Of a DNA stretch of 64,000 bases, positions 1-64,000 are shown piece by piece. A model generated the notes under the pieces. That model saw only the letters and a program-made list of their open reading frames with translations, was not told where the DNA came from and made no database searches. The first letter of the stretch is position 1. Every line of letters begins with the position of its first letter. The translations under genes and the position numbers were made by a program. The DNA is from Mesorhizobium sp. J8. GTDB lineage: Bacteria; Pseudomonadota; Alphaproteobacteria; Rhizobiales; Rhizobiaceae. The stretch is taken from assembly GCF_016591715.1 (NCBI RefSeq), contig NZ_AP024109.1, positions 2,728,001 through 2,792,000 on the forward strand. The letters are read 5' to 3'.

Positions 1-87
1 GTTGCCGCTGCAGTGCTGGTCTTTGGCTTCGTCGTCTTCTCGTCGCCGGAGACGGTTCGCTCGGCCTCACCAGCTACCGCGCGCTAG
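1..87 (+). CDS. C-terminal fragment of an unidentified protein (5' end outside window)
   Basis: An open frame enters from the left edge and stops at TAG 85-87, giving 28 residues. They start with a run of small hydrophobic residues (VAAAVLVFGFVVF) and end in a short polar tail, which looks like the last membrane segment and cytoplasmic tail of a membrane protein. Nothing more specific can be said because the rest lies outside the window. It could also be a chance open frame; the hydrophobic composition is the only support. Confidence 0.35.
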   Translation, partial: VAAAVLVFGFVVFSSPETVRSASPATAR

Positions 88-358
88 GCTAGCTGGGGAA
101 CCGGGCACGGATTCAGGCGGGCGGGCTCCAACCCCGATCAAGGAAGAGCCGGGGTTGGTTGCGCCCGTGGTAACCCGTTGAAGGCGGCCCGCCGGCACAG
201 ATGCGAAATTTGATTGCGCCCGAACGCCGAGGCGTAGCTTGGCTGCTGCATTTTCGAGCAGAGGAATGCACCATGTCGGGCCATTGCACCGCGGCCACCT
301 TTCCAAAAAAGGAAGCCGATGGTTTCGCGGCTCGTCCGCGAAATGCCACGCAAAGCGA

Positions 359-655
359 TCAGGGAAGCAATTTCGGGAACAGCCGCAAGATGAGGGCGTG
401 AACGATGCCGTCGCGTTCGAACGGGCCGGGAATCTTCACAGGCGCCGAGCTTGCATCCGTCTTGCCTTCGTCGGTCACGCGGGTTTCGCCATGCACGAGC
501 CAGAGCACGGCCACGAAATAGCCGGCCTGCAGAACCACGGCCGCCAGGAATGTCCAACCGATCGCCATCCAGACGGATCCCGTGGACATGAAGGTCCAGC
601 CGAGGATGACCAGAAGCGTTGCCACCATTCCCACAAGAAACTGCGGAAAATACAT
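359..655 (-). CDS. ExoX-like exopolysaccharide production repressor, small membrane protein
   Basis: A 98-residue protein starting MYFPQFLVGM, with two predicted membrane helices (about residues 5-25 and 30-50) and a hydrophilic C-terminal tail. Length, topology and the helix pattern ending in LQAGYFVAVLWLV resemble the rhizobial ExoX/PsiA family, small inner-membrane proteins that lower exopolysaccharide output post-translationally (family knowledge). The frame stays open upstream to an ATG at 718, but the family normally begins at the MYFP methionine. A general-stress promoter candidate lies at 834-858 on the same strand. Family assignment is by remembered similarity, so moderate. It would fit with the polysaccharide genes at 56-64 kb. 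Confidence 0.6.
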   Translation of the reverse strand: MYFPQFLVGMVATLLVILGWTFMSTGSVWMAIGWTFLAAVVLQAGYFVAVLWLVHGETRVTDEGKTDASSAPVKIPGPFERDGIVHALILRLFPKLLP

Positions 656-833
656 TTGCCCAATCGAGCGCCGCGACCACGTTCGGCCATCGGCGATCTC
701 GCCCATGTCTCTACCCATCTCGACCCATGCACCTTTTCCAGGTGGACCGCAAGCTTGAACGACCTACCGGCTGGCCCGTCGCCCTTTCGTCCGACCCTGG
801 ATAGGACGACAGATGCAGGACCTCCGTTGAAAC

Positions 834-858
834 AACCGGGAATTGCGTCGATCGTTCC
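834..858 (-). promoter_or_regulatory. EcfG/RpoE2-type stress promoter upstream of the ExoX-like gene
   Basis: Read on the minus strand, GGAAC (858-854) is followed after exactly 17 bases by GTT (836-834), matching the alphaproteobacterial general stress sigma consensus GGAAC-N17-GTT. It lies about 180 bp upstream of the start at 655, so the leader would be long. Confidence 0.5.
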
Positions 859-921
859 CAGGCGGCTGCATCTGATGCGCATGTACAAGCGGATGCCGGC
901 GTGTTCGGGTGTCTCCCCACG

Positions 922-949
922 TAAGAAAGGCCCGCCAGCTAGGCGGGCC
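922..949 (-). terminator. Rho-independent terminator of the DUF1236 repeat-protein gene
   Basis: Arms GGCCCGCC (929-936) and GGCGGGCC (942-949) form a perfect 8-bp stem with a 5-base loop. On the minus strand the stem is followed by TTTCTT. It sits about 25 bp past the stop at 972. Confidence 0.7.
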
Positions 950-971
950 CTTGTCAGCTAAGCTGGCCGGA

Positions 972-1892
972 TCAGCTCAGGACCACTACGATCTTGTAGG
1001 TGTCCGGGTCGACGATGACGATGCGTCCATCGGCCAACACGAAATACTCATAGTTCTCATAGGCCGGAACGATCTTGACGATACGGGCCGGCAGACGATG
1101 CAGACGCACCTTGTGGCGCGGCACCTCGACGCCGACCGAGACGTCGAAGCTGACGTCGCGAACCGGCTCGACATGGGTCTCATGAATGACCTGCGTGATC
1201 TGTGTCTTCTGCTCCACCGTCACGTTGTTGATCGAGGCCGTCTTGTTCTGGTCTGTCTCGACATTGGTGTTGCCCTGGGCATTCTGCTCGGTCTGCATCT
1301 TGGTATTGCCCTGAGCATTCTGCTCGGTGGTTGTGCCGGTCTTGCCCTGCGCGTTCTGCTGGGTCTGCATCTTGGTATTGCCGCCCTGAGCATTCTGCTC
1401 AGTGGTGCCAGTCTTACCCTGCGCCTGCTGATCGGTCTGGGTCTTGGTCTTGTTCTGGGCATTCTGCTCGGTCGTGCCGGTCTTGCCCTGGGCGTTCTGC
1501 TCAGTCTGCATCTTGGTGTTGCCCTGAGCGTTCTGCTCCGTGGTGCCGGTCTTGCCCTGTGCCTGTTTCTTCTTCAGCTGTGTATTGTCCTGGGCGTTTT
1601 GATCGGTACCGGTGCCGGTCTGACCCTGGGCCTGCTCGTCGGTCTTCATCTTGGCCTTGCCCTGGGCCTGCTCTTCGGTGTTGGCGCCGGCCTTGCCCTG
1701 GGCGTTCATCTCGGTTTTCGATTTCATCTCGCCCTGCGCCTGCCCGCCGGCCTTGCCGCCCTTCTGGCAATCGGCCGTGCCGGCCGCGCAATTGTTGTCG
1801 CCGCCGCTCGGCTGTGCGGATTCGGTTTGCGCCATCGCGGCGCCGCAACCGACGCCGAGCGCGATCATGCTCGTGATAAGCAGGTGTTTCAT
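972..1892 (-). CDS. Exported DUF1236 protein with a long Gln/Gly/Thr repeat region
   Basis: A 306-residue protein. Residues 1-21 form a signal peptide ending AMAQ. Residues about 45-230 are low-complexity tandem repeats built on AQGKTGTTEQN and AQGNTKMQTEQN. Residues about 245-306 match DUF1236, with the hallmark ending of an ADGRIVIVDPDTYKIV type also seen in the genes at 2144 and 3607. DUF1236 proteins are rhizobial envelope proteins of unknown biochemical role. The start at 1892 was chosen because it begins the signal peptide and has GAGGAG about 7 bases upstream; the frame is open further to 1985. A stress promoter at 1932-1956 and a terminator at 922-949 make it a single-gene unit. Confidence 0.85.
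   Translation of the reverse strand: MKHLLITSMIALGVGCGAAMAQTESAQPSGGDNNCAAGTADCQKGGKAGGQAQGEMKSKTEMNAQGKAGANTEEQAQGKAKMKTDEQAQGQTGTGTDQNAQDNTQLKKKQAQGKTGTTEQNAQGNTKMQTEQNAQGKTGTTEQNAQNKTKTQTDQQAQGKTGTTEQNAQGGNTKMQTQQNAQGKTGTTTEQNAQGNTKMQTEQNAQGNTNVETDQNKTASINNVTVEQKTQITQVIHETHVEPVRDVSFDVSVGVEVPRHKVRLHRLPARIVKIVPAYENYEYFVLADGRIVIVDPDTYKIVVVLS
1260..1710 (-). repeat. In-frame tandem repeats coding for AQGKTGTTEQN / AQGNTKMQTEQN units
   Basis: Degenerate direct repeats of about 33-36 bp lie inside the DUF1236 repeat protein. On the plus strand they recur as blocks such as GCCCTGGGCATTCTGCTC and GGTCTGCATCTTGG. All differences keep the reading frame, so the repeats are coding and likely to vary in copy number. 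Confidence 0.75.
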
Positions 1893-1931
1893 TGGATTTC
1901 TCCTCGGAAAGTTCGGTCCCTTCGCTGAGAA

Positions 1932-1956
1932 AACCCCGCCCGAAAAGCATTGTTCC
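1932..1956 (-). promoter_or_regulatory. EcfG/RpoE2-type promoter for the DUF1236 repeat-protein gene
   Basis: Minus strand GGAAC (1956-1952), 17-base spacer, GTT (1934-1932). The start codon at 1892 lies 40 bp downstream, a normal distance for a promoter. Confidence 0.65.
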
Positions 1957-2037
1957 GAAATTGTTGCGACGGCGGAGAGGACCATTTCGCGGAACTCGGC
2001 GAGAGTAACTTTGCCGGTGCCGACCCAAAATTTTGCA

Positions 2038-2062
2038 GGAACAACGCTGGTCGATTGACGTT
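2038..2062 (+). promoter_or_regulatory. EcfG/RpoE2-type promoter for the DUF1236 gene at 2144
   Basis: GGAAC at 2038-2042, 17-base spacer, GTT at 2060-2062, about 80 bp before the start codon. It is divergent from the equivalent promoter at 1932-1956, so two DUF1236 genes appear to share a stress-controlled intergenic region. Confidence 0.65.
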
Positions 2063-2143
2063 ACGACACTGCCGACCCGCTGTGGAAAATCGCAGGCGCA
2101 GCATCAAGGCGATTTGGTCCAATCCACATAGGAGAGACGAACA

Positions 2144-2443
2144 ATGAAAATGCACTTCACCTCCGCCGCCGCCGGCTTGCTGCTTCTTGCCGGCATTGGC
2201 GCGGCTGCCGCGCAGGATGTCGTCATCGCGCCGGAGCAGGAAACGGTTATCAAGGAATACGTGCATAAGCAGCCACTGGCTTCGGTCGAGGTCCCCGGCG
2301 TCAAGCTCAGCGTCGGCAGCACGCTTCCCGACACGGTCGAACTGCACGAGGTTCCCAATGTGAAATACCGGTATGTTGTCGTCGACAACCAGACGGTTAT
2401 CGTCGATCCCGGTACACGCAAGATCGTCAAGGTGCTCGATTAA
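2144..2443 (+). CDS. Small exported DUF1236 protein
   Basis: A 99-residue protein with a signal peptide (residues 1-24, ending AAAQ) and a single DUF1236 domain. Conserved elements include IKEYVHKQP, VGSTLPDTVELHEVP and the terminal VIVDPGTRKIVKVL. RBS AGGAGAG lies 7-9 bases upstream of the ATG. It is divergent from the repeat-bearing DUF1236 gene and closely related to the broken copy at 3607. Function is unknown; the export signal and stress promoter suggest an envelope role under stress (inference). Confidence 0.9.
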   Translation: MKMHFTSAAAGLLLLAGIGAAAAQDVVIAPEQETVIKEYVHKQPLASVEVPGVKLSVGSTLPDTVELHEVPNVKYRYVVVDNQTVIVDPGTRKIVKVLD

Positions 2444-2465
2444 TCGATAACGCGCCGAATCGGAT

Positions 2466-2512
2466 GGCTCGTCGCCGGTTCTGGCGGCGGGCCATTAACC
2501 GATTATTATTTT
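2466..2512 (+). terminator. Probable terminator after the DUF1236 gene
   Basis: An 11-bp stem with two G-U pairs (2466-2476 with 2483-2493, loop GGTTCT) lies about 25 bp after the stop. The T-rich stretch ATTATTATTTTG follows after a short gap, so it is a moderate candidate. Confidence 0.45.
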
Positions 2513-2528
2513 GTTACCATGTGCTAAC

Positions 2529-2553
2529 GGAACCTTCCCGTTGCGCCTGAGTT
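2529..2553 (+). promoter_or_regulatory. EcfG/RpoE2-type promoter for the small gene at 2662
   Basis: GGAAC at 2529-2533, 17-base spacer, GTT at 2551-2553, about 108 bp upstream of the chosen start. Confidence 0.55.
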
Positions 2554-2661
2554 AGCGGCTCTGGGTCCACGCTGTCTCATAGACAACACAAATCAATGGC
2601 AGCGTGAGGATTCGGGCGGTGGCGAACGGATATGGGCGGGTCGAGGAGGAGTTTGACGAAC

Positions 2662-2883
2662 ATGTCGAAACGAGAAGTCGGAACATCCCGTTCCCTCGGG
2701 ATGCGCGTCGCCGATCTCAAAGCCAGGATGCGGGACGCCCGGATTACCGAGCATGAGATGAAGGCCTTTCAGAAAGTCGCGGCCATTATGGGAGGTGGCG
2801 AGGGCTCCCTACGCATTGAGGCGGATGATCTAATCGCCGCGTCCTTCGTCACCGAGGCGCCGGGCGAATCGACGCCGACCTGA
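2662..2883 (+). CDS. Small hypothetical protein under a stress-type promoter
   Basis: A 73-residue hydrophilic protein starting MSKREVGTSR, with no signal peptide or membrane segment. Charged helical stretches occupy residues about 14-45 (RVADLKARMRDARITEHEMK). The start at 2662 is preferred over the upstream ATG at 2632 because GAGGAGGAG lies about 10 bases before it. I do not recognise a family. The general-stress promoter candidate upstream suggests a stress-induced accessory protein. Confidence 0.55.
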   Translation: MSKREVGTSRSLGMRVADLKARMRDARITEHEMKAFQKVAAIMGGGEGSLRIEADDLIAASFVTEAPGESTPT

Positions 2884-3042
2884 CAGCGGCCATCAGCACC
2901 GAAATCCAACTCAGGGGCGCGCGACCGCCACCCGGCGAGGCGGCGGTCCGCAGGCGTATGGTTTGTGGTGTCACACAACCGACGACGTTTCACTCATTCG
3001 ATGGTCTCAAGAACGTCTTGGCCCGCCTCGTCTGGCGAAGGT

Positions 3043-3393
3043 CTATCCAGGCACGTGTCGGTTCTGCGCCCGGCTTTCGCGCGCCCGGCTGCGCCGGATC
3101 TTTGCTTCGCGTAGCATCACGACCGGATCGGCGCCGGTCCACTCGATCCCCGCCTTCTTCGCAAAGATGAGGAATGCCTGCCGCGCTTTGTCGAGATCGA
3201 TCTCTCCGCCCCGCGCCGCCTCGCAGGCGCGCAAGGCCATCACATAGCTCTCGTCGCGCTCTGCCGGCGGCCACTCCTTGAGAAAATTCTGCATCGCCGT
3301 CAGCGAAGTGATCTGGCGCTTGAAACCGGCGCCGACGGCGATCGCCACCGGGGTTCGAAGTTCGATGTCGCTTCTGATGGAACCTTTTTGCAT
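3043..3393 (-). CDS. DUF982 family protein
   Basis: A 116-residue protein matching the rhizobial DUF982 pattern. It has an N-terminal TPVAIAVGAGFKRQITSLTAM segment, a central WPPAERDESYVMALRACEAA block and a C-terminal ARQAFLIFAKKAGI helix. DUF982 proteins are small, often multicopy in Mesorhizobium and Rhizobium, and have no established function. The frame continues upstream to a TTG at 3435 that has GGAAGG before it, so a 130-residue version is possible. The C-terminal tail is Arg-rich. Confidence 0.75.
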   Translation of the reverse strand: MQKGSIRSDIELRTPVAIAVGAGFKRQITSLTAMQNFLKEWPPAERDESYVMALRACEAARGGEIDLDKARQAFLIFAKKAGIEWTGADPVVMLREAKIRRSRARESRAQNRHVPG

Positions 3394-3493
3394 GCACCGC
3401 CGCCCTATGGATTTCAAAGTATTGGGAAGTTTCAATGCCTTCCAATGCTCGGCCGATGCAAAGGTTCCGCCAAATCAATTAGTCGCCGCTGAC

Positions 3494-3518
3494 GGAACAA
3501 CACCTTGCCGAGGGCGTT
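3494..3518 (+). promoter_or_regulatory. EcfG/RpoE2-type promoter for the broken DUF1236 gene
   Basis: GGAAC at 3494-3498, 17-base spacer, GTT at 3516-3518, about 90 bp upstream of the ATG at 3607. The promoter is retained although the reading frame is broken. Confidence 0.6.
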
Positions 3519-3606
3519 TGCCCCGGGAGCTCCAACGTTCGACCTGCCGGTGTTTCCGCTCTCGCGGAGGCAGGGTGGAGTTCGCTAACGCAACAGGAGA
3601 GAAACG

Positions 3607-3905
3607 ATGAAAACCACCCTCATTCCAGCTGTCGCCGGCGTGGCACTGATGGCCGGTATCGGCATAGCGGCCGCGGACGAGGTGATCGTCACCCCGAGCA
3701 GCAGACCGTGGTCAAGGAGTATGTCCACAAGCACCCGATCGCCTCGGTCAACGTGCTTGGTCTTGAGCTCGGCGTCGGCTCGACCGTGCCGGACACGGTC
3801 GAACTGCAGGAGGTTCCGGACGTGAAGTACCGGTATGCGGTCGTCAACGACCACACGGTGCTGATCGATCCCGGCACGCGCCGCGTTGTTCAGGTGATCC
3901 AGTAA
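3607..3905 (+). pseudogene. DUF1236 gene broken by a one-base deletion
   Basis: The first 30 codons from ATG 3607 (RBS AGGAGAG) encode a signal peptide ending IGIAAADEVIVTP, paralogous to the gene at 2144. The frame then shifts by -1 at about 3696. The rest of the DUF1236 domain (EQQTVVKEYVHKHPIASVNV to VDPGTRRVVQVIQ type ending) continues in another frame to TAA at 3905. Comparison with the paralogue shows CCGGAGCAG expected and CCGAGCAG present, so one G is missing. Everything else, including promoter, RBS and terminator, is intact. It is either a very recent pseudogene or a sequencing error. Confidence 0.75.
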
Positions 3906-3917
3906 TACCTGACCCTC

Positions 3918-3955
3918 AAGAGCCCGATCCTCGCACTGAAGGATCGGGCTCTTCT
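3918..3955 (+). terminator. Strong Rho-independent terminator after the DUF1236 pseudogene
   Basis: A perfect 14-bp stem pairs AAGAGCCCGATCCT (3918-3931) with AGGATCGGGCTCTT (3940-3953), with an 8-base loop, just after the stop at 3905. The stem ends in paired A/T bases that serve either strand. Confidence 0.8.
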
Positions 3956-4023
3956 CGCATCCGGGCTTACCGCATAGAATGGGTAGCGGTTTGGGAGGCA
4001 ACGAAGCGGAAGGAGTCGTTGCC

Positions 4024-4233
4024 ATGCATCATCCACACGTCGAATCGCCTGACATCGCACGCCAAGTCGACAAGCTGCTGGCCGAGCATAGGACCGGCCT
4101 GCTGTCGATGCGGGAGGCCATTTCCCTGCTGCGCCAACGCACGGGAACCGACCGCTCTGACGCGGATTTGGCCGGACTGATTACAAAGAAGGCAGCGCAT
4201 CTGGGTGTCGCGGTGGTCGTCGACGGACGCTGA
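4024..4233 (+). CDS. Small hypothetical protein, unrecognised
   Basis: A 69-residue soluble protein starting MHHPHVESPD, with a helical middle (ARQVDKLLAEHRTGLLSMRE) and a hydrophobic C-terminal strand (GVAVVVDG). Start 4024 was chosen for AAGGAG 8 bases upstream; the frame is open to an ATG at 3979. No family was recognised. The coding frame is supported by codon bias (G/C at third positions) and a good RBS. Confidence 0.55.
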   Translation: MHHPHVESPDIARQVDKLLAEHRTGLLSMREAISLLRQRTGTDRSDADLAGLITKKAAHLGVAVVVDGR

Positions 4234-4342
4234 GCGAAATTGCCTTCAAACTCGCTCGCCTCCATGTGTGATAGCGAAGACGCCGCGCGAAAATTCGGCT
4301 AATATTCGCGCCGGGGAACCGTCCCAACATCAGGAGGCGACA

Positions 4343-4573
4343 GTGACGGACGACAGGCACGAACGCATTCGCCAGCGGGCGCACGAGATTTGGGAGCAGG
4401 CCGGCCGGCCTGAAGGCGCGCATCTCGAGCACTGGGACCGGGCGACCGCCGAGATCGATGCGGCGGGCAAGACGAAGGCGAAGGGTCCGACGAAGGCCTC
4501 CGCCAAGGTCGAGAAGGCCAAAGCCAAGGCTCCCGTCAAGGCAAAGGCGCCCAAACCGAAGGCCAAGGCCTGA
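4343..4573 (+). CDS. DUF2934 protein with a Lys/Ala/Pro-rich tail
   Basis: A 76-residue protein starting at GTG 4343, five bases after AGGAGG. Residues about 4-37 match DUF2934 (ERIRQRAHEIWEQAGRPEG, then HWDRATAEI), a short helix-turn-helix-like motif common in rhizobia. The remaining 40 residues are Lys/Ala/Pro repeats (KAKAPVKAKAPKPKAKA) resembling histone H1 tails, so nucleic acid binding is possible (inference). Function of DUF2934 is unknown. Confidence 0.75.
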   Translation: MTDDRHERIRQRAHEIWEQAGRPEGAHLEHWDRATAEIDAAGKTKAKGPTKASAKVEKAKAKAPVKAKAPKPKAKA

Positions 4574-4715
4574 TCTCCGGCGGCCGCGCCGCCGCGAAGC
4601 CTCATTCGATCCGCGGAAGGTGAAGGGCGGTTGTGTCGCGCCCTTCCATTCCTGACAGTCGATTTGCGGCGACCTGTATCGGCAGCGCGGGGCTGCGGTT
4701 CAGCTGGTAGGGAGG

Positions 4716-4925
4716 CTATCGCCTCCCTTGCTTTCCGGCGTATCGCGCGACTGCGCACAGGAAAGCCAGCGCGGCCGTGTCGCAGGCGGCCCGCGATGGC
4801 GACGGACCCTTGGCGAAAAGGACCGCGTCCGCGACGGGGATGGTCAGGCCGTGCTTCCGGGCGAATGAGGTGACTTCGTAGGGTTGATCGTCGGGCTGTG
4901 CGCCGATGTCGATGTGCTGGTCCAT
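4716..4925 (-). CDS. Small protein, paralogue of the gene at 24938 (DUF3606-like)
   Basis: A 69-residue protein starting MDQHIDIG with GGGAGGAA upstream. Its core (QPYEVTSFARKHGL, then SRAACDTAALAFLCAVARY) aligns without gaps to the protein at 24938-25132 (QPYEPAFFASKYGL, then GRRACDAAAITYLRYVALR). The pattern of Y/F-A-x-K-x-G-L followed by a second helix resembles the small DUF3606 domain, but that assignment is tentative. The frame is open upstream to 5084 without a start signal as good as the one chosen. Confidence 0.6.
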   Translation of the reverse strand: MDQHIDIGAQPDDQPYEVTSFARKHGLTIPVADAVLFAKGPSPSRAACDTAALAFLCAVARYAGKQGRR

Positions 4926-5080
4926 CAAAACGAATTCCTCCCTGGTGTGCGGCTTTACCCTCCTTCGCCCGAGAGGAATTAACCACCGGCCGTTCTTGCG
5001 CGTCCACCAATTGGCAATTGTGTGAAACGATGCATTTTTCGGTGGGTGGCCTGAAGGGTTGTAGCGGTGCGATTGGCTGG

Positions 5081-5425
5081 TCACCAGGCCTCGCTCGATC
5101 GGGCAAACCTTACCCCCGCCGCGATCATCGCGCTTTCACATTCGCTGATCAGCCTCAGATTGCGCGAATACCGCGCCACCGTCTCCGGCAGCCAGGCCGC
5201 GCAAGCTTCGACATAGGCGCGGCCATGCACCAGCGTGCCGGTCGAAAGCCGCTCGTCCTTCTCGGCGATCACTTTCAGATATTGCCGGATGAAGCGGATG
5301 TCGTCGGCGATGTCCTGGCTAGCCATGCGCCAGGCGCCGGCGAGACGCTCGCGCTCGGCGAGCGGCAGTGGCGACAGCAAGGGGCGGGAGAGGTCGGCGA
5401 AAGCGGCATGGTTTGCGGTGTCCAA
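5081..5425 (-). CDS. Hypothetical protein in the S24 repressor module
   Basis: A 114-residue soluble, mainly helical protein with a likely TTG start at 5425 (GAGGGG upstream). Middle and C-terminal helices (ADDIRFIRQYLKVIAEKDE and NLRLISECESAMI) suggest a coiled or bundle fold. I do not recognise a family. Two operator-like repeats (5453-5467, 5488-5502) lie directly upstream, so it is probably controlled by the neighbouring repressor. It lies immediately downstream of that gene on the same strand but has its own control region. Confidence 0.6.
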   Translation of the reverse strand: MDTANHAAFADLSRPLLSPLPLAERERLAGAWRMASQDIADDIRFIRQYLKVIAEKDERLSTGTLVHGRAYVEACAAWLPETVARYSRNLRLISECESAMIAAGVRFARSSEAW

Positions 5426-5452
5426 GCAAGTCCCCTCAAAAGAAGGGAGTAT

Positions 5453-5502
5453 CGTACTTTATGTACGAAAAGCAATCAAGCACGATTCGTACAATTTGAA
5501 CG
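5453..5502 (-). promoter_or_regulatory. Two operator sites (CGTAC-N5-GTACG) upstream of the gene at 5081-5425
   Basis: Site 1 at 5453-5467 is a perfect inverted repeat CGTAC-TTTAT-GTACG. Site 2 at 5488-5502 is CGTAC-AATTT-GAACG with one mismatch. Identical arms and spacing occur at 6219-6267 beside the repressor start. Centre-to-centre distance is 35 bp. This is most simply read as a binding region for the repressor encoded at 5563-6195. Confidence 0.65.
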
Positions 5503-5562
5503 ATGGCGGTTGCAGGCACAAATTGCGGTGCCGCGCAGGTTTCCTCATGGAGGGAGGCTGGC

Positions 5563-6195
5563 TCACATATCGATCATCGACCGCTTTACCCGCCCGATGA
5601 TGGTGATCGCCCCCTCCAGCTCCGGCGGTGGAATGTCGAGATAGGAGGCCGGCTGGAATGGCGGGTTGTCGTTCGGGCGATAGCGCTTGTAGGTGGCGCG
5701 TCCGGTTTCGTCGGCGATCACGTAGCAGCCATTAGTCACCAGCCGCTTGTCGCGCAAATTGACGAAGATGATCGAATCCGGCGGGGAGATCTTGTTCATC
5801 GACGGACCGTCGACGCGGAGCGCGATCCATTCGCCTTCCTCGAGGTCGGCGGCGGGGATGGTCGGATAGTCGGAGAGGTTGACGACGCTGTCCTGGCTGC
5901 CGAGCTCGCCGGCGCTGATCCAGGACACGATCGGCACGTCGACGGTGACGGGCGAGGAGACGAGGCTGACCGGCGCCGCCTCCGCGCCGTCGGCATTGAA
6001 CAAGAGCCAGCCGGGGTCGACGCCGAACAGCCGGCCGTATTTCTCGGCAGCTTTCCGCGACAATGGCCTGTTGCCGTTCTCGTGGCTGATCAGCGTGTTC
6101 TTGTTGATGTCGCGCAAGGCGCGGGCCGCATCGCTGGGCGAGGCATAGCCGGCCTGGGCGCGCGCCTGCTGCAATCTGTGCCGGGAATCCATCAT
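5563..6195 (-). CDS. Phage-type repressor: XRE helix-turn-helix plus S24 peptidase-like domain
   Basis: A 210-residue protein starting MMDSRHRLQQ. Residues about 5-65 form an XRE-type helix-turn-helix (LQQARAQAGYASPSDAARAL, then NTLISHENGNRPLSRKAAEKYGRLF). Residues about 95-205 match the LexA/CI S24 fold, with VDVPIVSWISAGE near the cleavage-loop position and VDGPSMNKISPPDSIIFVN, where the GPSM serine is the expected catalytic residue. A lysine partner may be in RATYKRYRP. Operators at 6219-6267 and an extra CGTAC half-site at 6196 overlap its promoter and start, so it should repress itself and the divergent operon. SOS-type self-cleavage is possible. The frame is open far upstream but those codons run through the operators. 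Confidence 0.85.
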   Translation of the reverse strand: MMDSRHRLQQARAQAGYASPSDAARALRDINKNTLISHENGNRPLSRKAAEKYGRLFGVDPGWLLFNADGAEAAPVSLVSSPVTVDVPIVSWISAGELGSQDSVVNLSDYPTIPAADLEEGEWIALRVDGPSMNKISPPDSIIFVNLRDKRLVTNGCYVIADETGRATYKRYRPNDNPPFQPASYLDIPPPELEGAITIIGRVKRSMIDM

Positions 6196-6218
6196 CGTAC
6201 AAAATGCCTGAAAATAAT

Positions 6219-6267
6219 CGTCCAAAGTGTACGATTTCGCTTGCGCGTATTTCGTACATAACGTACG
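6219..6267. promoter_or_regulatory. Two operator sites between the repressor and the divergent operon
   Basis: Site 3 at 6219-6233 is CGTCC-AAAGT-GTACG (one mismatch). Site 4 at 6253-6267 is a perfect CGTAC-ATAAC-GTACG. Centre-to-centre distance is 34 bp, nearly the same as for the pair at 5453-5502. They occupy the 80-bp gap between the repressor start (6195) and the first divergent start (6276). Confidence 0.65.
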
Positions 6268-6275
6268 CTTAGCGC

Positions 6276-6401
6276 ATGAATGAGCATCCCGCAAGCATTT
6301 CCGCACTGCCCGTGATTCCGGCGCCCATGAGCCTCCCGGGGCTTGTCGATTCCCGGCGGAGCATCGGCGCCTTAGCCGCCGAGCAAGGGGAGGCGGCATG
6401 A
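6276..6401 (+). CDS. Possible 41-residue leader peptide of the GcrA-like operon
   Basis: ATG 6276 lies 8 bp after operator site 4 and opens a 41-codon frame (MNEHPASISA to EQGEAA). Its TGA overlaps the ATG of the next gene as ATGA at 6398-6401, the classic arrangement for translational coupling. No RBS is visible at 6276, so it could be leaderless if transcription starts near 6270. No similarity was recognised. It may be real or only the untranslated start of the operon. Confidence 0.4.
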   Translation: MNEHPASISALPVIPAPMSLPGLVDSRRSIGALAAEQGEAA

Positions 6402-6733
6402 ACGACGCGCCCCTGTCTTTGCAATTCGAACGGTCTTCCCTGTTCGAATCGCCTGTCGAATTCCAATCGCCCGGACCATCCTCCTCCCCGGTCCGGGCGC
6501 GTTCCGGGGCATTTGCCCCGGGTCCGGTCGAACCGCCCGCACCCCGGTTCACCGGAAAGGCCGGAGCCGCTCCTCCCCCGGCTCCGGCCCCCAATCCGGG
6601 CACAAGCTGCATCCGCACCGAGGACGGCACCGTCATCCTGTTCGACAGGGTGACCGGCCGTGCGGTGTCCGGGCTCACCCGCACCGCCGCCGAGGCCGCG
6701 CTCCTTCGCTTGAGCGCTCCAGGCGGCGACTGA
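6398..6733 (+). CDS. Pro-rich hypothetical protein, second gene of the repressor-controlled operon
   Basis: A 111-residue protein starting at ATG 6398 behind GGGGAGG. Residues 1-70 are disordered and Pro/Ala/Ser-rich. Residues about 72-105 form a compact end (GTSCIRTEDGTVILFDRVTG, then TRTAAEAALLRL). No known domain is recognised. Tight coupling to the upstream mini-gene and the shared operator region place it in the same phage-like operon as the GcrA-like gene. Confidence 0.6.
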   Translation: MNDAPLSLQFERSSLFESPVEFQSPGPSSSPVRARSGAFAPGPVEPPAPRFTGKAGAAPPPAPAPNPGTSCIRTEDGTVILFDRVTGRAVSGLTRTAAEAALLRLSAPGGD

Positions 6734-6831
6734 CCTTCAACGCCTTCGCCGACCTGACCATCAAACGGCCTGACGGCCGAACCCTGGCGCTTGGCCTGAA
6801 ACCCGGCGCTTCGCAATCAATGGAATGAGAC

Positions 6832-7632
6832 ATGGCCGCTGCCTACACCGAAAAGGAAATCGGCGAGATCGCCGCCTTGCTGAAAGAGGGGCTTTCGGCT
6901 TCGCGCATCGCCGGCCGCTTCAGCGCGCTGCGCGGCGCTCCGGTCTCGCGCAGCGCCATCATCGGCATCGTCCACCGCAATGCCGGCTTAAGCGCCATTG
7001 GCTTCGCCAATCCCAAAGGCGGCCGCGCCGGCGGCAGACCGAGGAAGCACGCGCGGCACGATCGTCCTGGCCGGCGGGGCAGCGCGATAGCTGGAGGGAT
7101 GACGCTTTCGGAGCCGGCGGCGCTTTCCAGATATGTCGAATTGGTGGAAGGCGCCAGCACGGAGGCTGCCAATCTCCCTTCTTGCGGGGGAGATGCCCGG
7201 GAGGGCAGAGGCCGGCCCGCTGGCGCCGCGGTCCATGGCGTTCCCTTTGAGCCGGGCGATGTCACCGCCGGCGCCCTCCTCAAGGCCAAAAAGCCCAAAA
7301 CCCGCAAAACCGCCCGCACGCTTCCGCCCGCCTGGCTCGCCCCAAGCGCCCACCAAAAATCCGAAGCGCATCTTTACAAACTCCCGGCGCCGCCTCCGGC
7401 GAAAAACCCCGGCCGCCAGCCGCATGTGGCGGCGATGCGCTTCCTCGACTGCCTGTTCGGCCGCTGCCGCGCGCCGCTTGATCTGGCGTTGCGCGAGGAT
7501 GCCGAAGCCGATCCCGTCGGCGTGCGCCCGGGACCGAACATGCTCTGCTGCGGCCTTCCGACGTCGGCCACCCGCTCCTACTGTGCGCATCACCATGCAA
7601 GGTTCCACGGCCAGCGTGGGAGAGGGGGGTGA
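6832..7632 (+). CDS. GcrA family cell-cycle regulator-like protein with an inserted palindromic element
   Basis: A 266-residue protein. Residues 4-57 match the GcrA N-terminal helix-turn-helix (YTEKEIGEIAALLKEGLSAS, then SRSAIIGIVHRNAGL). The C-terminal region (about 201-258) carries the GcrA-type cysteine/histidine end, with CLFGRCRAPL, MLCCGLP and YCAHHHARFHG. GcrA proteins bind methylated GANTC sites and sigma-70; phage and accessory copies are common in alphaproteobacteria (family knowledge). It is longer than the usual roughly 170 residues: the middle is a Lys/Pro/Ala-rich linker, and residues 107-132 are encoded by a genomic palindromic repeat (7150-7227). Being behind the S24 operators, it is probably repressor-controlled. 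Confidence 0.75.
   Translation: MAAAYTEKEIGEIAALLKEGLSASRIAGRFSALRGAPVSRSAIIGIVHRNAGLSAIGFANPKGGRAGGRPRKHARHDRPGRRGSAIAGGMTLSEPAALSRYVELVEGASTEAANLPSCGGDAREGRGRPAGAAVHGVPFEPGDVTAGALLKAKKPKTRKTARTLPPAWLAPSAHQKSEAHLYKLPAPPPAKNPGRQPHVAAMRFLDCLFGRCRAPLDLALREDAEADPVGVRPGPNMLCCGLPTSATRSYCAHHHARFHGQRGRGG
7150..7227 (+). repeat. Palindromic intergenic-type element inserted in frame within the GcrA-like gene
   Basis: The 78-bp block is bounded by perfect 9-bp arms GGCGCCAGC (7150-7158) and GCTGGCGCC (7219-7227). Inside is the same core (GCTGCCAATCTCCC, CGGGGGAGATGCCCGG, GGGCAGAGG) found between genes at 34354, 35344 and elsewhere in this window. It is exactly 26 codons and codon-aligned, and adds residues 107-132. 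Confidence 0.7.
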
Positions 7633-7635
7633 GAG

Positions 7636-7795
7636 GCGTCTCGGCAAGATCAAGGTTCCTCGCCTCATGAAGTGGGAGAGGGCTCGGCGAAGCCCGAGAC
7701 GGAGAGGGGAGCGCCCTGCGAAGGCCCCCGCTCCGTCCGCTTCGCGGACACCGTTTTTGGCCGGGCGAGGAACCCAGTTCTGACACGTCTCCCCA
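7636..7795. repeat. Intergenic dispersed repeat of a second type between GcrA-like and DUF6456 genes
   Basis: The gap holds GC-rich stem-forming sequence with GGTTCCTCGCC near its start and GGCGAGGAACC near its end, forming long-range arms. In between are GCTCGGCGAAGCCCGAG and CCGTCCGCTTCGCGGAC hairpins. Similar wording (CGAAGCGACGGAGAGGGG) occurs at about 42800. It looks like a rhizobial intergenic mosaic repeat; no gene is seen. Confidence 0.45.
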
Positions 7796-7812
7796 ACCCT
7801 AAGGACCGCACC

Positions 7813-8409
7813 ATGCCCCGGAAATCCGCCAAGAAACCGCAGCCGCCAAAGCTCCCCAAGGGCGAGGCAGAGCAGGTGCGCATCCGCCGCGAAATCGGCC
7901 ATGATTTTGCGCTGAAGGAGGACCGCTTCGGTCGCCAGCGGCTGACCCCCGGCACGGCCGAGGCGCGACGCGTCTACGAAGTGTCGAATGGCGGCTACAC
8001 TTCCACCGGTGGCGTCGTGCGCCTGCGCAATGTCGATCCGCTCACCGGCATCACCTCGCTGACGCGCCAGCAGCGCGAGGCCGGCCAGCGCTTTCGCGAC
8101 GATTTCGAGCGCGCCGCCCGCCACGGCCTGCAGCCGCAATCCTGGAGCGAGCGCGTTGACGCCAGCCGCGTGGGCGGCGGCGTCCCCGACCGCGTCCTCT
8201 CAGCCGGCCGCGCCCACGCCCACGCCGCAGCCGCGCTCGCGCATTGGGAGGTGGCGGAGGTGGTGCGCAAAACCTGCCTCGAAGGCCAGTCGGTGAAGGC
8301 CATCGCGGAACGCAGCGCCGAGGGGAGGGATGTGGTGGTGAAGCTGCTGAAGGTCGGGCTCGATTTGCTGGCGGTGCACTATGGGATGATGGGGAGGAAG
8401 GTGGGGTGA
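7813..8409 (+). CDS. DUF6456 domain protein, putative helix-turn-helix regulator
   Basis: A 198-residue protein starting MPRKSAKKPQ (AAGGA 7 bases upstream; the longer frame from 7672 reads through a repeat). Residues about 85-195 match DUF6456: LTRQQREAGQRFRDDFERA, the WSERVDASRVGGG segment, then helices EVAEVVRKTCLEG and VKLLKVGLDLLAVHYG. This domain is common in phage-derived regulatory regions and core regulators of Rhizobiales. Its place after the GcrA-like gene supports a shared phage-like regulatory operon. Confidence 0.7.
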   Translation: MPRKSAKKPQPPKLPKGEAEQVRIRREIGHDFALKEDRFGRQRLTPGTAEARRVYEVSNGGYTSTGGVVRLRNVDPLTGITSLTRQQREAGQRFRDDFERAARHGLQPQSWSERVDASRVGGGVPDRVLSAGRAHAHAAAALAHWEVAEVVRKTCLEGQSVKAIAERSAEGRDVVVKLLKVGLDLLAVHYGMMGRKVG

Positions 8410-8682
8410 GGAGTGCCCTCGCTGTTAAGCGCTGCGATGGCTATAGACGACCTGCACAAGCAGGGATTCATTTAGAATAGAAGCAACAGAATATTATGGG
8501 CGCTGGTGTCGTCGGATGGGTTATGCTTGATCTATCGGGGCATGAGTCCAAAGTGCCCGTCGACGTCAATACACCGCCAGATATGTTCCTTGGTTGCTTC
8601 TCAAGGTTCTGTCTCTGCCTGAAGGTTATTCGCGGCCATGATCACCCACCTGTCAAGCTAACGGCCATTCCTGAGGAATTCA

Positions 8683-8913
8683 ATGAATTACCCCGATGGA
8701 ATCCTTGCTCGACTCGGCGACCAAATCTTCGTCTGGGAAGGAAATGAAGGCGTCGTGGTCTGCTCCATGGATACCGACGAATATTCCGAGGAGTATCCCA
8801 AGGAAGCCTTCGGCTATCTGGAACGCGGGATCATGGTCCTGTCCGAAAAGGCGGGGCTGATTCACTATGTGGAACCTGAAGCCAGCATGCGGCTGCTCGA
8901 GAGGAGGAGATGA
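8683..8913 (+). CDS. Immunity-protein-like small acidic protein
   Basis: A 76-residue acidic protein starting MNYPDGILAR with TGAGGA upstream. The pattern of G-D-x-I, EGVVVCSMDTDEYSEEYP, FGYLERGIMV and GLIHYVEPEA resembles small single-domain proteins found as orphan immunity proteins next to polymorphic toxins (recalled similarity, not verified). It lies 6 bp before the Sel1 gene, so the two form an operon. Base composition here and upstream (8410-8680) is less GC-rich than the surroundings, suggesting transfer. No toxin gene is present. Confidence 0.6.
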   Translation: MNYPDGILARLGDQIFVWEGNEGVVVCSMDTDEYSEEYPKEAFGYLERGIMVLSEKAGLIHYVEPEASMRLLERRR

Positions 8914-8919
8914 AGGTCC

Positions 8920-9381
8920 ATGACCAGGCTGATTGCTCGGCTCCTGATAAGCCTGGTCGTAGTGGCGGCAATCGGCGCGGGCTTGCTGCTGCTGCGAAAT
9001 AGTCGGATGGATAGCGGCGTGCAAGCGCTGAAGCGGGAAGACGGCACCGCTGCATTGGAGAGCCTGAAACCGCTGGCGCAACTCGGGGATAGAACTGCCC
9101 AGATGCTCGTGGGGTCAATCTACGCCTACGGATGGGGCGGAGTTCGCAAGAATGATACTGACGCGATTTACTGGTTCCGTCGCCTTGGCTCGGCGGGCCC
9201 GCTGGTTGCCGAGGAGGGCGCCGATCCCGCAGCGCCTTACCAGCTTATGGTGGCAAAGGCCTATGCCGCCGGTGCGGACGGGGTGAGGGCCGATGCCGGC
9301 GAAAGTTCGAAGTGGCTGAAACTGGCCGCGGAAGCTGGAAGCAAGGAGGCGGCCGTATCGCTCTCCCAATCTCAGCATTGA
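8920..9381 (+). CDS. Membrane-anchored Sel1-repeat protein
   Basis: A 153-residue protein. Residues about 5-27 form one membrane helix (ARLLISLVVVAAIGAGLLLL) that may be a signal anchor. The rest has Sel1-type helical repeats: ALESLKPLAQLGDRTAQMLV, GSIYAYGWGGVRKNDTDAIYW and WLKLAAEAGSKEAAV. Sel1 repeats are protein-protein scaffolds and recur in immunity or toxin-neighbourhood proteins. It starts 6 bp after the upstream gene behind GAAGGT. It is probably periplasmic and membrane-tethered. Confidence 0.7.
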   Translation: MTRLIARLLISLVVVAAIGAGLLLLRNSRMDSGVQALKREDGTAALESLKPLAQLGDRTAQMLVGSIYAYGWGGVRKNDTDAIYWFRRLGSAGPLVAEEGADPAAPYQLMVAKAYAAGADGVRADAGESSKWLKLAAEAGSKEAAVSLSQSQH

Positions 9382-10659
9382 TCAACGAAATCCCTTTGCG
9401 CCGTCTCGCTCGTCTGCTTCGTTTCTCTGAGGCTTCCCCTCCCACCCAAACACGCTCCTGCCCCCCAGCAGATGCGACTGGTCCATCTCGCCGGCGACGA
9501 TCTCCTTCAGGCTCGGCCCCGTGACATACCTCTCCATCCGGCGTGACTCCCCGTCCAGCCGCCTCAGCGCCTCCAGTTCCTCGTTCCGTCCGAGCTTCGC
9601 CTTCCCCACCGCCGATTTCAGCACCGAGATTGTCTCGTCATAGACTTTCAGCGGCACGGGGAAGGGGTGGCGGTCCTTGCCGCCATGGGCTAGCGAGAAG
9701 CGGGCCGGGTCGGAGAAGCGGTAGGGCGCGCCGTGCACCACTTCCGAGACCATGGCTAGAGCACGCACCGTGCGCGGGCCGACGCCGGGGACCAGGAGCA
9801 GTTCGGGGAAATCCTTCGGCCCGCTTTCGATCGCGGACGCGATATTGCCGTGCAGGCGGCGCATGACGATGTCGCTCTCGCGCACGTCGTGATGCGCCGG
9901 CATGACGAGGTTGGGTAAGAACGGCTGCGCGGCGGGCTCCGGCTCAGGCTGCGGCTCCAGCACGGCAAGCTCGCTCAGGATCTTTTCCGGGCTCATTGTC
10001 TTGAGCAACTCAATCTGGCTTCCACGCGCCTTTTCGGCGCGACGGTCGGTGAGGTTGACGATCTCGCCTTGCGTCTCGCCCTCGATCGCCGCATGCGGCT
10101 GATCGACGAAGCTTTTGAGCCCCCCCGACAGCCAGTGATAGCGGCGCGCCTGGCGGGCGTCGCCGTTCATGCCCTGCTGCACCACCACCCAGCGCCCGTC
10201 ATCGGCGACGATGAAGCCGTGCAGGTAGAGGTCGTAGCCGTCCTGCACGGCGGCGCTGTCCACCTTGGCCACCAGCCGGCTGGCGGTGGCGAGAGCCTCG
10301 CCGTCCAGGCCGACGCGGTCGCCGATCGCCAGCAGCTCGCCCGGCGTCTTGCGCGAATGCGCGCCGCGCCCGCCGCAGACATGGATGCCGAGCTCGCTGG
10401 CCATTGGGTTCAGCCCGCGCTTCAGCGCACCGATGACGGAAGTGGTGATGCCGGAGGAATGCCAGTCCATGCCCATTACGGCGCCAAAGGACTGGAACCA
10501 GAAGGGATGCGCAAGCCGCCGCAGAAGCTCGTCGCGGCCGTAATGGTGGATGATCGCTTCGCACAGCACCGCGCCGAGCTTCGTCATGCGCTCGCCCAGC
10601 CATTTCGGGACCCGCCCGCCATGCAGCGGCAGGTCGGCGCTGCCGCTTCGCTGCGTCAA
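9382..10659 (-). CDS. DUF763 family protein
   Basis: A protein of about 425 residues beginning LTQRSGSADLPLHGGRVP, the hallmark N-terminus of DUF763. Further conserved blocks are FGAVMGMDWHSSGITTSVIG, SRKTPGEL and a helix-hairpin-helix-like LLVPGVGPRTVRALAMVSEV near residue 310, which suggests nucleic acid contact. DUF763 occurs in archaea and bacteria without an assigned function. The TTG at 10659 has GGAG six bases upstream and matches the family start; the frame also reaches a TTG at 10713. It ends against the convergent Sel1 gene with no gap. Confidence 0.8.
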   Translation of the reverse strand: MTQRSGSADLPLHGGRVPKWLGERMTKLGAVLCEAIIHHYGRDELLRRLAHPFWFQSFGAVMGMDWHSSGITTSVIGALKRGLNPMASELGIHVCGGRGAHSRKTPGELLAIGDRVGLDGEALATASRLVAKVDSAAVQDGYDLYLHGFIVADDGRWVVVQQGMNGDARQARRYHWLSGGLKSFVDQPHAAIEGETQGEIVNLTDRRAEKARGSQIELLKTMSPEKILSELAVLEPQPEPEPAAQPFLPNLVMPAHHDVRESDIVMRRLHGNIASAIESGPKDFPELLLVPGVGPRTVRALAMVSEVVHGAPYRFSDPARFSLAHGGKDRHPFPVPLKVYDETISVLKSAVGKAKLGRNEELEALRRLDGESRRMERYVTGPSLKEIVAGEMDQSHLLGGRSVFGWEGKPQRNEADERDGAKGFR

Positions 10660-10720
10660 GGATGTCTCCGTGGATGCCGGAGAGTTAGATGGCACTTTGG
10701 TGGGAATTTGCAAGGCGAAA

Positions 10721-10747
10721 GCGATCTCCCCACGAAGAGGAGATCGC
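10721..10747 (-). terminator. Hairpin terminator after the Gly/Tyr-rich gene at 10772
   Basis: Perfect 9-bp stem GCGATCTCC (10721-10729) and GGAGATCGC (10739-10747) with a 9-base loop. On the minus strand it is followed by TTTCG, a short T stretch. It lies between the 10772 stop and the DUF763 start. Confidence 0.5.
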
Positions 10748-10771
10748 CCAGTCCGCCAGTCGCATCACCCG

Positions 10772-11107
10772 TTAATATCGGTAATAATACCCGTGATGAT
10801 GCCTGTGGTGGTACCGGTGCGGATAGACGTAGTAATGTCTGTAATACCGATGGTACCGGTAATGCGGATAGCGGACCACGTAGCCGGGATAATAGTCATC
10901 ATAGTAACGCGGGCCGTAATAGCGGCCGCCGTAATCGTCGAACGGGCCGCCTCCGTAGAACGGGCCACCGTAGAACGGGCCACCGTAGAACGGATACCCG
11001 CCAAACGGACCGATGCCGAGGCCGAAAAATCCTTGTGCATCTGCCGGCGCGACCGTGGCCACTGCCGACGCGACGGCGATTGCGGAGGCAAGTAGAAGCT
11101 TTTTCAT
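10772..11107 (-). CDS. Small exported Gly/Tyr/His-rich protein (1 of 3)
   Basis: A 111-residue protein: signal peptide MKKLLLASAI to PADA (residues 1-24), then Gly/Phe/Tyr repeats (GGPFYGGPFYGG) and a Tyr/Arg/His-rich end (HRYYRHYYVYPHRYHHRH). GGAGGAGG lies 6-7 bases upstream of the ATG at 11107. It is the first of three adjacent paralogues sharing the leader. The low-complexity aromatic/His composition suggests an envelope or matrix protein, perhaps metal- or proton-responsive (inference). Function unknown. Confidence 0.7.
   Translation of the reverse strand: MKKLLLASAIAVASAVATVAPADAQGFFGLGIGPFGGYPFYGGPFYGGPFYGGGPFDDYGGRYYGPRYYDDYYPGYVVRYPHYRYHRYYRHYYVYPHRYHHRHHHGYYYRY
10953..10997 (-). repeat. 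Three 15-bp direct repeats coding for GGPFY
   Basis: CCGTAGAACGGGCCA at 10953-10967 and again at 10968-10982 are identical; the third unit 10983-10997 differs only in its last few bases. The unit encodes GGPFY on the minus strand, so copy changes keep the frame. Confidence 0.8.
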
Positions 11108-11224
11108 GGCAACCTCCTCCTGAAGGTTCGCACGGATAACGCTTGACGAGCCGAAAAGCTGCTTAACGGCCAAAGCCCAGCGCGAAAATCGCCGGAATTC
11201 TGCCTGCCCCCGCGACGGATGCGG

Positions 11225-11566
11225 CTAGCCGCACACGCGCACCTGCCGCATGAATCTGTGGTCATGGCTGCGGGTTCTCAAGATTTCGATCCGGCAATGG
11301 CGGCGGGCGTGCACGACACTCGGCGGGGCGACATAGCTGCTGCTATCATTGCCGTAGGCTGGGCCGTAGCCGGGCCCGTCGTCCAGATAGGAGCCGCCCC
11401 AATAGGAGCCGTAGACCGGAGCGGAGCCGTAGCTGTCGTAAAAATCGCCGAACGGGCCGTAGTCGAAATAGCTGCCGCCGAGGAATACATTGCCCGCATC
11501 CGCCGGCGTGATGATGGCTGCTGTCGAGGCCACGGCGAACATCGAGGCAAACAGGAACTTTTTCAT
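11225..11566 (-). CDS. Small exported Gly/Tyr/Ser-rich protein (2 of 3)
   Basis: A 113-residue protein with a signal peptide (MKKFLFASMFAVASTAA to DAG), a Gly/Tyr/Asp/Ser region, and a C-terminal block ending FMRQVRVCG. The tail (HCRIEI to VRVCG) is shared with the next gene (RCHTEL to VRVCG), leaving two conserved cysteines that could pair in the periplasm. GGAGGTC lies upstream of ATG 11566. The stretch before the RBS is near-identical to that of the gene at 11107 (GGTTCGC...GATAACG on the plus strand), so both probably arose by duplication. Confidence 0.7.
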   Translation of the reverse strand: MKKFLFASMFAVASTAAIITPADAGNVFLGGSYFDYGPFGDFYDSYGSAPVYGSYWGGSYLDDGPGYGPAYGNDSSSYVAPPSVVHARRHCRIEILRTRSHDHRFMRQVRVCG

Positions 11567-11733
11567 GGAGACCTCCTGAAGGTTCGCCCATGATAACGTG
11601 CGGCACACCGAAAAATTGCGCCGCCACGCACAATCAGCAATATTTGAAGGCTTCGTGAGCGCTTCGTCCGCGCTCATGCCGGGACGACAGCGCGGAGCGG
11701 GCGAAAGCCGTTCCGCGCCATCCAAGCGGACGA

Positions 11734-12048
11734 TTAGTAGCCGCCGTAGCCGTTACCGCACACGCGCACTTCCTCCACCACGCGATGGTGGTGGCGCCAG
11801 TGAGTTATCAGTTCCGTGTGGCAACGATGGCGGTGATGATAGCGCACCACGTAGCCGCCATTGTCGTAATCGTCATTGTAGACGTGGCGATAATAGCGGT
11901 GCGGGTAGTATCCGCCATAATCGTTGTAATAGCCGTCGTCATAGCCCGGGCCCACGCCGATACCGAGTTGCACGCTGGCCGCGCTGGCCGGCGCGATCGC
12001 GAACGCCGAGGCGATGGCGATCATCGAAGCAAGCAGAAGCTTTCTCAT
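11734..12048 (-). CDS. Small exported Gly/Tyr/His-rich protein with a two-cysteine tail (3 of 3)
   Basis: A 104-residue protein with a signal peptide (MRKLLLASMIAIASA to ASA), a GPGYDDGYYNDYGGYYPHRYY segment and a C-terminal block RCHTELITHWRHHH to VEEVRVCG. RBS TAGGAGGCAGCG precedes the ATG. It has its own stress promoter candidate at 12086-12110. The family is unknown; position, leader and tail link it to the two genes downstream. Confidence 0.7.
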   Translation of the reverse strand: MRKLLLASMIAIASAFAIAPASAASVQLGIGVGPGYDDGYYNDYGGYYPHRYYRHVYNDDYDNGGYVVRYHHRHRCHTELITHWRHHHRVVEEVRVCGNGYGGY

Positions 12049-12085
12049 CGCTGCCTCCTATGTTGGACGCCCCTTCGAGAGAATA

Positions 12086-12110
12086 AACGGCTTCGCGCGC
12101 CGGGTGTTCC
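12086..12110 (-). promoter_or_regulatory. EcfG/RpoE2-type promoter for the Gly/Tyr-rich gene at 11734
   Basis: Minus strand GGAAC (12110-12106), 17-base spacer, GTT (12088-12086), 38 bp before the start codon. Confidence 0.65.
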
Positions 12111-12280
12111 CGACAACGCTTCGGTTAAGCCGTCCCCGGAGACGGATGGCAGCTACCCCATGACATCAGGTCTTCGCGTCAATTGTTAGAAAATGTGCAA
12201 CTGTTGGACATTCTCGCGCGTTGCACGCCGGCGAAATATTGCCGATCATCCGACCATCGTGGGACAAGCCGGAGCTCGAA

Positions 12281-14299
12281 GTGGCAGCCAATCGTCGTAA
12301 CGGAGCAGCTGCGTCGGAGCCGGCGCTGGCGAACCTGCTTGCAGCTTCCCGGGGCCATCCGCGCACGGCTCTGCCGACAGTGGCGAGCGTTGTCATCACG
12401 GTCGCCGCGCTTTACTTCGGGCGCGAGGTGTTCCTGCCGATCGCTGTCGCGGTGCTCCTGACCTTTGCCATCGCCCCGGTCGTTTCATGGCTGAAGCGCG
12501 TCGGCATTCCCCGTCTTGCCGCGGTCATTGCCAGCGTCGCCGGCGCCTTCGCCGCACTTTCGCTGTTCTCCTTCGTCGTCGCCACCCAGGTGAGCGACCT
12601 CGCGCAGAATATTCCTATCTACCAGATCAACATCCTGACCAAGGTCCGCGCGCTGAAAGAGAACGGCCTCGGCGGCGGCATCATCTCGCGCCTCAGCGGC
12701 GTCATCGAACGTGTCGGCCAGGAAATTGACCGCCAGGAGCCGCAGCTGCCCTCTGCCGCGCAAACGCCGAAGCGCGAGCCGATCCCCGTCGAGGTCGTCT
12801 CGCACCAAAAACCGCTCGAGGTGCTGCAGAACCTGATTGAGCCACTGATCAGCCCGCTGGGCTCGGCCGGCCTCGTCGTCATCGTCGTCATCTTCATGCT
12901 GATGGAACGGGAGGATCTGCGCGATCGCTTCATCAGGCTGGTCGGCTATGGCGATCTCCACCGCACCACACAGGCGCTCCAGGATGCCGGCAAGCGCGTC
13001 GGTCAGTATCTTCTGATGCAATTGGTGGTGAACACCATCTATGCCGTGCCCATCACGGTGGGGCTTTGGGTGCTGGGCATTCCCAACGCTTTGCTGTGGG
13101 GCCTGTTGGCGCTGGCGCTGCGCTTTGTCCCCTATATCGGTCCGATCATCGGTGCGCTGCTGCCGTTGTTCCTTGCCTTGGCGGTGGCGCCGGGCTGGTC
13201 GCTGCTTTTGTGGACCGCCGCGCTTTTCATCGTCGTGGAGCTCATCACCGGCAATGTCATAGAGCCCTGGCTTTATGGCTCGCACACCGGGCTATCGCCC
13301 TTGGCCATCATCGTGGCGGCGATCTTCTGGACCTGGCTGTGGGGGCCGATCGGCCTGGTGCTATCGACGCCGCTCACCGTCTGCCTTGTGGTGCTCGGCC
13401 GGCATGTGCCGCAGTTCGAGTTCCTCGACGTGCTGTTCGGCAACGAGCCAGTGCTGGAGCCGCATGCCAGGCTCTATCAGCGGCTGCTGGCCGGCGATCC
13501 GGACGAGGCGACCGATCATGCCGAGGAGATGCTGGAGGACAAGTACTTGTTCGAATTCTACGGCAAGGTAGCCATCCCGGCGCTGCTGCTCGGCGAGCAG
13601 GACCGGGAGCGCGGCGTCATGGATGATGAGCAGCGCCGGCAGGTCGCCGACAGCGCCATGACGCTGGTCGCCAATCTCGACGACAGCGCCCAGCAGGAGG
13701 CCGAGGAGGAGGACGAGAGCGAGCAGGCGGCCGCTGCCGACGAGAAAGCAGCCGACGAGAAGACCGGCGAGAAAAGCTCTGGCGAGGCCAAGTCTGCCGA
13801 GGAGGGCGCGGAGGAGGAGATCGATCTGCCCGACGGTTCGGGCATCGCCGTTCTCTGCGCCGGCGGGCGAGGCGAGCTCGACGATGCCGCCGCCGCGATG
13901 CTGGCGCAGGTGCTGGAGGTGCAGGGCGCTTCGGCGTCTAAGACGAGCTTCACGGAACTCCAACCGTTGGCGATCCGCCGCCTCGACCTCGAAACCATCG
14001 ATGCCGTCGTGATCGGCTTCCTCAATCGTCAATCCACCCGCCACGCGCGCTTCATGGTCCGTCGGCTGAAGCGCATCAAGCCGAAACTTCGGGTGGGCAT
14101 CGTGTTCTGGTCGGAAGTCGGCAATGGTGATACCGAGACCGCAGCAGAACTGGCCACCACCCTTAACGCCGACTTCGTGGCCTTCGGTATGGTCGACGCG
14201 GTGGCCGGAGCGCTTTCCAGAAAGACGGCAATCATGCTCAAGGCCGGCCACCGGCGCAGGCAGCCGGCGCGCAGGAAGCGGTTGCAAGCCGCGGAGTAA
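12281..14299 (+). CDS. AI-2E family transporter with a C-terminal Rossmann-like extension
   Basis: A 672-residue protein. The N-terminal 380 residues are a PF01594-type permease with about eight membrane helices and typical motifs (LWGLLALALRFVPYIGPIIG and GNVIEPWLYG near the end). Family members move quorum signals or ions; the substrate here is unknown. The linker at about 490-540 is Glu/Ala-rich and disordered. Residues about 545-650 form an extra soluble domain (GIAVLCAGGRGELDDAAAAM, DAVVIGFLN, KLRVGIVFWSE) with Rossmann-like alternation. GTG 12281 is preferred because GGAG lies six bases before it; the frame is open to 12221. Confidence 0.8.
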   Translation: MAANRRNGAAASEPALANLLAASRGHPRTALPTVASVVITVAALYFGREVFLPIAVAVLLTFAIAPVVSWLKRVGIPRLAAVIASVAGAFAALSLFSFVVATQVSDLAQNIPIYQINILTKVRALKENGLGGGIISRLSGVIERVGQEIDRQEPQLPSAAQTPKREPIPVEVVSHQKPLEVLQNLIEPLISPLGSAGLVVIVVIFMLMEREDLRDRFIRLVGYGDLHRTTQALQDAGKRVGQYLLMQLVVNTIYAVPITVGLWVLGIPNALLWGLLALALRFVPYIGPIIGALLPLFLALAVAPGWSLLLWTAALFIVVELITGNVIEPWLYGSHTGLSPLAIIVAAIFWTWLWGPIGLVLSTPLTVCLVVLGRHVPQFEFLDVLFGNEPVLEPHARLYQRLLAGDPDEATDHAEEMLEDKYLFEFYGKVAIPALLLGEQDRERGVMDDEQRRQVADSAMTLVANLDDSAQQEAEEEDESEQAAAADEKAADEKTGEKSSGEAKSAEEGAEEEIDLPDGSGIAVLCAGGRGELDDAAAAMLAQVLEVQGASASKTSFTELQPLAIRRLDLETIDAVVIGFLNRQSTRHARFMVRRLKRIKPKLRVGIVFWSEVGNGDTETAAELATTLNADFVAFGMVDAVAGALSRKTAIMLKAGHRRRQPARRKRLQAAE

Positions 14300-14337
14300 G
14301 GGCGGGGCGCCTGCCAGTCGGCATGTGGGAAAGAAAA

Positions 14338-14390
14338 CTCGCCGGGCCTGACCCTGATGCCCAAAGCCCACAGGCCCGGCGAGATTTAAA
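14338..14390 (+). terminator. Strong hairpin terminator in the 14300-14650 gap
   Basis: Perfect 13-bp arms CTCGCCGGGCCTG (14338-14350) and CAGGCCCGGCGAG (14371-14383) with a 20-base loop. ATTTAAA follows on the plus strand and TTTTCTTT on the minus strand. The rest of this 350-bp gap holds no convincing gene. Confidence 0.7.
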
Positions 14391-14650
14391 CCTGATCCCC
14401 CGATCAGGACCGGCGGGAGGACACCGGCAATCTCTTCTTAGCAGGGCGGATGCCAGTCCCGAAACGGGACAGCGATGCTCGATCCCGCAGGCGCTGTCGA
14501 ATGTCTGTTAAGTGTTGCCAATGTGCTGCAGCCCGTCGCCGCATTAAACCCGTCGCCACCTCGTTTACTGTTGTCGCATCGCCGCGTGCAACGCGTGTTG
14601 TCATCGGCTATGCCATCGCCTGCCAATCCCGGCGAAACCAGGAGCCTTCG

Positions 14651-15004
14651 ATGACCAGACCAACCATTTTCAAATTCGGCCCCGTCGAGCATGCCGATGG
14701 CGGTGATCTGCCGGGCTGGATCGCGGTCGAGGGCTCGCCCACCATGCAGACGGCGGTCCAGCACACCAGCGACGACGGCAAGATCATGTCGGGCACCTGG
14801 CGCGCGTCCGTCGGCACCTACCACGCCACCTACACCGACTATGAATTCGTCCATATGATCGCCGGCCGCATCATCATCACCCCCGATGGCGGCGAGCCTG
14901 TCGAGGTCGGTCCCGGCGATGCCTTCGTCGTCGAGGCTGATTTCAAGGGGACCTGGAAGATCCTCGAGCCGGTGATCAAGCATTTTGTGGTCGTGGTGGG
15001 GTGA
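14651..15004 (+). CDS. Cupin-fold protein (DUF861-like)
   Basis: A 117-residue single-domain cupin. The strand pattern GTWRASVGTYHATYTDYEFVH, then GRIIITPDGGEP and VGPGDAFVVEADFKGTWKI matches the sugar-related (S)-ureidoglycine aminohydrolase-like cupin group, DUF861. The usual metal-binding histidines are only partly present, so catalysis is uncertain. AGGAGCC lies upstream of the ATG. Convergent with the acyltransferase across a palindromic repeat. Confidence 0.75.
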   Translation: MTRPTIFKFGPVEHADGGDLPGWIAVEGSPTMQTAVQHTSDDGKIMSGTWRASVGTYHATYTDYEFVHMIAGRIIITPDGGEPVEVGPGDAFVVEADFKGTWKILEPVIKHFVVVVG

Positions 15005-15011
15005 GGACACT

Positions 15012-15059
15012 GAAGCTGCTGATCTCCCCAAGGAGGCCACGAGGGAGATTGGCAGCTTC
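15012..15059. repeat. Palindromic intergenic repeat acting as a shared 3' end
   Basis: GAAGCTGCTGATCTCCC (15012-15028) pairs with GGGAGATTGGCAGCTTC (15043-15059) with two central mismatches. It lies between convergent genes and belongs to the same repeat family as those at 34354, 35344 and 36340. It can serve as a bidirectional terminator-like hairpin. Confidence 0.65.
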
Positions 15060-17076
15060 ACCGCCCCACCTTCGAAATCACTCTTTTCTCCACCTCCGGC
15101 TCCAGCGATTCGGCAAACGGTGTCGCCATGTGGTGCTGGTCGCGGAAGGCGAGCTTGCCGTCGATGATGGCGTGGCAGGTGGTGGCGCTGCAGAAGCGAT
15201 CGGTGAGGTCGACATACGAAGCGTTGGGGATGCTGTCGACGATGTCGCGCTCGACCGCGGCCATTCGGTCGTTGGCGGCATAGGCCCGCGTCTGATCGCA
15301 GCGCAAGGGCGTTTCGTTCCGCCACAGCGCCCGCGCCACGCAGGTACCGACATTGGCGTTGTTGAACGGCACGTCGCGGATGAAGGCGACCTTGAGGCCG
15401 GCCCAGCTCAGGCTGGTGAGAGTCGAGCGAAGGCCCGCACGCCAGTCGGCGTCCTGGCTGTCCGTGTCGCCTGCGCGGCCAGCCATCTTGCGTCCGCTGG
15501 TCAGCGCCATCTCCGAGATGACCACCAGCGCCGGCCTTGCCCCAATGATCTCCTTGATCGCCTGCTCGCGCCAGCGGTCGCATTCCGAATAGGCGCGCTT
15601 GAGCTCGGACGACCAGACGCTGATGCGCGAGGCACGGCAGGAATTCTTCAGCCAGGTCACCACCCGATAGCCGTTTTTGCGGCCCGCCTCGATCAGCGGT
15701 GTCGACCAGTGGTCGGCGTGGGAATCGCCGAAGAGAGCGATGACGCGCTGTCCGTCGCCGAACACGCAAGGCGTCGGCGTCACGCTCTGGTAGTCCTGTA
15801 CGCAGCCGGCTTTGGCTCGGGCTGTGGACGGTTCGGCGGCGCTCGCGGCGATGGTGCGCTGTTCCGCATCGAGGTCATGCACGGCGAGTCTAGCATTGCC
15901 ATAGGCGGCTGCGACGCCGGTGCCGGTCAGGAGGAGGGCCGGCACCAGCGCCCGCGCCGCATTGGCCATCAGCCAGCCGTTGCGACGGATCGGGTTTTCG
16001 ATGGCGTAGTAGCTGAGGGCGGACAGCGCCAGCGTCAGCGCAAGGCAAGAGAGCCGCCCGGCGGGCGTCAGTTCCGGCGCCAGCATGCCGGCATAGACGA
16101 TGACCGGCCAATGCCAGAGATAGATCGAATAGGAGAGCTTGCCGGTCCATTGCAAAGGCGGCAGCGCCAGGGCGGCATTGACCCAATTCGGCTCGTAATT
16201 GGGTGAATAGCCGTCCCTGGCGCCGGCCGCTCCCGCCTTGAGCAGAAGGACCGTGCCGGCGACAGGCAGAAGCGCCAGAAAGCCGGGGAAGGGAGCGTCC
16301 TCGCTGAAGGTGAGATAAGCGGCCCCGATCATCGCCAGGCCGGCCAGGCTCAACGCCCGCCCCAGCAGCGGACGCTCCTGCAAAAGCCGCGCCGGCACCA
16401 TCGATGCGAGGCCGCCGGCGGCAAATTCCCACGCGCGCAGCGGCGAGAAGTAGAAGGCCCAGGGCTGCGAGACGCTCGTCAGCCAGGCGCAGAGGATAAA
16501 GGAGACGAGGCCGACGACGCCGATGGCAACGATGATGGCGCGCTTGCCGGGTTTCATCCAGGCGGCCAGCATCAAGAGCGCCGGCCAGGCCAGATAGAAT
16601 TGCTCCTCGACGGACAGCGACCAGTAATGGATGAACGGGTTCGATGTGGCGTCGTTGGCGAAATAGTCGAACGACCAGCGGATCAGCCACAGATTGATCA
16701 TATAGGCCGAAGCGAACATCGCGCCCTTGGAATAGAGCGCCTGCTCCTCCGGCGACAGGATGACCGCGCCCGCGGCAAGCGTCGCGGCGATGACGAAAAG
16801 CGCCGCCGGCAACAGTCGCCGCGCGCGCCGGGCATAGAAACGCAACAGATCGAGTCGGCCGGTGTCGGAGATCTCGGCGACGAGATGGCGGGTGATCAGG
16901 TAGCCCGAGATGGCGAAGAAGATGTCGACCCCGGCAAAGCCGCCGGGCAGCGCGGTCAGGCCGAAATGGAACGCGACCACGCCCGCCACGGCCAGCGCCC
17001 GTAGCCCTTCTATGTCGGGTCGGAAATCCTGCGCCGATGCTGACACGAATACGAACCTCGCAACGTTCGGTCGCAT
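15058..17076 (-). CDS. Acyltransferase 3 with SGNH domain (OafA/YrhL type)
   Basis: A 672-residue membrane protein. Residues about 15-360 form the acyltransferase-3 domain with some ten helices: FRPDIEGLRALAVAGVVAFH holds the catalytic histidine, GGFAGVDIFFAISGYLIT follows, and SLSVEEQFYLAWP is typical. Residues about 430-665 are a periplasmic SGNH hydrolase-like domain with IALFGDSHADHW (Ser block) and a final DQHHMATPFAE (Asp-x-x-His-like). Proteins of this type add acetyl or other acyl groups to surface polysaccharides. No operon partner is adjacent; the target may be the exopolysaccharide made at 56-64 kb. Confidence 0.9.
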   Translation of the reverse strand: MRPNVARFVFVSASAQDFRPDIEGLRALAVAGVVAFHFGLTALPGGFAGVDIFFAISGYLITRHLVAEISDTGRLDLLRFYARRARRLLPAALFVIAATLAAGAVILSPEEQALYSKGAMFASAYMINLWLIRWSFDYFANDATSNPFIHYWSLSVEEQFYLAWPALLMLAAWMKPGKRAIIVAIGVVGLVSFILCAWLTSVSQPWAFYFSPLRAWEFAAGGLASMVPARLLQERPLLGRALSLAGLAMIGAAYLTFSEDAPFPGFLALLPVAGTVLLLKAGAAGARDGYSPNYEPNWVNAALALPPLQWTGKLSYSIYLWHWPVIVYAGMLAPELTPAGRLSCLALTLALSALSYYAIENPIRRNGWLMANAARALVPALLLTGTGVAAAYGNARLAVHDLDAEQRTIAASAAEPSTARAKAGCVQDYQSVTPTPCVFGDGQRVIALFGDSHADHWSTPLIEAGRKNGYRVVTWLKNSCRASRISVWSSELKRAYSECDRWREQAIKEIIGARPALVVISEMALTSGRKMAGRAGDTDSQDADWRAGLRSTLTSLSWAGLKVAFIRDVPFNNANVGTCVARALWRNETPLRCDQTRAYAANDRMAAVERDIVDSIPNASYVDLTDRFCSATTCHAIIDGKLAFRDQHHMATPFAESLEPEVEKRVISKVGR

Positions 17077-17466
17077 CCCGCCTGCGGCAAAGCCTCGTCC
17101 CTATGCTCTAATATCGCAATGCAACAAATCTAACGCAGTGCAACATAAGGGGAGATGAAGCGCCTCCAATCATCATCTCACCCTCGATCTCGATTCGCCC
17201 GCCATTCGTCACGAACGGGTGTGACTGCCGGAAGCCTTGCCCGCGCGGACCGTGGCCTTGCGATCCGCGCGGGAAGGCGCCGCCCCCGCCGGCGGCGCCA
17301 AGCCCCCAGCCCTCGGGCTGGCCGGTAGCCATCGGCACGGCCCTCCGGCCGCGGGTCGTTTCCGCCGATCCCGGATGGTGAACCGGCTATGGGTCCGCCG
17401 CGGTGGCTACCTTTTGTCTTATGCGGTTGCGGACCAAAACCGCCGAGCGTGGTTTCCGCAATTGCT
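17077..17466. other. Non-coding gap with GC-rich hairpins
   Basis: No convincing gene in this 390-bp gap. It holds a perfect 10-bp hairpin, CCCGCGCGGA (17240-17249) with TCCGCGCGGG (17264-17273), a second GGCGCC...GGCGCC stem just after, and GCCCCCAGCCCTCGGGCTGG. No T-run follows, so they are structured RNA or repeat sequence rather than clear terminators. Confidence 0.4.
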
Positions 17467-17688
17467 CTAAAAATGAAGGTCCAGCGGCTGCGGATAGGCT
17501 TGGCCCGGGTCGGTGTCCTTCGACGTCAGCCCCTCCGGGGGCACGATGCCGCCGGTGGCCGTCTGGTCGAGCGGCGGCCGGTTTTTCTCGTGGCCGGTCT
17601 TTGTCTCGGTCAGCGGGATCTTTGTTTTGGCCTCGGCGGCTTGCGACAGCGCAAGCGCCATGACAAGCGCGGATAGAACGAGTTTCAT
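17467..17688 (-). CDS. Small exported hypothetical protein
   Basis: A 73-residue protein with a signal peptide (MKLVLSALVMALALSQAAEA) followed by a short hydrophilic Pro/Thr-rich mature part (TKTGHEKNRPPLDQTATGG, then DPGQAYPQPLDLHF). It starts at 17688; the frame is open to 17808 but the export signal marks the start. GGGGAG lies upstream. No family recognised. Confidence 0.55.
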   Translation of the reverse strand: MKLVLSALVMALALSQAAEAKTKIPLTETKTGHEKNRPPLDQTATGGIVPPEGLTSKDTDPGQAYPQPLDLHF

Positions 17689-17941
17689 GACAGCTCCCCT
17701 GTATTCGTCCCGAATGCATTCATCCCGAAGCGACCCTAGCGCCGGTCGCCAGGCCGCAAAGACGACGCGCGTGGAACTCGGTGGAATTCTTTGGATTTCC
17801 TGCGACATTAGGGAGTGGAAATAAGCCTGGCGGGCAATGCAGACTGTTTGCCGGCGTGCTGAATGAGATCGTGGTCAATTCGTCTATCCCCGCCAGATGC
17901 CGAAATGGGCTGGCGGCGAACGACGTTCAGGGGCTTGTGGC

Positions 17942-18877
17942 ATGGCGCAGCATATCGCGCAAAAATTGAGGCTGACTTCGGCCGTGCTGGGTGCGGTGAC
18001 CCGCAAGGATCTTGCGGCGGCGTTCCGCGCCGTCAATCCCAGAACGGCATTCGATCTCGGCCGCGCCGACAAATGGCTGCAGGGGCGGGCTCATCCGCGC
18101 GAGCTCAGCGTCTATGAGGATTGGGCAAAGCTGCTGCAACTGGAGCAGCCCGGCGCGTGGATCGCCGAAAGCGATCTGCCGAGCTTCACCGCCGCCGTCT
18201 GCGCCCGTCACGGCATGGACCGCGGCGCGCTCGAACGGCTCGCCGCGCAACAGTTCGAGGCAGCCTCCGCGCATGACGACCGCGCCCAGAGCATCGCGCT
18301 GATCGGAAGCTATGCCTGCTATTCGCGCGCCTGGTCGCCCTACTATCGCGGTCAGCTTATCAAGGGCAGCCTGTCGATCGAAGGGGGGCCGGGTGTGCAC
18401 GGTCTCACCGCCCATTACCGCGAGGCCTTGCCAACCGGCCAGCTCGTCCTGGGTGGCCCCGTGACGCCCGCGAAGCGCGGCTTGTACATCCATGTCAGGG
18501 AGGTCGGCGGCGATGCCCAGTTCTTCTTCAGCCTGTTCCCCCAGTCACAACCGGGCAGCGTGCTCGGCGGCTATATGTGCGGTACAGCCATCATCGGCCC
18601 GGAGGCGCAGCCCTCATTTACCAGGATCCTCATGGTGCGCCTGCGCGATCCGGTGCCCGGTGCCGCCGCATGGGGAGGATATCTGCTTGCGCAGGGATCG
18701 ATCGCCGCCGACCTTGCGGCGCTCGGCATAGCTATCGAGCATCCGGAGGCTGTCGACGGGCTGGTCGGCCGGTTCCTGGGAGCCGACGGCGTGGGCGACA
18801 TCGGCCAGATCCCGCCGGCCGAGTTCCGCGCCATCCTTGACGTGTTCGACCGCCACTGGCTGCGGCAGGCTGGCTAA
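17942..18877 (+). CDS. Hypothetical protein, possibly regulatory
   Basis: A 311-residue soluble protein starting MAQHIAQKLR. The N-terminal 70 residues (LGAVTRKDLAAAFRAVNPRT, DLGRADKWLQGRAHPRELSV, YEDWAKLLQL) look like a divergent XRE-type helix-turn-helix. The remaining 220 residues, with strands such as GLYIHVREVGGDAQFFFSLF, may be a ligand-binding domain. I do not recognise a named family. It stands alone, 180 bp before the two RiPP-like peptides. Confidence 0.6.
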   Translation: MAQHIAQKLRLTSAVLGAVTRKDLAAAFRAVNPRTAFDLGRADKWLQGRAHPRELSVYEDWAKLLQLEQPGAWIAESDLPSFTAAVCARHGMDRGALERLAAQQFEAASAHDDRAQSIALIGSYACYSRAWSPYYRGQLIKGSLSIEGGPGVHGLTAHYREALPTGQLVLGGPVTPAKRGLYIHVREVGGDAQFFFSLFPQSQPGSVLGGYMCGTAIIGPEAQPSFTRILMVRLRDPVPGAAAWGGYLLAQGSIAADLAALGIAIEHPEAVDGLVGRFLGADGVGDIGQIPPAEFRAILDVFDRHWLRQAG

Positions 18878-19053
18878 CCGGGGAACTGTCGCAAGCTGTC
18901 GGAGAACGGCATCGGATGTTGCCGGCCAGCTCCAGCCCGTACGCTTTCGGTTGCAGTCGACCCCTCAGCGCGCGTCGATCACGCAAATGTTCTTTGACGG
19001 GAACCCGTTCGCGCCCCGTGTTGCGGGCGTGAAATTGGGCTAAGGGATTATCC

Positions 19054-19146
19054 GTGAAGAAGACTTACGAGAAGCCGGTGCTGTCGAAACGCGACAAGCT
19101 GTCGAGCGTCGTCGCTGGCGCCCTCACTTCAAACATCAAGCCTTAA
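19054..19146 (+). CDS. Putative RiPP precursor peptide 1 (30 residues, YxxP leader)
   Basis: GTG 19054 with AAGGGA 6 bases upstream opens a 30-codon frame to TAA 19144-19146. The peptide has an N-terminal VKKTYEKPVLSKRDKLSS and a short C-terminal part AGALTSNIKP. It shares xKKxYxKPxLxxRDKLS with a second peptide of identical length at 19298. The Y-x-x-P-x-L pattern is the recognition signature of lasso-type leader peptides (family knowledge), so the last 10-12 residues would be the core. No modification enzymes lie in this window. It is too short for routine gene callers. Confidence 0.6.
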   Translation: MKKTYEKPVLSKRDKLSSVVAGALTSNIKP

Positions 19147-19297
19147 CATCGGCTTACATAAACCGGCTGGTGCGCTCATCGGCTCGCCCGGTTGTTCGGC
19201 GGCAGTTGGCGGGGGCCAGATTTGGCTCCGCTTGACGCGGCGGATGCGGGGCATAGTTGCTGTCCCGGTCTCATCGTCGACCGGGTCGAGGCAGCCG

Positions 19298-19390
19298 ATG
19301 AAGAAGCCATATTGCAAACCGACGCTAGCCAGACGTGACAAGCTTTCGGCGACGACCGCAGCCACGCCGGCCTCCGGCTTCACGTTCTGA
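19298..19390 (+). CDS. Putative RiPP precursor peptide 2 (30 residues, YxxP leader)
   Basis: ATG 19298 (GAGG 6 bases upstream) to TGA 19388-19390. The leader MKKPYCKPTLARRDKLSA matches peptide 1 at KK, Y, KP, L, RDKLS, while the C-terminal part (ATPASGFTF) is unrelated to that of peptide 1. Conserved leader plus variable end at equal length is what duplicated precursor genes look like. The 151 bp between the two genes hold no other gene. Alternative reading: a small conserved protein family with no modification. Confidence 0.6.
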   Translation: MKKPYCKPTLARRDKLSATTAATPASGFTF

Positions 19391-19960
19391 GATTGTTCAG
19401 AACGCACGTCTAGGCTCGACTGGTTCAAGGCAAGTTGTGCTTAAGCTGGGAGCCTTGCCGGCCAGGAGCGGGCGGTACACTGCGCAGGTGCCCGCCCGTC
19501 CGGCGCCGCCGCCAAGCTGCTGAAACCCCGTCCGTCCCCAACAGCAACGGTCATGGCGTGACCAGTGGTTGCGGAGTGCCATTGGCGCGGGGTCCTGTCA
19601 ACGCCGCCGGCGCGCGGCCCGGGAGCGTCCTTTTAGCCGCCTTCTTGTGCTTGAAGCACGCTTTGCGGCCATGTCGGAACCAAGGCGGAGATCCGCGAAA
19701 TGGCGGAATTCCGGGCTTTTCCGATATCCGACAGGCCGCGCCGCACATATATGCTTATCCGCTTGAATAGGCTGATTTTTCGCCGGCGGGCACGCCTTTT
19801 CGACCCCGACTTTTTTTGGGTGCAATTCGGCAGTGCAGCATCGGTGCCGGCGGCGACGGGTTCCCCGAAGAGAGCGGCATTGGAGGGCATCTGTGAGCCG
19901 TTTCATGATCCGCTCATGAAAGACGTGATAGAGTGCCGCCAGCGAATGGGGGAAGTTGCG
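19391..19960 (+). other. Gap without a convincing gene, partly low in GC
   Basis: Downstream of the second peptide, about 570 bp contain only short frames with no RBS or recognisable product. The part from about 19690 to 19820 is less GC-rich (GACTTTTTTTGGGTGC) than its surroundings and may be degraded or transferred DNA. Confidence 0.35.
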
Positions 19961-20083
19961 ATGGCCAATCGGTTGTTCGACGTTCTTGCCAGACGGCGGT
20001 CATGGCTGGATCGGGTCGCATTGGGGCTGCTTGTCTTCCTGGCGACCTTGGTCGCGGCGCTGATGGGCGGCGCCGGCGCCTAA
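19961..20083 (+). CDS. Possible 40-residue single-span membrane protein
   Basis: ATG 19961, with GGGGGAAG 6 bases upstream, gives MANRLFDVLARRRSWLDRVA followed by one membrane helix (LGLLVFLATLVAALMGG). The positive-inside charge pattern fits a small inner-membrane protein. The frame is open further upstream to 19700 but without a good start. No family recognised. Confidence 0.4.
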   Translation: MANRLFDVLARRRSWLDRVALGLLVFLATLVAALMGGAGA

Positions 20084-20145
20084 CGCATCGACTGAATCCG
20101 TTCAGAGCGACGCGCGTCAAGCACCACTGAGCAAAAGCGGTCGGT

Positions 20146-20373
20146 CTATTCTCTTTGTCCGATCGCCTTGAATTCGAAGATCGCGGGCCTGAGCCTCACT
20201 GGCCGCGGCCGCTCGGTGAGGTCGACGACACGGACCCACCTGTCGGCGCCGCCGCGCAAGGTGACTTTCCGGCCAAGCGCTTTCTCAGCCGCCTCGAAAG
20301 GTGTCTTGGCTTCCGCTGAATGGACCGCCACAACGGCCTCGCCGTCCATTTCTTCGACGCGATAGGTTTTCAT
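20146..20373 (-). CDS. Small hypothetical protein
   Basis: A 75-residue soluble protein starting MKTYRVEEMDGEAVVAVHSA with a C-terminal ADRWVRVVDLTERPRPVRLRP. The first half alternates strand and helix (EAVVAVHSAEAKTPFEAAEKALG), as in small ferredoxin-like folds. GGAGACG lies upstream of the ATG. This type of 70-80 residue protein is frequent in Rhizobiales, but I cannot name a family. Confidence 0.6.
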   Translation of the reverse strand: MKTYRVEEMDGEAVVAVHSAEAKTPFEAAEKALGRKVTLRGGADRWVRVVDLTERPRPVRLRPAIFEFKAIGQRE

Positions 20374-20490
20374 GCGCGTCTCCAGGGCGTCCGCCGTTCG
20401 CTTCCTGCGCGAGCGACTATATATATTAGAGGTGTCAAATAAAGGGCAAGGCGCCCAGGTCCTGCCATCTTCCGATCGAGGAAGCCTGAG

Positions 20491-20694
20491 TTAGTCCTGT
20501 TTAATAGCGGGCGCGCTGTAGCCGCGCAGGCCCGTTCCGTTGCAGGCCTGGCAGGAAACCCGTTGACCCGGGCAATTGTCGCGCAATGCGCCGGAGGGGC
20601 AGCATGTGCCGTTCGAGGCTGCCTGCCTCTCGCATTCGAACACCTTGCCGGCGCCCAGGCACCGGGGGCAGGCGAACTTCCTGAATTCGCCCAA
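20491..20694 (-). CDS. Mini zinc-finger-like protein with CxxCxGxG motifs
   Basis: A 67-residue protein with a TTG start at 20694 behind GGAGG (6-base spacing). It carries CPRCLGAGK at residues about 9-17 and CQACNGTGLRG at about 47-57. These are the CxxCxGxG repeats of the DnaJ central zinc finger, and two more cysteine pairs lie between. It has no J-domain, so it may be a free-standing zinc-binding protein. A stress promoter candidate at 20728-20753 supports expression from this start. Confidence 0.6.
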   Translation of the reverse strand: MGEFRKFACPRCLGAGKVFECERQAASNGTCCPSGALRDNCPGQRVSCQACNGTGLRGYSAPAIKQD

Positions 20695-20727
20695 AGAGAG
20701 CCTCCGGCTGTTTCACAGGCGCCCGGC

Positions 20728-20753
20728 AACGCGCTGACCATGCCGCGGGTTCC
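20728..20753 (-). promoter_or_regulatory. EcfG/RpoE2-type promoter (18-base spacer) for the mini zinc-finger gene
   Basis: Minus strand GGAAC (20753-20749), 18-base spacer, GTT (20730-20728), 34 bp before the TTG start at 20694. Confidence 0.5.
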
Positions 20754-20861
20754 GCGTGAGACACGGTTTTACCGCGTAGGCCAAAATACATTAGTATCTG
20801 CTAATGTTATATCGAGATCGCCTGCAACGCGTGGTTGGATCAATGGTGTCGCGGCGGCGTA

Positions 20862-21791
20862 TCAGGGCATGGGCTTCTCGCCCCCCTGAGATTGGGGAGG
20901 GGAAAGGCGACACACCTCTTTGACCAGCCCCCGCAGCCAGCGATGCGCCGGATCGGCGTCGAGCCTTGGATGCCACAGAAGCGAGATTGTCAGCGCGGCG
21001 AGTTTCACCGGCAGCGCGAAGGTGAACAGGCCCTCACGCAATGTTCCGGTATAGCGCTCCGGCACTGTGGCGATGAGGTCGGATCCGCGCGCCAGGGCCA
21101 ACGCTTCGGCAAAGCCGCCGACGACGGTGACGACTGTCCGCGTCAGACCAGTCAGGTCCAGCGCGTCGTCTACCGGGCCGCGGCCCAAGCCGCGACGCGA
21201 TATCAATATATGCCGACCGGCGGCGAAGCGGGCGGCGGTAACGCGGCCCTCGCATAACTGATGCCCGGCGCGCACGACGCCGACGAAGCGGTCGCGGAAC
21301 AGCGCCTGCGTGCGCACCTCCGGCCCAGTCGAGCCGCCGACCACGCCCGTCTCCAGATCGACCGCGCCCTCGCGCATCGGGCCGCTGTCCTTGTCGGGCT
21401 TGGGCACGAAACGCAGTTGCACGCTCGGCGCTTCCTCAGCCACCCGGGCCAGCAGCGCCGGACCGAAATTCTCCACGAAACCGTCGCTGTTGCGGAGCGT
21501 GAAACTGCGGGTGAGCCGCGTAAGGTCGAGCCGCTCGGCGGGTCGCAGCATCGTTTCCGCCTCCTTCACCAGCCGGCCGACTTGCGTGCCGAGCTCGACC
21601 GCGCGCGGCGTCGGCACCAGGCCGCGCCCGGCGCGCACCAGAAGCGGGTCGCCGGTCGCGGCACGCAGCCTCGCCAGGGCTCGGCTCATCGCCGAGGGGC
21701 TGAGCTTCAGGCGCCGCGCGGCTCGGGCAACGCTGCCTTCGGCAAGCAGCACATCCAGAGTGACGAGCAGGTTGAGATCGGGCCGCGACAT
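20862..21791 (-). CDS. LysR family transcriptional regulator
   Basis: A 309-residue protein starting MSRPDLNLLVTLDVLLAEGS. Residues 4-62 are the LysR helix-turn-helix (VARAARRLKLSPSAMSRALA), followed by a substrate-binding domain. The sequence resembles the NodD/SyrM-like branch in its first residues (PDLNLL). Start 21791 is the normal LysR start; the frame is open to 21872. It is divergent from the MFS transporter at 21925 with 133 bp between starts, so it probably controls that gene and itself. Confidence 0.85.
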   Translation of the reverse strand: MSRPDLNLLVTLDVLLAEGSVARAARRLKLSPSAMSRALARLRAATGDPLLVRAGRGLVPTPRAVELGTQVGRLVKEAETMLRPAERLDLTRLTRSFTLRNSDGFVENFGPALLARVAEEAPSVQLRFVPKPDKDSGPMREGAVDLETGVVGGSTGPEVRTQALFRDRFVGVVRAGHQLCEGRVTAARFAAGRHILISRRGLGRGPVDDALDLTGLTRTVVTVVGGFAEALALARGSDLIATVPERYTGTLREGLFTFALPVKLAALTISLLWHPRLDADPAHRWLRGLVKEVCRLSPPQSQGGEKPMP

Positions 21792-21924
21792 GGCGCGACC
21801 ATAGCACGGATCCGTCAAGGAGATATGGCGTCCGATGCACTGCTCAAGTGCAAATGCTGCGCGTTCCGCCATGTCACTCCCACGCTTATCTTCCCGGCAA
21901 GTTCAAATCGACGGAGAAGAGATC

Positions 21925-23373
21925 ATGGCCGACATTGCTGAAACACGCGGTGCGCCCAGAAGCCATTCGACAGCGTGGGCGCTGGCCAGCCTGTCGCTTG
22001 CCATGCTCGTCTCCTCGCTCGCCACCAGCATCGCCAATGTCGCGCTGCCGACACTGAGCATGGCCTTCGCCGCGTCCTTTGCGGCGGTGCAATGGGTGGT
22101 GCTCGCTTATCTGCTCACCATCACCGCGCTGATCGTCAGCGTCGGTCGCGTCGGCGATCTCGTCGGCCGCCGGCCGCTGCTGATTGTCGGCCTTGCGCTG
22201 TTCAGCGCCGCCTCCTTTGCCGCGGCGCTCGCCCCGTCGCTGGCTGTGCTGATCGCCGCCCGCGCCGCGCAAGGCCTGGGCGCGGCGGTGATGATGGCGC
22301 TGACGATCGCCTTCGTCGGCGAGACGGTGCCGAAGCAGCGCACCGGCAGCGCCATGGGACTGCTCGGCACCATGTCGGCGATCGGCACGGCGCTCGGGCC
22401 CTCGCTCGGCGGCGTGCTGATCGCTGCTCTCGGCTGGCGCTCGATCTTCCTCGTCAACGCCGGACTCGGCACCGTCGCGCTGCTTGCCGCTTGGCGCTTC
22501 CTTCCAGCGGCGATGCCCGCCGGCGACCCTGCGCGGATCGTCCGTCGGGCGGCAACCGCAAGCAACCGCTTCGATACGCTTGGCACACTGCTGCTCGCCG
22601 CCACGCTTGCCGCTTACGCGCTGTCCATGACCATGGGGCGCGGTCATTTCGGCGGCCTGAACGTGGCGCTGCTCGGCATAGCCTTGGTCGGTGCGGGGCT
22701 GTTCGTTAGTGTCGAGGCCAAAGTGGCGTCGCCCCTGATCAAGCCCGCGCTGTTGCGCGACCCGGTGCTGGCGCCCAGCCTCGCCATGAACGCGCTGGTC
22801 TCGACGGTGATGATGGCGACGTTGGTCGTCGGCCCGTTCTTCCTGTCGCGGGCGCTGGGCCTCGGCGAAGCGGCGACCGGCGCCGTGCTGTCGATCGGCC
22901 CAGTCATCTCGGCTTTCTGCGGCGTCATTGCCGGGCGCGTCGTCGACCGCTTTGGCGCGGCCGCGATGGTGGTTGCGGGGCTGGCGCTGATGGCCGCCGG
23001 CTGCGCCGCGCTCGCCGCGTTGCCAGGTCTCTTCGGCGTTGCGGGCTACGTGGCGGCGATCATCCTGCTCACGCCCGGCTACCAGCTCTTCCAGGCGGCC
23101 AACAACACGGCCGTCATGGCCGATGTCGACCAGAACGAGCGCGGCCTGGTGTCGGGCATGCTGAGCCTCTCGCGCAATCTCGGTCTCGTCAGCGGCACGG
23201 CGGTGATGGGGGCGGTGTTCGCTTTCGCCGTGGGAGCGAAGGATGTCGCAAGCGCGCCGCCGGGAGCCGCCGCGCACGGGGCGGAAATGACCTTTGCTAT
23301 CGCGGCGGGGCTGGTGGCGGCTGCAATAGCGATTGCATTGCTGGGGAATTGGAGCGCGCGCCGCAGCGCCTGA
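21925..23373 (+). CDS. MFS drug efflux transporter, DHA2 (14-helix) type
   Basis: A 482-residue protein with 14 predicted helices. The motif A region reads GRVGDLVGRRPLLIVGLALF, the helix-5 motif C is LGPSLGGVLIAALGWRSIF, and the helix-1 motif is TSIANVALPTLSMAF. These mark the EmrB/QacA DHA2 branch of proton-driven multidrug exporters. It starts at 21925 behind GGAGAAGAG; the upstream frame is not needed. The divergent LysR gene is the likely regulator. No EmrA-like partner is adjacent. Confidence 0.9.
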   Translation: MADIAETRGAPRSHSTAWALASLSLAMLVSSLATSIANVALPTLSMAFAASFAAVQWVVLAYLLTITALIVSVGRVGDLVGRRPLLIVGLALFSAASFAAALAPSLAVLIAARAAQGLGAAVMMALTIAFVGETVPKQRTGSAMGLLGTMSAIGTALGPSLGGVLIAALGWRSIFLVNAGLGTVALLAAWRFLPAAMPAGDPARIVRRAATASNRFDTLGTLLLAATLAAYALSMTMGRGHFGGLNVALLGIALVGAGLFVSVEAKVASPLIKPALLRDPVLAPSLAMNALVSTVMMATLVVGPFFLSRALGLGEAATGAVLSIGPVISAFCGVIAGRVVDRFGAAAMVVAGLALMAAGCAALAALPGLFGVAGYVAAIILLTPGYQLFQAANNTAVMADVDQNERGLVSGMLSLSRNLGLVSGTAVMGAVFAFAVGAKDVASAPPGAAAHGAEMTFAIAAGLVAAAIAIALLGNWSARRSA

Positions 23374-23581
23374 TCTCTGGCACCCGGCGGTGCGCCGCTG
23401 GCACAGGATACCGACGGGGGCTGTTGGAGAAAAGGAGACTTCCTAACAAATGCAAGTGCCGAAGCTGAGAAGTGTGGGCAGTGTCACTCAGGCCAATGCA
23501 TGGATGGTCTATATCGTCTTCACAGGCGGACGGTAGCGGTTCCGCCGGACTGTCGAGTTGGCGTAGCGGGAGGTCGAAGCG

Positions 23582-23779
23582 ATGCATGAAACATGGTGGC
23601 GGCGGCGGGAAATGCCTCTCATTCCGGAACGTGAACTTCGCTTCATGATGAAGCTCGGGCGTCTGGAACGCGACGAGGCAATGAGATTGCTCGGACGATA
23701 CCGCGGGGATCGCGAGGCGGTCTATGCAGAGTTGAGGACACGCGATCTGGTCAGGGAACGCAACGCGCGGCCTCATTGA
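23582..23779 (+). CDS. Small hypothetical protein
   Basis: A 65-residue basic protein starting MHETWWRRREMPLIPERELR, rich in Arg/Glu and predicted fully helical (MMKLGRLERDEAMRLLGRYRGDRE). GGGAGG lies about 13 bases upstream of ATG 23582; a second ATG at residue 11 could be the start. Not recognised. Confidence 0.45.
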   Translation: MHETWWRRREMPLIPERELRFMMKLGRLERDEAMRLLGRYRGDREAVYAELRTRDLVRERNARPH

Positions 23780-23802
23780 GCAGTTCACCCGCCATTTGCA
23801 GC

Positions 23803-24024
23803 TTACAGCCCGAGCGTCCAACCAGCCGCCGTTTCAGGTTTCCCGCCTGGCCGGAATGACGCAACGAAGATGGCCGGCCGATGTGTGGCTTCGACGAAAG
23901 CGGCTGCGGCCATCTCGACGAGATCGGCGGAATGGTCGACCTTGTCGAGGCGCTTCACCACGCGGTCATGAAGCAGCGACAGCCTTGCGGCCCGGTGCAG
24001 ATCGGCGCGCTTCTCGCCGTGCAT
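23803..24024 (-). CDS. Small hypothetical protein under a stress-type promoter
   Basis: A 73-residue protein starting MHGEKRADLHRAARLSLLHD, helical in its first half and ending in a hydrophobic strand (HRPAIFVASFRPGG). In-frame ATGs also lie at 24042 and 24048 and a longer frame reaches 24105. 24024 is chosen because a promoter candidate at 24056-24080 would start transcription near 24049. No family recognised. Confidence 0.5.
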   Translation of the reverse strand: MHGEKRADLHRAARLSLLHDRVVKRLDKVDHSADLVEMAAAAFVEATHRPAIFVASFRPGGKPETAAGWTLGL

Positions 24025-24055
24025 GTCGAGGGGTGCGAACATAACCATCCCCGCA

Positions 24056-24080
24056 AACGGCGACGCCGGGCGTTTGTTCC
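24056..24080 (-). promoter_or_regulatory. EcfG/RpoE2-type promoter for the gene at 23803
   Basis: Minus strand GGAAC (24080-24076), 17-base spacer, GTT (24058-24056). Confidence 0.6.
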
Positions 24081-24217
24081 ATCGATCCGGGTGATTGCGA
24101 TGCATCGGGATGGCTTTCGAAATTTAATGCTTCCGCGATCGCGTAATTTCGCCGTCGCTGGTGAGGTCTATCTTTGCCTTGCGGCGGTGCCCATTCCGCC
24201 TTCAGCCGGAGCCTCGG

Positions 24218-24616
24218 CTACCCCAACGAACCCCCACCCACCGCGGCTCCGGCTTCACTTATCGCGTCGCCCAGGCTGTTGCCTGCCGCAAGGCGCTCGG
24301 CCTCCATTTCCAGCTCCGTCAGTTTGGACTTGATCTCATGCGGCTCCGCATGCTCAAGCCCGATCACGTCGTTGCGCGTTTGGCGAAGCGCGATGACGAT
24401 CTCGTCGAGCTTGGCGTGGATGGCCGCGGTGTCCCGGTAGCCTTGGATGAGGACAACGCCGGTGATGATGATGGCCGCCACCGACAAGGCATAAGTCACG
24501 ACATTGGTCAGGCCGAACGGCACCAGGAGCGTGCAGGCCACCATCGCGACGACCATGGTGTAGAAGCCGGGCGGGCGTGACAGGAAATCGGCGGCGCGAA
24601 AAAGAAGACGGTTCAT
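24218..24616 (-). CDS. Low-affinity iron permease family protein (Fet4-like)
   Basis: A 132-residue protein starting MNRLLFRAADFLSRPPGFYT. Two membrane helices (about 20-40 and 45-62) are followed by the family hallmark IQGYRDTAAIHAKLDEIVIALRQTRNDVIGLE. This matches the short bacterial low-affinity iron permease family (PF04120); its transport role in bacteria is not well shown. The C-terminus is a Gly/Ala tail. It follows a 33-residue membrane peptide gene by 6 bp, forming a two-gene unit with a stress promoter candidate upstream. Confidence 0.8.
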   Translation of the reverse strand: MNRLLFRAADFLSRPPGFYTMVVAMVACTLLVPFGLTNVVTYALSVAAIIITGVVLIQGYRDTAAIHAKLDEIVIALRQTRNDVIGLEHAEPHEIKSKLTELEMEAERLAAGNSLGDAISEAGAAVGGGSLG

Positions 24617-24622
24617 CCCCGC

Positions 24623-24724
24623 CTACCCAAGCAATAGCCCGGCTATCAGCACCGTGAGCAGCATCGATACCGGCACGGCGAGAAGCCAGCGCGCCTCCAG
24701 AACGCTGTTGCGGTCGTCATTCAT
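24623..24724 (-). CDS. 33-residue membrane mini-protein preceding the iron permease-like gene
   Basis: ATG 24724 (AAAGGAC just upstream) opens MNDDRNSVLEARWLLAVPVS followed by a hydrophobic helix (MLLTVLIAGLLLG). The stop at 24623 lies 6 bp before the next start. One span with an acidic N-terminus suggests a small inner-membrane subunit or a coupling peptide. Not recognised elsewhere. Confidence 0.5.
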   Translation of the reverse strand: MNDDRNSVLEARWLLAVPVSMLLTVLIAGLLLG

Positions 24725-24773
24725 GTCCTTTGCTCCAGTTGGCAGCCGTGATGCTGCGGATTCGATGCCGGCA

Positions 24774-24799
24774 AACGAGCGCCGAACCCCCTTCGTTCC
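24774..24799 (-). promoter_or_regulatory. EcfG/RpoE2-type promoter (18-base spacer) for the mini-protein/iron permease unit
   Basis: Minus strand GGAAC (24799-24795), 18-base spacer, GTT (24776-24774), 50 bp before the start at 24724. Confidence 0.45.
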
Positions 24800-24937
24800 A
24801 CCGATCGGGCGACGGTCTGAAAACCCACCGGACTGAGGTCGGGCCGGCGTGCGAAGAGGACCGAGCGCGGCAACCAAAGCCAGGGCTTCGCATTGGCAAG
24901 CGCGCCAATTTTCGCGCGCCGTCGACAGGGAGCGCTC

Positions 24938-25132
24938 ATGAACCTCGATAGACCGACAGATGATGCCGAAGACCAGCCATACGAGCCGGCCTTCTTCGCC
25001 AGCAAATACGGCCTGCCGCCGCGGCTGGCCAAGACGATGATCGAGGCAAACGGCGGCGGGCGCCGCGCCTGCGACGCCGCGGCAATAACCTACCTGAGGT
25101 ATGTCGCGCTTCGGCGCCAGCGGGGCGGCTGA
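24938..25132 (+). CDS. Small protein, paralogue of the gene at 4716 (DUF3606-like)
   Basis: A 64-residue protein starting MNLDRPTDDAEDQPYEPAFF with GGGAG upstream. It aligns along its length with the 4716-4925 protein: DQPYE, FAxKxGL, RACDxAAxxxL. Two helices joined by a Gly-rich turn (MIEANGGGRRA) fit a small helix-turn-helix-like DUF3606 fold, held tentatively. Divergent from the iron permease unit. Confidence 0.6.
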   Translation: MNLDRPTDDAEDQPYEPAFFASKYGLPPRLAKTMIEANGGGRRACDAAAITYLRYVALRRQRGG

Positions 25133-25194
25133 GCCCGGTTGCCAGCCGCTCTGGCTCGGCCCGCATTCGTGCTGCATCGGGCGCATGTCAGCCC

Positions 25195-25219
25195 GGAACC
25201 AAAGCGGCAACTAGCGGTT
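25195..25219 (+). promoter_or_regulatory. EcfG/RpoE2-type promoter for the His-rich exported protein
   Basis: GGAAC at 25195-25199, 17-base spacer, GTT at 25217-25219, 43 bp before the ATG at 25262. Confidence 0.65.
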
Positions 25220-25261
25220 TACCCCGGCGAAGGGATGATTTCAGGAATTAGGATTAGAGCA

Positions 25262-25570
25262 ATGAAAACAGTGCTTCTTGCTGCCCTGGCGCTCTGCGTC
25301 GCCGCACCCGCCGTCGCTTCGGCGGCCGAGGCCGATGTCGTCGTCAGGACACATCACAGGCATTACTATCACCACCGGCCGGCAGTCGTCATCAATGACG
25401 AGGGCCACCGCCTGCATCATCGCCATCACGGCACCGTCGCCTTCTACGACAATGGCGAGCGCGCCTGGCGTCACCGCCATCACCGCCGTGACGACACGGT
25501 CGTCGTCACCAGTTCCATTCACCGGCATCATCATCGTCCGGTCGTCGTCGAGGGCGGCTCCGACTATTGA
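25262..25570 (+). CDS. Exported His-rich protein
   Basis: A 102-residue protein with a signal peptide (MKTVLLAALALCVAAPAVAS) and a mature part dominated by His/Arg clusters (THHRHYYHHRP, RLHHRHHG, RHRHHRRDD, SIHRHHHRPVVVEGG). About a quarter of the mature residues are histidine, which suggests metal binding or pH buffering in the periplasm (inference). It is led by a stress promoter candidate and followed by a strong terminator, so it is monocistronic. Confidence 0.7.
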   Translation: MKTVLLAALALCVAAPAVASAAEADVVVRTHHRHYYHHRPAVVINDEGHRLHHRHHGTVAFYDNGERAWRHRHHRRDDTVVVTSSIHRHHHRPVVVEGGSDY

Positions 25571-25587
25571 GATATCGTCTAGCGTAG

Positions 25588-25638
25588 AAAATCCGGTCCT
25601 GCAGGTGGGCAATGACGCTCAGGCTGGACCGGATTTTT
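25588..25638 (+). terminator. Rho-independent terminator of the His-rich gene
   Basis: AAAATCCGGTCC (25588-25599) pairs with GGACCGGATTTT (25626-25637), a perfect 12-bp stem with a 26-base loop and T-run, 18 bp after the stop. It can serve both strands. Confidence 0.8.
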
Positions 25639-25670
25639 CATGCTGAAGGGGAGACACCGGTAGTCTCTCT

Positions 25671-26513
25671 TTACGCCGCGTTTTTGAGCACGCCCGCCTG
25701 GACCAGCGCCGCTGCCGGATTGAGGCTGTCCACCAGTCCTGTCGGGATCAGGATGGTGGCGCCCCTTTCCTTGGTCGTCTCGTAAATGATGTTCATCGCG
25801 CGCAGCTGAAGTGCGGCCGGATGGTCGGCATAGGTGGTGGCCGCCTCGACAAATTTGGCTGCGATTTCCGCTTCCGCCGAACCGAGGATGACACGCGCTT
25901 CCTTCTCGCGCTCGGCCTGCGCCTGGCGCGACATGGCGTCCTGCAGCGCGACGGGGATGGCGACATCGCGGATCTCGACCGACATCACCGTGATGCCCCA
26001 TTGCGCCGTCTTGGCGCCGATGACGTCGCGCAGATGCTCATCCGCCGCCCTGCGGTCGGACAGCAGCGAGGACAGCATCGAGGAGCCGATCATCTCGCGC
26101 AGCGAGGTCTGCGCCACGCGGTCGATCGCCTCGCGGTAGTTGGTGATTTCCAGCGCCGCCTGGCGCGCGTCATGCACATGCCAGAAGATGACCGCATCGA
26201 CATTGACGGGCACCGTATCCCTGGTCAGCGCCTCCTCGGCGTTGAAGGCCGTGGTCTGGATGCGCTGGTCGATGACGGCCACGACATTGTCGAGGACCGG
26301 GACGATCATGAACAGGCCGGGGCCGCGCACGCCAAGCAGGTTGCCTGCGCGTAAGACCACGAAGCGTTGCCAGGTGTTGGCCATCTTCAGCGAGGCGGCG
26401 ATCAGCGCCGCGATGACAAAGAAGGGAGCGCCAGCCCATGGTCCGGCCAGCGCGCCGATGCCGGCGCCGACGAGGGCGAAGACGGCGGTGAGGAAAAGGG
26501 TGATCGGATTCAT
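25671..26513 (-). CDS. Slipin / SPFH (band 7) family membrane protein
   Basis: A 280-residue protein. Two N-terminal membrane stretches (residues 1-45) precede an SPFH domain with GPGLFMIVPVLDNVVAVIDQR, VDAVIFWHV and the stomatin-type core EMIGSSMLSSLLSDRRAADE, followed by a helical tail (QAEREKEARVILGSAEAEIA). Bacterial slipins scaffold membrane microdomains and often pair with NfeD proteases; no NfeD gene is adjacent here. AAGGAG precedes the ATG at 26513; the frame is open to 26612. Confidence 0.9.
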   Translation of the reverse strand: MNPITLFLTAVFALVGAGIGALAGPWAGAPFFVIAALIAASLKMANTWQRFVVLRAGNLLGVRGPGLFMIVPVLDNVVAVIDQRIQTTAFNAEEALTRDTVPVNVDAVIFWHVHDARQAALEITNYREAIDRVAQTSLREMIGSSMLSSLLSDRRAADEHLRDVIGAKTAQWGITVMSVEIRDVAIPVALQDAMSRQAQAEREKEARVILGSAEAEIAAKFVEAATTYADHPAALQLRAMNIIYETTKERGATILIPTGLVDSLNPAAALVQAGVLKNAA

Positions 26514-26738
26514 CGGAATAGCTCCTTGTCGCGGCCTCTGGTGGGTCGCGCGATGCCGCAGCGGGCCTCGCGAGGAGCGCCGGCGGTCCGGGCTGGACCG
26601 CCTGGCCGGCATATTTGGGATCGATCACGCTTGTCGCGAGGACAATCATCGCCGGCAGGGAATCATATGGTACGCGACGGCGGAGTTCGCCAATGGGCGC
26701 GCGTGATCTCCTTGCAAGGGGTGAGCCGGCGCTCCGTC

Positions 26739-27224
26739 TCAATCCGCCCCGCTACCCGAATCTTTGCCGCACTCGGCCAGCACTTTGCCGATCGCAGCGC
26801 CGGAGCCTTTCAGCGGAAAGCTCGCCTCGCCATATTTCGCGGCCGACACCGTCACGTCGCCCTTCCCACGCAACAACGCCAGCAGCGGGTCGGATGGACC
26901 GGAGAACTCGGTGGTGAAGTAGTTGTACATCGCCTCGAGCTCGAGCTTTTTCGTCAGGCTCTTGTCGCCGGCCTTGAAGGTAAAGGAATCGCTGATGCCG
27001 GGTTCGAGCTGCCCGCCCGCTGGGCCGAGGTCGTAGCTCAGCATCGGCTTGTCGAAGCAGGCCAGCATCAGATGCGCATCGCCCTTCGGCCCGCCGCAGA
27101 CCGAAGCCGTCATCACGCTGCCGCCCTCGTCCTCCTCCATCTTGGCGGACCATTGGCAGGAGGCGGCATGGGCGGGGAGGGTGGTGAGCAGTGCCAGGAT
27201 GAATGTTGCAGATACGCCTTTCAT
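26739..27224 (-). CDS. Exported hypothetical protein with several cysteines
   Basis: A 161-residue protein with a signal peptide (MKGVSATFILALLTTLPAHA) and a mature beta-rich domain. Cysteines lie at about 23 (AASCQW), 43 (ASVCGGPKG), 55 (MLACFD) and 152 (LAECGKD), so disulfides are likely in the periplasm. No family recognised. It sits alone between the slipin and a LysR gene; GGGGGAGC lies upstream of the ATG. Confidence 0.6.
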   Translation of the reverse strand: MKGVSATFILALLTTLPAHAASCQWSAKMEEDEGGSVMTASVCGGPKGDAHLMLACFDKPMLSYDLGPAGGQLEPGISDSFTFKAGDKSLTKKLELEAMYNYFTTEFSGPSDPLLALLRGKGDVTVSAAKYGEASFPLKGSGAAIGKVLAECGKDSGSGAD

Positions 27225-27316
27225 GATCGCTCCCCCGCAGTGGTAGCTCGATCATAACGAAATTGGCAAAGGCGTGCGAGCGCGTGAGGCTCACCTCAAG
27301 CAGCTCGATCGGCAAG

Positions 27317-28249
27317 TCACAGCCGCCACGGCGGCTCCGGCGCGAAGCGCTTGCTGATCCAGTCGGCGAACGCGCGGATCTTGGCGGCCTGACCCTTGGC
27401 CGAGGGCATGACGATATAAACCGCGCCCTCGTCGGCCAGGGTCCAGTCCTCCAGGATCGGCACGAGCCGGCCGTCGGCGAGCTCGCGGCCGACCAGCCAG
27501 TCCGTGCTCATCATCAGGCCGAGGCCCTGCACGGCGGCCTCGACCAGCACCTCGGCGTCGTCGCTGACCAGCGGTCCCGAAACCTCGACGCGCACGCGCC
27601 GTCCCTCGCGGTCGGTCATCTCCCAGGCCGGAAAGGTCTGGAAGCCGGTGAAGCCGAGGCAGGAATGCTCGAGCAGCGCCTGCGGCGTTTCCGGCCGGCC
27701 CCTTCGGGCGAGGTAGGAAGGGGCGGCGCAGAGAAGCCGGCGCCGCGTCGCCACCTTGCGCGCCACCAAACGCGAATCCTCGAGGCTGCCCAGCCGCACG
27801 GCGACGTCGAAATTCTCGGCGACGAGATCGGCGAAACGGTTGGAGAATTCGGCCTCGATGCGCACTTCCGGGAATGTGGCAAGAAACTGCGGCAGGAACG
27901 GAGCTATCCACATGCGCCCGAACGTGCCGGGCAGCGCCAGCCTGAGCAGCCCGCGCGGCCGACCGCCGGCATGGGCGGAGGCGGCGGCTTCGGCCTCGTC
28001 GACAGAAGCCAGGATGGCGCGCACGCGCACAAGGAATTCCGCGCCCGCCTCTGTCAGGGACACGTTGCGCGTTGTGCGGTGCAGCAGCCGCACCCCCAGC
28101 CGCTCTTCCAGCGATTGCAGCCGTCGCGACAGGATGGTCGCGTCGCGCCCGACGCGCGCCGCTGCCCGGGTGAAGGAGCGCGCCTCGGCGACGGCCGCGA
28201 AGGCGGCCATTTCGGCCAAGGCGGAGGGTTCAACTGATTGCTGCATCAT
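27317..28249 (-). CDS. LysR family transcriptional regulator
   Basis: A 310-residue protein. Residues about 8-68 form the LysR helix-turn-helix (EMAAFAAVAEARSFTRAAAR, then LSRRLQSLEERLGVRLLHRT), followed by an effector domain with typical FDVAVRLGSLEDSRLVARKV. This is the CrgA/AaeR-like branch usually found next to an oxidoreductase. It is divergent from the quinone oxidoreductase at 28346 with under 100 bp between starts, so that gene is the likely target. The ATG at 28249 is chosen; a TTG lies 6 bases earlier. Confidence 0.85.
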   Translation of the reverse strand: MMQQSVEPSALAEMAAFAAVAEARSFTRAAARVGRDATILSRRLQSLEERLGVRLLHRTTRNVSLTEAGAEFLVRVRAILASVDEAEAAASAHAGGRPRGLLRLALPGTFGRMWIAPFLPQFLATFPEVRIEAEFSNRFADLVAENFDVAVRLGSLEDSRLVARKVATRRRLLCAAPSYLARRGRPETPQALLEHSCLGFTGFQTFPAWEMTDREGRRVRVEVSGPLVSDDAEVLVEAAVQGLGLMMSTDWLVGRELADGRLVPILEDWTLADEGAVYIVMPSAKGQAAKIRAFADWISKRFAPEPPWRL

Positions 28250-28345
28250 TTGCAATATTCAAATGCGAAAGCTGACAATTATCGAGGCATAACGCAGCGG
28301 ATAGGTTCACTCAACCCATCAATCGACCCCCCGTGGAGAGAACTC

Positions 28346-29356
28346 ATGAAAGCCATCGAACTCAGCCAGCCCAGGCTCGACGCCTTCCGCGCCGCCAAGG
28401 TCGCCACGCCGGAACCGCAGCGCGGCGAGGTGCTGATCCGCCAGCGCGCGGCGAGCCTCAATTTCGTCGACGTCGCCGTAGCGAGCGGCAACTATCCGGG
28501 ACCGGTTTTCCCGCTCATACCTGTCGCCGACGGCGCCGGCGAGATCGTCGCGCTCGGCGAGGGCGTGACCACGTTTGCCGTTGGCGACCGCGTCGTCGCG
28601 CATGCCAAGCCGCGCTGGATCGGCGGCCGGCCGCGGCCCTACGAGATGAGGCAGATGCGCGGCATCTCGCTGCCCGGATCGCTCGCCGAATATGTCGCCC
28701 TGCCGGCCAATTCCATCGTGCCGGTGCCGGCGCATCTCTCCTTCGAGGCGGCCTCGACGCTACCCATTGCCGGCACCACCGCCTGGAACGCGATCCGCGC
28801 CGCCGATGTCGGACCGGGCTCCGTCGTCGTGCTCCTCGGCACCGGCGGCGTCTCGATCTTCACGCTGCAACTCGCCAAGGCGGCCGGCGCCACCGTGATC
28901 ATCACCTCGTCTTCGGACGAGAAGCTGGAGCGTGCCAAGGCGCTCGGCGCTGATCACCTGATCAACTACCGCTCGACGCCGGACTGGGACGGCAAGGTGC
29001 TGGAATTGACCGATGGCCTCGGTGCTGACCTCGTCGTCGAGACAGGCGGCGCCGCCACCTTCGCGCGCGCCGTCAACGCCACCGCGCCCGGCGGCACGCT
29101 GTTCACCATCGGCTTCGTTACCGGCGCCGAGACGACTGTCAACCTGCTGCCGATCATCATCAAGGCGCTGAAGGTTGTGGGCAACAACACCGGATCGGTT
29201 TCAGACCTGCGCGACGCCGCCCGCGCCATCGGCGCCGCCCGGATCGAGCCGGTCGTCGACAAGATGTTTTCACAAAACGAGGCGACCGAAGCCTACACCC
29301 ACATGGCCGCCGGCGGCCTGCATTTCGGCAAGCTGGTGTTCGGTTTGGATTGGTAG
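28346..29356 (+). CDS. MDR-superfamily zinc-independent alcohol dehydrogenase / quinone oxidoreductase
   Basis: A 336-residue medium-chain dehydrogenase. GroES-like N-terminal half with RGEVLIRQRAASLNFVDVAV, and a Rossmann domain near 160-280 with VVLLGTGGVSIFTLQLAKAA, where GTGGVS is the cofactor loop. The catalytic zinc cysteine of classical ADHs is replaced by Asn/Phe (SLNFVD), as in quinone oxidoreductases and NAD(P)-dependent alcohol dehydrogenases of the YogA type. It probably reduces electrophilic carbonyls with NADPH. Controlled by the divergent LysR gene (inference). Confidence 0.9.
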   Translation: MKAIELSQPRLDAFRAAKVATPEPQRGEVLIRQRAASLNFVDVAVASGNYPGPVFPLIPVADGAGEIVALGEGVTTFAVGDRVVAHAKPRWIGGRPRPYEMRQMRGISLPGSLAEYVALPANSIVPVPAHLSFEAASTLPIAGTTAWNAIRAADVGPGSVVVLLGTGGVSIFTLQLAKAAGATVIITSSSDEKLERAKALGADHLINYRSTPDWDGKVLELTDGLGADLVVETGGAATFARAVNATAPGGTLFTIGFVTGAETTVNLLPIIIKALKVVGNNTGSVSDLRDAARAIGAARIEPVVDKMFSQNEATEAYTHMAAGGLHFGKLVFGLDW

Positions 29357-29605
29357 GGAGAGCTTGCGCTGTAGATTGCGAAGAAAATGAGCGGCTGATC
29401 TCTCCTTGAGATCGGCTGCTTTACCGTTGGCTCCATTCCGATCGCTGCGATCGGGGGGGCGCGCCGATTCGACCCGCCGGCCGGTTCGGTGATATTTCAA
29501 GAATTCTTGTCCAGAACAGCAATGAACTTGTCTTGGCACGATCAGGCCTGCCACGTCGCGTGGATCGAGAGACGCTGCTCCGCTGTCTTGCAGCGATAGG
29601 CATCC

Positions 29606-29983
29606 TCACTGGGCGGGCTGAAACAGCTCCACCAGATTGCCGGACGGATCGACAAGCAGGATCTGGGAACCGCCCGGCCCCTTCACGATTTCATTGCGGA
29701 AGCTGAGGCCCGCGTCACGCAGCCGGGCAACCTCCGCCGCGAGATCCTCGACGATCAGGTGGATGCGGTTCCAACCCCCTGGGCCAGGCCGCTCGCCATC
29801 GGGCATCGGCCTGCCCGCTGAGCTGGTCGGACCGCTGAGGAGCAGCCGAAGCGCTCCCCTCGTGACATCCGCGAAGGCCGGCGCATGGTTGGAAAGCTGC
29901 GTGAACCCCAGGTGTTTCGTGTACCAGGCCAGGGCCTCGTCGACGTCGTTGACCATGTATCGGACATTTACAGTCGTGGACAT
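29606..29983 (-). CDS. VOC (glyoxalase/bleomycin resistance) family protein
   Basis: A 125-residue single-domain VOC protein. Paired beta-alpha-beta modules begin VNVRYMVNDVDEALAWYTKH and WNRIHLIVEDLAAEVARLRD. The metal ligand positions are partly kept: a His in RIHLIV and the Glu of LVELFQ near the C-terminus, with the typical PSGNLVELFQP ending. Likely a homodimer; substrate unknown. The 250 bp downstream (29357-29605) hold no gene. Confidence 0.85.
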   Translation of the reverse strand: MSTTVNVRYMVNDVDEALAWYTKHLGFTQLSNHAPAFADVTRGALRLLLSGPTSSAGRPMPDGERPGPGGWNRIHLIVEDLAAEVARLRDAGLSFRNEIVKGPGGSQILLVDPSGNLVELFQPAQ

Positions 29984-30111
29984 CGTCTTGCCTTTTTTCG
30001 TGACCGTGTGAGCAGTCTAGCGTTTCACCGTTTCATGGAAACGGCAAAACGCACTACCTTTTTGTTTTACGGAAAGCCGCTCGCAGCTTTCCTGGAATTG
30101 CTCTGGCCGGC

Positions 30112-30321
30112 CTACCGCCAGGCTGCCTCATTTTTCTGCTCATAGTCCCTGAATGCCTTGATCAGCCCGCCCAGGACTTCCGCCGACGTTTCGAACATTG
30201 CCTTCAGCTGGGGTTCATCGACCTTTGTGATGTCTTCCCGGAGGTGGTTTTGAATCTCCTGGAATGCTTTCTGCATTTTCTGCGTATGGTGCCGCGGATC
30301 GCGGTCGGCTGCGCTTGCCAT
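30112..30321 (-). CDS. Small hypothetical helical protein under a stress-type promoter
   Basis: A 69-residue protein starting MASAADRDPRHHTQKMQKAF, predicted to be two helices (AFQEIQNHLREDI and AMFETSAEVLGGLIKAFRDY) and acidic at its end. GGAG lies upstream of ATG 30321, with a promoter candidate 34 bp further on. The shape resembles small phasin-like or stress-accumulated helical proteins, but no family can be named. Confidence 0.6.
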   Translation of the reverse strand: MASAADRDPRHHTQKMQKAFQEIQNHLREDITKVDEPQLKAMFETSAEVLGGLIKAFRDYEQKNEAAWR

Positions 30322-30354
30322 CGTTGATCTCCATTCTTGGAGTGCTCGACGGCA

Positions 30355-30380
30355 AACGCAGGCGATGCAGGACGGGTTCC
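30355..30380 (-). promoter_or_regulatory. EcfG/RpoE2-type promoter (18-base spacer) for the gene at 30112
   Basis: Minus strand GGAAC (30380-30376), 18-base spacer, GTT (30357-30355), 34 bp before the start at 30321. It lies in the gap between two same-strand genes, so the small gene can be expressed apart from the molybdenum enzyme operon. Confidence 0.5.
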
Positions 30381-30448
30381 GGGCTCCGTCCCAGGAACTG
30401 CCGATCTTTCCACGGGAAGGAAGATCACGCGCTTCGGCGGCGCCACCC

Positions 30449-32743
30449 TCAGATCAACTTCTCCAGCGTGATCGGCAAATCCCTTACCCGCTTCCCCGTC
30501 GCGTGGAACACCGCGTTGGCGATCGCCGGCGCCACTCCGACGATGCCGAGCTCGCCGACGCCTTTGCCGCCGAGGGCGGAGGAGTGCGGGTCGGGGATGC
30601 CGACCGAGATCGCCTGGATATCCGGGATGTCGGCATTGGTCGGCAGCATGTAGTCGGCGAAATTGCCGTTGACGATGCGGCCGCGGCGGCGGTCGACGAT
30701 GCCTTCTTCGAGCAGCGCCTGGCCGATGCCCATGATGATGCCGCCCTTCCACTGGCTCTCCGCCAGCTTGGGGTTGTAGAGTCTGCCGGAATCAAGCGCC
30801 GACACCACGCGCGACACCCGCACAGTGCCGAAATCCTCGTCGACCCTGACCTCGACGAAATGCGCGCACCAGGAATGGCGCGAATAGTCGCCCTCGGTGT
30901 GTGGGATCGACTTGGCGATCGTCGTGTAATTTGCGTAGCGCTCCTCCGGCGTCGTGCTGGCCGGCAGTGTGTCGCCCTTGGCCTCGATCCGGTCGCGGCC
31001 GAGGGCGCTCATGAGCTCGGCGATCGACAGCTCTGGTCCTTCGCCGCGTGGCGATGCGATGCGGCCGTTCCGCACTTGCAGCGTGTTCGCCTGCGTCCCA
31101 TGGAAGGGCGAGCGCGGATCGGAGAGCGCCAACCCGATCAGCTCGTCCAGGGCTTGGCCCGCCGCCGTGTAGACGGCCCCGGTCATGACGCCGGCCAGCC
31201 GCGAGCCGCCGGTGACGCCGGCGCGGGCGAAATGCGAGTCGCCAAGCTTCACCGAGACATTCTCCACCGGCACGCCGAGCTTCTCGGCGGCGGTCTGCGC
31301 CAGGATCGTGTAGGTGCCCTGGCCCATGTCGATGGAGGAGCTTTCGACCTCGACCGAGCCGTTGGCCATGATCTTCACCACCGCCTCGCCATGGGCGCGC
31401 CGCACCGGATAGGTGCCGGCCGCCACGCCCCAGCCGATGAGCTGGCGGCCTTCGCGCATCGATCGCGGCTGGGGCGAACGTCTGGCCCAGCCGAAGGCTT
31501 CCGCACCGGCGGCAAAGGCTTCGCGCAACTGGCGCGTCGACCACGCTTTCTTCGCATACGGATCCTGTTCGGCATAGTTGATCAGCCGTATCTCCAGCGG
31601 ATCCAGCCCAAGCTCATAAGCGAGCTCGTCAATGGCGCATTCGATGCCGAAGGCGCTCGGGTTCTCGCCCGGCGCGCGTTTTGCCCCCGGCACCACCGTG
31701 TTGACCCGCACCACATTCTGCTTCGAGGAGAAATTGGGCGTGGCGTACATGATCGAGGTGACGGAGCCGAGCGGCTCGACCCACATGCCGTCGACGGCCG
31801 TCTCGTTGACGCCGCGATGGACGATCGACTGGATCTTGCCATCCCTGTCGGCGCCGATCGCAACGGTCTGACGCGTTGCGGCGCGGCCGCCGTAAGACGT
31901 AAAATTCTGCGGCCGGTTGAGCACCAGCTTCACCGGCCGTCCCAGCATCCTGGCCGCGGCCGCCGCCACAGCGCTGTGCGCCAGCGCCAGCGCCTTGGAG
32001 CCGAAGCCGCCGCCGATATAGGGCGAGACCAGCCGCACATTCTCGAACGGAATGTCGAACCATTCGGCATAGGTGCGCGCCATGCCGTCCAGCCATTGGC
32101 TTGGCTCCCAGACGGTCAGCTCGTCGCCTTCCCAGCGGGCGATCAGCCCGTGCGGCTCCATCGCCGCCTGGAACTCGCGCGGCGTGTTGTAGGCCACACA
32201 GATGCGCACCGGCGCCGCGGCGAAGGCGGCTTGAGCGTCGCCCCATTCCTTGGTCATGGCATCGATCGGGATGCCGTCGCCGGCCTTGCCGTCGCTGAGG
32301 TCGACGATGGCCGGCATCTCGTCATACCAGACCTTGACGAGCGCTGCCGCCGCCACCGCCTGCTCGAAGGTCTCGGCCACCACCGCCGCGACATGCTGGC
32401 CGGAGAAGGTGATCTCGCGGGCAAGAGGGTTATAGGTCGGCTGCGACGGCGGGTTGCCCAGCCAGTCGGACGCGCCCTTCAGTTCTATGATCGTGTCGGG
32501 CGTCAGCACGGCTAGCACGCCGGGCGCGGTTTCGGCCGCGCGCGCGTCGATTGCCGTCACCTTGCCCGCGGCGATGGTCGCGCCGACCAGCACCGCATGC
32601 GTCAGCCCGTCGAGCCGCTGCTCGAAGGCGTAATGCGCCGCGCCGGTGATCTTGGCCGGGCCGTCGACGCGCGACAGGCGTCCGCCGACCGCTTCGAGGC
32701 GGGCGCTGTCCGACGCTGCGTGTTTCATGTCATGAACGGTCAT
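30449..32743 (-). CDS. Molybdenum hydroxylase large subunit (xanthine dehydrogenase family, PaoC-like)
   Basis: A 764-residue molybdopterin-binding subunit. The N-terminal a/b hammerhead domain starts LSRVDGPAKITGAAHYAFE. The molybdopterin domain has YIGGGFGSKALALAHSAVAA and GVAAGTYPVRR, and the catalytic glutamate is expected in GGKGVGELGI near residue 735. With the FAD and 2Fe-2S subunits upstream it forms a PaoABC/YagTSR-type aldehyde oxidoreductase that uses molybdenum cytosine dinucleotide (family knowledge). It overlaps the FAD gene by 4 bp. The substrate is unknown; aromatic aldehydes are likely. Confidence 0.9.
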   Translation of the reverse strand: MTVHDMKHAASDSARLEAVGGRLSRVDGPAKITGAAHYAFEQRLDGLTHAVLVGATIAAGKVTAIDARAAETAPGVLAVLTPDTIIELKGASDWLGNPPSQPTYNPLAREITFSGQHVAAVVAETFEQAVAAAALVKVWYDEMPAIVDLSDGKAGDGIPIDAMTKEWGDAQAAFAAAPVRICVAYNTPREFQAAMEPHGLIARWEGDELTVWEPSQWLDGMARTYAEWFDIPFENVRLVSPYIGGGFGSKALALAHSAVAAAAARMLGRPVKLVLNRPQNFTSYGGRAATRQTVAIGADRDGKIQSIVHRGVNETAVDGMWVEPLGSVTSIMYATPNFSSKQNVVRVNTVVPGAKRAPGENPSAFGIECAIDELAYELGLDPLEIRLINYAEQDPYAKKAWSTRQLREAFAAGAEAFGWARRSPQPRSMREGRQLIGWGVAAGTYPVRRAHGEAVVKIMANGSVEVESSSIDMGQGTYTILAQTAAEKLGVPVENVSVKLGDSHFARAGVTGGSRLAGVMTGAVYTAAGQALDELIGLALSDPRSPFHGTQANTLQVRNGRIASPRGEGPELSIAELMSALGRDRIEAKGDTLPASTTPEERYANYTTIAKSIPHTEGDYSRHSWCAHFVEVRVDEDFGTVRVSRVVSALDSGRLYNPKLAESQWKGGIIMGIGQALLEEGIVDRRRGRIVNGNFADYMLPTNADIPDIQAISVGIPDPHSSALGGKGVGELGIVGVAPAIANAVFHATGKRVRDLPITLEKLI

Positions 32744-33723
32744 GCCGTCTCTCCCAATTTGAGGATGGCGCGCGCGATCACGCGCGGCGCCAAGGCGATC
32801 TTGTAGTGGTTGGCGCCATGGTCGACGGCGCCCTCCATGGCGAGCTCGCTCGCCTCGCGGATCGTCGCTTCGTCGAGCGCTTTGCCCTTCAGCGCGTCCT
32901 CGACGGCGCGCGCTCGCCACGGCTTGGTGGCGACGCCGCCGAGTGCGACGCGGATGTCGCGGATGGTGCGGCCGTCGCCTTCGAGCTCCAGCCCGACCGC
33001 AGCGCTTGCGGCCGCGAATTCATAGGACTGGCGATCGCGTACCTTGATGTAGGTTGAGCGCCGGGCCGCCGCCGAACCGGGAATCTCGATTGACGTAATC
33101 ACCTCGCCTGGGCGGATGTCGTGCTCCTGCTCGGCGGTAGCTCCAGGGGCCAGGAAGAAGTCCTCGACCTTGAGCTTGCGCTCGCCGAGATCGACCTCGG
33201 CGTCGAAGGCGACGAGCGCCACGGCGAGATCCCCCGGATAGGTGGCGATACACGCCTCACTCACGCCGAGCACCGCATGGCCGCGCGTCACGCCGCCGAT
33301 CGCCGAGCAGCCGCTGCCCGGCGCGCGTTTGTTGCAGGCCGGAAAATTGGCGGGGTCGCGGAAATAGGGGCAGCGCGTGCGCTGCATCAGGTTGCCGCCG
33401 ATGGTCGCCATGTTGCGCAGTTGCGCCGAAGCGGCCTGCCAAAGTGCTTCCGATACCGCCGGAAAAAAGCTCTTCACTTCGGTATGGTCGGCGACATGGC
33501 TCATCTTCGCCAGCGCGCCGATCAAAGCGCGGTCGGCGGTGACATCGATGGCGTTGAGCCCTTCGATATGGCTGATGTCAATGACGGTGGCGGGTTCCGC
33601 GACGCCGCATTTTGCGAGATCGATGAGCGTCGTGCCGCCGGCGAGCAGCATGGCGCCGGGAAGGGCGGCGGCGTTGCGTGCTGCCTCGACGCTATCGGCG
33701 CGAAGGTAGGAAAAATCTCTCAT
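32740..33723 (-). CDS. Molybdenum hydroxylase FAD subunit (PaoB-like, with probable 4Fe-4S site)
   Basis: A 327-residue FAD-binding subunit starting MRDFSYLRADSVEAARNAAA. LLAGGTTLIDLAKCGV is the first FAD loop and NMATIGGNLMQRTRCPYFRD the second. A cysteine-containing insert (RCPYFRDPANFPACNKR, then GSGCSAIGG) follows, the arrangement that binds an extra 4Fe-4S cluster in PaoB and 4-hydroxybenzoyl-CoA reductase beta subunits. The C-terminal CO dehydrogenase flavoprotein domain covers about 215-320. It overlaps both neighbours by 4 bp, so translation is coupled. Confidence 0.9.
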   Translation of the reverse strand: MRDFSYLRADSVEAARNAAALPGAMLLAGGTTLIDLAKCGVAEPATVIDISHIEGLNAIDVTADRALIGALAKMSHVADHTEVKSFFPAVSEALWQAASAQLRNMATIGGNLMQRTRCPYFRDPANFPACNKRAPGSGCSAIGGVTRGHAVLGVSEACIATYPGDLAVALVAFDAEVDLGERKLKVEDFFLAPGATAEQEHDIRPGEVITSIEIPGSAAARRSTYIKVRDRQSYEFAAASAAVGLELEGDGRTIRDIRVALGGVATKPWRARAVEDALKGKALDEATIREASELAMEGAVDHGANHYKIALAPRVIARAILKLGETA

Positions 33724-34283
33724 GGGCGCAGCTCCTGTGCGGCCTGGCGGACGGCGGCGACGATGTTCGGATACGCGCCGCAGCGGCAGAGATTGCCGGC
33801 CATGTATTCGCGGATTTCCTCGTCGGAGCCGGCATGCCCCTCGCGGATGCAGGCCACCGCCGACATGATCTGCCCTGGCGTGCAATAACCGCACTGGAAG
33901 GCGTCCTGATCGAGGAAAGCCGCCTGCACGGCGTTGAGCGTGCCGTCCTCGTCGGCGAGCCCCTCGATGGTCGTGATCGAGCGGCCCTCGACCTGCGCGG
34001 CCAGCGTCAGGCAGGCCAGCACGCGCTCGCCGTCGACATGCACTGTGCAGGCACCGCACTGGCCCTGGTCGCAGCCTTTCTTGGTGCCGGTGAGGTGCAG
34101 CCGCTCGCGCAAAGCGTCGAGCAGCGTCACGCGCGGCTCGACATCGAGCGCATGGTCGCGGCCGTTGATGGTGAGGTGGAGGGAGAGCGTTGTGGGGCTG
34201 GGGGTTGAGCCGTTGGTGGCGAGGCCATTCCTGAAATGGCCGTCTTCGGGAGGATCAATGATGGTCTGAATTTGGCTGGTCAT
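33720..34283 (-). CDS. Molybdenum hydroxylase 2Fe-2S subunit (PaoA-like)
   Basis: A 187-residue iron-sulfur subunit and first gene of the operon. Residues about 30-110 are a plant-type ferredoxin domain with GCDQGQCGACTVHVDGERVL and the fourth cysteine in LACLTL. Residues 115-185 are the helical second 2Fe-2S domain with QCGYCTPGQIM and LCRCGAYPNIV. Unlike E. coli PaoA, no twin-arginine signal is visible in the 30-residue N-terminal extension, so the complex is probably cytoplasmic. No PaoD/XdhC-type chaperone gene lies in the window. Confidence 0.9.
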   Translation of the reverse strand: MTSQIQTIIDPPEDGHFRNGLATNGSTPSPTTLSLHLTINGRDHALDVEPRVTLLDALRERLHLTGTKKGCDQGQCGACTVHVDGERVLACLTLAAQVEGRSITTIEGLADEDGTLNAVQAAFLDQDAFQCGYCTPGQIMSAVACIREGHAGSDEEIREYMAGNLCRCGAYPNIVAAVRQAAQELRP

Positions 34284-34353
34284 GGCGTCGGGCTCCGATT
34301 GCTGGACGCTAGGCGGATGGAAATGGGGCTTGGCAGGGTAGGGGCAAGGCGTG

Positions 34354-34553
34354 GAAGCTGCTAATCTCCCCCTTGTGGGGGAGATGCCCGGTAGGGCAGA
34401 GGGGGGCGCGAAGGAACAAGGCGTTTGCGATTTATGCTCGCGGAGAGAAATCTGCCGGGAGGGAGCGCCGGTCATCGACTGAGATGCTGGCGGGACAGCG
34501 CCCCCCTCTGGCCTGCCGGCCATCTCCCCCACAAGGGGGGAGATCAGCAGTTC
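34354..34553. repeat. Inverted pair of palindromic intergenic repeats
   Basis: Copy one (34354-34412) reads GAAGCTGCTAATCTCCCCC, then GGGGGAGATGCCCGG and GGGCAGAGGGGGGCG. Copy two (34499-34553) is the same in reverse orientation (CCCCCCTCTGGCC, CCATCTCCCCCAC, GGGGAGATCAGCAG). About 85 bp separate them. The 440-bp gap between the molybdenum enzyme operon and the TetR gene holds only these and the TetR promoter region. No transposase is present, so this is a non-autonomous repeat unit. Confidence 0.7.
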
Positions 34554-34726
34554 CGGCGCCCCACTCCAGCGGCCAGGGAGAGCTTTTCGTCCTTCTCTAC
34601 GTGACATACCGCTTCCCCTGGTTATATGATAAAAGCACTCCACTAAAACGGAGGTGCCTCCGTTTATCTAACTGGGGTCTGGCCAGCCTTGGTTCAACCC
34701 CCCATATTGCGTTGGTGGAGAAAAAA

Positions 34727-35338
34727 GTGCCCGAGCAGGAAATGGCCGCCGAAGCGCCGCGTGACGCGCCCGCGCAAAAGCCGTTGCGCGCCGATGCGCG
34801 GCGCAACCGCGACAGGCTGGTCGAGGTGGCGGCGCAAATGTTCGCGAGCGACGGCGTCGATGCCTCGCTCGAGGAGATCGCCAGGCGGGCAGGGGTCGGC
34901 ATCGGCACGCTCTACCGCCATTTCCCGACGCGCGAGCATCTGGTCGAGGTGGTCTACCGCCGCGAGGTGGAAGGGCTCTGCCATGCGGCCGAGGAACTCG
35001 CCAACGAGCACCCGGCCGATGTGGCGCTGGAGCTCTGGATGCAGCGCTTCGTCGACTACATCGCCACCAAGCGCGGGCTGGCCACCAGCCTGCGCTTGTT
35101 GCTCACCACCAATTCGACGCTGTTCTCCGACACATCGGGGCGCGTCTCCGGCGCCATGCGAAGCCTCGTCCAGGCCGCCGCCGCCGCGGGAAAAATCCGC
35201 GCCGACGTCGACGCCTCCGACGTGATGCATGCGCTGGGGGGCATCTACTCGGCACCGAACACGCCCGACTGGCGCGAGCGCTCAGGACGGCTGGTGAAGC
35301 TGCTGATGGATGGGTTGCGGTTCGGGGCGAGAGGTTGA
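34727..35338 (+). CDS. TetR family transcriptional regulator
   Basis: A 203-residue protein. GTG 34727 has GGTGGAG 6 bases upstream and is preferred over ATG 34742. Residues about 20-70 form the TetR helix-turn-helix (RDRLVEVAAQMFASDGVDAS, ARRAGVGIGTLYRHFPTREH). The C-terminal ligand domain covers about 85-200 and matches the SbtR-like group. It is divergent from the molybdenum hydroxylase operon, so regulation of that operon is plausible. Confidence 0.85.
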   Translation: MPEQEMAAEAPRDAPAQKPLRADARRNRDRLVEVAAQMFASDGVDASLEEIARRAGVGIGTLYRHFPTREHLVEVVYRREVEGLCHAAEELANEHPADVALELWMQRFVDYIATKRGLATSLRLLLTTNSTLFSDTSGRVSGAMRSLVQAAAAAGKIRADVDASDVMHALGGIYSAPNTPDWRERSGRLVKLLMDGLRFGARG

Positions 35339-35343
35339 GGTGT

Positions 35344-35412
35344 TGAAGCTGCCAATCACCCTCCTTGCGGGGGAGATGGCCGGCAGGCCAGAGGGGGCTG
35401 TCCCGCCAACAT
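35344..35412 (+). repeat. Palindromic intergenic repeat
   Basis: GAAGCTGCCAATCACCCTCC, then GGGGGAGATGGCCGGCAGG and CCAGAGGGGGCTGTCCCGCC, same family as 34354 and 7150. It lies between the TetR and aldo-keto reductase genes. Confidence 0.7.
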
Positions 35413-35484
35413 TTCCACGACTGGCATTCCCCACCCCCCGGCCTACATAGTCGGCACCATCCTCCCTCCCAAAAGGAACCTCCC

Positions 35485-36315
35485 ATGCCCGAACAGCTCA
35501 AACTCAACGACGGCTCGACCATCCCGCAGATCGGTCTAGGCGTTTGGCAGGTCGATCCGGACATCACCGCAAAAGTCGTGCGCTGGGGGATCGAGGCCGG
35601 CTATCGCCTCATCGACACCGCCGAGGGATACCGCAACGAGGAGGGCGTCGGCGAGGCAATCCGCGCGGCGGGTGTGCCGAGGAGCGAGCTCTTCATCACC
35701 TCCAAGCTGCGCAACGGCGCGCATCAGCGCGACGCGGCATTGCGCGCCTTCGACGAAACGATGCAAAAACTCGGCATCGACCAGATCGATCTTTTCCTCA
35801 TCCACTGGCCAGTGCCCAGCCAAAACAAATATGTCGAGGCCTGGAAGACGCTGGTCGAGCTAAAGCAGGCCGGGCGCATCAAGTCGGTCGGCGTCTCCAA
35901 CTTCAACCAGGACCATCTGGAGCGCATCATCGGCGAGACGGGTGTCACACCCGTCGTCAATCAGATCGAACTGCACCCGCGCTTTCAGCAGCGCGACAAG
36001 CGCGAGTTCCACAAGAAGCACAGCATCCATATCGAGAGCTGGAGCCCGCTGGGCAGCGGCCGGCTGCTTTCCGATCCGACGCTGGAGACGCTGGCGAAGA
36101 AGCACGGCAAGTCGGTGGCGCAGGTGATCATCCGCTGGCATTTGCAGGAAGGGCTGATCGTCATCCCGAAATCGATCCACCAGGAGCGCATCGCCGGCAA
36201 TTTCGATGTCTTCGGCTTCGAGCTCGACGCGGGCGACATGCAGACCATCCGTGGCCTGGATTCGCCCGACGGCCGCACCGGACCGGACCCGGCGACGGCG
36301 GCGTTTTTGTTCTAG
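35485..36315 (+). CDS. Aldo/keto reductase (2,5-diketo-D-gluconate reductase-like, AKR5 type)
   Basis: A 276-residue TIM-barrel reductase. Catalytic tetrad positions are visible: Asp in YRLIDTAEGY with Tyr at its end, Lys in ELFITSKLR, and His in DLFLIHWPVPSQNKY. The C-terminal NADPH loop reads IVIPKSIHQERI. It reduces aldehydes or keto-sugars with NADPH; exact substrate unknown. AAAGGAAC lies upstream of the ATG. Confidence 0.9.
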   Translation: MPEQLKLNDGSTIPQIGLGVWQVDPDITAKVVRWGIEAGYRLIDTAEGYRNEEGVGEAIRAAGVPRSELFITSKLRNGAHQRDAALRAFDETMQKLGIDQIDLFLIHWPVPSQNKYVEAWKTLVELKQAGRIKSVGVSNFNQDHLERIIGETGVTPVVNQIELHPRFQQRDKREFHKKHSIHIESWSPLGSGRLLSDPTLETLAKKHGKSVAQVIIRWHLQEGLIVIPKSIHQERIAGNFDVFGFELDAGDMQTIRGLDSPDGRTGPDPATAAFLF

Positions 36316-36339
36316 CGCCCTGACAAAGGAGCCGGCGCC

Positions 36340-36379
36340 GAAGCTGCCAATCTCCCCTGCGAGGTGGGAGATTGGCAGT
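36340..36379. repeat. Short palindromic repeat, perfect hairpin
   Basis: CTGCCAATCTCCC (36344-36356) and GGGAGATTGGCAG (36366-36378) make a perfect 13-bp stem with a 9-base loop between convergent genes. It is the shortest member of the repeat family and may serve as a bidirectional terminator. Confidence 0.7.
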
Positions 36380-36415
36380 CGCCGCGGCTTTCGCCAATCG
36401 CCAAGGGCCGCGCCG

Positions 36416-36715
36416 CTAGATCCCTTCCCCATCCACCAGTGGCACGTCGTCGCCTTCCCAGGGGCTTGGCATCGAACCGCGCCCGGCGCTCGGCAGCGGC
36501 ATCCAGCATCTGAGCTCCGGCTCGGCATATTCGACGATGCGGCCGGGCGAGGAGTCCGACGCCCGCCAACCTTCCTCGCCGAACTGGTCGGCGCGCGACC
36601 AGTAGGCCATGTCGACTTCGGCCGGTCCCTGCTCAGAGGAGCGCACTGTCACCAGGATGCGGCTGCCGTCCCGCGGCGCGCTCGCCATGTTGCGCCACTG
36701 TTCGGTCTCGTCCAT
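36416..36715 (-). CDS. Small hypothetical protein (DUF551-like pattern)
   Basis: A 99-residue protein starting MDETEQWRNMASAPRDGSRI, with AGGAGGAG upstream. The layout A-P-R-D-G at the start, a strand (ILVTVRSSEQGPAEVDMAYW), then GWRASDSSPGRIVEYAEPEL and a final CWMPLPSAG resembles the small DUF551-type proteins in which W-x-P-L-P closes the domain. The assignment is tentative. Likely cytoplasmic. Confidence 0.55.
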   Translation of the reverse strand: MDETEQWRNMASAPRDGSRILVTVRSSEQGPAEVDMAYWSRADQFGEEGWRASDSSPGRIVEYAEPELRCWMPLPSAGRGSMPSPWEGDDVPLVDGEGI

Positions 36716-36860
36716 GCGATCTCCTCCTGCTGAACCACTTCCAGAAAACCGGCCGTCGCAATAGTCGCCGCCCGCCGGGAAGGGGTCAACCCGAACTTGG
36801 AGCGCGACAGTCGTTTCGTTAACAGCTAATATGCCATAGGCCGCAATCGGACAGACGACG

Positions 36861-37760
36861 ATGGATGAAGGATTGCTGTCTCCACTGACCCGTCTCGGGC
36901 CGGTCCATCTCAGGGTTACCGACGTGCCGGCATCCCTGAATGTCTGGCGCGACGCCCTTGGGTTGGCGCTGCTTGGCGAAAACGCCGCCTTGGCGGAGCT
37001 TGGCGCCAGCGGGCGGACGCTGATCGTGCTCCATGACGGGGCCGAGATCGCCTTACCGCAGAAGTCGCGCGATCTCTTCCATGTCGCCATCCACGTCACC
37101 AGCCGTCGCGATCTGGCGCATGCAGCCGCCCGCCTCAAAGCATCGGGGTTGCGATACAGCGCTCAGGATCACCTTGTTTCGGAATCGCTCTACGTCTCCG
37201 ACCCGTCCGGCAACGGCATCGAGATATGCTTCGACACGCCTGAACGCTTGCTACGCCGCGAAGTCTCGCCCGACGGCCGCGTGTCGCTGATCGCGGTCGA
37301 CGGCAGCGCGCATTCCGGACTGGAGCCGCTGGACGTGTCGGGTCTGCTGCGCGACCTCGGCAATTCCGGCCATGTCGAGCCCAAGATGGCGCGGGACGCC
37401 TTCATCGGCCACATCCATTTGCGCGCCCGCGCGCCCGAGATGCTGATGAAATTCTATCTCGGCGTGCTTGGCTTCAGGCCGCATATCCAGTCCCGGAGCT
37501 TCGGCATGTTCGACTGCGGCACCGAGCGCCGCGCGCATATGATCGCCTTCAACGTCTGGGCGCGCGACGAGCTGCGCGAGCCACCGCCGGGTGCGGCCGG
37601 CCTCGACCATTTCACCATCGAGCTTGGCTCGGCACAGGAGCTCGCCGCCGTGGAGCACAGGCTCGAAGCGGCTGACATAGAAGCGAAAAGGGATGGTCGC
37701 GTTATCTCGACCGCGGATCCGGAGGGCAACCGCCTCCGGCTCGTGGTCCAGGGAGGTTGA
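36861..37760 (+). CDS. Two-domain VOC protein, catechol-2,3-dioxygenase (CatE)-like
   Basis: A 299-residue protein with two VOC modules (about 8-125 and 165-295). Metal ligands expected of extradiol dioxygenases are present: His in LGPVHLRVTDV, His in IGHIHLRARAPEM or GLDHFTIELGS, and Glu at the end (GNRLRLVVQ lacks it, while GNGIEICFDTP has it in the first domain). It resembles Bacillus CatE and is probably a ring-cleaving dioxygenase or a related glyoxalase. It is followed 45 bp later by a sulfotransferase-like gene. Confidence 0.8.
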   Translation: MDEGLLSPLTRLGPVHLRVTDVPASLNVWRDALGLALLGENAALAELGASGRTLIVLHDGAEIALPQKSRDLFHVAIHVTSRRDLAHAAARLKASGLRYSAQDHLVSESLYVSDPSGNGIEICFDTPERLLRREVSPDGRVSLIAVDGSAHSGLEPLDVSGLLRDLGNSGHVEPKMARDAFIGHIHLRARAPEMLMKFYLGVLGFRPHIQSRSFGMFDCGTERRAHMIAFNVWARDELREPPPGAAGLDHFTIELGSAQELAAVEHRLEAADIEAKRDGRVISTADPEGNRLRLVVQGG

Positions 37761-37804
37761 CCGCAACCGCTTGAAGGTGGGGAGAAGCGGAGCAGGGGTA
37801 AGCA

Positions 37805-38407
37805 ATGTCGCTGATGGTGATTGGAACCGGCTTCGGCCGGACCGGCACGGATTCGATGCGTGAGGCGCTGACCATGCTCGGCTTCGGTCCTTGCCACCAT
37901 ATGTCGGAGGTCATGGCGCATGCGGAGCAGAAGCGGCTTTGGCGGGCGCTGGCCAAAGGCGGCGCGCCCGACTGGGCCCAGCTCTTCGCGGGATACAAAT
38001 CCTGCGTCGACTGGCGTTCGGCGCATTACTGGCGCGAACTGATCGGCGTCTATCCCCAAGCGCGCGTCATCCTCACCTGGCGCTCGCCCGAGATCTGGTG
38101 GGAGAGTTTCGAAAAGACGATCCTGCCCGTCATCGCCGGCAGCACGGATCAGGAATCGCTGGGCATCGCGCTGGTCTCCAAGCAGGTCTTTGGCGGACGG
38201 CCGCAGGATCGCGGCCATGCGATCGCCGTCTACCAGGCCAATGTCGAAGCGGTGCTGGAAGCCGTGCCTGCCGAGCGTCTGCTTGTCCACAAGCTCGGCG
38301 ACGGCTGGGCGCCGCTCTGCGCCCATCTCGGCGTCCCCGTGCCGGACGCCCCCTATCCGAGCCGCAACACGACCCAGGAGTTCCGCACGGTTCTGTCGTT
38401 GAATTAG
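37805..38407 (+). CDS. Sulfotransferase family protein
   Basis: A 200-residue protein. The N-terminal PAPS-binding loop reads VIGTGFGRTGTDSMREALTM, with the 3'-phosphate motif expected near ARVILTWRSPEIWWESFEKT. It matches the Sulfotransfer_4 branch found in proteobacteria and is a little shorter than the usual 210-220 residues. Acceptor unknown; a polysaccharide or small metabolite is possible. AGGGGTAA lies upstream. Confidence 0.85.
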   Translation: MSLMVIGTGFGRTGTDSMREALTMLGFGPCHHMSEVMAHAEQKRLWRALAKGGAPDWAQLFAGYKSCVDWRSAHYWRELIGVYPQARVILTWRSPEIWWESFEKTILPVIAGSTDQESLGIALVSKQVFGGRPQDRGHAIAVYQANVEAVLEAVPAERLLVHKLGDGWAPLCAHLGVPVPDAPYPSRNTTQEFRTVLSLN

Positions 38408-38500
38408 AAGAGTTCGAGTCGATGGACGAAGGAATCCGAACTTTCCGATCCATCACGGCATCCTGTTCTTTGTGATGCGATCAGGGCAGGGGATCAGGCT

Positions 38501-39466
38501 ATGGGACAAGCTGGTTCTAATTCCTCCCGGGGCCAACCTGATGCGGCTCTGGTGATGGCTGCGCGCTTTGGCGAGGCACATGGTTTCGGCGTTTTGTTCG
38601 AGCGCTATCGCCCGCAACTCCATGCCATCGCCTTGTCCATGCTGGGCTACACCGGCGATGCCGAGGATGCGGTCCACGATACCTTCCTGACCGCGCTCGC
38701 CCGACTGGACGGCCTGCGCGATCCCGCCGCCGTCGGCGGCTGGCTGCATTCGATACTCAGGAACCATTGCCTGATGACGCTGCGCCGCCGTCGCCCCTGC
38801 GCCGGGCCGGCCGAAACCGGACGTGCCTTCCGCGAGCTCGCCGACGAGGAGCGCATCGAGAGTCGTATCGAAAGTCGCGACCTGCGCGACTGGGTTTGGG
38901 CGGCGCTGGCGCATCTGCCGGAAATGCAACGCGCCACGGTGATGTTGCGCTATTTCGGCAGTTCGCCAGGCTATGAGCAGATTGCCGCCATCTTGGGCGT
39001 GCCGGTTGGCACTGTGCGCAGCCGGCTGTCCGACGCCAAGATCAGGCTTTCGGAACTGCTGCTTGCATCGGCCGGCCTGCCCGACAGGGAGCACCACAGG
39101 CTGGTGGCCGAGCGGCTGGCCTTCTACACCGAGGAATACCGCTCGCTGCAGCACGGCGGCAAGGAGCGGGTGCTTGCCCGTTATGCCGAAGATCTCGACA
39201 TCGCCTTCGCCGACGGGCCGCGTGGCATTGGGCGTCACCTTTTCGGCGAGGCCATCGACGAGGATGTCAGTGCCGGCGTTCGCCACGAGCCGGTGCGGGC
39301 GCTGGCCAGCGCCAATGTCACCGTGATCGAGGGCGACTTCGTCAATCCGCCGGAGAACCCGTTCCATTGTCCGCCGAGCTTCGCCATCGTCCTGGTCCAT
39401 GGCGAGCGCCAGGTGCGCCTCATGCGCGTCCACACCTCCGAACGGCCGCCGCGCCTCGAGGAATGA
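38501..39466 (+). CDS. ECF sigma factor with C-terminal SnoaL-like extension (ECF41-related)
   Basis: A 321-residue sigma factor. Region 2 covers about 25-95 (LFERYRPQLHAIALSMLGYT, GDAEDAVHDTFLTALARL, GGWLHSILRNHCLMTLRRRR). Region 4 covers about 125-185 (LPEMQRATVMLRYF, YEQIAAILGVPVGTVRSRLS). A further 120 residues form an NTF2/SnoaL-like tail (VLARYAEDLDIAFADGPRGI, then ASANVTVIEGDFVNPPENPF), the layout of ECF41-type factors whose tail replaces an anti-sigma factor. It stands 109 bp before a carboxymuconolactone decarboxylase gene, the typical ECF41 partner, which has a matching promoter motif. Confidence 0.85.
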   Translation: MGQAGSNSSRGQPDAALVMAARFGEAHGFGVLFERYRPQLHAIALSMLGYTGDAEDAVHDTFLTALARLDGLRDPAAVGGWLHSILRNHCLMTLRRRRPCAGPAETGRAFRELADEERIESRIESRDLRDWVWAALAHLPEMQRATVMLRYFGSSPGYEQIAAILGVPVGTVRSRLSDAKIRLSELLLASAGLPDREHHRLVAERLAFYTEEYRSLQHGGKERVLARYAEDLDIAFADGPRGIGRHLFGEAIDEDVSAGVRHEPVRALASANVTVIEGDFVNPPENPFHCPPSFAIVLVHGERQVRLMRVHTSERPPRLEE

Positions 39467-39525
39467 CATCTTCGTGAAGTTCGCACGCCCGGCGAACTTT
39501 TCGATCCGCCACATCATCCTTTTTG

Positions 39526-39552
39526 GGTCACGCGGCCGGTTCCCGGCGCGTC
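39526..39552 (+). promoter_or_regulatory. Probable ECF41-type promoter of the carboxymuconolactone decarboxylase gene
   Basis: GGTCACG (39526-39532), a 16-base spacer, then CGTC (39549-39552). The ECF41 consensus as I remember it is TGTCACA-N16-CGTC; this has 5 of 7 matches in the first box, the exact spacer and a full second box. The start codon at 39576 lies 23 bp downstream. Confidence 0.55.
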
Positions 39553-39575
39553 AACCAAAGCAAGGAGGAATCCCG

Positions 39576-40025
39576 ATGTTTGCTTTTTTCACAGTTAGAT
39601 TGAGCCGCGCCGTTGTTCTCGGCTCGCTCGCCATGCTCGCCACCCCGCTTCTCGCTCGCGCCGACGATTACGACGCCGCCCTCAAGGATATCCAGTCGAC
39701 GATGGGCGGCGTGCCGAGCTTCGTCAAACAGTTCCCGAAGGCCGGTCTGCCCGGCGCTTGGGCCGAGGTCAAGGCCATCGAGCTCAGCGACAAGACGGCG
39801 CTGACGCCGAAGGAGAAGTCGCTGATCTCGCTGGCGGTCGCCGCCCAAATTCCGTGCAGCTACTGCATCTGGTCGGACACCGAGAACGCCAAGCACGCCG
39901 GCGCCACCGACGAGGAGATCCAGGAGGCCGTCGCCATGGCGGCGCTGACGCGCCACTGGAGCACCATCTTCAACGGCATGCAGGTCGATTTCGAGACCTT
40001 CAAGAAGGAGATGGGCGGGCAGTAG
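39576..40025 (+). CDS. Exported carboxymuconolactone decarboxylase (AhpD-like) family protein
   Basis: A 149-residue protein with a signal peptide (about 1-25, ending LLARADDYD) and an AhpD-like fold. The CxxC redox pair is in IPCSYCIWSDTENAKHAGAT, where the following histidine completes the peroxidatic-type active site. The family normally lacks export signals, so a periplasmic thiol peroxidase or antioxidant role is inferred. AAGGAGG lies 8 bases before the ATG. It is the likely target of the ECF sigma factor just upstream. Confidence 0.85.
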   Translation: MFAFFTVRLSRAVVLGSLAMLATPLLARADDYDAALKDIQSTMGGVPSFVKQFPKAGLPGAWAEVKAIELSDKTALTPKEKSLISLAVAAQIPCSYCIWSDTENAKHAGATDEEIQEAVAMAALTRHWSTIFNGMQVDFETFKKEMGGQ

Positions 40026-40107
40026 GGCAGTAAGGGAGTAAGGCAGTAGGGAAAATCCGCTGACGACCGATCCCTATTGCCTTACTGCCCTACTGCCTTA
40101 CTCCCCT
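40022..40107. repeat. Heptamer-based inverted repeat between two genes
   Basis: GGGAGTAAGGCAGTAGGG (40034-40051) and CCCTACTGCCTTACTCCC (40088-40105) are perfect 18-bp arms. Both arms and flanks consist of AGGCAGTA/AGGGAGTA-type units repeated directly (for example CCTATTGCCTTACTGCCCTA). It overlaps the last bases of the decarboxylase gene and lies 20 bp before the amidase start. Confidence 0.8.
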
Positions 40108-40126
40108 GACCAGGGAGGAACCGCAG

Positions 40127-41512
40127 ATGACCGCCACTCTTGCCGCCGACACCACCTTTTTCACCGCCACCCAACTGGCGGCGGCGATCCGTGAGCGCCG
40201 CGTCAGCGCGACCGAGGTGATGGCGGCCCAGTTGGAGCGGATCGCCGCCGTCAACCCAGTCCTCAACGCCATCGTCACCCTCGACGAAACGGCCGCGCGC
40301 GGCGGCGCTAGGGCAGCCGATGAGGCGATCGCGCGGGGCGACGCCATCGGGCCGCTTCACGGTGTGCCGGTCACTCTGAAGGATGGTCACGCCACGGCCG
40401 GCATGCGCACCACGGTCGGCATGACAGCTTGGGCGGATTATGTTCCGACCGCCGACAGCACAGTCGCGGCCAGGCTGCGCAAGGCCGGCGCTATCATCAT
40501 CGGCAAGACCAATGTGCCGTCGCGGCTGCGCGACCTACAGACCGTCAATTCGATCTTCGGCCGCACCAAAAATCCCTGGGATGTCACGCGCACACCGGGC
40601 GGCTCCAGCGGCGGCGCGGCGGCGGCGATCGCCGCGGGACTTACGCCGCTAGAGATCGGCAGTGACGCCGGCGGCTCGGTCCGAGTGCCGGCGCATCTGT
40701 GCGGCATTTATGGCTTCAAGCCGACGCAATCTTCGGTGCCCATCACCGGCAGCTATGCCGATCCACCCGACATGCCGCGCAGCTTTCGATTGCTGTTCGA
40801 CATCGGGCCGCTGGCACGCGACGTCGACGATCTCATCCTTGCCCACCGCGTCATCGCTGGTCCAGACGGCCTCGACACCGAAGTGCCGCCGGTGAAGACG
40901 GACGAGGAGCCGGAGCCGCCGCTCGACCGGCTGCGCGTAGCCTTCGCGCCGGAATTCCCCGGCGTGCCGACCGCTCGCGATATTGCCGACACGATTGCCG
41001 GTTTTGCCGCTGCGATCGACATTGGCGGTGCAAGGCTCGGCCAAGCCCTGCCGTCACATGATTTCACCGCCGAGCGGGCGCTGTTTTCCGATTTCATCAC
41101 CTGGTACTCGCAAGCCTTCCAGTCACCGCCGGAGAACTCTCCCACACTGTCTGTCTATCTGGAGGCGCTCAACCAGCGCGACGAATTCATCTACGCTTGG
41201 GAGCGTTTCTTCGGCGACTGGGACGTGCTCGTCTGTCCGGCGATGATGTGCACCGCCTTCCGCCACCGGGAGATGGGAATGCCGATTCCGGTTGACGGTG
41301 TCGAGACGCCCTATTGGAGCGCGCTCAGCCACGCCTGCCGCTTCAATCTGTCGGGTCACCCGGCCGTCGTCATGCCGGTCGGCCTCGATCGCGAAGGCTT
41401 GCCGATCGGCATCCAGCTCGTTGGCCGCCGGCATTCGGACATGAAGTTGCTCGCCACCGCCAAGGCGCTGACGCGGCTGACCGAAGGCTTTGTCAGGCCG
41501 CCGGGATTGTGA
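40127..41512 (+). CDS. Amidase signature family enzyme
   Basis: A 461-residue amidase. The signature centre reads TRTPGGSSGGAAAAIAAGLT and GSDAGGSVRVPAHLCGIYGF, giving the cis-Ser and nucleophile Ser. The catalytic Lys is in VPVTLKDGHATAG near residue 85. It hydrolyses an amide or indole-acetamide-like substrate; none can be named. AGGGAGGAA precedes the ATG. It is close behind the decarboxylase gene but separated by a strong inverted repeat. Confidence 0.9.
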   Translation: MTATLAADTTFFTATQLAAAIRERRVSATEVMAAQLERIAAVNPVLNAIVTLDETAARGGARAADEAIARGDAIGPLHGVPVTLKDGHATAGMRTTVGMTAWADYVPTADSTVAARLRKAGAIIIGKTNVPSRLRDLQTVNSIFGRTKNPWDVTRTPGGSSGGAAAAIAAGLTPLEIGSDAGGSVRVPAHLCGIYGFKPTQSSVPITGSYADPPDMPRSFRLLFDIGPLARDVDDLILAHRVIAGPDGLDTEVPPVKTDEEPEPPLDRLRVAFAPEFPGVPTARDIADTIAGFAAAIDIGGARLGQALPSHDFTAERALFSDFITWYSQAFQSPPENSPTLSVYLEALNQRDEFIYAWERFFGDWDVLVCPAMMCTAFRHREMGMPIPVDGVETPYWSALSHACRFNLSGHPAVVMPVGLDREGLPIGIQLVGRRHSDMKLLATAKALTRLTEGFVRPPGL

Positions 41513-41560
41513 TCCCGCGGCGCGCTGCATCAGGCATGGCCGAGGGGCTTACGTTGTCCC

Positions 41561-42343
41561 TCACACATGCACGTCGCCGAAAGACAGCTCCCCGTCATCG
41601 GCGCGGATCAGGAAAGCGGCGGCAAGCAGCGCGAGATAGCAGGCGGCCACGCCGCACACGACGACGACGCCCGGGATAGGCCCAAGCGTCGCCACCCTGA
41701 AGGTGTCGATGAGCGATGCCCCGAAGCCGATGGGCGAGCCTTCGCGCGACAAGCTTGGCGTAGTGATCTTGAGGATCCAGGCAAGCAGCAGGATCGTGTA
41801 CATGAAGATGTAGTTGCGGCGCAGACGGCGGATCAGCGCCGCGCGCTGCGTGATCAGGAAGCGCGGCGAGCGCAGGCCCTCGCCGAGAATGGCGAGCCAA
41901 TTGGAGGCATAGTCCGGCTGCGGCGAAAAGATCTGGGCAAAGTAGTAGCGCTCGAACTGCCGCACGCGGGCGCGGTAGACGTCAAAAAAACGGTAGCGCC
42001 GCGCTTCGATCCACAACAATAGCGTGATCAGCAACATGGCGAACAAAAGCACGCCATGATGCGCGCTCGGTGTCGACAGCGATACCGACAGCATCGCCGC
42101 CACCACGGTGATCGCCCAGTTGCTGGTGCGGTCGAGCCGGTCGCGCCAGCCGGCCATGCGGGCGATCTCGGCACGATGGAAATGCGACAGCGTCGTGGTG
42201 AATTCGGAAGAGCTGAGCTTCAGCGCCAGCGTGTCGGACGCCCGCGGCGGTGCTGCCTTCTCTGTGGATCTTGCCGGCGCAGCCGCTTCTGGCGACTTTG
42301 CCACCGCCGCACCAGTGGAGTTTGCGGCCTTTGTCTGGGACAT
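41561..42343 (-). CDS. DUF2270 membrane protein
   Basis: A 260-residue protein with a 35-residue Ala/Pro-rich start and about four membrane helices (ITVVAAMLSVSLSTPSAH, VLLFAMLLITLLLWIEARRY, FMYTILLLAWILKIT, VVVVCGVAACYLALLAAAFL). The hallmark EARRYRFFDVYRARVRQFER followed by ITQRAALIRRLRRNY identifies DUF2270. Function unknown. A stress-type promoter candidate lies at 42418-42442. Confidence 0.85.
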   Translation of the reverse strand: MSQTKAANSTGAAVAKSPEAAAPARSTEKAAPPRASDTLALKLSSSEFTTTLSHFHRAEIARMAGWRDRLDRTSNWAITVVAAMLSVSLSTPSAHHGVLLFAMLLITLLLWIEARRYRFFDVYRARVRQFERYYFAQIFSPQPDYASNWLAILGEGLRSPRFLITQRAALIRRLRRNYIFMYTILLLAWILKITTPSLSREGSPIGFGASLIDTFRVATLGPIPGVVVVCGVAACYLALLAAAFLIRADDGELSFGDVHV

Positions 42344-42417
42344 TCTGCCATGCGCCTCCCACCGTCATGGCCGGCCGTCCTCGCCTTGATATCGACCGGC
42401 CACACCCCGATTTCTAC

Positions 42418-42442
42418 AACGTGCGGCCAGCCGGAATGTTCC
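42418..42442 (-). promoter_or_regulatory. EcfG/RpoE2-type promoter for the DUF2270 gene
   Basis: Minus strand GGAAC (42442-42438), 17-base spacer, GTT (42420-42418), 75 bp before the start at 42343. Confidence 0.6.
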
Positions 42443-42462
42443 CGCCTTTTCAGGCGGATAAG

Positions 42463-42669
42463 TCAGGATGCAAGCGGGGGGAGACCGCCATTCGCGCGCC
42501 GCGGAAAGGGCAGCACGTCAGCCATCGGCCTGGCATGCTGGGCGGCCGCCACGGCCTCGATCACAAGGTCGAGCGCTGCAAGCGCCGCGCGGCTCGTTTC
42601 ATCGTCGCCACGCAGATAGTGGCATGCCCGGTCGAGGTGGAGGTGGGCGGCGGCAAAGTCGCTTTTCAT
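42463..42669 (-). CDS. Small hypothetical protein
   Basis: A 68-residue protein starting MKSDFAAAHLHLDRACHYLR behind AGGAGAAG. The first 45 residues are helical (TSRAALAALDLVIEAVAAAQ), and the end (ADVLPFPRRANGGLPPLAS) is extended. It resembles short proteins of rhizobia whose tail carries a FPRR motif, but no name is known to me. Confidence 0.5.
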   Translation of the reverse strand: MKSDFAAAHLHLDRACHYLRGDDETSRAALAALDLVIEAVAAAQHARPMADVLPFPRRANGGLPPLAS

Positions 42670-42894
42670 TAGCTTCTCCTTATTGCCCCGCCTTGGCGGC
42701 CAACATCGTCGAGTCGCTTTACCGGGAAGCAAAGATCGGCGGTGGCATTTGATTAGAATTGTAGGGAGCTTTCCTGGCCCCCGCCAATGGCGGGGAGTGC
42801 CGCGAAGCGACGGAGAGGGGCGCGCAAACGGCTGGCATACCCCCGTGCAACCGATCCTCTGGCCAAACCGTTGTGCCGGTGCGAGGAATGAGGG

Positions 42895-45207
42895 GTGCAT
42901 AAATTGTCCAAAATGCTCAATCGGCGTCGGTCGCTGTCGGTCTGGATTGCGGTTGGTGCCGCGGCGCTCACCTTGATACCCGCCATCGCCTTCGCCGCCG
43001 AGAAGACCGGCATGTCTTCGGAGGGAATTTTCGTCGCCGAGCTGATCCTGCTCCTGGTCGTCGGCCGCGGCATCGGCGAAGTGCTGGAGACGCTCGGCCA
43101 GCCGGCGGTGATGGGGCAGTTGATCGGCGGCATCCTGCTCGGGCCTTCGCTGCTCGGCTGGGTTTGGCCGGCGGCCGAGCGGCTGATCTTCGCCGGCGAC
43201 CCGTCGCAGAAATCGATGATCAACGCCATCGCTCAGCTTGGCGTCCTGATGCTGCTGTTACTCACCGGCATGGAGACGGATTTGCGGCTCGTGCGCCCTG
43301 TCGGCCGCGCCTGCTTTTCCATCTCGGCCGCGGGCGTGGCCGTGCCCTTCGCGCTCGGCTTCATAGCCGCGCAGTTCATGCCCGACACGCTGCTTGCCGC
43401 GGGCAGCGAGCGCATCGTCGCCGGGCTGTTCCTCGGCACCGCGCTTTCCATCTCCTCGGTCAAGATCGTCGCCATGGTGGTTCGCGACATGAACTTCATG
43501 CGCCGCGACCTCGGCCAGGTCATCGTCTCCTCGGCCATAATCGAGGACACCATCGGCTGGGTGATCATCGCCATCACCATCGGCATCGCTACCAAGGGAC
43601 GGATCGAGATCGGCAACCTGGCCTTCACCATCGCCGGCGTCGCCCTCTTCATGGCGTTTTCCTTCACGCTCGGACGCCGCATCGTCTTCGACGCCATCCG
43701 TTGGACCAACGACACCTTCCGCTCCGAATACGCGGTGGTCACCGTCATCCTCGCCATCATGGGTGTGATGGCCTTAATCACCGATCTGATCGGCGTCCAC
43801 ACCGTGCTCGGCGCCTTCGTCGCCGGCATATTGGTGGGCGAGTCGCCGATCCTGTCGCGCCATATCGAAGGGCAATTGCGTGGCATCATCACGGCCCTGT
43901 TCATGCCGGTGTTCTTCGGCGTCGCCGGCCTGTCGGCCGACCTTACCGTGCTGGCCGATCCGCAGCTTGCATTGCTCACGGTTGCGCTGGTGGTGATCGC
44001 CTCGATCGGCAAGTTCGGCGGCGCCTTCATCGGCGCCGAGGTCGCCGGCATGAGCCGCGCCGAGGGCATTGCGGTGGGCTGCGGCATGAATGCGCGTGGC
44101 TCGACGGAAGTGATCGTCGCCTCGATCGGCCTGTCGATGGGCGTGCTGTCGCATAACCTCTTCACCATGATCGTCACCATGGCGGTCATCACCACTTTGG
44201 CCATGCCGCCGACATTGCGCTGGGCACTGGGCCGGCTGCCGATCGGCGAGGCCGAGAAGAAGCGGCTGGAGCGTGAGGAGATCGACCAGCGCGGCTTCGT
44301 CGCCAATCTGGAGCGGCTGCTGGTGGTGGTCGACGAGGGCGTGGTCGGCCGCTTCGCGGCCTATCTCGCCGGCGTCATCGGCGCCGGCAAGCCGACGACG
44401 GTGCTGCATTCCAGCGGCGAGATCGATGCCGAGCCGACGGAAGGCCTGCATCTGGAAGAGATGGAGAAAGGTGCGGAGGACAGCCGCGAGGCGGCCAAGA
44501 AATCCGACGAGACGCCGGTGCGCGAAGCGCCGGTCACCCGCCGCCAGCATGAAGTGCTTTCGGCCGAGGCTGTCGCCAAGGAGGCGCGCAAGGGCTACGG
44601 CATGCTGCTCGTCGGCCTCGGCCGCGCGGTCACCTCCAAGGGCGCTTTCTCGCATCGGCTGAACGAGGTGACGGGCTCCTTCGACGGTCCGCTTTGTCTT
44701 GTCCTGAAGCCGGCGACGGCAGGTCGCCAGATCCCACGGCTCGGCCCGGATTCAGGCAAGATACTGGTGCCGGTCAACGGCACGGCGGTTGCCCGCCGCG
44801 GCGCCGAGCTCGCCCTGGCCATCGCCGCCGTCACCGGCGCGCCGGTCAAGATGCTCTATGTCGCCCGTGCCGGCCGCGAGGAGCCGCGCGACACCGTCTC
44901 GCATCGCCGCAGGGAGGCGGTGCTGAAGGATATCGTTGCGCTCGCCGACCGCTATGGCGTCGAGATCGAGACCGCGATCCGCTCGAGGGCCGCCGCCGCC
45001 GATGCCATTGCCCGCCAGGCCAGCCGCAACGTGGTGCTGATCGTCATGGGCGTGGCACGGCGCCAGGGCGAGGAGCTGATCTTCGGCGAGACGACGACGG
45101 GCGTCCTGCGACGCAGCCCATGCCCGGTGGTGCTGATTTCCGACGAGCGGGTGAAACGCGACGAGAGCGACCGCGAGGCGGTTCGCACGGGCACGGGGAC
45201 CGGCTGA
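42895..45207 (+). CDS. Kef-type (CPA2) cation:proton antiporter with a universal stress domain tail
   Basis: A 770-residue protein. The first 425 residues are a CPA2 Na+/H+ exchanger domain of about 12-13 helices (VMGQLIGGILLGPSLLGWVW, TALSISSVKIVAMVV, IIEDTIGWVIIAITIGIATK, GVHTVLGAFVAGILVGESPI). Residues about 430-590 are a charged cytoplasmic linker. The last 180 residues contain a universal stress protein fold (KILVPVNGTAVARRGAELAL, VLIVMGVARRQGEELIFGET, SPCPVVLIS). It probably exports K+ or Na+ in exchange for protons under nucleotide control. GTG 42895 follows GAGGAATGAGG. Confidence 0.9.
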   Translation: MHKLSKMLNRRRSLSVWIAVGAAALTLIPAIAFAAEKTGMSSEGIFVAELILLLVVGRGIGEVLETLGQPAVMGQLIGGILLGPSLLGWVWPAAERLIFAGDPSQKSMINAIAQLGVLMLLLLTGMETDLRLVRPVGRACFSISAAGVAVPFALGFIAAQFMPDTLLAAGSERIVAGLFLGTALSISSVKIVAMVVRDMNFMRRDLGQVIVSSAIIEDTIGWVIIAITIGIATKGRIEIGNLAFTIAGVALFMAFSFTLGRRIVFDAIRWTNDTFRSEYAVVTVILAIMGVMALITDLIGVHTVLGAFVAGILVGESPILSRHIEGQLRGIITALFMPVFFGVAGLSADLTVLADPQLALLTVALVVIASIGKFGGAFIGAEVAGMSRAEGIAVGCGMNARGSTEVIVASIGLSMGVLSHNLFTMIVTMAVITTLAMPPTLRWALGRLPIGEAEKKRLEREEIDQRGFVANLERLLVVVDEGVVGRFAAYLAGVIGAGKPTTVLHSSGEIDAEPTEGLHLEEMEKGAEDSREAAKKSDETPVREAPVTRRQHEVLSAEAVAKEARKGYGMLLVGLGRAVTSKGAFSHRLNEVTGSFDGPLCLVLKPATAGRQIPRLGPDSGKILVPVNGTAVARRGAELALAIAAVTGAPVKMLYVARAGREEPRDTVSHRRREAVLKDIVALADRYGVEIETAIRSRAAAADAIARQASRNVVLIVMGVARRQGEELIFGETTTGVLRRSPCPVVLISDERVKRDESDREAVRTGTGTG

Positions 45208-45226
45208 GCGTCCGATCTCCCGCAAG

Positions 45227-45257
45227 TTCCTCGCCCCCGCCTGGCGGAGGCGAGGAA
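45227..45257. terminator. Bidirectional terminator between convergent antiporter and MFS genes
   Basis: TTCCTCGCC (45227-45235) pairs with GGCGAGGAA (45249-45257), a perfect 9-bp stem with a 13-base loop. The arms also match the second intergenic repeat type seen at 7636-7795. Confidence 0.6.
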
Positions 45258-45266
45258 CGAGGCTCC

Positions 45267-46475
45267 TTACGCCATCTGCAGCTTCTGCCGGCTTGGCTGC
45301 GGCGGGAAGGCAATGGCGATGCCGGCCGCGCCCAGCCCGATCAGTGCCGAGCCGATGAACAGCCAATAGTAGCTGGCAGTGGCGTCGTAGATCATGCCGC
45401 CGGCGAGCGGCCCAAGCGACATGCCGAGGCTTGAGAGCATCGTGGCCGCGCCAAGCACGGTGCCGATGATGCGCAGGCCGAAATATTCGCGCGCCAGCAC
45501 GGCGTAGAGCGGCATGACGCCGCCATAGGTGGCGCCGAAGATGACGGCCAGAAGATAGAACTGCTCGAGCTGGCCGACAGTGAGGTAAGCGGCGATCACC
45601 AGTCCCTGAATAGCGAGCCCGGCCACCAGCACCGGCTTGACGCCCAGACGGTCGCCGAGCACGCCGTAGAGCACGCGCCCGCCGAGCCCGGCCAGCCCCT
45701 CGACGCTGTAGATCGACACAGCCGCCATCGGCGCCACGCCGCAGGACATGGCATAGCTCACCATGTGGAAGATCGGGCCCGAATGCGCCGCGCAGCAGGC
45801 GAAGAAGGTCAAGCCCAGCACGATGAATTGCGGCGAGCACAGCGCCTGGCCGACGCTCATGCCGGGATCGTCGGTGACGGGCGCCGGCGCACCGTCGCTC
45901 GCCGCCACCGCCGCCGGCGGCTGGCGCACCAGGAAGACGGCGGGCAGCAGCAGCACCCAGGCCATCACGCCGATATCGAACATGGCGGTGCGCCAGTCAT
46001 AGGCGGTGATCAGCCAGCGCGCGAAAGGCGAGATCGTCATCGGGGCCACGCCCATGCCGGCCGAGACCAGCGAGACGGCGAGGCTTCGGTTGGTGTCGAA
46101 CCAGGCGGTGGTGAGCGCGATCATCGGCGCGAAGAAGGCGCTGGCCGCCAATCCGACGATGACGCCGTAGCTCAATTGGAAGACGATGAGCGAGGTGGCC
46201 CGGCTCGCCACCACCAGAGACAGGCCAAGCAGCACGGCACCGGCAAGCACCACGGGCCTGGCGCCGACCCGGTCATAGATCGCTCCCCAGGCGAAACCGC
46301 CGAGGCCCATGACCAGGAAGTTCAAAGTCATGGCGCTGGAAATGCCGGTGCGCGACCAGTTGGTGTCGAGCGACATCGGCTCCAGGAAGATCGCCAGCGA
46401 AAACATGGCGCCGAGCGCCACACAGGTCATCAGCGCGCCGGCCGCGACGATGACCCAACGATAGGAATGGTTCAT
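45267..46475 (-). CDS. MFS transporter (OFA/monocarboxylate-like)
   Basis: A 402-residue protein of 12 predicted helices. Motif A-like LGGFAWGAIYDRVGARPVVL and its second-half partner GLGGRVLYGVLGDRLGVKPV are clear, and SLAIFLEPMSLDTNWSRTGI resembles the first loop of OFA/MCT family members that carry organic acids. Substrate unknown. GGAG lies upstream of the ATG at 46475; the longer frame to 46745 is not needed. Confidence 0.85.
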   Translation of the reverse strand: MNHSYRWVIVAAGALMTCVALGAMFSLAIFLEPMSLDTNWSRTGISSAMTLNFLVMGLGGFAWGAIYDRVGARPVVLAGAVLLGLSLVVASRATSLIVFQLSYGVIVGLAASAFFAPMIALTTAWFDTNRSLAVSLVSAGMGVAPMTISPFARWLITAYDWRTAMFDIGVMAWVLLLPAVFLVRQPPAAVAASDGAPAPVTDDPGMSVGQALCSPQFIVLGLTFFACCAAHSGPIFHMVSYAMSCGVAPMAAVSIYSVEGLAGLGGRVLYGVLGDRLGVKPVLVAGLAIQGLVIAAYLTVGQLEQFYLLAVIFGATYGGVMPLYAVLAREYFGLRIIGTVLGAATMLSSLGMSLGPLAGGMIYDATASYYWLFIGSALIGLGAAGIAIAFPPQPSRQKLQMA

Positions 46476-46743
46476 GGTTCTGCTCCATGCCGTAAGGCAT
46501 CCTGTTTGATGCGGCACGGTTTTTCCAGTCCACCGCTCCGCTTGCGTCCTAAGGACGCCGGGGCGGCAGCCGATCCTACAAATCCGGTTGCATTTTTTAT
46601 CCGGATTTTTTTGGGCCAGCGACCGCCGCCTGCTTGGGCGCGCTGACTCGCCGGCCTTCAAATTGTCAGCAGCATTCCGCACCCACGTTGACCGGACTGT
46701 GGGCCCTTCTAGATTGAACCGCTGCAACGAGGAGAACGCTCTC

Positions 46744-47163
46744 ATGGAACTCTATCGCGGCCGGCTCATCGACCACATCCAGCTCGTGGTGCGCGACCTT
46801 GCGGCCAGCCGGCGTTTCTATGGCGCCCTGTTCGAAGTGCTGGGCATCCCGATCGGCGGCGAGGCGCGGGATTATTTCTGGGCCGACGAATTGTTCGTCT
46901 CCAGCGCCGACAGCCGCGCGGCGCTCGGCGTGCTCACAGGCCGCCATCATCTCGCCTTCCAGGCTAGGGATCGCGCCATGGTTGATGCCTTCTACCAGGC
47001 GGGGCTCGCCGCCGGCGGCAAGGACAATGGCGCGCCGGGCGAACGCCGCTACCACCCGGGCTATTACGCCTGCTTCCTGCTCGACCCCGACGGCAACAAC
47101 ATCGAGGCGGTGTTCCACGGCGAGGCCAAGCGAAGCGCCGCCGCGGTGGAGATCAGTTTCTAG
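46744..47163 (+). CDS. VOC family protein (glyoxalase/dioxygenase-like)
   Basis: A 139-residue single VOC protein. His in LIDHIQLVVRDLAASRRFY, His in GRHHLAFQARDRAMVDAFYQ and Glu in DPDGNNIEAVFHGEAK give the expected metal ligands. It is closest in style to PhnB-unrelated glyoxalase-like proteins of about 130 residues. GAGGAGAACG precedes the ATG. Its last 11 bp overlap the convergent DUF922 gene. Confidence 0.85.
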   Translation: MELYRGRLIDHIQLVVRDLAASRRFYGALFEVLGIPIGGEARDYFWADELFVSSADSRAALGVLTGRHHLAFQARDRAMVDAFYQAGLAAGGKDNGAPGERRYHPGYYACFLLDPDGNNIEAVFHGEAKRSAAAVEISF

Positions 47164-47755
47164 GCGGAGCGCCCAGGAACGCCGCGATCAGCTTCAGCAT
47201 GTTGCCGTCTTGCCCGAACTCTTTCGTGTCGAAGTCGCGGCTGCCCTGGCGCTGGGCCTTGGAGAGCTGGTCGAGATAGGCCGTCAGCTCGGCCCTGACC
47301 TTCTTGCAGCCCGGATCGTTCTCGGCGGTAAGTCCGGTGCTGAAGGCGACGATCTTGTCCACCATGTCGACGATGCCGGCGCCGTGCACCTTCTCATGCG
47401 CGATCAGCCCGGCGGCGAATATGTCCCAGCGCGCCTGCAAGGCGGGCGCGAGTTTCCCCGCCGGCTTGGGCAGCGTATAGGTGATGATGAGCTTCGGTCG
47501 CGCCGTCTTCAGCACGCAGGCATTGCCTTGCGGCTGGTAATCGCGCTGCCATGTCAGCTTGAAGAAAGTATGCGCGATGACGCGCCGCGCGTTGCCGGCC
47601 GTGCCGATCAGCGGGCCTTTCTCCCCGATCGAGAGATAGAGCTGCTCTGCCGTCTGGCCCGAGACGGCATAGGTGTCGATTTTTTCGACTGGCTTCCAGT
47701 CTGCGCGGGCCGGCGTGGACAGGAGCAGGGCGGCAAGGAGGAGGGCTGGCTTCAT
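47153..47755 (-). CDS. Exported DUF922 putative zinc protease
   Basis: A 200-residue protein with a signal peptide (MKPALLLAALLLSTPARA). The DUF922 fold includes FFKLTWQRDYQPQG, then a metal motif of HExxH type in AGLIAHEKVHGAGIVDMVDK. The acidic third ligand is probably further on. These are secreted zinc-dependent proteases by prediction; activity is unproven. Cysteines in NACVLK and DPGCKK may form a disulfide. Confidence 0.85.
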   Translation of the reverse strand: MKPALLLAALLLSTPARADWKPVEKIDTYAVSGQTAEQLYLSIGEKGPLIGTAGNARRVIAHTFFKLTWQRDYQPQGNACVLKTARPKLIITYTLPKPAGKLAPALQARWDIFAAGLIAHEKVHGAGIVDMVDKIVAFSTGLTAENDPGCKKVRAELTAYLDQLSKAQRQGSRDFDTKEFGQDGNMLKLIAAFLGAPPRN

Positions 47756-47808
47756 GGGCGAGCCATAGCATTGGGCCTCGTTCGGAAGAAGCCGGCAAGC
47801 GGTTTATC

Positions 47809-47834
47809 GGAACCTGCTCCACCCGCCGGTCGTT
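47809..47834 (+). promoter_or_regulatory. EcfG/RpoE2-type promoter (18-base spacer) for the gene at 47873
   Basis: GGAAC at 47809-47813, 18-base spacer, GTT at 47832-47834 (CGTT at 47831-47834), 39 bp before the ATG. Confidence 0.55.
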
Positions 47835-47872
47835 TCCTTGGGCAATCATCCCGACCTATGGGGGAGGACAAG

Positions 47873-48106
47873 ATGACCCGCAACGAGATCATTTCCGTGC
47901 TTGGACCGGTCGACGAGGCCGTCATTGCCGACATCGCGCTCACCGGCGCCAGCCTCGAGGAACTGCGCGAGGCCTTCGCCTGGATCGGCGCCGACGAGGC
48001 GCTGGTCAATGAAGGCCACGCCATGCCCGGCACCCGCGTGGCGAAGCTTATCGAGATCCTCGAACCGCCCGAGGACGAGCCCGAGACGCCCGGTGCGATG
48101 GAGTAG
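47873..48106 (+). CDS. Small acidic protein under a stress-type promoter
   Basis: A 77-residue acidic protein starting MTRNEIISVLGPVDEAVIAD, helical through about residue 62 (LEELREAFAWIGADEALVNE, TRVAKLIEILEP), with a Glu/Pro-rich tail. GGGGGAGGAC lies directly upstream. No family recognised; it may be related to small stress-induced proteins common in Mesorhizobium. Confidence 0.65.
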   Translation: MTRNEIISVLGPVDEAVIADIALTGASLEELREAFAWIGADEALVNEGHAMPGTRVAKLIEILEPPEDEPETPGAME

Positions 48107-48196
48107 GGGCAGCGACGTCCTCTAGGTGCTTCTCCCTACTTGTCGCCCGGCCACCTCCCGTCATAGCTTTTGCCGCTTGGGCGGGAGGAGAGGTCT

Positions 48197-49294
48197 TTGG
48201 ACACCAATGTCGTCATCGTCGGCGCCGGGCCTGCCGGGCTCGCAGTCGCCGCCTGCCTCAAACAGGCGGGGCAGGATTTCATCATCCTTGAAAAGGCCGA
48301 CGAGGTTGCGCCCTCCTGGCGCCGGCACTACCGGCGGCTGCACCTGCACACGGTGAAGTCCTTCTCGTCGCTGCCTTTCGTGCCGTTCCCGAAGAGCCAC
48401 CCGCGCTATGTGCCGCGCGAAAAAGTGGTCGATTATCTCGACGCCTATGCCAAGCGTTTCGGGCTCAGGCCGCGCTTCGGCGTCACCGTGAAATCCATCC
48501 GCCGTGAGGGCGGAAAGCTCGTGGTCGAGAGCGATGCCGGCCCTTTCAATGCCCGCAAGGTGGTCGTCGCCACGGGCAACAATGCCGAGCCCATCACACC
48601 ACGCTTCCCCGGCATCGAAGCTTTCAAGGGCAAAGTGCTGCATAGCGCCGCCTACACGGAAGCCGCACCCTATGTCGGCAAGAACGTGCTGGTTATCGGC
48701 ATGGGCAACACGGGCGCGGAGATCGCGCTCGATCTGGCCGAAAGCGGCGCTCACCCCACCATCTCGGTGCGCAAGGGCGTCCATATCGTGCCGCGCCAGC
48801 TGTTCGGCGTGCCAATCCAGATGGTGGGCATCGCCAGCCGGCCGATGCCGCGGGCGCTGAACGACTGGATGTTTCCCAAGATCCTCGACCTGGCGCTGGG
48901 CCGCTTGGAGAAGTACGGCATCGTGCGGCCGAAGCAGGGCATCCTGCAAGGGATCGATGCCGGCCGCATCCCGGTGATCGATGTCGGCACGGTGGCGGCG
49001 ATCAAGCAGGGTCGGATCGGCATCGCGCCGGACATTGCGCGCTTCACCGAGGATGGCGCGGAATTCGCCAATGGCGTCGAGAAGAAATTCGACGCGGCGA
49101 TTTTCGCCACCGGCTACCGCCCCGGCTATGACGCCTTCCTGCCGGCGGAGCTTAGCCCGGGCAAAAGCGGCGTGACCGCCCGCGCGACGGAACTCGGCGT
49201 CTATCTCGTCGGGTTCTATAACCCCGTCACCGGACTGCTGCGCGAAATCGGCATCGAGGCGCAGGCAGTGGCGAAGGATATTGCGGCGCGGTGA
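48197..49294 (+). CDS. FAD-dependent monooxygenase (YUCCA/FMO-like)
   Basis: A 365-residue flavoprotein. FAD-binding VVIVGAGPAGLAVAACLKQA at the N-terminus, the second dinucleotide motif VLVIGMGNTGAEIALDLAES near residue 165, and the hydroxylase motif AAIFATGYRP near the end. The FxGxxxHxxxY box is degenerate (FKGKVLHSAAYTE). It resembles plant YUCCA-type and bacterial flavin monooxygenases that oxidise soft nucleophiles; a role in indole acetate synthesis is possible but unproven. The TTG at 48197 follows GGAGGAGAGG; an ATG 27 bases earlier lacks a signal. Confidence 0.85.
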   Translation: MDTNVVIVGAGPAGLAVAACLKQAGQDFIILEKADEVAPSWRRHYRRLHLHTVKSFSSLPFVPFPKSHPRYVPREKVVDYLDAYAKRFGLRPRFGVTVKSIRREGGKLVVESDAGPFNARKVVVATGNNAEPITPRFPGIEAFKGKVLHSAAYTEAAPYVGKNVLVIGMGNTGAEIALDLAESGAHPTISVRKGVHIVPRQLFGVPIQMVGIASRPMPRALNDWMFPKILDLALGRLEKYGIVRPKQGILQGIDAGRIPVIDVGTVAAIKQGRIGIAPDIARFTEDGAEFANGVEKKFDAAIFATGYRPGYDAFLPAELSPGKSGVTARATELGVYLVGFYNPVTGLLREIGIEAQAVAKDIAAR

Positions 49295-49307
49295 GGGCAA
49301 AGCGTCG

Positions 49308-49369
49308 ATGCCGATCTTCGCCTTGCGGGCGAGATGGCCGGCATGCCAGGGGGGCCTCGCCCCGAATTT
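49308..49369 (+). repeat. Degenerate palindromic intergenic repeat
   Basis: ATCTTCGCCTTGCGGGCGAG, then ATGGCCGGCATGCCAGGGGGG, a diverged copy of the family at 35344 with only the right half well preserved. Confidence 0.5.
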
Positions 49370-49453
49370 CGCCGTTGGGCCGCGAATGCTTGAATCGGGT
49401 GGCGCATCCCGCCACCCCATGCGAAGCCATCCCACCACACCGAGGACCACTCC

Positions 49454-50083
49454 ATGCTCACGCTCTACGACTATCTCCCCTCGCAAAATGCCTGGAAGGT
49501 TCGCGTCCTGCTCGGCCTGCTCGGCGTCGCCTACGAAACCCGCATCGTCTCGATCTTCGAAGGCGAGAGCCGAACTGAAGCCTTCCTCAAGCTCAACCCA
49601 GCGGGCGCCGTTCCGGTGCTCGCCGTGGAGAATGGCCAGGCGATCGCCGAATCCAACGCGATTCTCGTGCTCGTTGCGGAAGGCACGTCCTATCTGCCGG
49701 CAGACCGGCTTGCCCGCGCCAAGGTTATGCAGTGGCTGTTCTTCGAGCAGTATTATGTCGAGCCGGTCATCGGCTCATTGCGTTTCTGGACGCTGACCGG
49801 CCGCCTGGAGCGCAACCAGGCGCTGGTTGCCGGCAAGCGCGAAGCGGGCGCGCGCGCGCTTGGCGCGCTGGAGCGCAGCTTGGTTGACACGCCTTTCCTG
49901 GTCGGCGACGCGCTCACCATCGCCGACATCGCTGTTTATGCCTACGCCCACCGCGCAGAAGATTGCGGTTTTGAGCTTGCCGACTATCCGGCGGTCGGTG
50001 CCTGGATGGCGCGCGTCAGCGAGGCGATCGGCCCGGATTATCCGGTGCATCCTTACAGCATCGATCCGCATTCGCACGCCTGA
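49454..50083 (+). CDS. Glutathione S-transferase family protein
   Basis: A 209-residue GST. The thioredoxin-like N-terminal domain begins LYDYLPSQNAWKVRVLLGLL, with NPAGAVPVLAVENGQAIAES giving the cis-Pro and glutathione-binding Glu-Ser pair. The C-terminal helical domain has FLVGDALTIADIAVYAYAHR as its N-capping motif. It probably conjugates or reduces electrophiles; substrate unknown. It follows the FAD monooxygenase by 160 bp on the same strand. Confidence 0.9.
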   Translation: MLTLYDYLPSQNAWKVRVLLGLLGVAYETRIVSIFEGESRTEAFLKLNPAGAVPVLAVENGQAIAESNAILVLVAEGTSYLPADRLARAKVMQWLFFEQYYVEPVIGSLRFWTLTGRLERNQALVAGKREAGARALGALERSLVDTPFLVGDALTIADIAVYAYAHRAEDCGFELADYPAVGAWMARVSEAIGPDYPVHPYSIDPHSHA

Positions 50084-50089
50084 GCCACC

Positions 50090-50115
50090 GGAACACAGCC
50101 GTGGGACAAGGCGTT
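50090..50115 (+). promoter_or_regulatory. EcfG/RpoE2-type promoter (18-base spacer) for the small exported protein at 50188
   Basis: GGAAC at 50090-50094, 18-base spacer, GTT at 50113-50115 (CGTT), 73 bp before the ATG. Confidence 0.5.
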
Positions 50116-50187
50116 CTCCAAAGGCAGCGTGTCGGGGTCGCCTCATCGGCGCCGCCCTGCTTCGCGGTCCAACCATGGAGATCCGCA

Positions 50188-50415
50188 ATGGTTCGCACCA
50201 TCGCCGTCGCAATCCTCGCCACTGGCAGCGTCAGCCCGCCTGCTCTGGCGGCCGAGCAATACTGGGTCGCCCGGGATGCGGTCTCGAAGCAGTGCGAGAT
50301 CGTGCCGAAGAAGCCCGACGGCACGCTTGTCGTCGACCTCGGCAAGAAGAAATACGCCAGCGAGGGGGAGGCCAGGAAAGCGATGGAGGCGATGGCGGAT
50401 TGCAAGAAGAAGTAG
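50188..50415 (+). CDS. Small exported protein with two cysteines
   Basis: A 75-residue protein with a signal peptide (MVRTIAVAILATGSVSPPAL to AAE). The mature part begins YWVARDAVSKQCEIVPKKPD and ends KAMEAMADCKKK, so one disulfide is likely. Similar short Sec-exported proteins of about 75 residues with YWVxxD are frequent in Rhizobiales, but no name is established. GGAG lies 8 bases upstream of the ATG. Confidence 0.65.
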   Translation: MVRTIAVAILATGSVSPPALAAEQYWVARDAVSKQCEIVPKKPDGTLVVDLGKKKYASEGEARKAMEAMADCKKK

Positions 50416-50432
50416 GCTGGGCTGGATAACGC

Positions 50433-51455
<1,023 letters not shown>

Positions 51456-51564
51456 TCAATCCGGCTAAATTATAGGGCCGGGAGACAAAGCGTCCAGCGC
51501 TGGCCCTATTGACGGCGCAATCGTCGCCATCCTTGCCTGGCGATCCACAGTGGTGAAGGGACCA

Positions 51565-52716
51565 ATGCGGCACGACAGGCTTGTCCTGATATTGCTTTGG
51601 CGCGAGCTCGTCGCCGGGCTGCGCGCCACGCGACGCCGCGATCTGGCCTGGATCGGGCTCGGCGGCGGTGGGCTGCTGGCCTATGCGATCGCCGATATCG
51701 TCATTGCTCTGCATGCCGCGGCACCGAAACTGCGGGACGACCAGCTTCTATGGGTGCTCGGGCTGCCAATCACTTTCGCCGCGCTGGGATGCCTGGCCGG
51801 CAATGCGACGTCGGGGCTTTGCCTCGCCCGCGCCTTTGCTCCCTTCCTCAAGGCGCTGCCGCTCGCTGCCGCGAAGCGTCGTCGCATGGCGGCGGCGGGA
51901 GCCTTCGCGCTTGGTCTTCCACTCACGCTGACGATCGCCACGTCGGTCGCCTTCGCCTGCGCCGTCATTGGAAAGCCGTTGCCGGCGGCCTGGAGCCTGG
52001 GGTCGGCTATTCTGTTTGCCTTGGGCTTCGGCACGGCCGCCCTTTGGCGGCTGCGTCGGCCATACCTTCTCATCGATGAGGCTGCAAGTGAAGCGGCGCC
52101 GGCTGGAAGGCCCTGGCTACGCCGCCTCGACCGGGCGCGCCCGCGCTGGCTTTCGAGCTGGGCCTGGAAACTGCCGGGCGGCCTTTTGCGGCCGTCATGG
52201 AAGCTCGCCGCGGCCGGCCTGCTGCTCGCGGTCGCGGCGATCCTTGGCGCATGGGCAAGCCTTGCCGGCCGCACGGCCGGGCCGGCTGCGGTCGCGGGCC
52301 TTGCGGGTGGCATTCTCGTCTTCATGCTCAGCCTGCGCTGCCAGCCGCTCGGCTCGCCGGTGCTGCGCACGGCGCCCATCGGCTTCAGCCGCGTGTGGCT
52401 GCGGCTGGTGCGGCTGCCGTTGCAATTGTCGCTCGCCTTCTTCCTGCTGCCGGCGGGCGCGGCGCTCGCGGCCGAGCCGTCGGCATGGGCCGTGCCGGTC
52501 GCGAGCGGCCTTTGGCTGCTGGTGCTGAACGGCGCCTATGCGGTGTTCGGCGCCTATTTCCTCAATGCGCCCTTCGTCGCCATGCTGAGCTTCGCCGGCG
52601 CGCTCGCCTATGCCAGCTACGAGACGCTCGAATATGGCCGCACCGTGCTGGTCGGCCTGGCTGCGCTGGTGTTCTTCCTGTGGCACCGAACCCGACAGAG
52701 GTATCGCAATGGCTGA
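51565..52716 (+). CDS. Putative ABC transporter permease
   Basis: A 383-residue protein with about 9-10 membrane helices (IGLGGGGLLAYAIADIVIAL, LLWVLGLPITFAALGCLAG, TLTIATSVAFACAVIG, KLAAAGLLLAVAAILGAWAS and others) and a 50-residue Arg-rich cytoplasmic loop near 175-225. No named permease family is recognised. It overlaps the following ATP-binding gene by 8 bp, which makes it the membrane partner of that protein. GAAGGGAC precedes the ATG. Confidence 0.7.
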   Translation: MRHDRLVLILLWRELVAGLRATRRRDLAWIGLGGGGLLAYAIADIVIALHAAAPKLRDDQLLWVLGLPITFAALGCLAGNATSGLCLARAFAPFLKALPLAAAKRRRMAAAGAFALGLPLTLTIATSVAFACAVIGKPLPAAWSLGSAILFALGFGTAALWRLRRPYLLIDEAASEAAPAGRPWLRRLDRARPRWLSSWAWKLPGGLLRPSWKLAAAGLLLAVAAILGAWASLAGRTAGPAAVAGLAGGILVFMLSLRCQPLGSPVLRTAPIGFSRVWLRLVRLPLQLSLAFFLLPAGAALAAEPSAWAVPVASGLWLLVLNGAYAVFGAYFLNAPFVAMLSFAGALAYASYETLEYGRTVLVGLAALVFFLWHRTRQRYRNG

Positions 52717-53446
52717 AGTCCTCGCCGTCAACGGGCTCAGCGCCGGCTATCGCGGGCGCGCCGTGGTGTGCGGCATCGATCTCTCGCTCCGCCGGGGCGA
52801 TATACTCGGCCTGCTCGGCGCCAATGGCTCGGGCAAGTCTACGCTGATCAGGGCGATCACCGGCCAGATCCCGTTGCTCGGCGGGAGCGTGACGATCGGC
52901 GGCGTCGACCTGGCCGCCGCGCCGGAACGTGCCAAGGCCGGCTTCGGCCTCGCCATCGAGCCGCACGAACTGCCGGCGACGCTTTCGGGGCGCCAGTATA
53001 TCGAACTCGTCGCCTCGATCCGCGGCGGCGCGCCAAACGATCTGCCGGGCGCCGACCTTCTAGAGCGGCTCGAGCTCGATCGCTGGATGGATCGCCCGAT
53101 CGCCGAACATTCGCTCGGCACGCGTGCCAAGGTCGCGATCGTCGCGGCGCTTCTCGGCCGGCCTCCGCTTCTGATCTTCGACGAGACGTTGAACGGCCTC
53201 GACCCGGTTACCGCCTGGGAGGTGAAGCGGGTCATCGCCGCGCTCTGCGTCAGCGGCCGTCATGCCGCGATCGTCTCGACCCATGTGGTGGAGGCGGTGC
53301 CGGCGCTTTGCAATCGCGCGGTGCTGATGGCCGATGGCAGTCTGAGCCGAAGCTGGGATGCGGCCCAACTGGCCGAGGCGGGCAGGGCGCCGGGCGTTTT
53401 CGAGGACAGCGTAATGCAGGCGCTGCGCATGCGGGCGGCTGCTTGA
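52709..53446 (+). CDS. ABC transporter ATP-binding protein with a degenerate signature motif
   Basis: A 245-residue ATPase. Walker A is LLGANGSGKSTLIRAI, the Q-loop lies in the GFGLAIEPHELPATLSG region without the usual glutamine, and Walker B is PPLLIFDETLNGLDPVT with catalytic Glu. The H-loop is AAIVSTHVVEAV. The expected LSGGQ signature is replaced by HSLGTRAKVAIV, as in some ABC-2 type exporters. With the overlapping permease gene it forms a two-gene exporter; substrate unknown. Confidence 0.85.
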   Translation: MAEVLAVNGLSAGYRGRAVVCGIDLSLRRGDILGLLGANGSGKSTLIRAITGQIPLLGGSVTIGGVDLAAAPERAKAGFGLAIEPHELPATLSGRQYIELVASIRGGAPNDLPGADLLERLELDRWMDRPIAEHSLGTRAKVAIVAALLGRPPLLIFDETLNGLDPVTAWEVKRVIAALCVSGRHAAIVSTHVVEAVPALCNRAVLMADGSLSRSWDAAQLAEAGRAPGVFEDSVMQALRMRAAA

Positions 53447-53447
53447 T

Positions 53448-53945
53448 CTAAGCCATCGACAGCATGCGGCGCATGATCAGCGAGGCGTGGCCGCCAACGC
53501 CGTGTGCCGCCTCCCGGCGTTCGACCACCTCGAAGCCGTGCTTGCGGTAGAAGGCGATTGCGCGCTCGTTGCCCTCGACCACTTCCAGCGCGATGCTCGG
53601 GACGCCGGCATGCGCGGCAAGCACCGCATGCAGAAGGTCGACCGCGAGGCCGCTGCCGAACGTCTGCGGTTCGATGTGGAGCCGCTCCAGCGTCACGTCG
53701 CCCTCAGCGTCCATCGCCGCCATGGCGTAGCCGGCGATCGAGCCGTCGGCACGCTCGGCGACGAAGGACATCTTGTCCTCGTCGTCGAGCTCGGCCGCGA
53801 GCTTTTCCGGCGCATGCCTTTCGTCGGAGAGCCTGGCCACGGTCTCGTCGCCCATGATCGGCGCATAAGTCCGCCGCCAGGATTGGCCGAGCAGCCGCGA
53901 CACCTCGACCAGGTCGCTCCTCGTCATCGCCCGGATGCGGGTCAT
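53448..53945 (-). CDS. GNAT family N-acetyltransferase
   Basis: A 165-residue acetyltransferase. Strand-helix pattern MTRIRAMTRSDLVEVSRLLG, then DVTLERLHIEPQTFGSGLAV, where the acetyl-CoA loop (usually Q/RxxGxG/A) is altered to QTFGSGL, and a C-terminal NERAIAFYRKHGFEVVERRE typical of the family. Substrate unknown. It is convergent with the ABC gene, one base apart. It starts at 53945; the open frame to 54071 lacks a better signal. Confidence 0.85.
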   Translation of the reverse strand: MTRIRAMTRSDLVEVSRLLGQSWRRTYAPIMGDETVARLSDERHAPEKLAAELDDEDKMSFVAERADGSIAGYAMAAMDAEGDVTLERLHIEPQTFGSGLAVDLLHAVLAAHAGVPSIALEVVEGNERAIAFYRKHGFEVVERREAAHGVGGHASLIMRRMLSMA

Positions 53946-54122
53946 GGTCTTCGTCCTCGTTGGAGTCTGAAGATAGGGCGAAGCGATGGTACAGCCAATC
54001 TCGCGGGGTTGAGGAGCGGTTTGCAAAGCGAACGGGAAGCCAACTGCTTTCGAACGACGAAAGCCCGGCAAGGCGGAGAGGGTGCTTTCCCGGCCAACCT
54101 GTCTGCGCTTGGGATCTCCGCC

Positions 54123-55328
54123 TTACGCCGCGCTCGGCGCCGGCAGCTCTTCGCGGCTTATCTTGCGGCCAAGGATCATCAACTGACGCGCCGTGTTGTT
54201 GCGCAGGCGGCGCAGCCGCCATTCGAGCCCGGTCTCCGTGGTGATCCGCTTGGCGTAGATGCTGGAGCGCATGCCGGCTTGGTCGGTGGTTACCTTCACG
54301 GCATCGTCGTAGAAGGCGCAGATCTTGTCCACGTCCATGCCGGGCGTTTCCAGCCAGGCGGGAATATAGGTCGAAGCGAGCCGGTCGACATCCGTCATCG
54401 CGCGGTTGATGCCGACACCGGGCGTCGGGCATGTCGTCCAGAACGCATCGCCGATGGCGACGACCCCGGCGCGGCGATGCGCCCTGGTCGTCGTCAGGCT
54501 GACCTGTCTTATCTCGATGGGACTGGCAACGGCGAAATTTCCGCATTGCGCGGCCACCTCGGGCATCACCTCGCAAAGCACGGCTTGCGGATTTTCGCGG
54601 AACGCTCGCGTCCAATCCTCCGCCACGGTACGGTAGAGGAACAGGTTTGCCCGCATACGGTTGCGGATCGGGAAGACGCTGAGATAGGCGATCCGGTCGG
54701 CCGGCCGCCGAGGATAGCAGATGATCGCCGGATAGGCGCATTCCCGTGGCGTGATCGCCAGGTCGAACCCGATCGACATCGAGTGCGCCTTCGATTCCTC
54801 GATACGCTCCAGGCCGATGGCACGTCGCACAGCCTCGCCGTTGCCGGTGGCCACTACCAGAAGGCGGGATTCGATGACGGTTCCGTCAGCGAGAACCAGG
54901 CGCTGCTGGTCCGGCCCGGTCGAGACCTCGGCAACCTTGCCCACAGTCAGCGGAACTTCCGCCGGCAAGGCATGCCGCATCCCATTGACCAGCGCGCCGT
55001 AGGAGAAACCGAACTCCCATTTCCGTTCGCGCTCGAAAAATTGGCCGAGGCGGAAGACATGGGTGCCGGTCACCGGCGTGACCAAAGGCCTGATAGCAGG
55101 CCCGAGCCCAAGCTTCTCGAACGCCTGCATTTGCTTCATGCCGATCTTCTCGGCGCGGAACTCGTCGTGATGGACCAGATGGGGGTCGATCAGCGCCACC
55201 TTTCGGCCGGCATTGCCCAGCACCGCGGCCAAGCTCGTGCCCGCCAGCCCGGCGCCGACGATCGCCACCTCGGCTTGGACCGAACCAGCCTTGACGGAAG
55301 GTGTTTCGTGATCCTGCAGGATGTTCAT
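54123..55328 (-). CDS. FAD-dependent monooxygenase (UbiH/PHBH-type), copy 1
   Basis: A 401-residue flavin monooxygenase. AEVAIVGAGLAGTSLAAVLG is the FAD GxGxxG motif, the middle ESRLLVVATGNGEAVRRAIG resembles the DG-type region, and GVVAIGDAFWTTCPTPGVGI is the GD motif. The end (LEWRLRRLRNNTARQLMILG) is shared with its paralogue at 55602, and the two align along their length. Likely hydroxylates or epoxidises a small or lipid-like substrate. It lies downstream of the paralogue on the same strand with a 270-bp gap, so it may have its own promoter. Confidence 0.85.
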   Translation of the reverse strand: MNILQDHETPSVKAGSVQAEVAIVGAGLAGTSLAAVLGNAGRKVALIDPHLVHHDEFRAEKIGMKQMQAFEKLGLGPAIRPLVTPVTGTHVFRLGQFFERERKWEFGFSYGALVNGMRHALPAEVPLTVGKVAEVSTGPDQQRLVLADGTVIESRLLVVATGNGEAVRRAIGLERIEESKAHSMSIGFDLAITPRECAYPAIICYPRRPADRIAYLSVFPIRNRMRANLFLYRTVAEDWTRAFRENPQAVLCEVMPEVAAQCGNFAVASPIEIRQVSLTTTRAHRRAGVVAIGDAFWTTCPTPGVGINRAMTDVDRLASTYIPAWLETPGMDVDKICAFYDDAVKVTTDQAGMRSSIYAKRITTETGLEWRLRRLRNNTARQLMILGRKISREELPAPSAA

Positions 55329-55601
55329 GTTTGCGCTCCACAGCTCATGCCGTGAATATATCTTAGGTGGTACAAACAATCTCAAGCAACTCAGGCGCGA
55401 GCCAGGTAGCAACGAAAAATTAGGTTAATGCGCTTTGTGCTGGCCGCCTGGCGACAGCCCGCTGCCGAACCAATCGAGGCGGCAGCGGGCCATTGATGCG
55501 ACGGGAGTGCTGTCCCGCCGAGCAGGAGACACTGCTCAATCGTGAAACTAGATCAGCTTTGCCGGGGGCCGCGACTTACGGATTCGTAAGCTCACTCACG
55601 A
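55329..55601. other. Gap between the two FAD monooxygenase genes, with a perfect hairpin
   Basis: No gene is seen. GCCCGCTGCCG (55457-55467) pairs perfectly with CGGCAGCGGGC (55480-55490). A second small palindrome, CTTACG-GATT-CGTAAG, lies near 55576-55591 just past the upstream stop. Neither has a T-run. AT-rich sequence at about 55350-55430 may hold the promoter of copy 1. Confidence 0.45.
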
Positions 55602-56879
55602 TTATGGTCCCAGGCGCGGCCCGGCGGTCAATTCCTGACCTGCCTTGTCTGTGCGGTCGAAAGCAGCTCCTGTTAACCCAGGCGCGGCGTCGCTCGGCCT
55701 TCCCGCCTCCCGGAACCGGCGGGCGAAGATCATCAGCCGCCGCGCGGTGTTGTTGCGCAGGCGGCGCAGCCGCCATTCCAGTCCGGTTTCGGTGGTGATC
55801 CGCCTGGCATATATGCTGGCGCGCAGGGCTTTTTCGTCGGCGGCGATCTTGACCGGATCGTCGTAGAACGCGCCGATCTTGTCGGCTGCCATGCCGGGCG
55901 TTGCGAACCAGGCGGGGATGTGTGCCGTGAGGCGATCGACATCGGTGAGCACCCGGTGAATGCCGTCGCCTTGTGCCGGGCAGGTCGTGGCGAACGCATC
56001 GCCGATGAAGACGACGCCGTCGCGGCGGTGTCCCTGCGTCGTCGTCAGGCTGACCTGCCTCACTTCCACCTCGCTGGCGATCGCGAAGTTGCCGCACCGC
56101 GCGGCAATCTCCGGCATCAGTTCGAGCAGGATCTTTTGCGGGTTTTCGCGGAACGCCCGCACCCACGGATCGGCGACGGTCCGGTAGACGAACATGTTGG
56201 CGCGAATCCGCTCGCCGATCCGGAAAATGGTAAGGAAGGCAATGCGATCGGCGACCCGCCTTGCGTAGAAGGTTAGGGACTGCAGGCCGAATTCCTGCGG
56301 CGAGAGCGCGAAATCGAACCCCATCGACAGCGAATGCGCCTTCGATTCCTCGATGCGCTCGACGCCGATAGCGCGCCGTACCGCCTCGCTGTAACCGGTG
56401 GCCACCACCAAGAGCCTGGCTTCGATGACGGAGCCGTCGGTGAGCACCAGGCGCTGCCGGTCCGGTCCGGTCGAGACTTCGGCGACCTTGCCTACCGTCA
56501 GCGGCACTTGCGGCGGCAACGCCGCGCGCAGGCCGTTGACCAGCGGCGCGTAGGAAAAGGCGTATTCCCAGGTCTGCTTGCGCTCGAACAGCTGGCCGAA
56601 GCGGAAGACATGGAGATCGGTCATCGGCGTGACGAGCGACCTGAAAACCGGGCCGAGCCCGAGCTTCTCGAACAGCGCCATCTGCTCCGCGCGGGTTTTC
56701 TCGGCGCGGAATTCGTCGTGATGGATGCGATGCGGGTCGACCAGCGCTACCTTGCGACCCGCCTTGGCGAGCGTTGTCGCCAGAACGGTTCCGGCGAGTC
56801 CCGCGCCGACGATCGCCACCTCGACTTCTGTCCGGCCGGCCGGTACGGCAGGCGTTTCGCGATCCTCTGCGATGCTCAT
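55602..56879 (-). CDS. FAD-dependent monooxygenase (UbiH/PHBH-type), copy 2
   Basis: A 425-residue flavoprotein closely related to the protein at 54123. VEVAIVGAGLAGTVLATTLA binds FAD; GVVFIGDAFATTCPAQGDGI is the GD motif; shared stretches include RKVALVDPHRIHHDEFRAEK and VPLTVGKVAEVSTGPDRQRL. It has a 25-residue extra tail. Its ATG overlaps the stop of the GINT1-like gene as ATGA (56876-56879), so the two are translated together, which ties the enzyme to glycan metabolism. Confidence 0.85.
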   Translation of the reverse strand: MSIAEDRETPAVPAGRTEVEVAIVGAGLAGTVLATTLAKAGRKVALVDPHRIHHDEFRAEKTRAEQMALFEKLGLGPVFRSLVTPMTDLHVFRFGQLFERKQTWEYAFSYAPLVNGLRAALPPQVPLTVGKVAEVSTGPDRQRLVLTDGSVIEARLLVVATGYSEAVRRAIGVERIEESKAHSLSMGFDFALSPQEFGLQSLTFYARRVADRIAFLTIFRIGERIRANMFVYRTVADPWVRAFRENPQKILLELMPEIAARCGNFAIASEVEVRQVSLTTTQGHRRDGVVFIGDAFATTCPAQGDGIHRVLTDVDRLTAHIPAWFATPGMAADKIGAFYDDPVKIAADEKALRASIYARRITTETGLEWRLRRLRNNTARRLMIFARRFREAGRPSDAAPGLTGAAFDRTDKAGQELTAGPRLGP

Positions 56880-58408
56880 GTCTTTTCTCCACCGCTCGCG
56901 GGCATGGGGTCCTGCCTCTGCGTGCGTTTCCAGCGCGGCGCCATTGCCGAACCATCGACAAATTCCAGTCCGCCCGCCCCATTGAGCGTGTGCAGCTTGC
57001 GGCCGGCCCAGCTGGCGCCTGGGTTGAGGATCGTTTCGACGACCTGCTCGAAGCCGCTCTCGTCAAGCTGTGTTACACGCGCGATGCCAAGCGCGGCGCC
57101 GTAGCTCCTGCGGCAGTCCTGTACCGGGCGCAAAAGTTGGCCGCCGCGGTTGACCATGTGGCCCGCCGGCCGCGCCGAGGCGACGTCGATCAGCAACGGG
57201 TTCTTCGGATGCGGCGCCCAGGGTCCGCGGAAATCCGGCGCCGACCACAGATGCAGCTGATCCGAGAAGGCGCCGCCGCCGTCGCGCACAGTCGCGAACA
57301 TCCACCAGCGCCCGCCATGCTCGGTGAGGGTTGCGTCGCTGGCGACGATGTCCGACAGAAGCGTCGCTTCCTTGACCCAGCCGCCCGGGAAGGCGGTGGC
57401 GCGGTAGAGGTCGACGGTCCGGTTGGCGGAGCTTTCCGGCACCATCCACATCTGGCCGTCACGCTCGAACACGAAGGGGTAGGAGAGGTGATAGGGCAGT
57501 TCCAGCACCGGCTTTGGGGTGCCCGCCGGTCCGTTAGGTCCGAAAGCCACCGCCGACAGGATCGCCTTGCCGGTGCGGTGGATGTAATCCTCGACGAACA
57601 ACGTCACCTGGCCGCGATGGAGCACCGGGAACGGGTCGGCGTAGAAGCGGCTGCCGTCGTCCGGCAGATCGCGCCAGCCGGATCGCGGATGGGCGCGCAG
57701 CTCGTACAGGTCCTTGCCGCCGGTCTCACGCCAGCCGACTCGCCAATGCGGGGCGTTGTAGCACAGGTGGTAGATCTGCTGGACGATGCGGCGCGCCATC
57801 GCCTTGGCCGCCCGCACGCCGAGCTTCGTGGCCGACGGCATGGCGGGGGCCGGCGCCTCCGACGACGGTTCGGGCAACACCGGAAGCGACGAGCGCGCGG
57901 CGCCGTTGACCGCCGCGACGATCAGGCCGGCGGTGCGCGCCAGCATGTCCTGAAAGGAGGCCAGCGCAATGCCGTGATATTCGGTGCCGAGCCGTCCCTC
58001 GGAGACCGTCGCGCCGTTCTGTTCCAGACGGACGAGCGGCGTGCGGCCGGCGAGGATCAGCGCCAGCAGGGCCTCTTCGCCGCAAATGCCGTCATAGGCA
58101 AGGCGCCAGACCCGTCGGCCCTGCGGCTCGATATCGCCGACGAGATCGATCGTGAGATCGGCGGGCGCCGATGGCCTCGCATGGCTGGCCAGTGTCGAAA
58201 GCGGCACACGCTTTGCCGTCCCATTGGTGGGCAGGCGATGGATGAGCGTCTCAAGCTGGAACAGCGCTTCGGCGCTGCGCGGCACACCGCCGGGCGCCGG
58301 ACGGGCATCTACGGCAAACTCCACGCCGGGCAGCCGCGACAGCCGTTCGGCTAGCGCCACATGGAAAGCGCGCACGCAATCGCCGTTGAGGCGCAGGGTC
58401 AGGCGCAT
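56876..58408 (-). CDS. GINT1-type glucosamine inositolphosphorylceramide transferase-like protein
   Basis: A 510-residue protein. The N-terminal 180 residues (MRLTLRLNGDCVRAFHVALA and VWRLAYDGICGEEALLALIL) resemble a formyltransferase-like region. Residues about 215-470 form the five-bladed propeller seen at the N-terminus of plant GINT1 and bacterial homologues (GSRFYADPFPVLHRGQVTLF, YHLSYPFVFERDGQMWMVPE, DATLTEHGGRWWMFATVRDG, AGHMVNRGGQLLRPVQDCRR). The GT64 catalytic part of GINT1 is absent. Together with neighbouring genes it probably acts in glycan assembly or modification. Divergent from the Wzz-like gene. Confidence 0.75.
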   Translation of the reverse strand: MRLTLRLNGDCVRAFHVALAERLSRLPGVEFAVDARPAPGGVPRSAEALFQLETLIHRLPTNGTAKRVPLSTLASHARPSAPADLTIDLVGDIEPQGRRVWRLAYDGICGEEALLALILAGRTPLVRLEQNGATVSEGRLGTEYHGIALASFQDMLARTAGLIVAAVNGAARSSLPVLPEPSSEAPAPAMPSATKLGVRAAKAMARRIVQQIYHLCYNAPHWRVGWRETGGKDLYELRAHPRSGWRDLPDDGSRFYADPFPVLHRGQVTLFVEDYIHRTGKAILSAVAFGPNGPAGTPKPVLELPYHLSYPFVFERDGQMWMVPESSANRTVDLYRATAFPGGWVKEATLLSDIVASDATLTEHGGRWWMFATVRDGGGAFSDQLHLWSAPDFRGPWAPHPKNPLLIDVASARPAGHMVNRGGQLLRPVQDCRRSYGAALGIARVTQLDESGFEQVVETILNPGASWAGRKLHTLNGAGGLEFVDGSAMAPRWKRTQRQDPMPASGGEKT

Positions 58409-58654
58409 GGCCGATCCCCGTACGCCCCATATCCGGTGCCGGCGGCCCTGCTGGCCAGGTCAAGCTTCCGCCGCATGCGCACGATGTCTCCAATCTAGGC
58501 TGCACTTAAATTCTACTGTGTAAGTGCAAACTTCGTGCCAGCGCGGCATCAATTTATGAACATAATTAACAGTGTTTTAATCGTTGCCGGGAATAGCTAG
58601 GCCAACGCCGCATTCTCATCCTTGCCGGCCGATGGAGCGTTGTCGGAGCGACCT

Positions 58655-60745
58655 TTGCAACCATCCCTGCTCATGGTGCCTCAGCAGAACGCTCCGGAGG
58701 CGATTGCGCCGGCGCAGGCCTATTATGTGCACGCGCCTGCGCACGCCACGGTCGAGCTTGGCGATCTCGGTCGTATCCTGTTGCGGCGCCGTTTCCTGAT
58801 CCTCGCCGTCACCGCGCTGCTCACCGCATTGACGCTTGTCTACAGCCTCCTGACGCCGGCGCTCTACTCCTCGACGGCGCAGATCATCATCGATCCGCAG
58901 GACCTCCAGGTCGTCACCAACGACGTCAATCCGAGCCGCATTTCTCCCGATGGCGGCATCACCCAGGTCGAAAGCCAGGTGAGCGTGGCTCAGTCGAACG
59001 GCGTCCTGCTGCGCGCCATCAAGGCGACCAATCTGACCGAGAACCCGGACTTCAACGGGCAGGGCGGGCTCGGCGGCTGGCTCGGCATGTTGTTCGGCTC
59101 CGGCGACGGCGACAGGACGGCTGAGACGCTCGACGCGCTGCGCCGCCGCCTGGCGGTGAAGCGCGACGACAAGGTGCTGGTCCTCAACATCATCATCACC
59201 GCCAAGAGCGCCGATCTGGCGGCTGAACTCGCCAACGCCATCGCGCAGGCCTATCTCGACGACCAGGCGGAAGCCCGCTCGAAGGCCGCCGCCGACGCCT
59301 CCGAGGCGATCAGCGCCCGGCTGGAGGACCAGCGCAAGCGCGTCGAGCAGGCCGCCAACGCGGTCGAGAGATACAAGGCCGAGCACAACATGGTGATGGC
59401 GGCCGGCAACCTGGTGAGCGACCAGGAACTGACCGACCTCAACACGCAATTGACCGCCGCCCAGACGCGCACCGCGCAGCTCAAGGCGCAGGTCGACCAG
59501 CTGCGCCGTCAGGGCAGCGCGCCGGACGCGACGTCGGAGGCGATGCGCTCGCCGGTGATCGCCAGCCTCAGGGCGCAGGAGGCGACGCTCGTCGATCAGA
59601 TCTCGCAGTTCGGCACCGCGCTCGGGCCGCGCCACCCCTCGATGATTTCCGCGCAGCAGCAGCTGAGCGACCTGCGCAAGCTGATTTCCCGCGAGCTCGG
59701 CCGCCTCGTCGCCGCCGCCGAGACGGATTACCAGCGCGCCCTGGCCAACCAGAAGGAACTGGAGGCCAAGGTCGCGTCGCTGAAGGGCAAGTCGCTGGAC
59801 ACCGACCAGGCATCGGTCAGGCTGCGCGAGCTGCAGCGTGACCTCGATGCCGTGCGCACCGTCTATGCCAATTATCTGCAGCGCGCCCAGGAAACGCGCG
59901 AGCAGACCAGTGTCAACAGCACCAACGCCCGCATTATCTCGCAGGCCATGCCGGCGCTGAAGAAGAGCTGGCCGCCGAAGGGGCTGCTTATCTTCGGCGC
60001 CATCTTCGGCGGGCTGGCGCTGGGCGTCGGCATGGCGCTGATCGCCGAATATCTGTCGCCGACCGTGCTGTCCGCCAACCAGATGCAGTCGGCCATCGAG
60101 GCGCCGGTGCTGGGCGTGTTGCCGGGCAGGGGGCGCCGCCGCTCGGGCTCCGCCCAGAAGACCGATGCCGTGGCCGGGCTCGCGCTGCAGCGCATCGCCG
60201 CCGCCACCAGGCGCCCGCCCGACTGGCCGCTGGTGCCCTCGATCCTGGTGGCGTCGCCGCCCGAGGACAAGGCGCAGCGGTCGAGGGTTGCGTGGCAGCT
60301 CGCCAACGCCGCGGCGGCCAGGGGGCGTCGCGTGCTGTTTATCGACATCAATGCCGGCAAGGGCCAGAAGGACCCTCAGCCCGGCGTGCTCGACGTGCTG
60401 CGTGGCGAGTATCCGCTCGAGGCGGTCAGCCGCTACGCGCCCGGCTCTTCGGTGGCGCTGGTCGGCAGGGGCCGGCCGACCGCGGTGTTCCAGGAAGCCC
60501 AGGCGCTCTATTTCGCCCACCGCATGCTGGCCGAGGCCAACCGCAGTTTCGAGCTCGTCGTCGTCGACGGCGGCGCGCTGGCGGACGATCTCAATGTCCT
60601 GCCGCTGGTCGCCATGGCCGACGAGATACTGCTCGTGGCCAGGCTGAACGCAACGCCGATGCGCGACGTCGCCTCTACTTCCGAAGCGGTCTCTGTCATG
60701 GGGCGGCTGCCGACCGGCGCCATGCTGGTCGACGAGGCGGCCTGA
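58655..60745 (+). CDS. Polysaccharide chain-length determinant (Wzz/ExoP/GumC type) with degenerate kinase domain
   Basis: A protein of about 696 residues. Wzz N-terminal region with a first helix (FLILAVTALLTALTLVYSLL), a long periplasmic coiled-coil region (about 190-440) and a second helix (GLLIFGAIFGGLALGVGMAL). The C-terminal 200 residues have the ParA/BY-kinase fold, but Walker A is lost (SPPEDKAQRSRVAWQLA instead of GEGKS), Walker A' is altered (VLFIDINAG), and there is no C-terminal tyrosine cluster. So it may be a regulatory rather than kinase copy. TTG 58655 has GGAG six bases upstream; the frame is open to 58622 and an ATG lies at 58673. First gene of an EPS operon. Confidence 0.85.
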   Translation: MQPSLLMVPQQNAPEAIAPAQAYYVHAPAHATVELGDLGRILLRRRFLILAVTALLTALTLVYSLLTPALYSSTAQIIIDPQDLQVVTNDVNPSRISPDGGITQVESQVSVAQSNGVLLRAIKATNLTENPDFNGQGGLGGWLGMLFGSGDGDRTAETLDALRRRLAVKRDDKVLVLNIIITAKSADLAAELANAIAQAYLDDQAEARSKAAADASEAISARLEDQRKRVEQAANAVERYKAEHNMVMAAGNLVSDQELTDLNTQLTAAQTRTAQLKAQVDQLRRQGSAPDATSEAMRSPVIASLRAQEATLVDQISQFGTALGPRHPSMISAQQQLSDLRKLISRELGRLVAAAETDYQRALANQKELEAKVASLKGKSLDTDQASVRLRELQRDLDAVRTVYANYLQRAQETREQTSVNSTNARIISQAMPALKKSWPPKGLLIFGAIFGGLALGVGMALIAEYLSPTVLSANQMQSAIEAPVLGVLPGRGRRRSGSAQKTDAVAGLALQRIAAATRRPPDWPLVPSILVASPPEDKAQRSRVAWQLANAAAARGRRVLFIDINAGKGQKDPQPGVLDVLRGEYPLEAVSRYAPGSSVALVGRGRPTAVFQEAQALYFAHRMLAEANRSFELVVVDGGALADDLNVLPLVAMADEILLVARLNATPMRDVASTSEAVSVMGRLPTGAMLVDEAA

Positions 60746-60746
60746 C

Positions 60747-62090
60747 ATGGCCTCGATCATGGCGGGGCCTGCCCGGCCTGTCCCGGCTCCGGGCTATGGC
60801 ATGGCGGGCCCGCGCACTGTCCCGGTCGACACGCTGACCCGTCTCGGCATCATCGTGGCGGTGCTGCTTCTGTTTTCCATCTCCGGCGGCATGCTGTGGC
60901 TGGCCGGCTACAACTACGACGGCTTGCAGGGCAGCCCGCTGAGCAAGATCCATCCGTCCACCTATCTCTTCGTGCTGGTCTTCGTCTGGCGCTCTTGCAC
61001 CTTCGGCAATCCGATCGGCTATGCTGTCCATGTCACCAACAAGCGGCCGGCAACGATGCTGATGGCCGTGATCTCGACGGTGCTTCTCTTCGTGGTCATC
61101 CTCAGGCAGCGTCCCGGCATGGCCGGCATGATCGATACTTTCGTCGCGCCCGCGCTGCTCGTGCTGCTGCTCAGCGAGGATGACGAGAAGACCTTTGCCT
61201 GGCTGCGGCTTGTCATCCATGCCGTCATGACAGTGAATGCCCTGCTGGCGCTGTTCGAGTTCGGCACCAAGCATCTCGTGTTCCCCTACAGGTTCGACGG
61301 CGCGGTGTTCGTCAACGATCTGCGCTCCACCGCGCTGCAGGGCCATCCGCTCTCCAATGCCACGGTCACGTCGATTTATGTGCTGTCGCTGCTCTCGGGC
61401 TCGCGTTCCCTGTCGGCGGCGCTCAGGCTGGCGCTTGTCGGCCTGCAGTTCTGCGCCCTGGTCGCCTTCGGCGGCCGCTCGGGCATGGTGCTGACGATCC
61501 TGCTCGGTGGCGTCTATCTGCTCATCCAGGGCCTGGCGCAGCTCAGGACCGGGCGCGTCAACCTTCTGGGCGCCGCGCTGGTGATCATGCTCGCCGCGCT
61601 GCTGCCGCTGGCGATCGCGCTCGCCGGCTATTACGGCTTCTTCGATGCGCTGCTCGAACGTTTCGTCTCCGACAGCGGCAGCGCCAATGCCCGCGTCGAG
61701 ATGTTCGATCTCTTCAGGCATCTGGAGCTGCGCGACCTGATCGTCGGGCCTGATGTCGACCTGCTCGACAGCATGCGCCGCATCAGCGGCCTGGAGCAGG
61801 GCATCGAGAATCCGATCCTGCGCCTGACGCTTTACCAGGGCGCCTTCTTCACGCTCCTGATCTTCTTCGGCTTCGCGCTGTTCATGCACGAGGTCGCGCG
61901 CCGCTGCCATCCGGGCATCTGGCTGCCGATGCTGGGCTGGCTCATCCTGCTCAACACCTCCGAAAGCATTGCCTCCAAGACGACGCTGATGACCAAATTC
62001 GTGGTGATCGCGCTGGCGCTCTATCGCCCGGCGAGGGCCGAAAACAGAATGCCTGGAAAACCAAACCCGCTTCGGCCCGTTCTCTCATAA
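60747..62090 (+). CDS. VpsF-type polysaccharide polymerase / O-antigen ligase-like protein
   Basis: A 447-residue integral membrane protein with about 11-12 helices and a periplasmic loop near 320-350 (RFVSDSGSANARVEMFDLFR), typical of Wzy/WaaL-type proteins. The sequence resembles the VpsF family of exopolysaccharide biosynthesis. It starts one base after the Wzz-like stop, so the two are co-expressed. Likely joins or exports repeat units in the Wzx/Wzy pathway. Confidence 0.8.
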   Translation: MASIMAGPARPVPAPGYGMAGPRTVPVDTLTRLGIIVAVLLLFSISGGMLWLAGYNYDGLQGSPLSKIHPSTYLFVLVFVWRSCTFGNPIGYAVHVTNKRPATMLMAVISTVLLFVVILRQRPGMAGMIDTFVAPALLVLLLSEDDEKTFAWLRLVIHAVMTVNALLALFEFGTKHLVFPYRFDGAVFVNDLRSTALQGHPLSNATVTSIYVLSLLSGSRSLSAALRLALVGLQFCALVAFGGRSGMVLTILLGGVYLLIQGLAQLRTGRVNLLGAALVIMLAALLPLAIALAGYYGFFDALLERFVSDSGSANARVEMFDLFRHLELRDLIVGPDVDLLDSMRRISGLEQGIENPILRLTLYQGAFFTLLIFFGFALFMHEVARRCHPGIWLPMLGWLILLNTSESIASKTTLMTKFVVIALALYRPARAENRMPGKPNPLRPVLS

Positions 62091-62091
62091 A

Positions 62092-62115
62092 ACCAAACCA
62101 TTGAAGCGGTTTGGT
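62092..62115 (-). terminator. Hairpin terminator between convergent VpsF-like and GH5 genes
   Basis: ACCAAACC (62092-62099) pairs with GGTTTGGT (62108-62115), perfect 8-bp stem and 8-base loop. On the minus strand TTTT follows; on the plus strand no T-run follows. Confidence 0.5.
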
Positions 62116-62126
62116 GATTCAACAAA

Positions 62127-63401
62127 TCAAGTTGGCGGCATCCTCAGCCCGAGCGCCTCGATCATGGCCGGGTCGAGCGCGCGGGTTGTGTCGTCCATCA
62201 TGCCCATGCCGTCGAACAGGTCCCAGAACGCCCAGGGAAAGCCGGCTGCCTCGGCGCCTTGGCGGACATCGGCGATGTAGCGGGCGCGGTCGGGATTGGG
62301 CGCGGCGGTGTAGCGGGAATCGGTGCGCAGCGCGCCGAATTCGCCCATGATGATGCGCTCGTGCGCGATGCCATGGGTGTCCGCCCAGTCGCTCACCTGC
62401 TTGAGATAGCCGTCGATGAAGCGGCGGTCGGGCTGTGCGTCGAAATAGACTTTCAGCACGCGCTCGGTCTCTTCATAGGCTGCGCGTTTGGCCTCCTCGG
62501 ACCTCTCTGTGTCCTCGGCCATCCTTGCCCTGACCGAGGCTAGAGTCTGCTTCAGCGAGCCGGCCGAGGCCGGCCACGGCACGTTGTTCAGTGCCCGGTA
62601 GACCGGCTCGCGCATCCATGGCGCACCCTGATGGCTGAAAAGATAGGGCTCATAGAAGTGGAAGGTGAACAGGATCGGCTCGAAATCCGCCAGCGGCGCA
62701 GGATCGAGCGCTGTCAAGCCGCGCACCATCGAGCCGCAGCCGCCGGTGACGACAAGCGGCACGCTCGGCCCCAAAACCCTGGCGTCCGTCAGCAACGAGG
62801 CTTGCACGGCCGGCCATGCCCCGGAGGAACAGTCCTGCGGCGGCTCGTTGACAGGCTCCAGCGCCACCATGCCGGACGTCTTGCTCTGCAGGCTCTCGGC
62901 GATTTCGCTGACCAGCGTCCGATAGGATTCGAATTCCGGCGCCGCAGTGCTGGAATACATGCGCTCGGGATTCCAGTAATGCGTGGCGCCATTGGCCTGC
63001 ACGTTGACGATGACGCCGAGGTCGGCGCCAAGGGCCGCATCGACCGCGGCGTCGAGCATGTCCATCAGCTCGGCGCGCTGGCCCGCATCGGCGGCGAGGA
63101 ACGGACCCGGGTCGACAGGCAGGCGAATGAAATCGAGCCCGCTGGCGCGCAGCCGGGCGAGGTCGGCCGGCGTCGGCACCGGCCGCTGAGACTGGAAGGG
63201 CGGCCAATCATAGTCGGTGCGTGGTGCTGGATATTCGCGCGTCAGCGCGAACCACGGCCAGGTGTTGACGCCCCGCCTGAAACGCCACTCGCCGGCTGCG
63301 GCTTGCGCCGGGGATCCAAGCGGCGGAATCGCCGTCGCCAGCGGCGTCGTCGCCGCGGCCAGCGCCGCCCCGAGGATGCGGCGCCGCGACCAGCCGGTCA
63401 T
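62127..63401 (-). CDS. Tat-exported glycoside hydrolase family 5 (cellulase-like)
   Basis: A 424-residue protein. The twin-arginine signal WSRRRILGAALAAATT is followed by a GH5-type TIM barrel. Acid/base Glu is in MVALEPVNEPPQDCSS and nucleophile Glu in RIIMGEFGALR. LRASGLDFIRLPVDPGPFLA near residue 85 and FTFHFYEPYLFSHQG near 240 are typical. In EPS loci such enzymes trim or release the polymer. Overlaps the upstream glycosyltransferase gene by 4 bp. Confidence 0.9.
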   Translation of the reverse strand: MTGWSRRRILGAALAAATTPLATAIPPLGSPAQAAAGEWRFRRGVNTWPWFALTREYPAPRTDYDWPPFQSQRPVPTPADLARLRASGLDFIRLPVDPGPFLAADAGQRAELMDMLDAAVDAALGADLGVIVNVQANGATHYWNPERMYSSTAAPEFESYRTLVSEIAESLQSKTSGMVALEPVNEPPQDCSSGAWPAVQASLLTDARVLGPSVPLVVTGGCGSMVRGLTALDPAPLADFEPILFTFHFYEPYLFSHQGAPWMREPVYRALNNVPWPASAGSLKQTLASVRARMAEDTERSEEAKRAAYEETERVLKVYFDAQPDRRFIDGYLKQVSDWADTHGIAHERIIMGEFGALRTDSRYTAAPNPDRARYIADVRQGAEAAGFPWAFWDLFDGMGMMDDTTRALDPAMIEALGLRMPPT

Positions 63402-64000
63402 GCGTGTTTGGCGCGGTCGGCTTTCGCCGGCGCGGGGGTGGCAACGCCGAGCTGCCGCAGCGCTTCCTTCTCATAGGCGCTGAGAACGTCTTCCCAGCGG
63501 AAAGCTTCGCGGGCGCGGGTCCGCGCCGCCTTGCTGCAGCGCGCCACCAGCGTATCGTCGGCCAGCGCTTCGTCGATCCTTTCACTCAGGCTCTCGGTGT
63601 CGCTGAAATAGATCGCCGCCTCGCCGGCGACCCAGCGGTTGTAGCGGTTGTCATGCGCGATCACCATGTTGCCGGCGGCCAGCGCCTCGACCAGCGAGGG
63701 ATTGGTGCCGCCCACAGTGTGGCCGTGCATATAGGCGCGCGCATGGTAGCGCAACGCCTTCACCACCGCCTGGTCATAGATCGCGCCCGGCATCATCACC
63801 ACCGAGCCTGCCGCTTCGCGCACCGCTCGGTGATAGGGGATCTCGTCGTTGAGCGTGCCGAGCACCACCAGCTTCATGTCGCCGCGATCGCGGCGGCGGA
63901 AAGCTTCGATGATCGGCAGGATGTTGTTGTCGGGTTCGATCCGCGCGATCGAGACCAGATATTTGCCGGGCTCGAGCCCGAGCGCGCGAATGGGTTCCTC
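63398..64000 (-). CDS. Glycosyltransferase family 4-like protein (5' end outside window)
   Basis: About 200 C-terminal residues of a protein running off the right edge; the frame is open to base 64000. LGLEPGKYLVSIARIEPDNN, then VVLGTLNDEIPYHRAVREAA and the donor-site block YMHGHTVGGTNPSLVEALAA, GNMVIAHDNRYNRWVAGEAA are characteristic of the DUF1972/rhamnosyltransferase-type GT4 group. It adds a sugar to the lipid-linked repeat unit or similar. Overlaps the GH5 start as ATGA. Confidence 0.85.
   Translation of the reverse strand, partial: EEPIRALGLEPGKYLVSIARIEPDNNILPIIEAFRRRDRGDMKLVVLGTLNDEIPYHRAVREAAGSVVMMPGAIYDQAVVKALRYHARAYMHGHTVGGTNPSLVEALAAGNMVIAHDNRYNRWVAGEAAIYFSDTESLSERIDEALADDTLVARCSKAARTRAREAFRWEDVLSAYEKEALRQLGVATPAPAKADRAKHA

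Follow-up and report, generated by a model that had tools for sequence, protein, structure and literature searches.

Two short open reading frames in the window, the whole 64,000-nucleotide stretch of the Mesorhizobium sp. J8 chromosome analysed here, are genuine genes that encode peptides of 30 residues each. The peptides are probably RiPP precursors that are matured in trans, by a lasso-derived cassette lacking a cyclase, into short linear peptides phosphorylated on Ser or Thr. In the sampled relatives the family is hardly ever seen apart from a single small group of modifying enzymes, and this suggests a little-known route to short, probably phosphorylated, peptides. RiPP precursors had already been proposed in the initial annotation. 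The family, its leader/core pattern, the core Ser/Thr and the co-occurrence and linkage with the cassette are now shown by computation, and the chemistry is what we infer. The features of the pair are as follows.

18994..18999, plus strand: -35-like hexamer TTGACG, 60 nt upstream of precursor 1; a good -10 match is absent
19054-19146, plus strand: precursor 1, whole; GTG start; peptide VKKTYEKPVLSKRDKLSSVVAGALTSNIKP
19054..19116, plus strand: leader part of precursor 1, VKKTYEKPVLSKRDKLSSVVA, with Y-x-K-P-x-L ... V(-2) A(-1); drawn from column conservation
19117..19146, plus strand: core of precursor 1, GALTSNIKP, and stop; predicted boundary; candidate modified residue Ser5 or Thr4
19232..19237, plus strand: -35-like hexamer TTGACG, 66 nt upstream of precursor 2
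19298-19390, plus strand: precursor 2, whole; ATG start; peptide MKKPYCKPTLARRDKLSATTAATPASGFTF
19298..19360, plus strand: leader part of precursor 2, MKKPYCKPTLARRDKLSATTA, with T(-2) A(-1); drawn from column conservation
19361..19390, plus strand: core of precursor 2, ATPASGFTF, and stop; predicted boundary; candidate modified residue Ser5, or Thr2, Thr8

The initial annotation described two 30-residue frames with a common leader, and coordinates, lengths and leader are all as it gave them. It also held that the tails have nothing in common. This does not stand, as Ala21 and Ser26 (core position 5) occur in both peptides and both positions are conserved family-wide. Neither peptide scored over the cut-off of any NCBIfam, Pfam or PADLOC model. 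Peptide 1 gave weak matches below cut-off to lasso_cyano (13 bits) and DUF5972 (16.1 bits), and peptide 2 gave none.

The window locus was also compared in other species. Cores of the ..SGF[TS]F kind, like that of precursor 2, were seen in 15 fetched loci, mostly with the same neighbours; these loci were picked for that core and some genomes were fetched twice, so the core similarity is no independent count. While cores of the peptide 2 type recur beside the same neighbours, the core and number of the peptide 1 type vary, which suggests that some cores are maintained and others turn over. A 326-residue protein without a Pfam match is encoded immediately upstream of the pair (window 17897-18877), and a homologue of it is found in 12 of the 15 loci.

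The J8 chromosome, a single contig of 6.69 Mb in which the window spans G000:C1:2728001-2792000, carries seven intact, dispersed copies, of which the window pair makes up two:

2.747 Mb: two intact copies, the window pair
2.804, 3.224, 3.528, 3.870 and 5.910 Mb: one intact copy each
2.817 Mb (G000:C1:2817447; L014, 1501-1665): eighth copy, degenerate, with a 33-residue tail

With peptide 1 as query against its own genome, the second window copy was found at E 0.0169, and five others, outside the window, scored between E 2.2e-5 and 0.023. A profile built from the seven copies recovered all of them at 1.8e-15 or better, as expected of its own training set, and the degenerate copy at 1.4e-8; no other match in the 6.69 Mb was better than 0.016. 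Among 61 sampled genomes of the genus, at E 0.01, 44 hold 4 to 14 matches (median 8, the degenerate copy counted) and 17 hold none. The family is thus all-or-none across these genomes. Four plasmid records matched a self-made query; the best place is annotated as a 'putative RiPP precursor' in one and is unannotated in the other three, in a gene table that covers the plasmids incompletely.

A pattern search over 152 loci yielded 255 hits, nested starts and false ones included, from which the leader pattern gave 175 distinct peptides. These bear out the conserved leader and variable tail expected in the initial annotation, as well as its lasso-type leader signature, which takes the form Y-x-K-P-x-L. 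The consensus is KKxYEKPxLxKRxKLSxVTA, with a near-invariant YxKPxL...T/V-A. In 170 aligned leaders Y5, P8 and L16 are invariant and L10 is nearly so. Position -1 is Ala in 171 of the 175, and position -2 is Thr in 106, Val in 57 and Ala in 9, so that the lasso-type leader feature, YxxPxL together with a Thr-type residue at -2, is present.

The cores are 5 to 17 residues long, mostly 7 to 12, and are highly variable apart from a hydroxyl residue. For their statistics the degenerate J8 copy with its 33-residue tail was removed, leaving 174. Ser is present in 171 of these and Ser or Thr in every one (174/174). By comparison, in 5000 shuffles the number of cores lacking Ser averaged 40.2 and never fell below 25, and the number lacking both Ser and Thr averaged 20.3 and never fell below 8. 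When the set was thinned to 58 cores less than 50% alike, two lacked Ser, against a shuffle mean of 12.5 (minimum 4). Absence of Pro, Gly, Val, Thr, Ile and Asn stays near the shuffle level. Ala is missing from 48 cores against 61.8 in shuffles, a far weaker effect than that for Ser. The cores were extracted by the leader alone, although tails had contributed some score to the searches that supplied the loci. The three cores without Ser belong to one Aquibium locus (L063) and all hold Thr. Outside the first set, Ser or Thr is found in 55 of 55 hand-picked precursors and Ser in 46 of them; this selection left out a plausible frame (L275 at 7161), a doubtful one (L280 at 11425) and clear false hits.

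The frames behave as genes. In 167 family genes the synonymous codons at conserved residues differ among copies, with four at P8, six at L10 and four at A21, and conserved residues with varied codons indicate that the peptide is under selection. TTGAC occurs within 130 nt upstream of 111 of the 167, with 109 sites between -75 and -46, and a purine-rich string like a Shine-Dalgarno sequence precedes 138. By these signals, together with the several codons at invariant residues, most copies resemble genes that stand on their own.

The initial annotation supposed that the enzymes act in trans. In agreement with this, no maturation genes were seen beside the peptides, and the likely enzymes lie on the same chromosome 2.1 Mb from the window pair, at about 643 kb (G000:C1). 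The cassette is composed of four genes, given here by position in locus L146:

7232-7516: PqqD-type RRE, in an overlapping gene set
7513-7947: lasso-type B2 protease, in the same overlapping set
7944-8924: HprK/PEPCK-like kinase, in the same overlapping set
8946-9971: NTP_transf_5, on the strand opposite to the other three genes

The RRE and B2 proteins scored 40.7 bits with PF05402 and 66.8 bits with NF033537 (cut-offs 23.4 and 33), and they are assigned to the peptides by co-occurrence and linkage. All four genes are present at 44 of 44 cassette loci of the genus, with 64-100% identity. The RRE protein for which the initial annotation advised a search is therefore found at each of the 44. 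That annotation had also named what would speak against it, and the opposite was found in each case: homologues with a common leader and differing tails exist, conservation does not extend over the whole peptide, and an RRE enzyme is at hand.

PF13471 (the lasso B2 protease) was detected in 49 of the 61 genus genomes and falls into two score groups. Members of the group with the lower scores (42-50 bits) were detected in each of the 44 peptide-bearing genomes and in none of the 17 peptide-free ones, and a recount by script agrees. Fisher's test on this association gives p 1.9e-15, uncorrected for relatedness; since the sequences are related, such p-values are not independent. A one-gene maximum-likelihood tree was made from a flanking gene, named here propionyl-CoA-synthetase-like, for 30 of the 61 genomes, namely the 17 without peptides and 13 selected from those with them. 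On this tree the presence label requires at least 4 changes (4-5 in bootstraps), two of which are forced by well-supported branches. The association thus does not come from one single split, though the events are few.

The same coupling was seen beyond the genus. A family scan (297 genomes, 109 genera) found the peptides in 19 genomes, the kinase in 20 and both in 18; counted by genus the figures were 9/10 versus 9/10. The exceptions are G207, with the peptide only (a weak match with an in-frame stop), and G282 and G301, with the kinase only; in G301 precursor-like frames adjoin the kinase. An order scan (297 genomes, 122 genera, partly the same as the family set) found the peptides in 9, the kinase in 13 and both in 9. 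Three of its four kinase-only genomes have precursor-like frames and one (G508) has none. Fifteen family cassettes outside the genus contain PqqD in 15, the kinase in 15, B2 in 14, the NTP gene in 14 and a cyclase in 0. Ten of these 15 stretches contain precursor-like frames (L242, for one, has nine), and in G333 a profile match that the pattern had overlooked falls inside the cassette stretch. Seven cassettes from other families have the four genes in all and a cyclase in none; precursor-like frames accompany four of them (L277, L278, L280 and L281), three in genomes counted as kinase-only. In Mesorhizobium a precursor is near the cassette in 16 of 44 loci, one of them marginal. Linkage elsewhere and dispersal in Mesorhizobium are expected if the peptides are substrates of the cassette.

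These data also bear on whether the copies might be repeats in decay or of a selfish kind, with a leader-coding element dispersed that yields no active product. Dispersal, variable copy number and the one degenerate J8 copy (L014) would suit such an element. However, the reading frame, the leader residues and the core Ser are retained with varied codons, none of the 17 cassette-less genus genomes keeps a copy at E 0.01, and across the 44 genomes with a cassette its genes retain 64-100% identity. We regard this explanation as scarcely credible.

The products would also differ from lasso peptides, whose leader signature the initial annotation had recognised. J8 does have a complete lasso cluster (L147, G000:C1:612000-622000, at about 2267-7908), 26 kb from the cassette without a cyclase. 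It includes an RRE, a higher-scoring B2, a cyclase (783.8 bits against an NCBIfam cut-off of 525), an HprK-like protein, NTP_transf_5 and a frame like an ABC transporter. A lasso cyclase was found at E 1e-80 in 48 of the 61 genus genomes, two of the 48 scoring below the family cut-off. The cyclase of this separate cluster, 2.1 Mb from the window pair, might then cyclise the peptides in trans. The leader is of lasso type with T/V at -2, a complete cluster is in the same genome, and 43 of the 44 peptide-bearing genomes have the cyclase, so trans action is possible there. On the other hand, a ring acceptor, Asp or Glu at core position 7, 8 or 9, is found in just 18 of 175 peptides, and most cores have only 7-12 residues. 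No lasso cyclase was detected in any of 66 cassettes when the stretches fetched around each were searched with the J8 enzyme. The lasso cluster also has a frame that we read as its own ordinary precursor, with a core beginning GGAGTTALDASF... that would offer Gly1 and Asp9. As a control, B2 and cyclase of the lasso cluster were counted in 43/44 peptide-bearing but also in 5/17 peptide-free genomes, and G039 holds the cassette and six peptides with no cyclase match at E 1e-80. The separate lasso cluster tracks the peptides less well than the cassette does. Cyclisation in trans is thus very unlikely, and the peptides are not filed as lasso peptides because both ring acceptor and cyclase were looked for and the results spoke against each.

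The kinase was examined by motif and fold. H135, G157, K158, D175 and D176 are invariant in 32 sequences and match the motif of BsfK as described in PMC10368454. The structure model (pLDDT 93.0) has a PEPCK-type fold, and all 50 matches listed in a fold search are PEPCK. With Pfam PF07475 (HPr kinase) the protein scores 22 bits, below the cut-off of 33.3, and the HPr-kinase domain appears at E 0.01 in 5 of 10 relatives, each time below cut-off. Motif and fold together suggest the kinase class, with a score below the Pfam cut-off. An earlier model from a shallow alignment (A2) was poor (pLDDT 56.8) and was discarded; when A2 was searched against PDB sequences the matches were only weak, led by a subunit of replication factor C (0.026) and including HPr kinase 1ko7 at 0.13. 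The kinase homologue lists hold the best 120 matches, nearly all from Mesorhizobium, and are uninformative on breadth. In the B2 protein Cys74 and His111 are invariant in 18 sequences.

Known systems provide precedents for the individual steps. It was reported that LppK phosphorylates Ser3 in the core of a linear RiPP and that LppS cleaves the unphosphorylated precursor poorly (PMC13381572). BsfK is described as phosphorylating core Ser3 with the help of RRE/B1 and as accepting Thr (PMC10368454), and PsmN, a nucleotidyltransferase homologue, has been linked to hexosylation of phospho-Ser (PMC9266682). We infer each chemical step, and likewise where cleavage falls, whether the peptides are exported and what they do; the likeliest path combines the BsfK, LppK/LppS and PsmN precedents. 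The window frames would be free-standing precursor genes, each with its own start and, in most relatives, a -35-like box. The cassette RRE, encoded 2.1 Mb off, would bind the leader motif YxKPxL. The HprK/PEPCK-like kinase, helped by the RRE, would then phosphorylate Ser (or Thr) of the short core, after which the RRE-guided B2 Cys protease would cut behind T/V(-2)-A(-1). The NTP_transf_5 protein may optionally put a sugar or nucleotide on the phosphate. As the cyclase is absent, the product would stay linear, at about 5-17 residues, and would be GALTSNIKP and ATPASGFTF in the present pair. A single cassette would serve all dispersed precursors.

In a simpler path the RRE and B2 would do no more than set free short peptides for signalling, and the kinase and NTP protein would act elsewhere or only license cleavage. 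The leader and cleavage residues are indeed the most constant part, and separately promoted, multi-copy precursors with variable short cores would suit a set of signals. Yet Ser or Thr is kept in 174 of 174 cores that are otherwise free, the kinase is present in 66 of 66 cassettes (having served as search bait for 22 of them), and poor cutting of unphosphorylated precursor is what was described for LppS (PMC13381572). Release by cleavage alone is accordingly unlikely, less so than cyclisation in trans, and phosphorylation before cleavage is preferred.

The closest known kind is the linear polyphosphorylated peptides (LPPs), which their description states to be confined to Bacillota (Popov et al. 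2026, PMC13381572). According to that description, LPP clusters likewise have no cyclase and have a discrete RRE, an HprK-like kinase and an NTP transferase; the precursors have a YxxP leader, a variable C-terminus and a core Ser near the N-end, and a lasso cluster is often in the same genome. The differences are several (PMC13381572). The leader peptidase of LPPs is an archaeal-type signal peptidase, whereas here a B2, its probable counterpart, is present in all 44 cassettes of the genus. The conserved LPP set includes a transporter. LPP precursors have 35-200 residues, with one to three per cluster, while the cores here have 5-17. The present hosts are Alphaproteobacteria, with 4-14 mostly dispersed copies in Mesorhizobium. 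Of the LPP leader consensus YxxPxVLxHQxIxFETxxS, only YxxPx(L) agrees. The peptides are not filed as LPPs because of the different leader consensus and the B2 protein that apparently stands in for the signal peptidase.

The phosphorylated lasso peptides of the Bsf type share B1, B2, kinase and nucleotidyltransferase, the RRE-aided kinase, core Ser3 phosphorylation with Thr accepted, and in some cases Ile/Val at leader -2. The Bsf cluster is described as also holding a cyclase, an ABC transporter and the precursor, and it makes a lasso (PMC10368454). Paeninodin and pseudomycoidin have an HprK-like kinase, the latter also a nucleotidyltransferase homologue; their phosphate is reported to be on the C-terminal Ser of a lasso made by a cyclase (PMC9266682), whereas 4 of 174 cores here end in Ser. 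A literature search, outside of which most subscription journals lay, found no publication on these Mesorhizobium peptides or on a B2 cassette lacking a cyclase.

In a wider reading, for and against which the chances seem evenly balanced, Mesorhizobium and scattered relatives have a phosphopeptide factory of one cassette and many substrates. Here a lasso-derived maturase without cyclase would act on dispersed, fast-changing, independently promoted precursors to give strain-specific short linear Ser/Thr-phosphorylated peptides, perhaps decorated further, and would represent a RiPP class of Proteobacteria with an origin separate from that of the Bacillota LPPs. If this is so, a gene family that has drawn little notice in a widely studied rhizobial genus can be tied to its maturation enzymes and to a kind of product open to testing, linear phosphorylated RiPPs reach beyond Bacillota into Alphaproteobacteria, where another leader peptidase is used, and one maturase serves a dispersed set of up to about 14 precursors. 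The small size of the predicted products would allow them to be followed directly by mass spectrometry, so that the role of such peptides can be tested by removing one gene.

Among ten neighbour proteins at five cassette loci, no exporter was recognised. Two of the ten are AMP-binding enzymes that adjoin the NTP gene. Such an enzyme, of 475 residues, adjoins NTP_transf_5 in two genera (L238 4148-5572; L249 9359-10783), and it is possibly a further modifying enzyme. A formyltransferase-like gene is found in some cassette loci (L148 9499-10305), with matches in 5 of 44 genus loci, one by 20 residues only, and again in L239, L250, L251, L278, L279 and L282.
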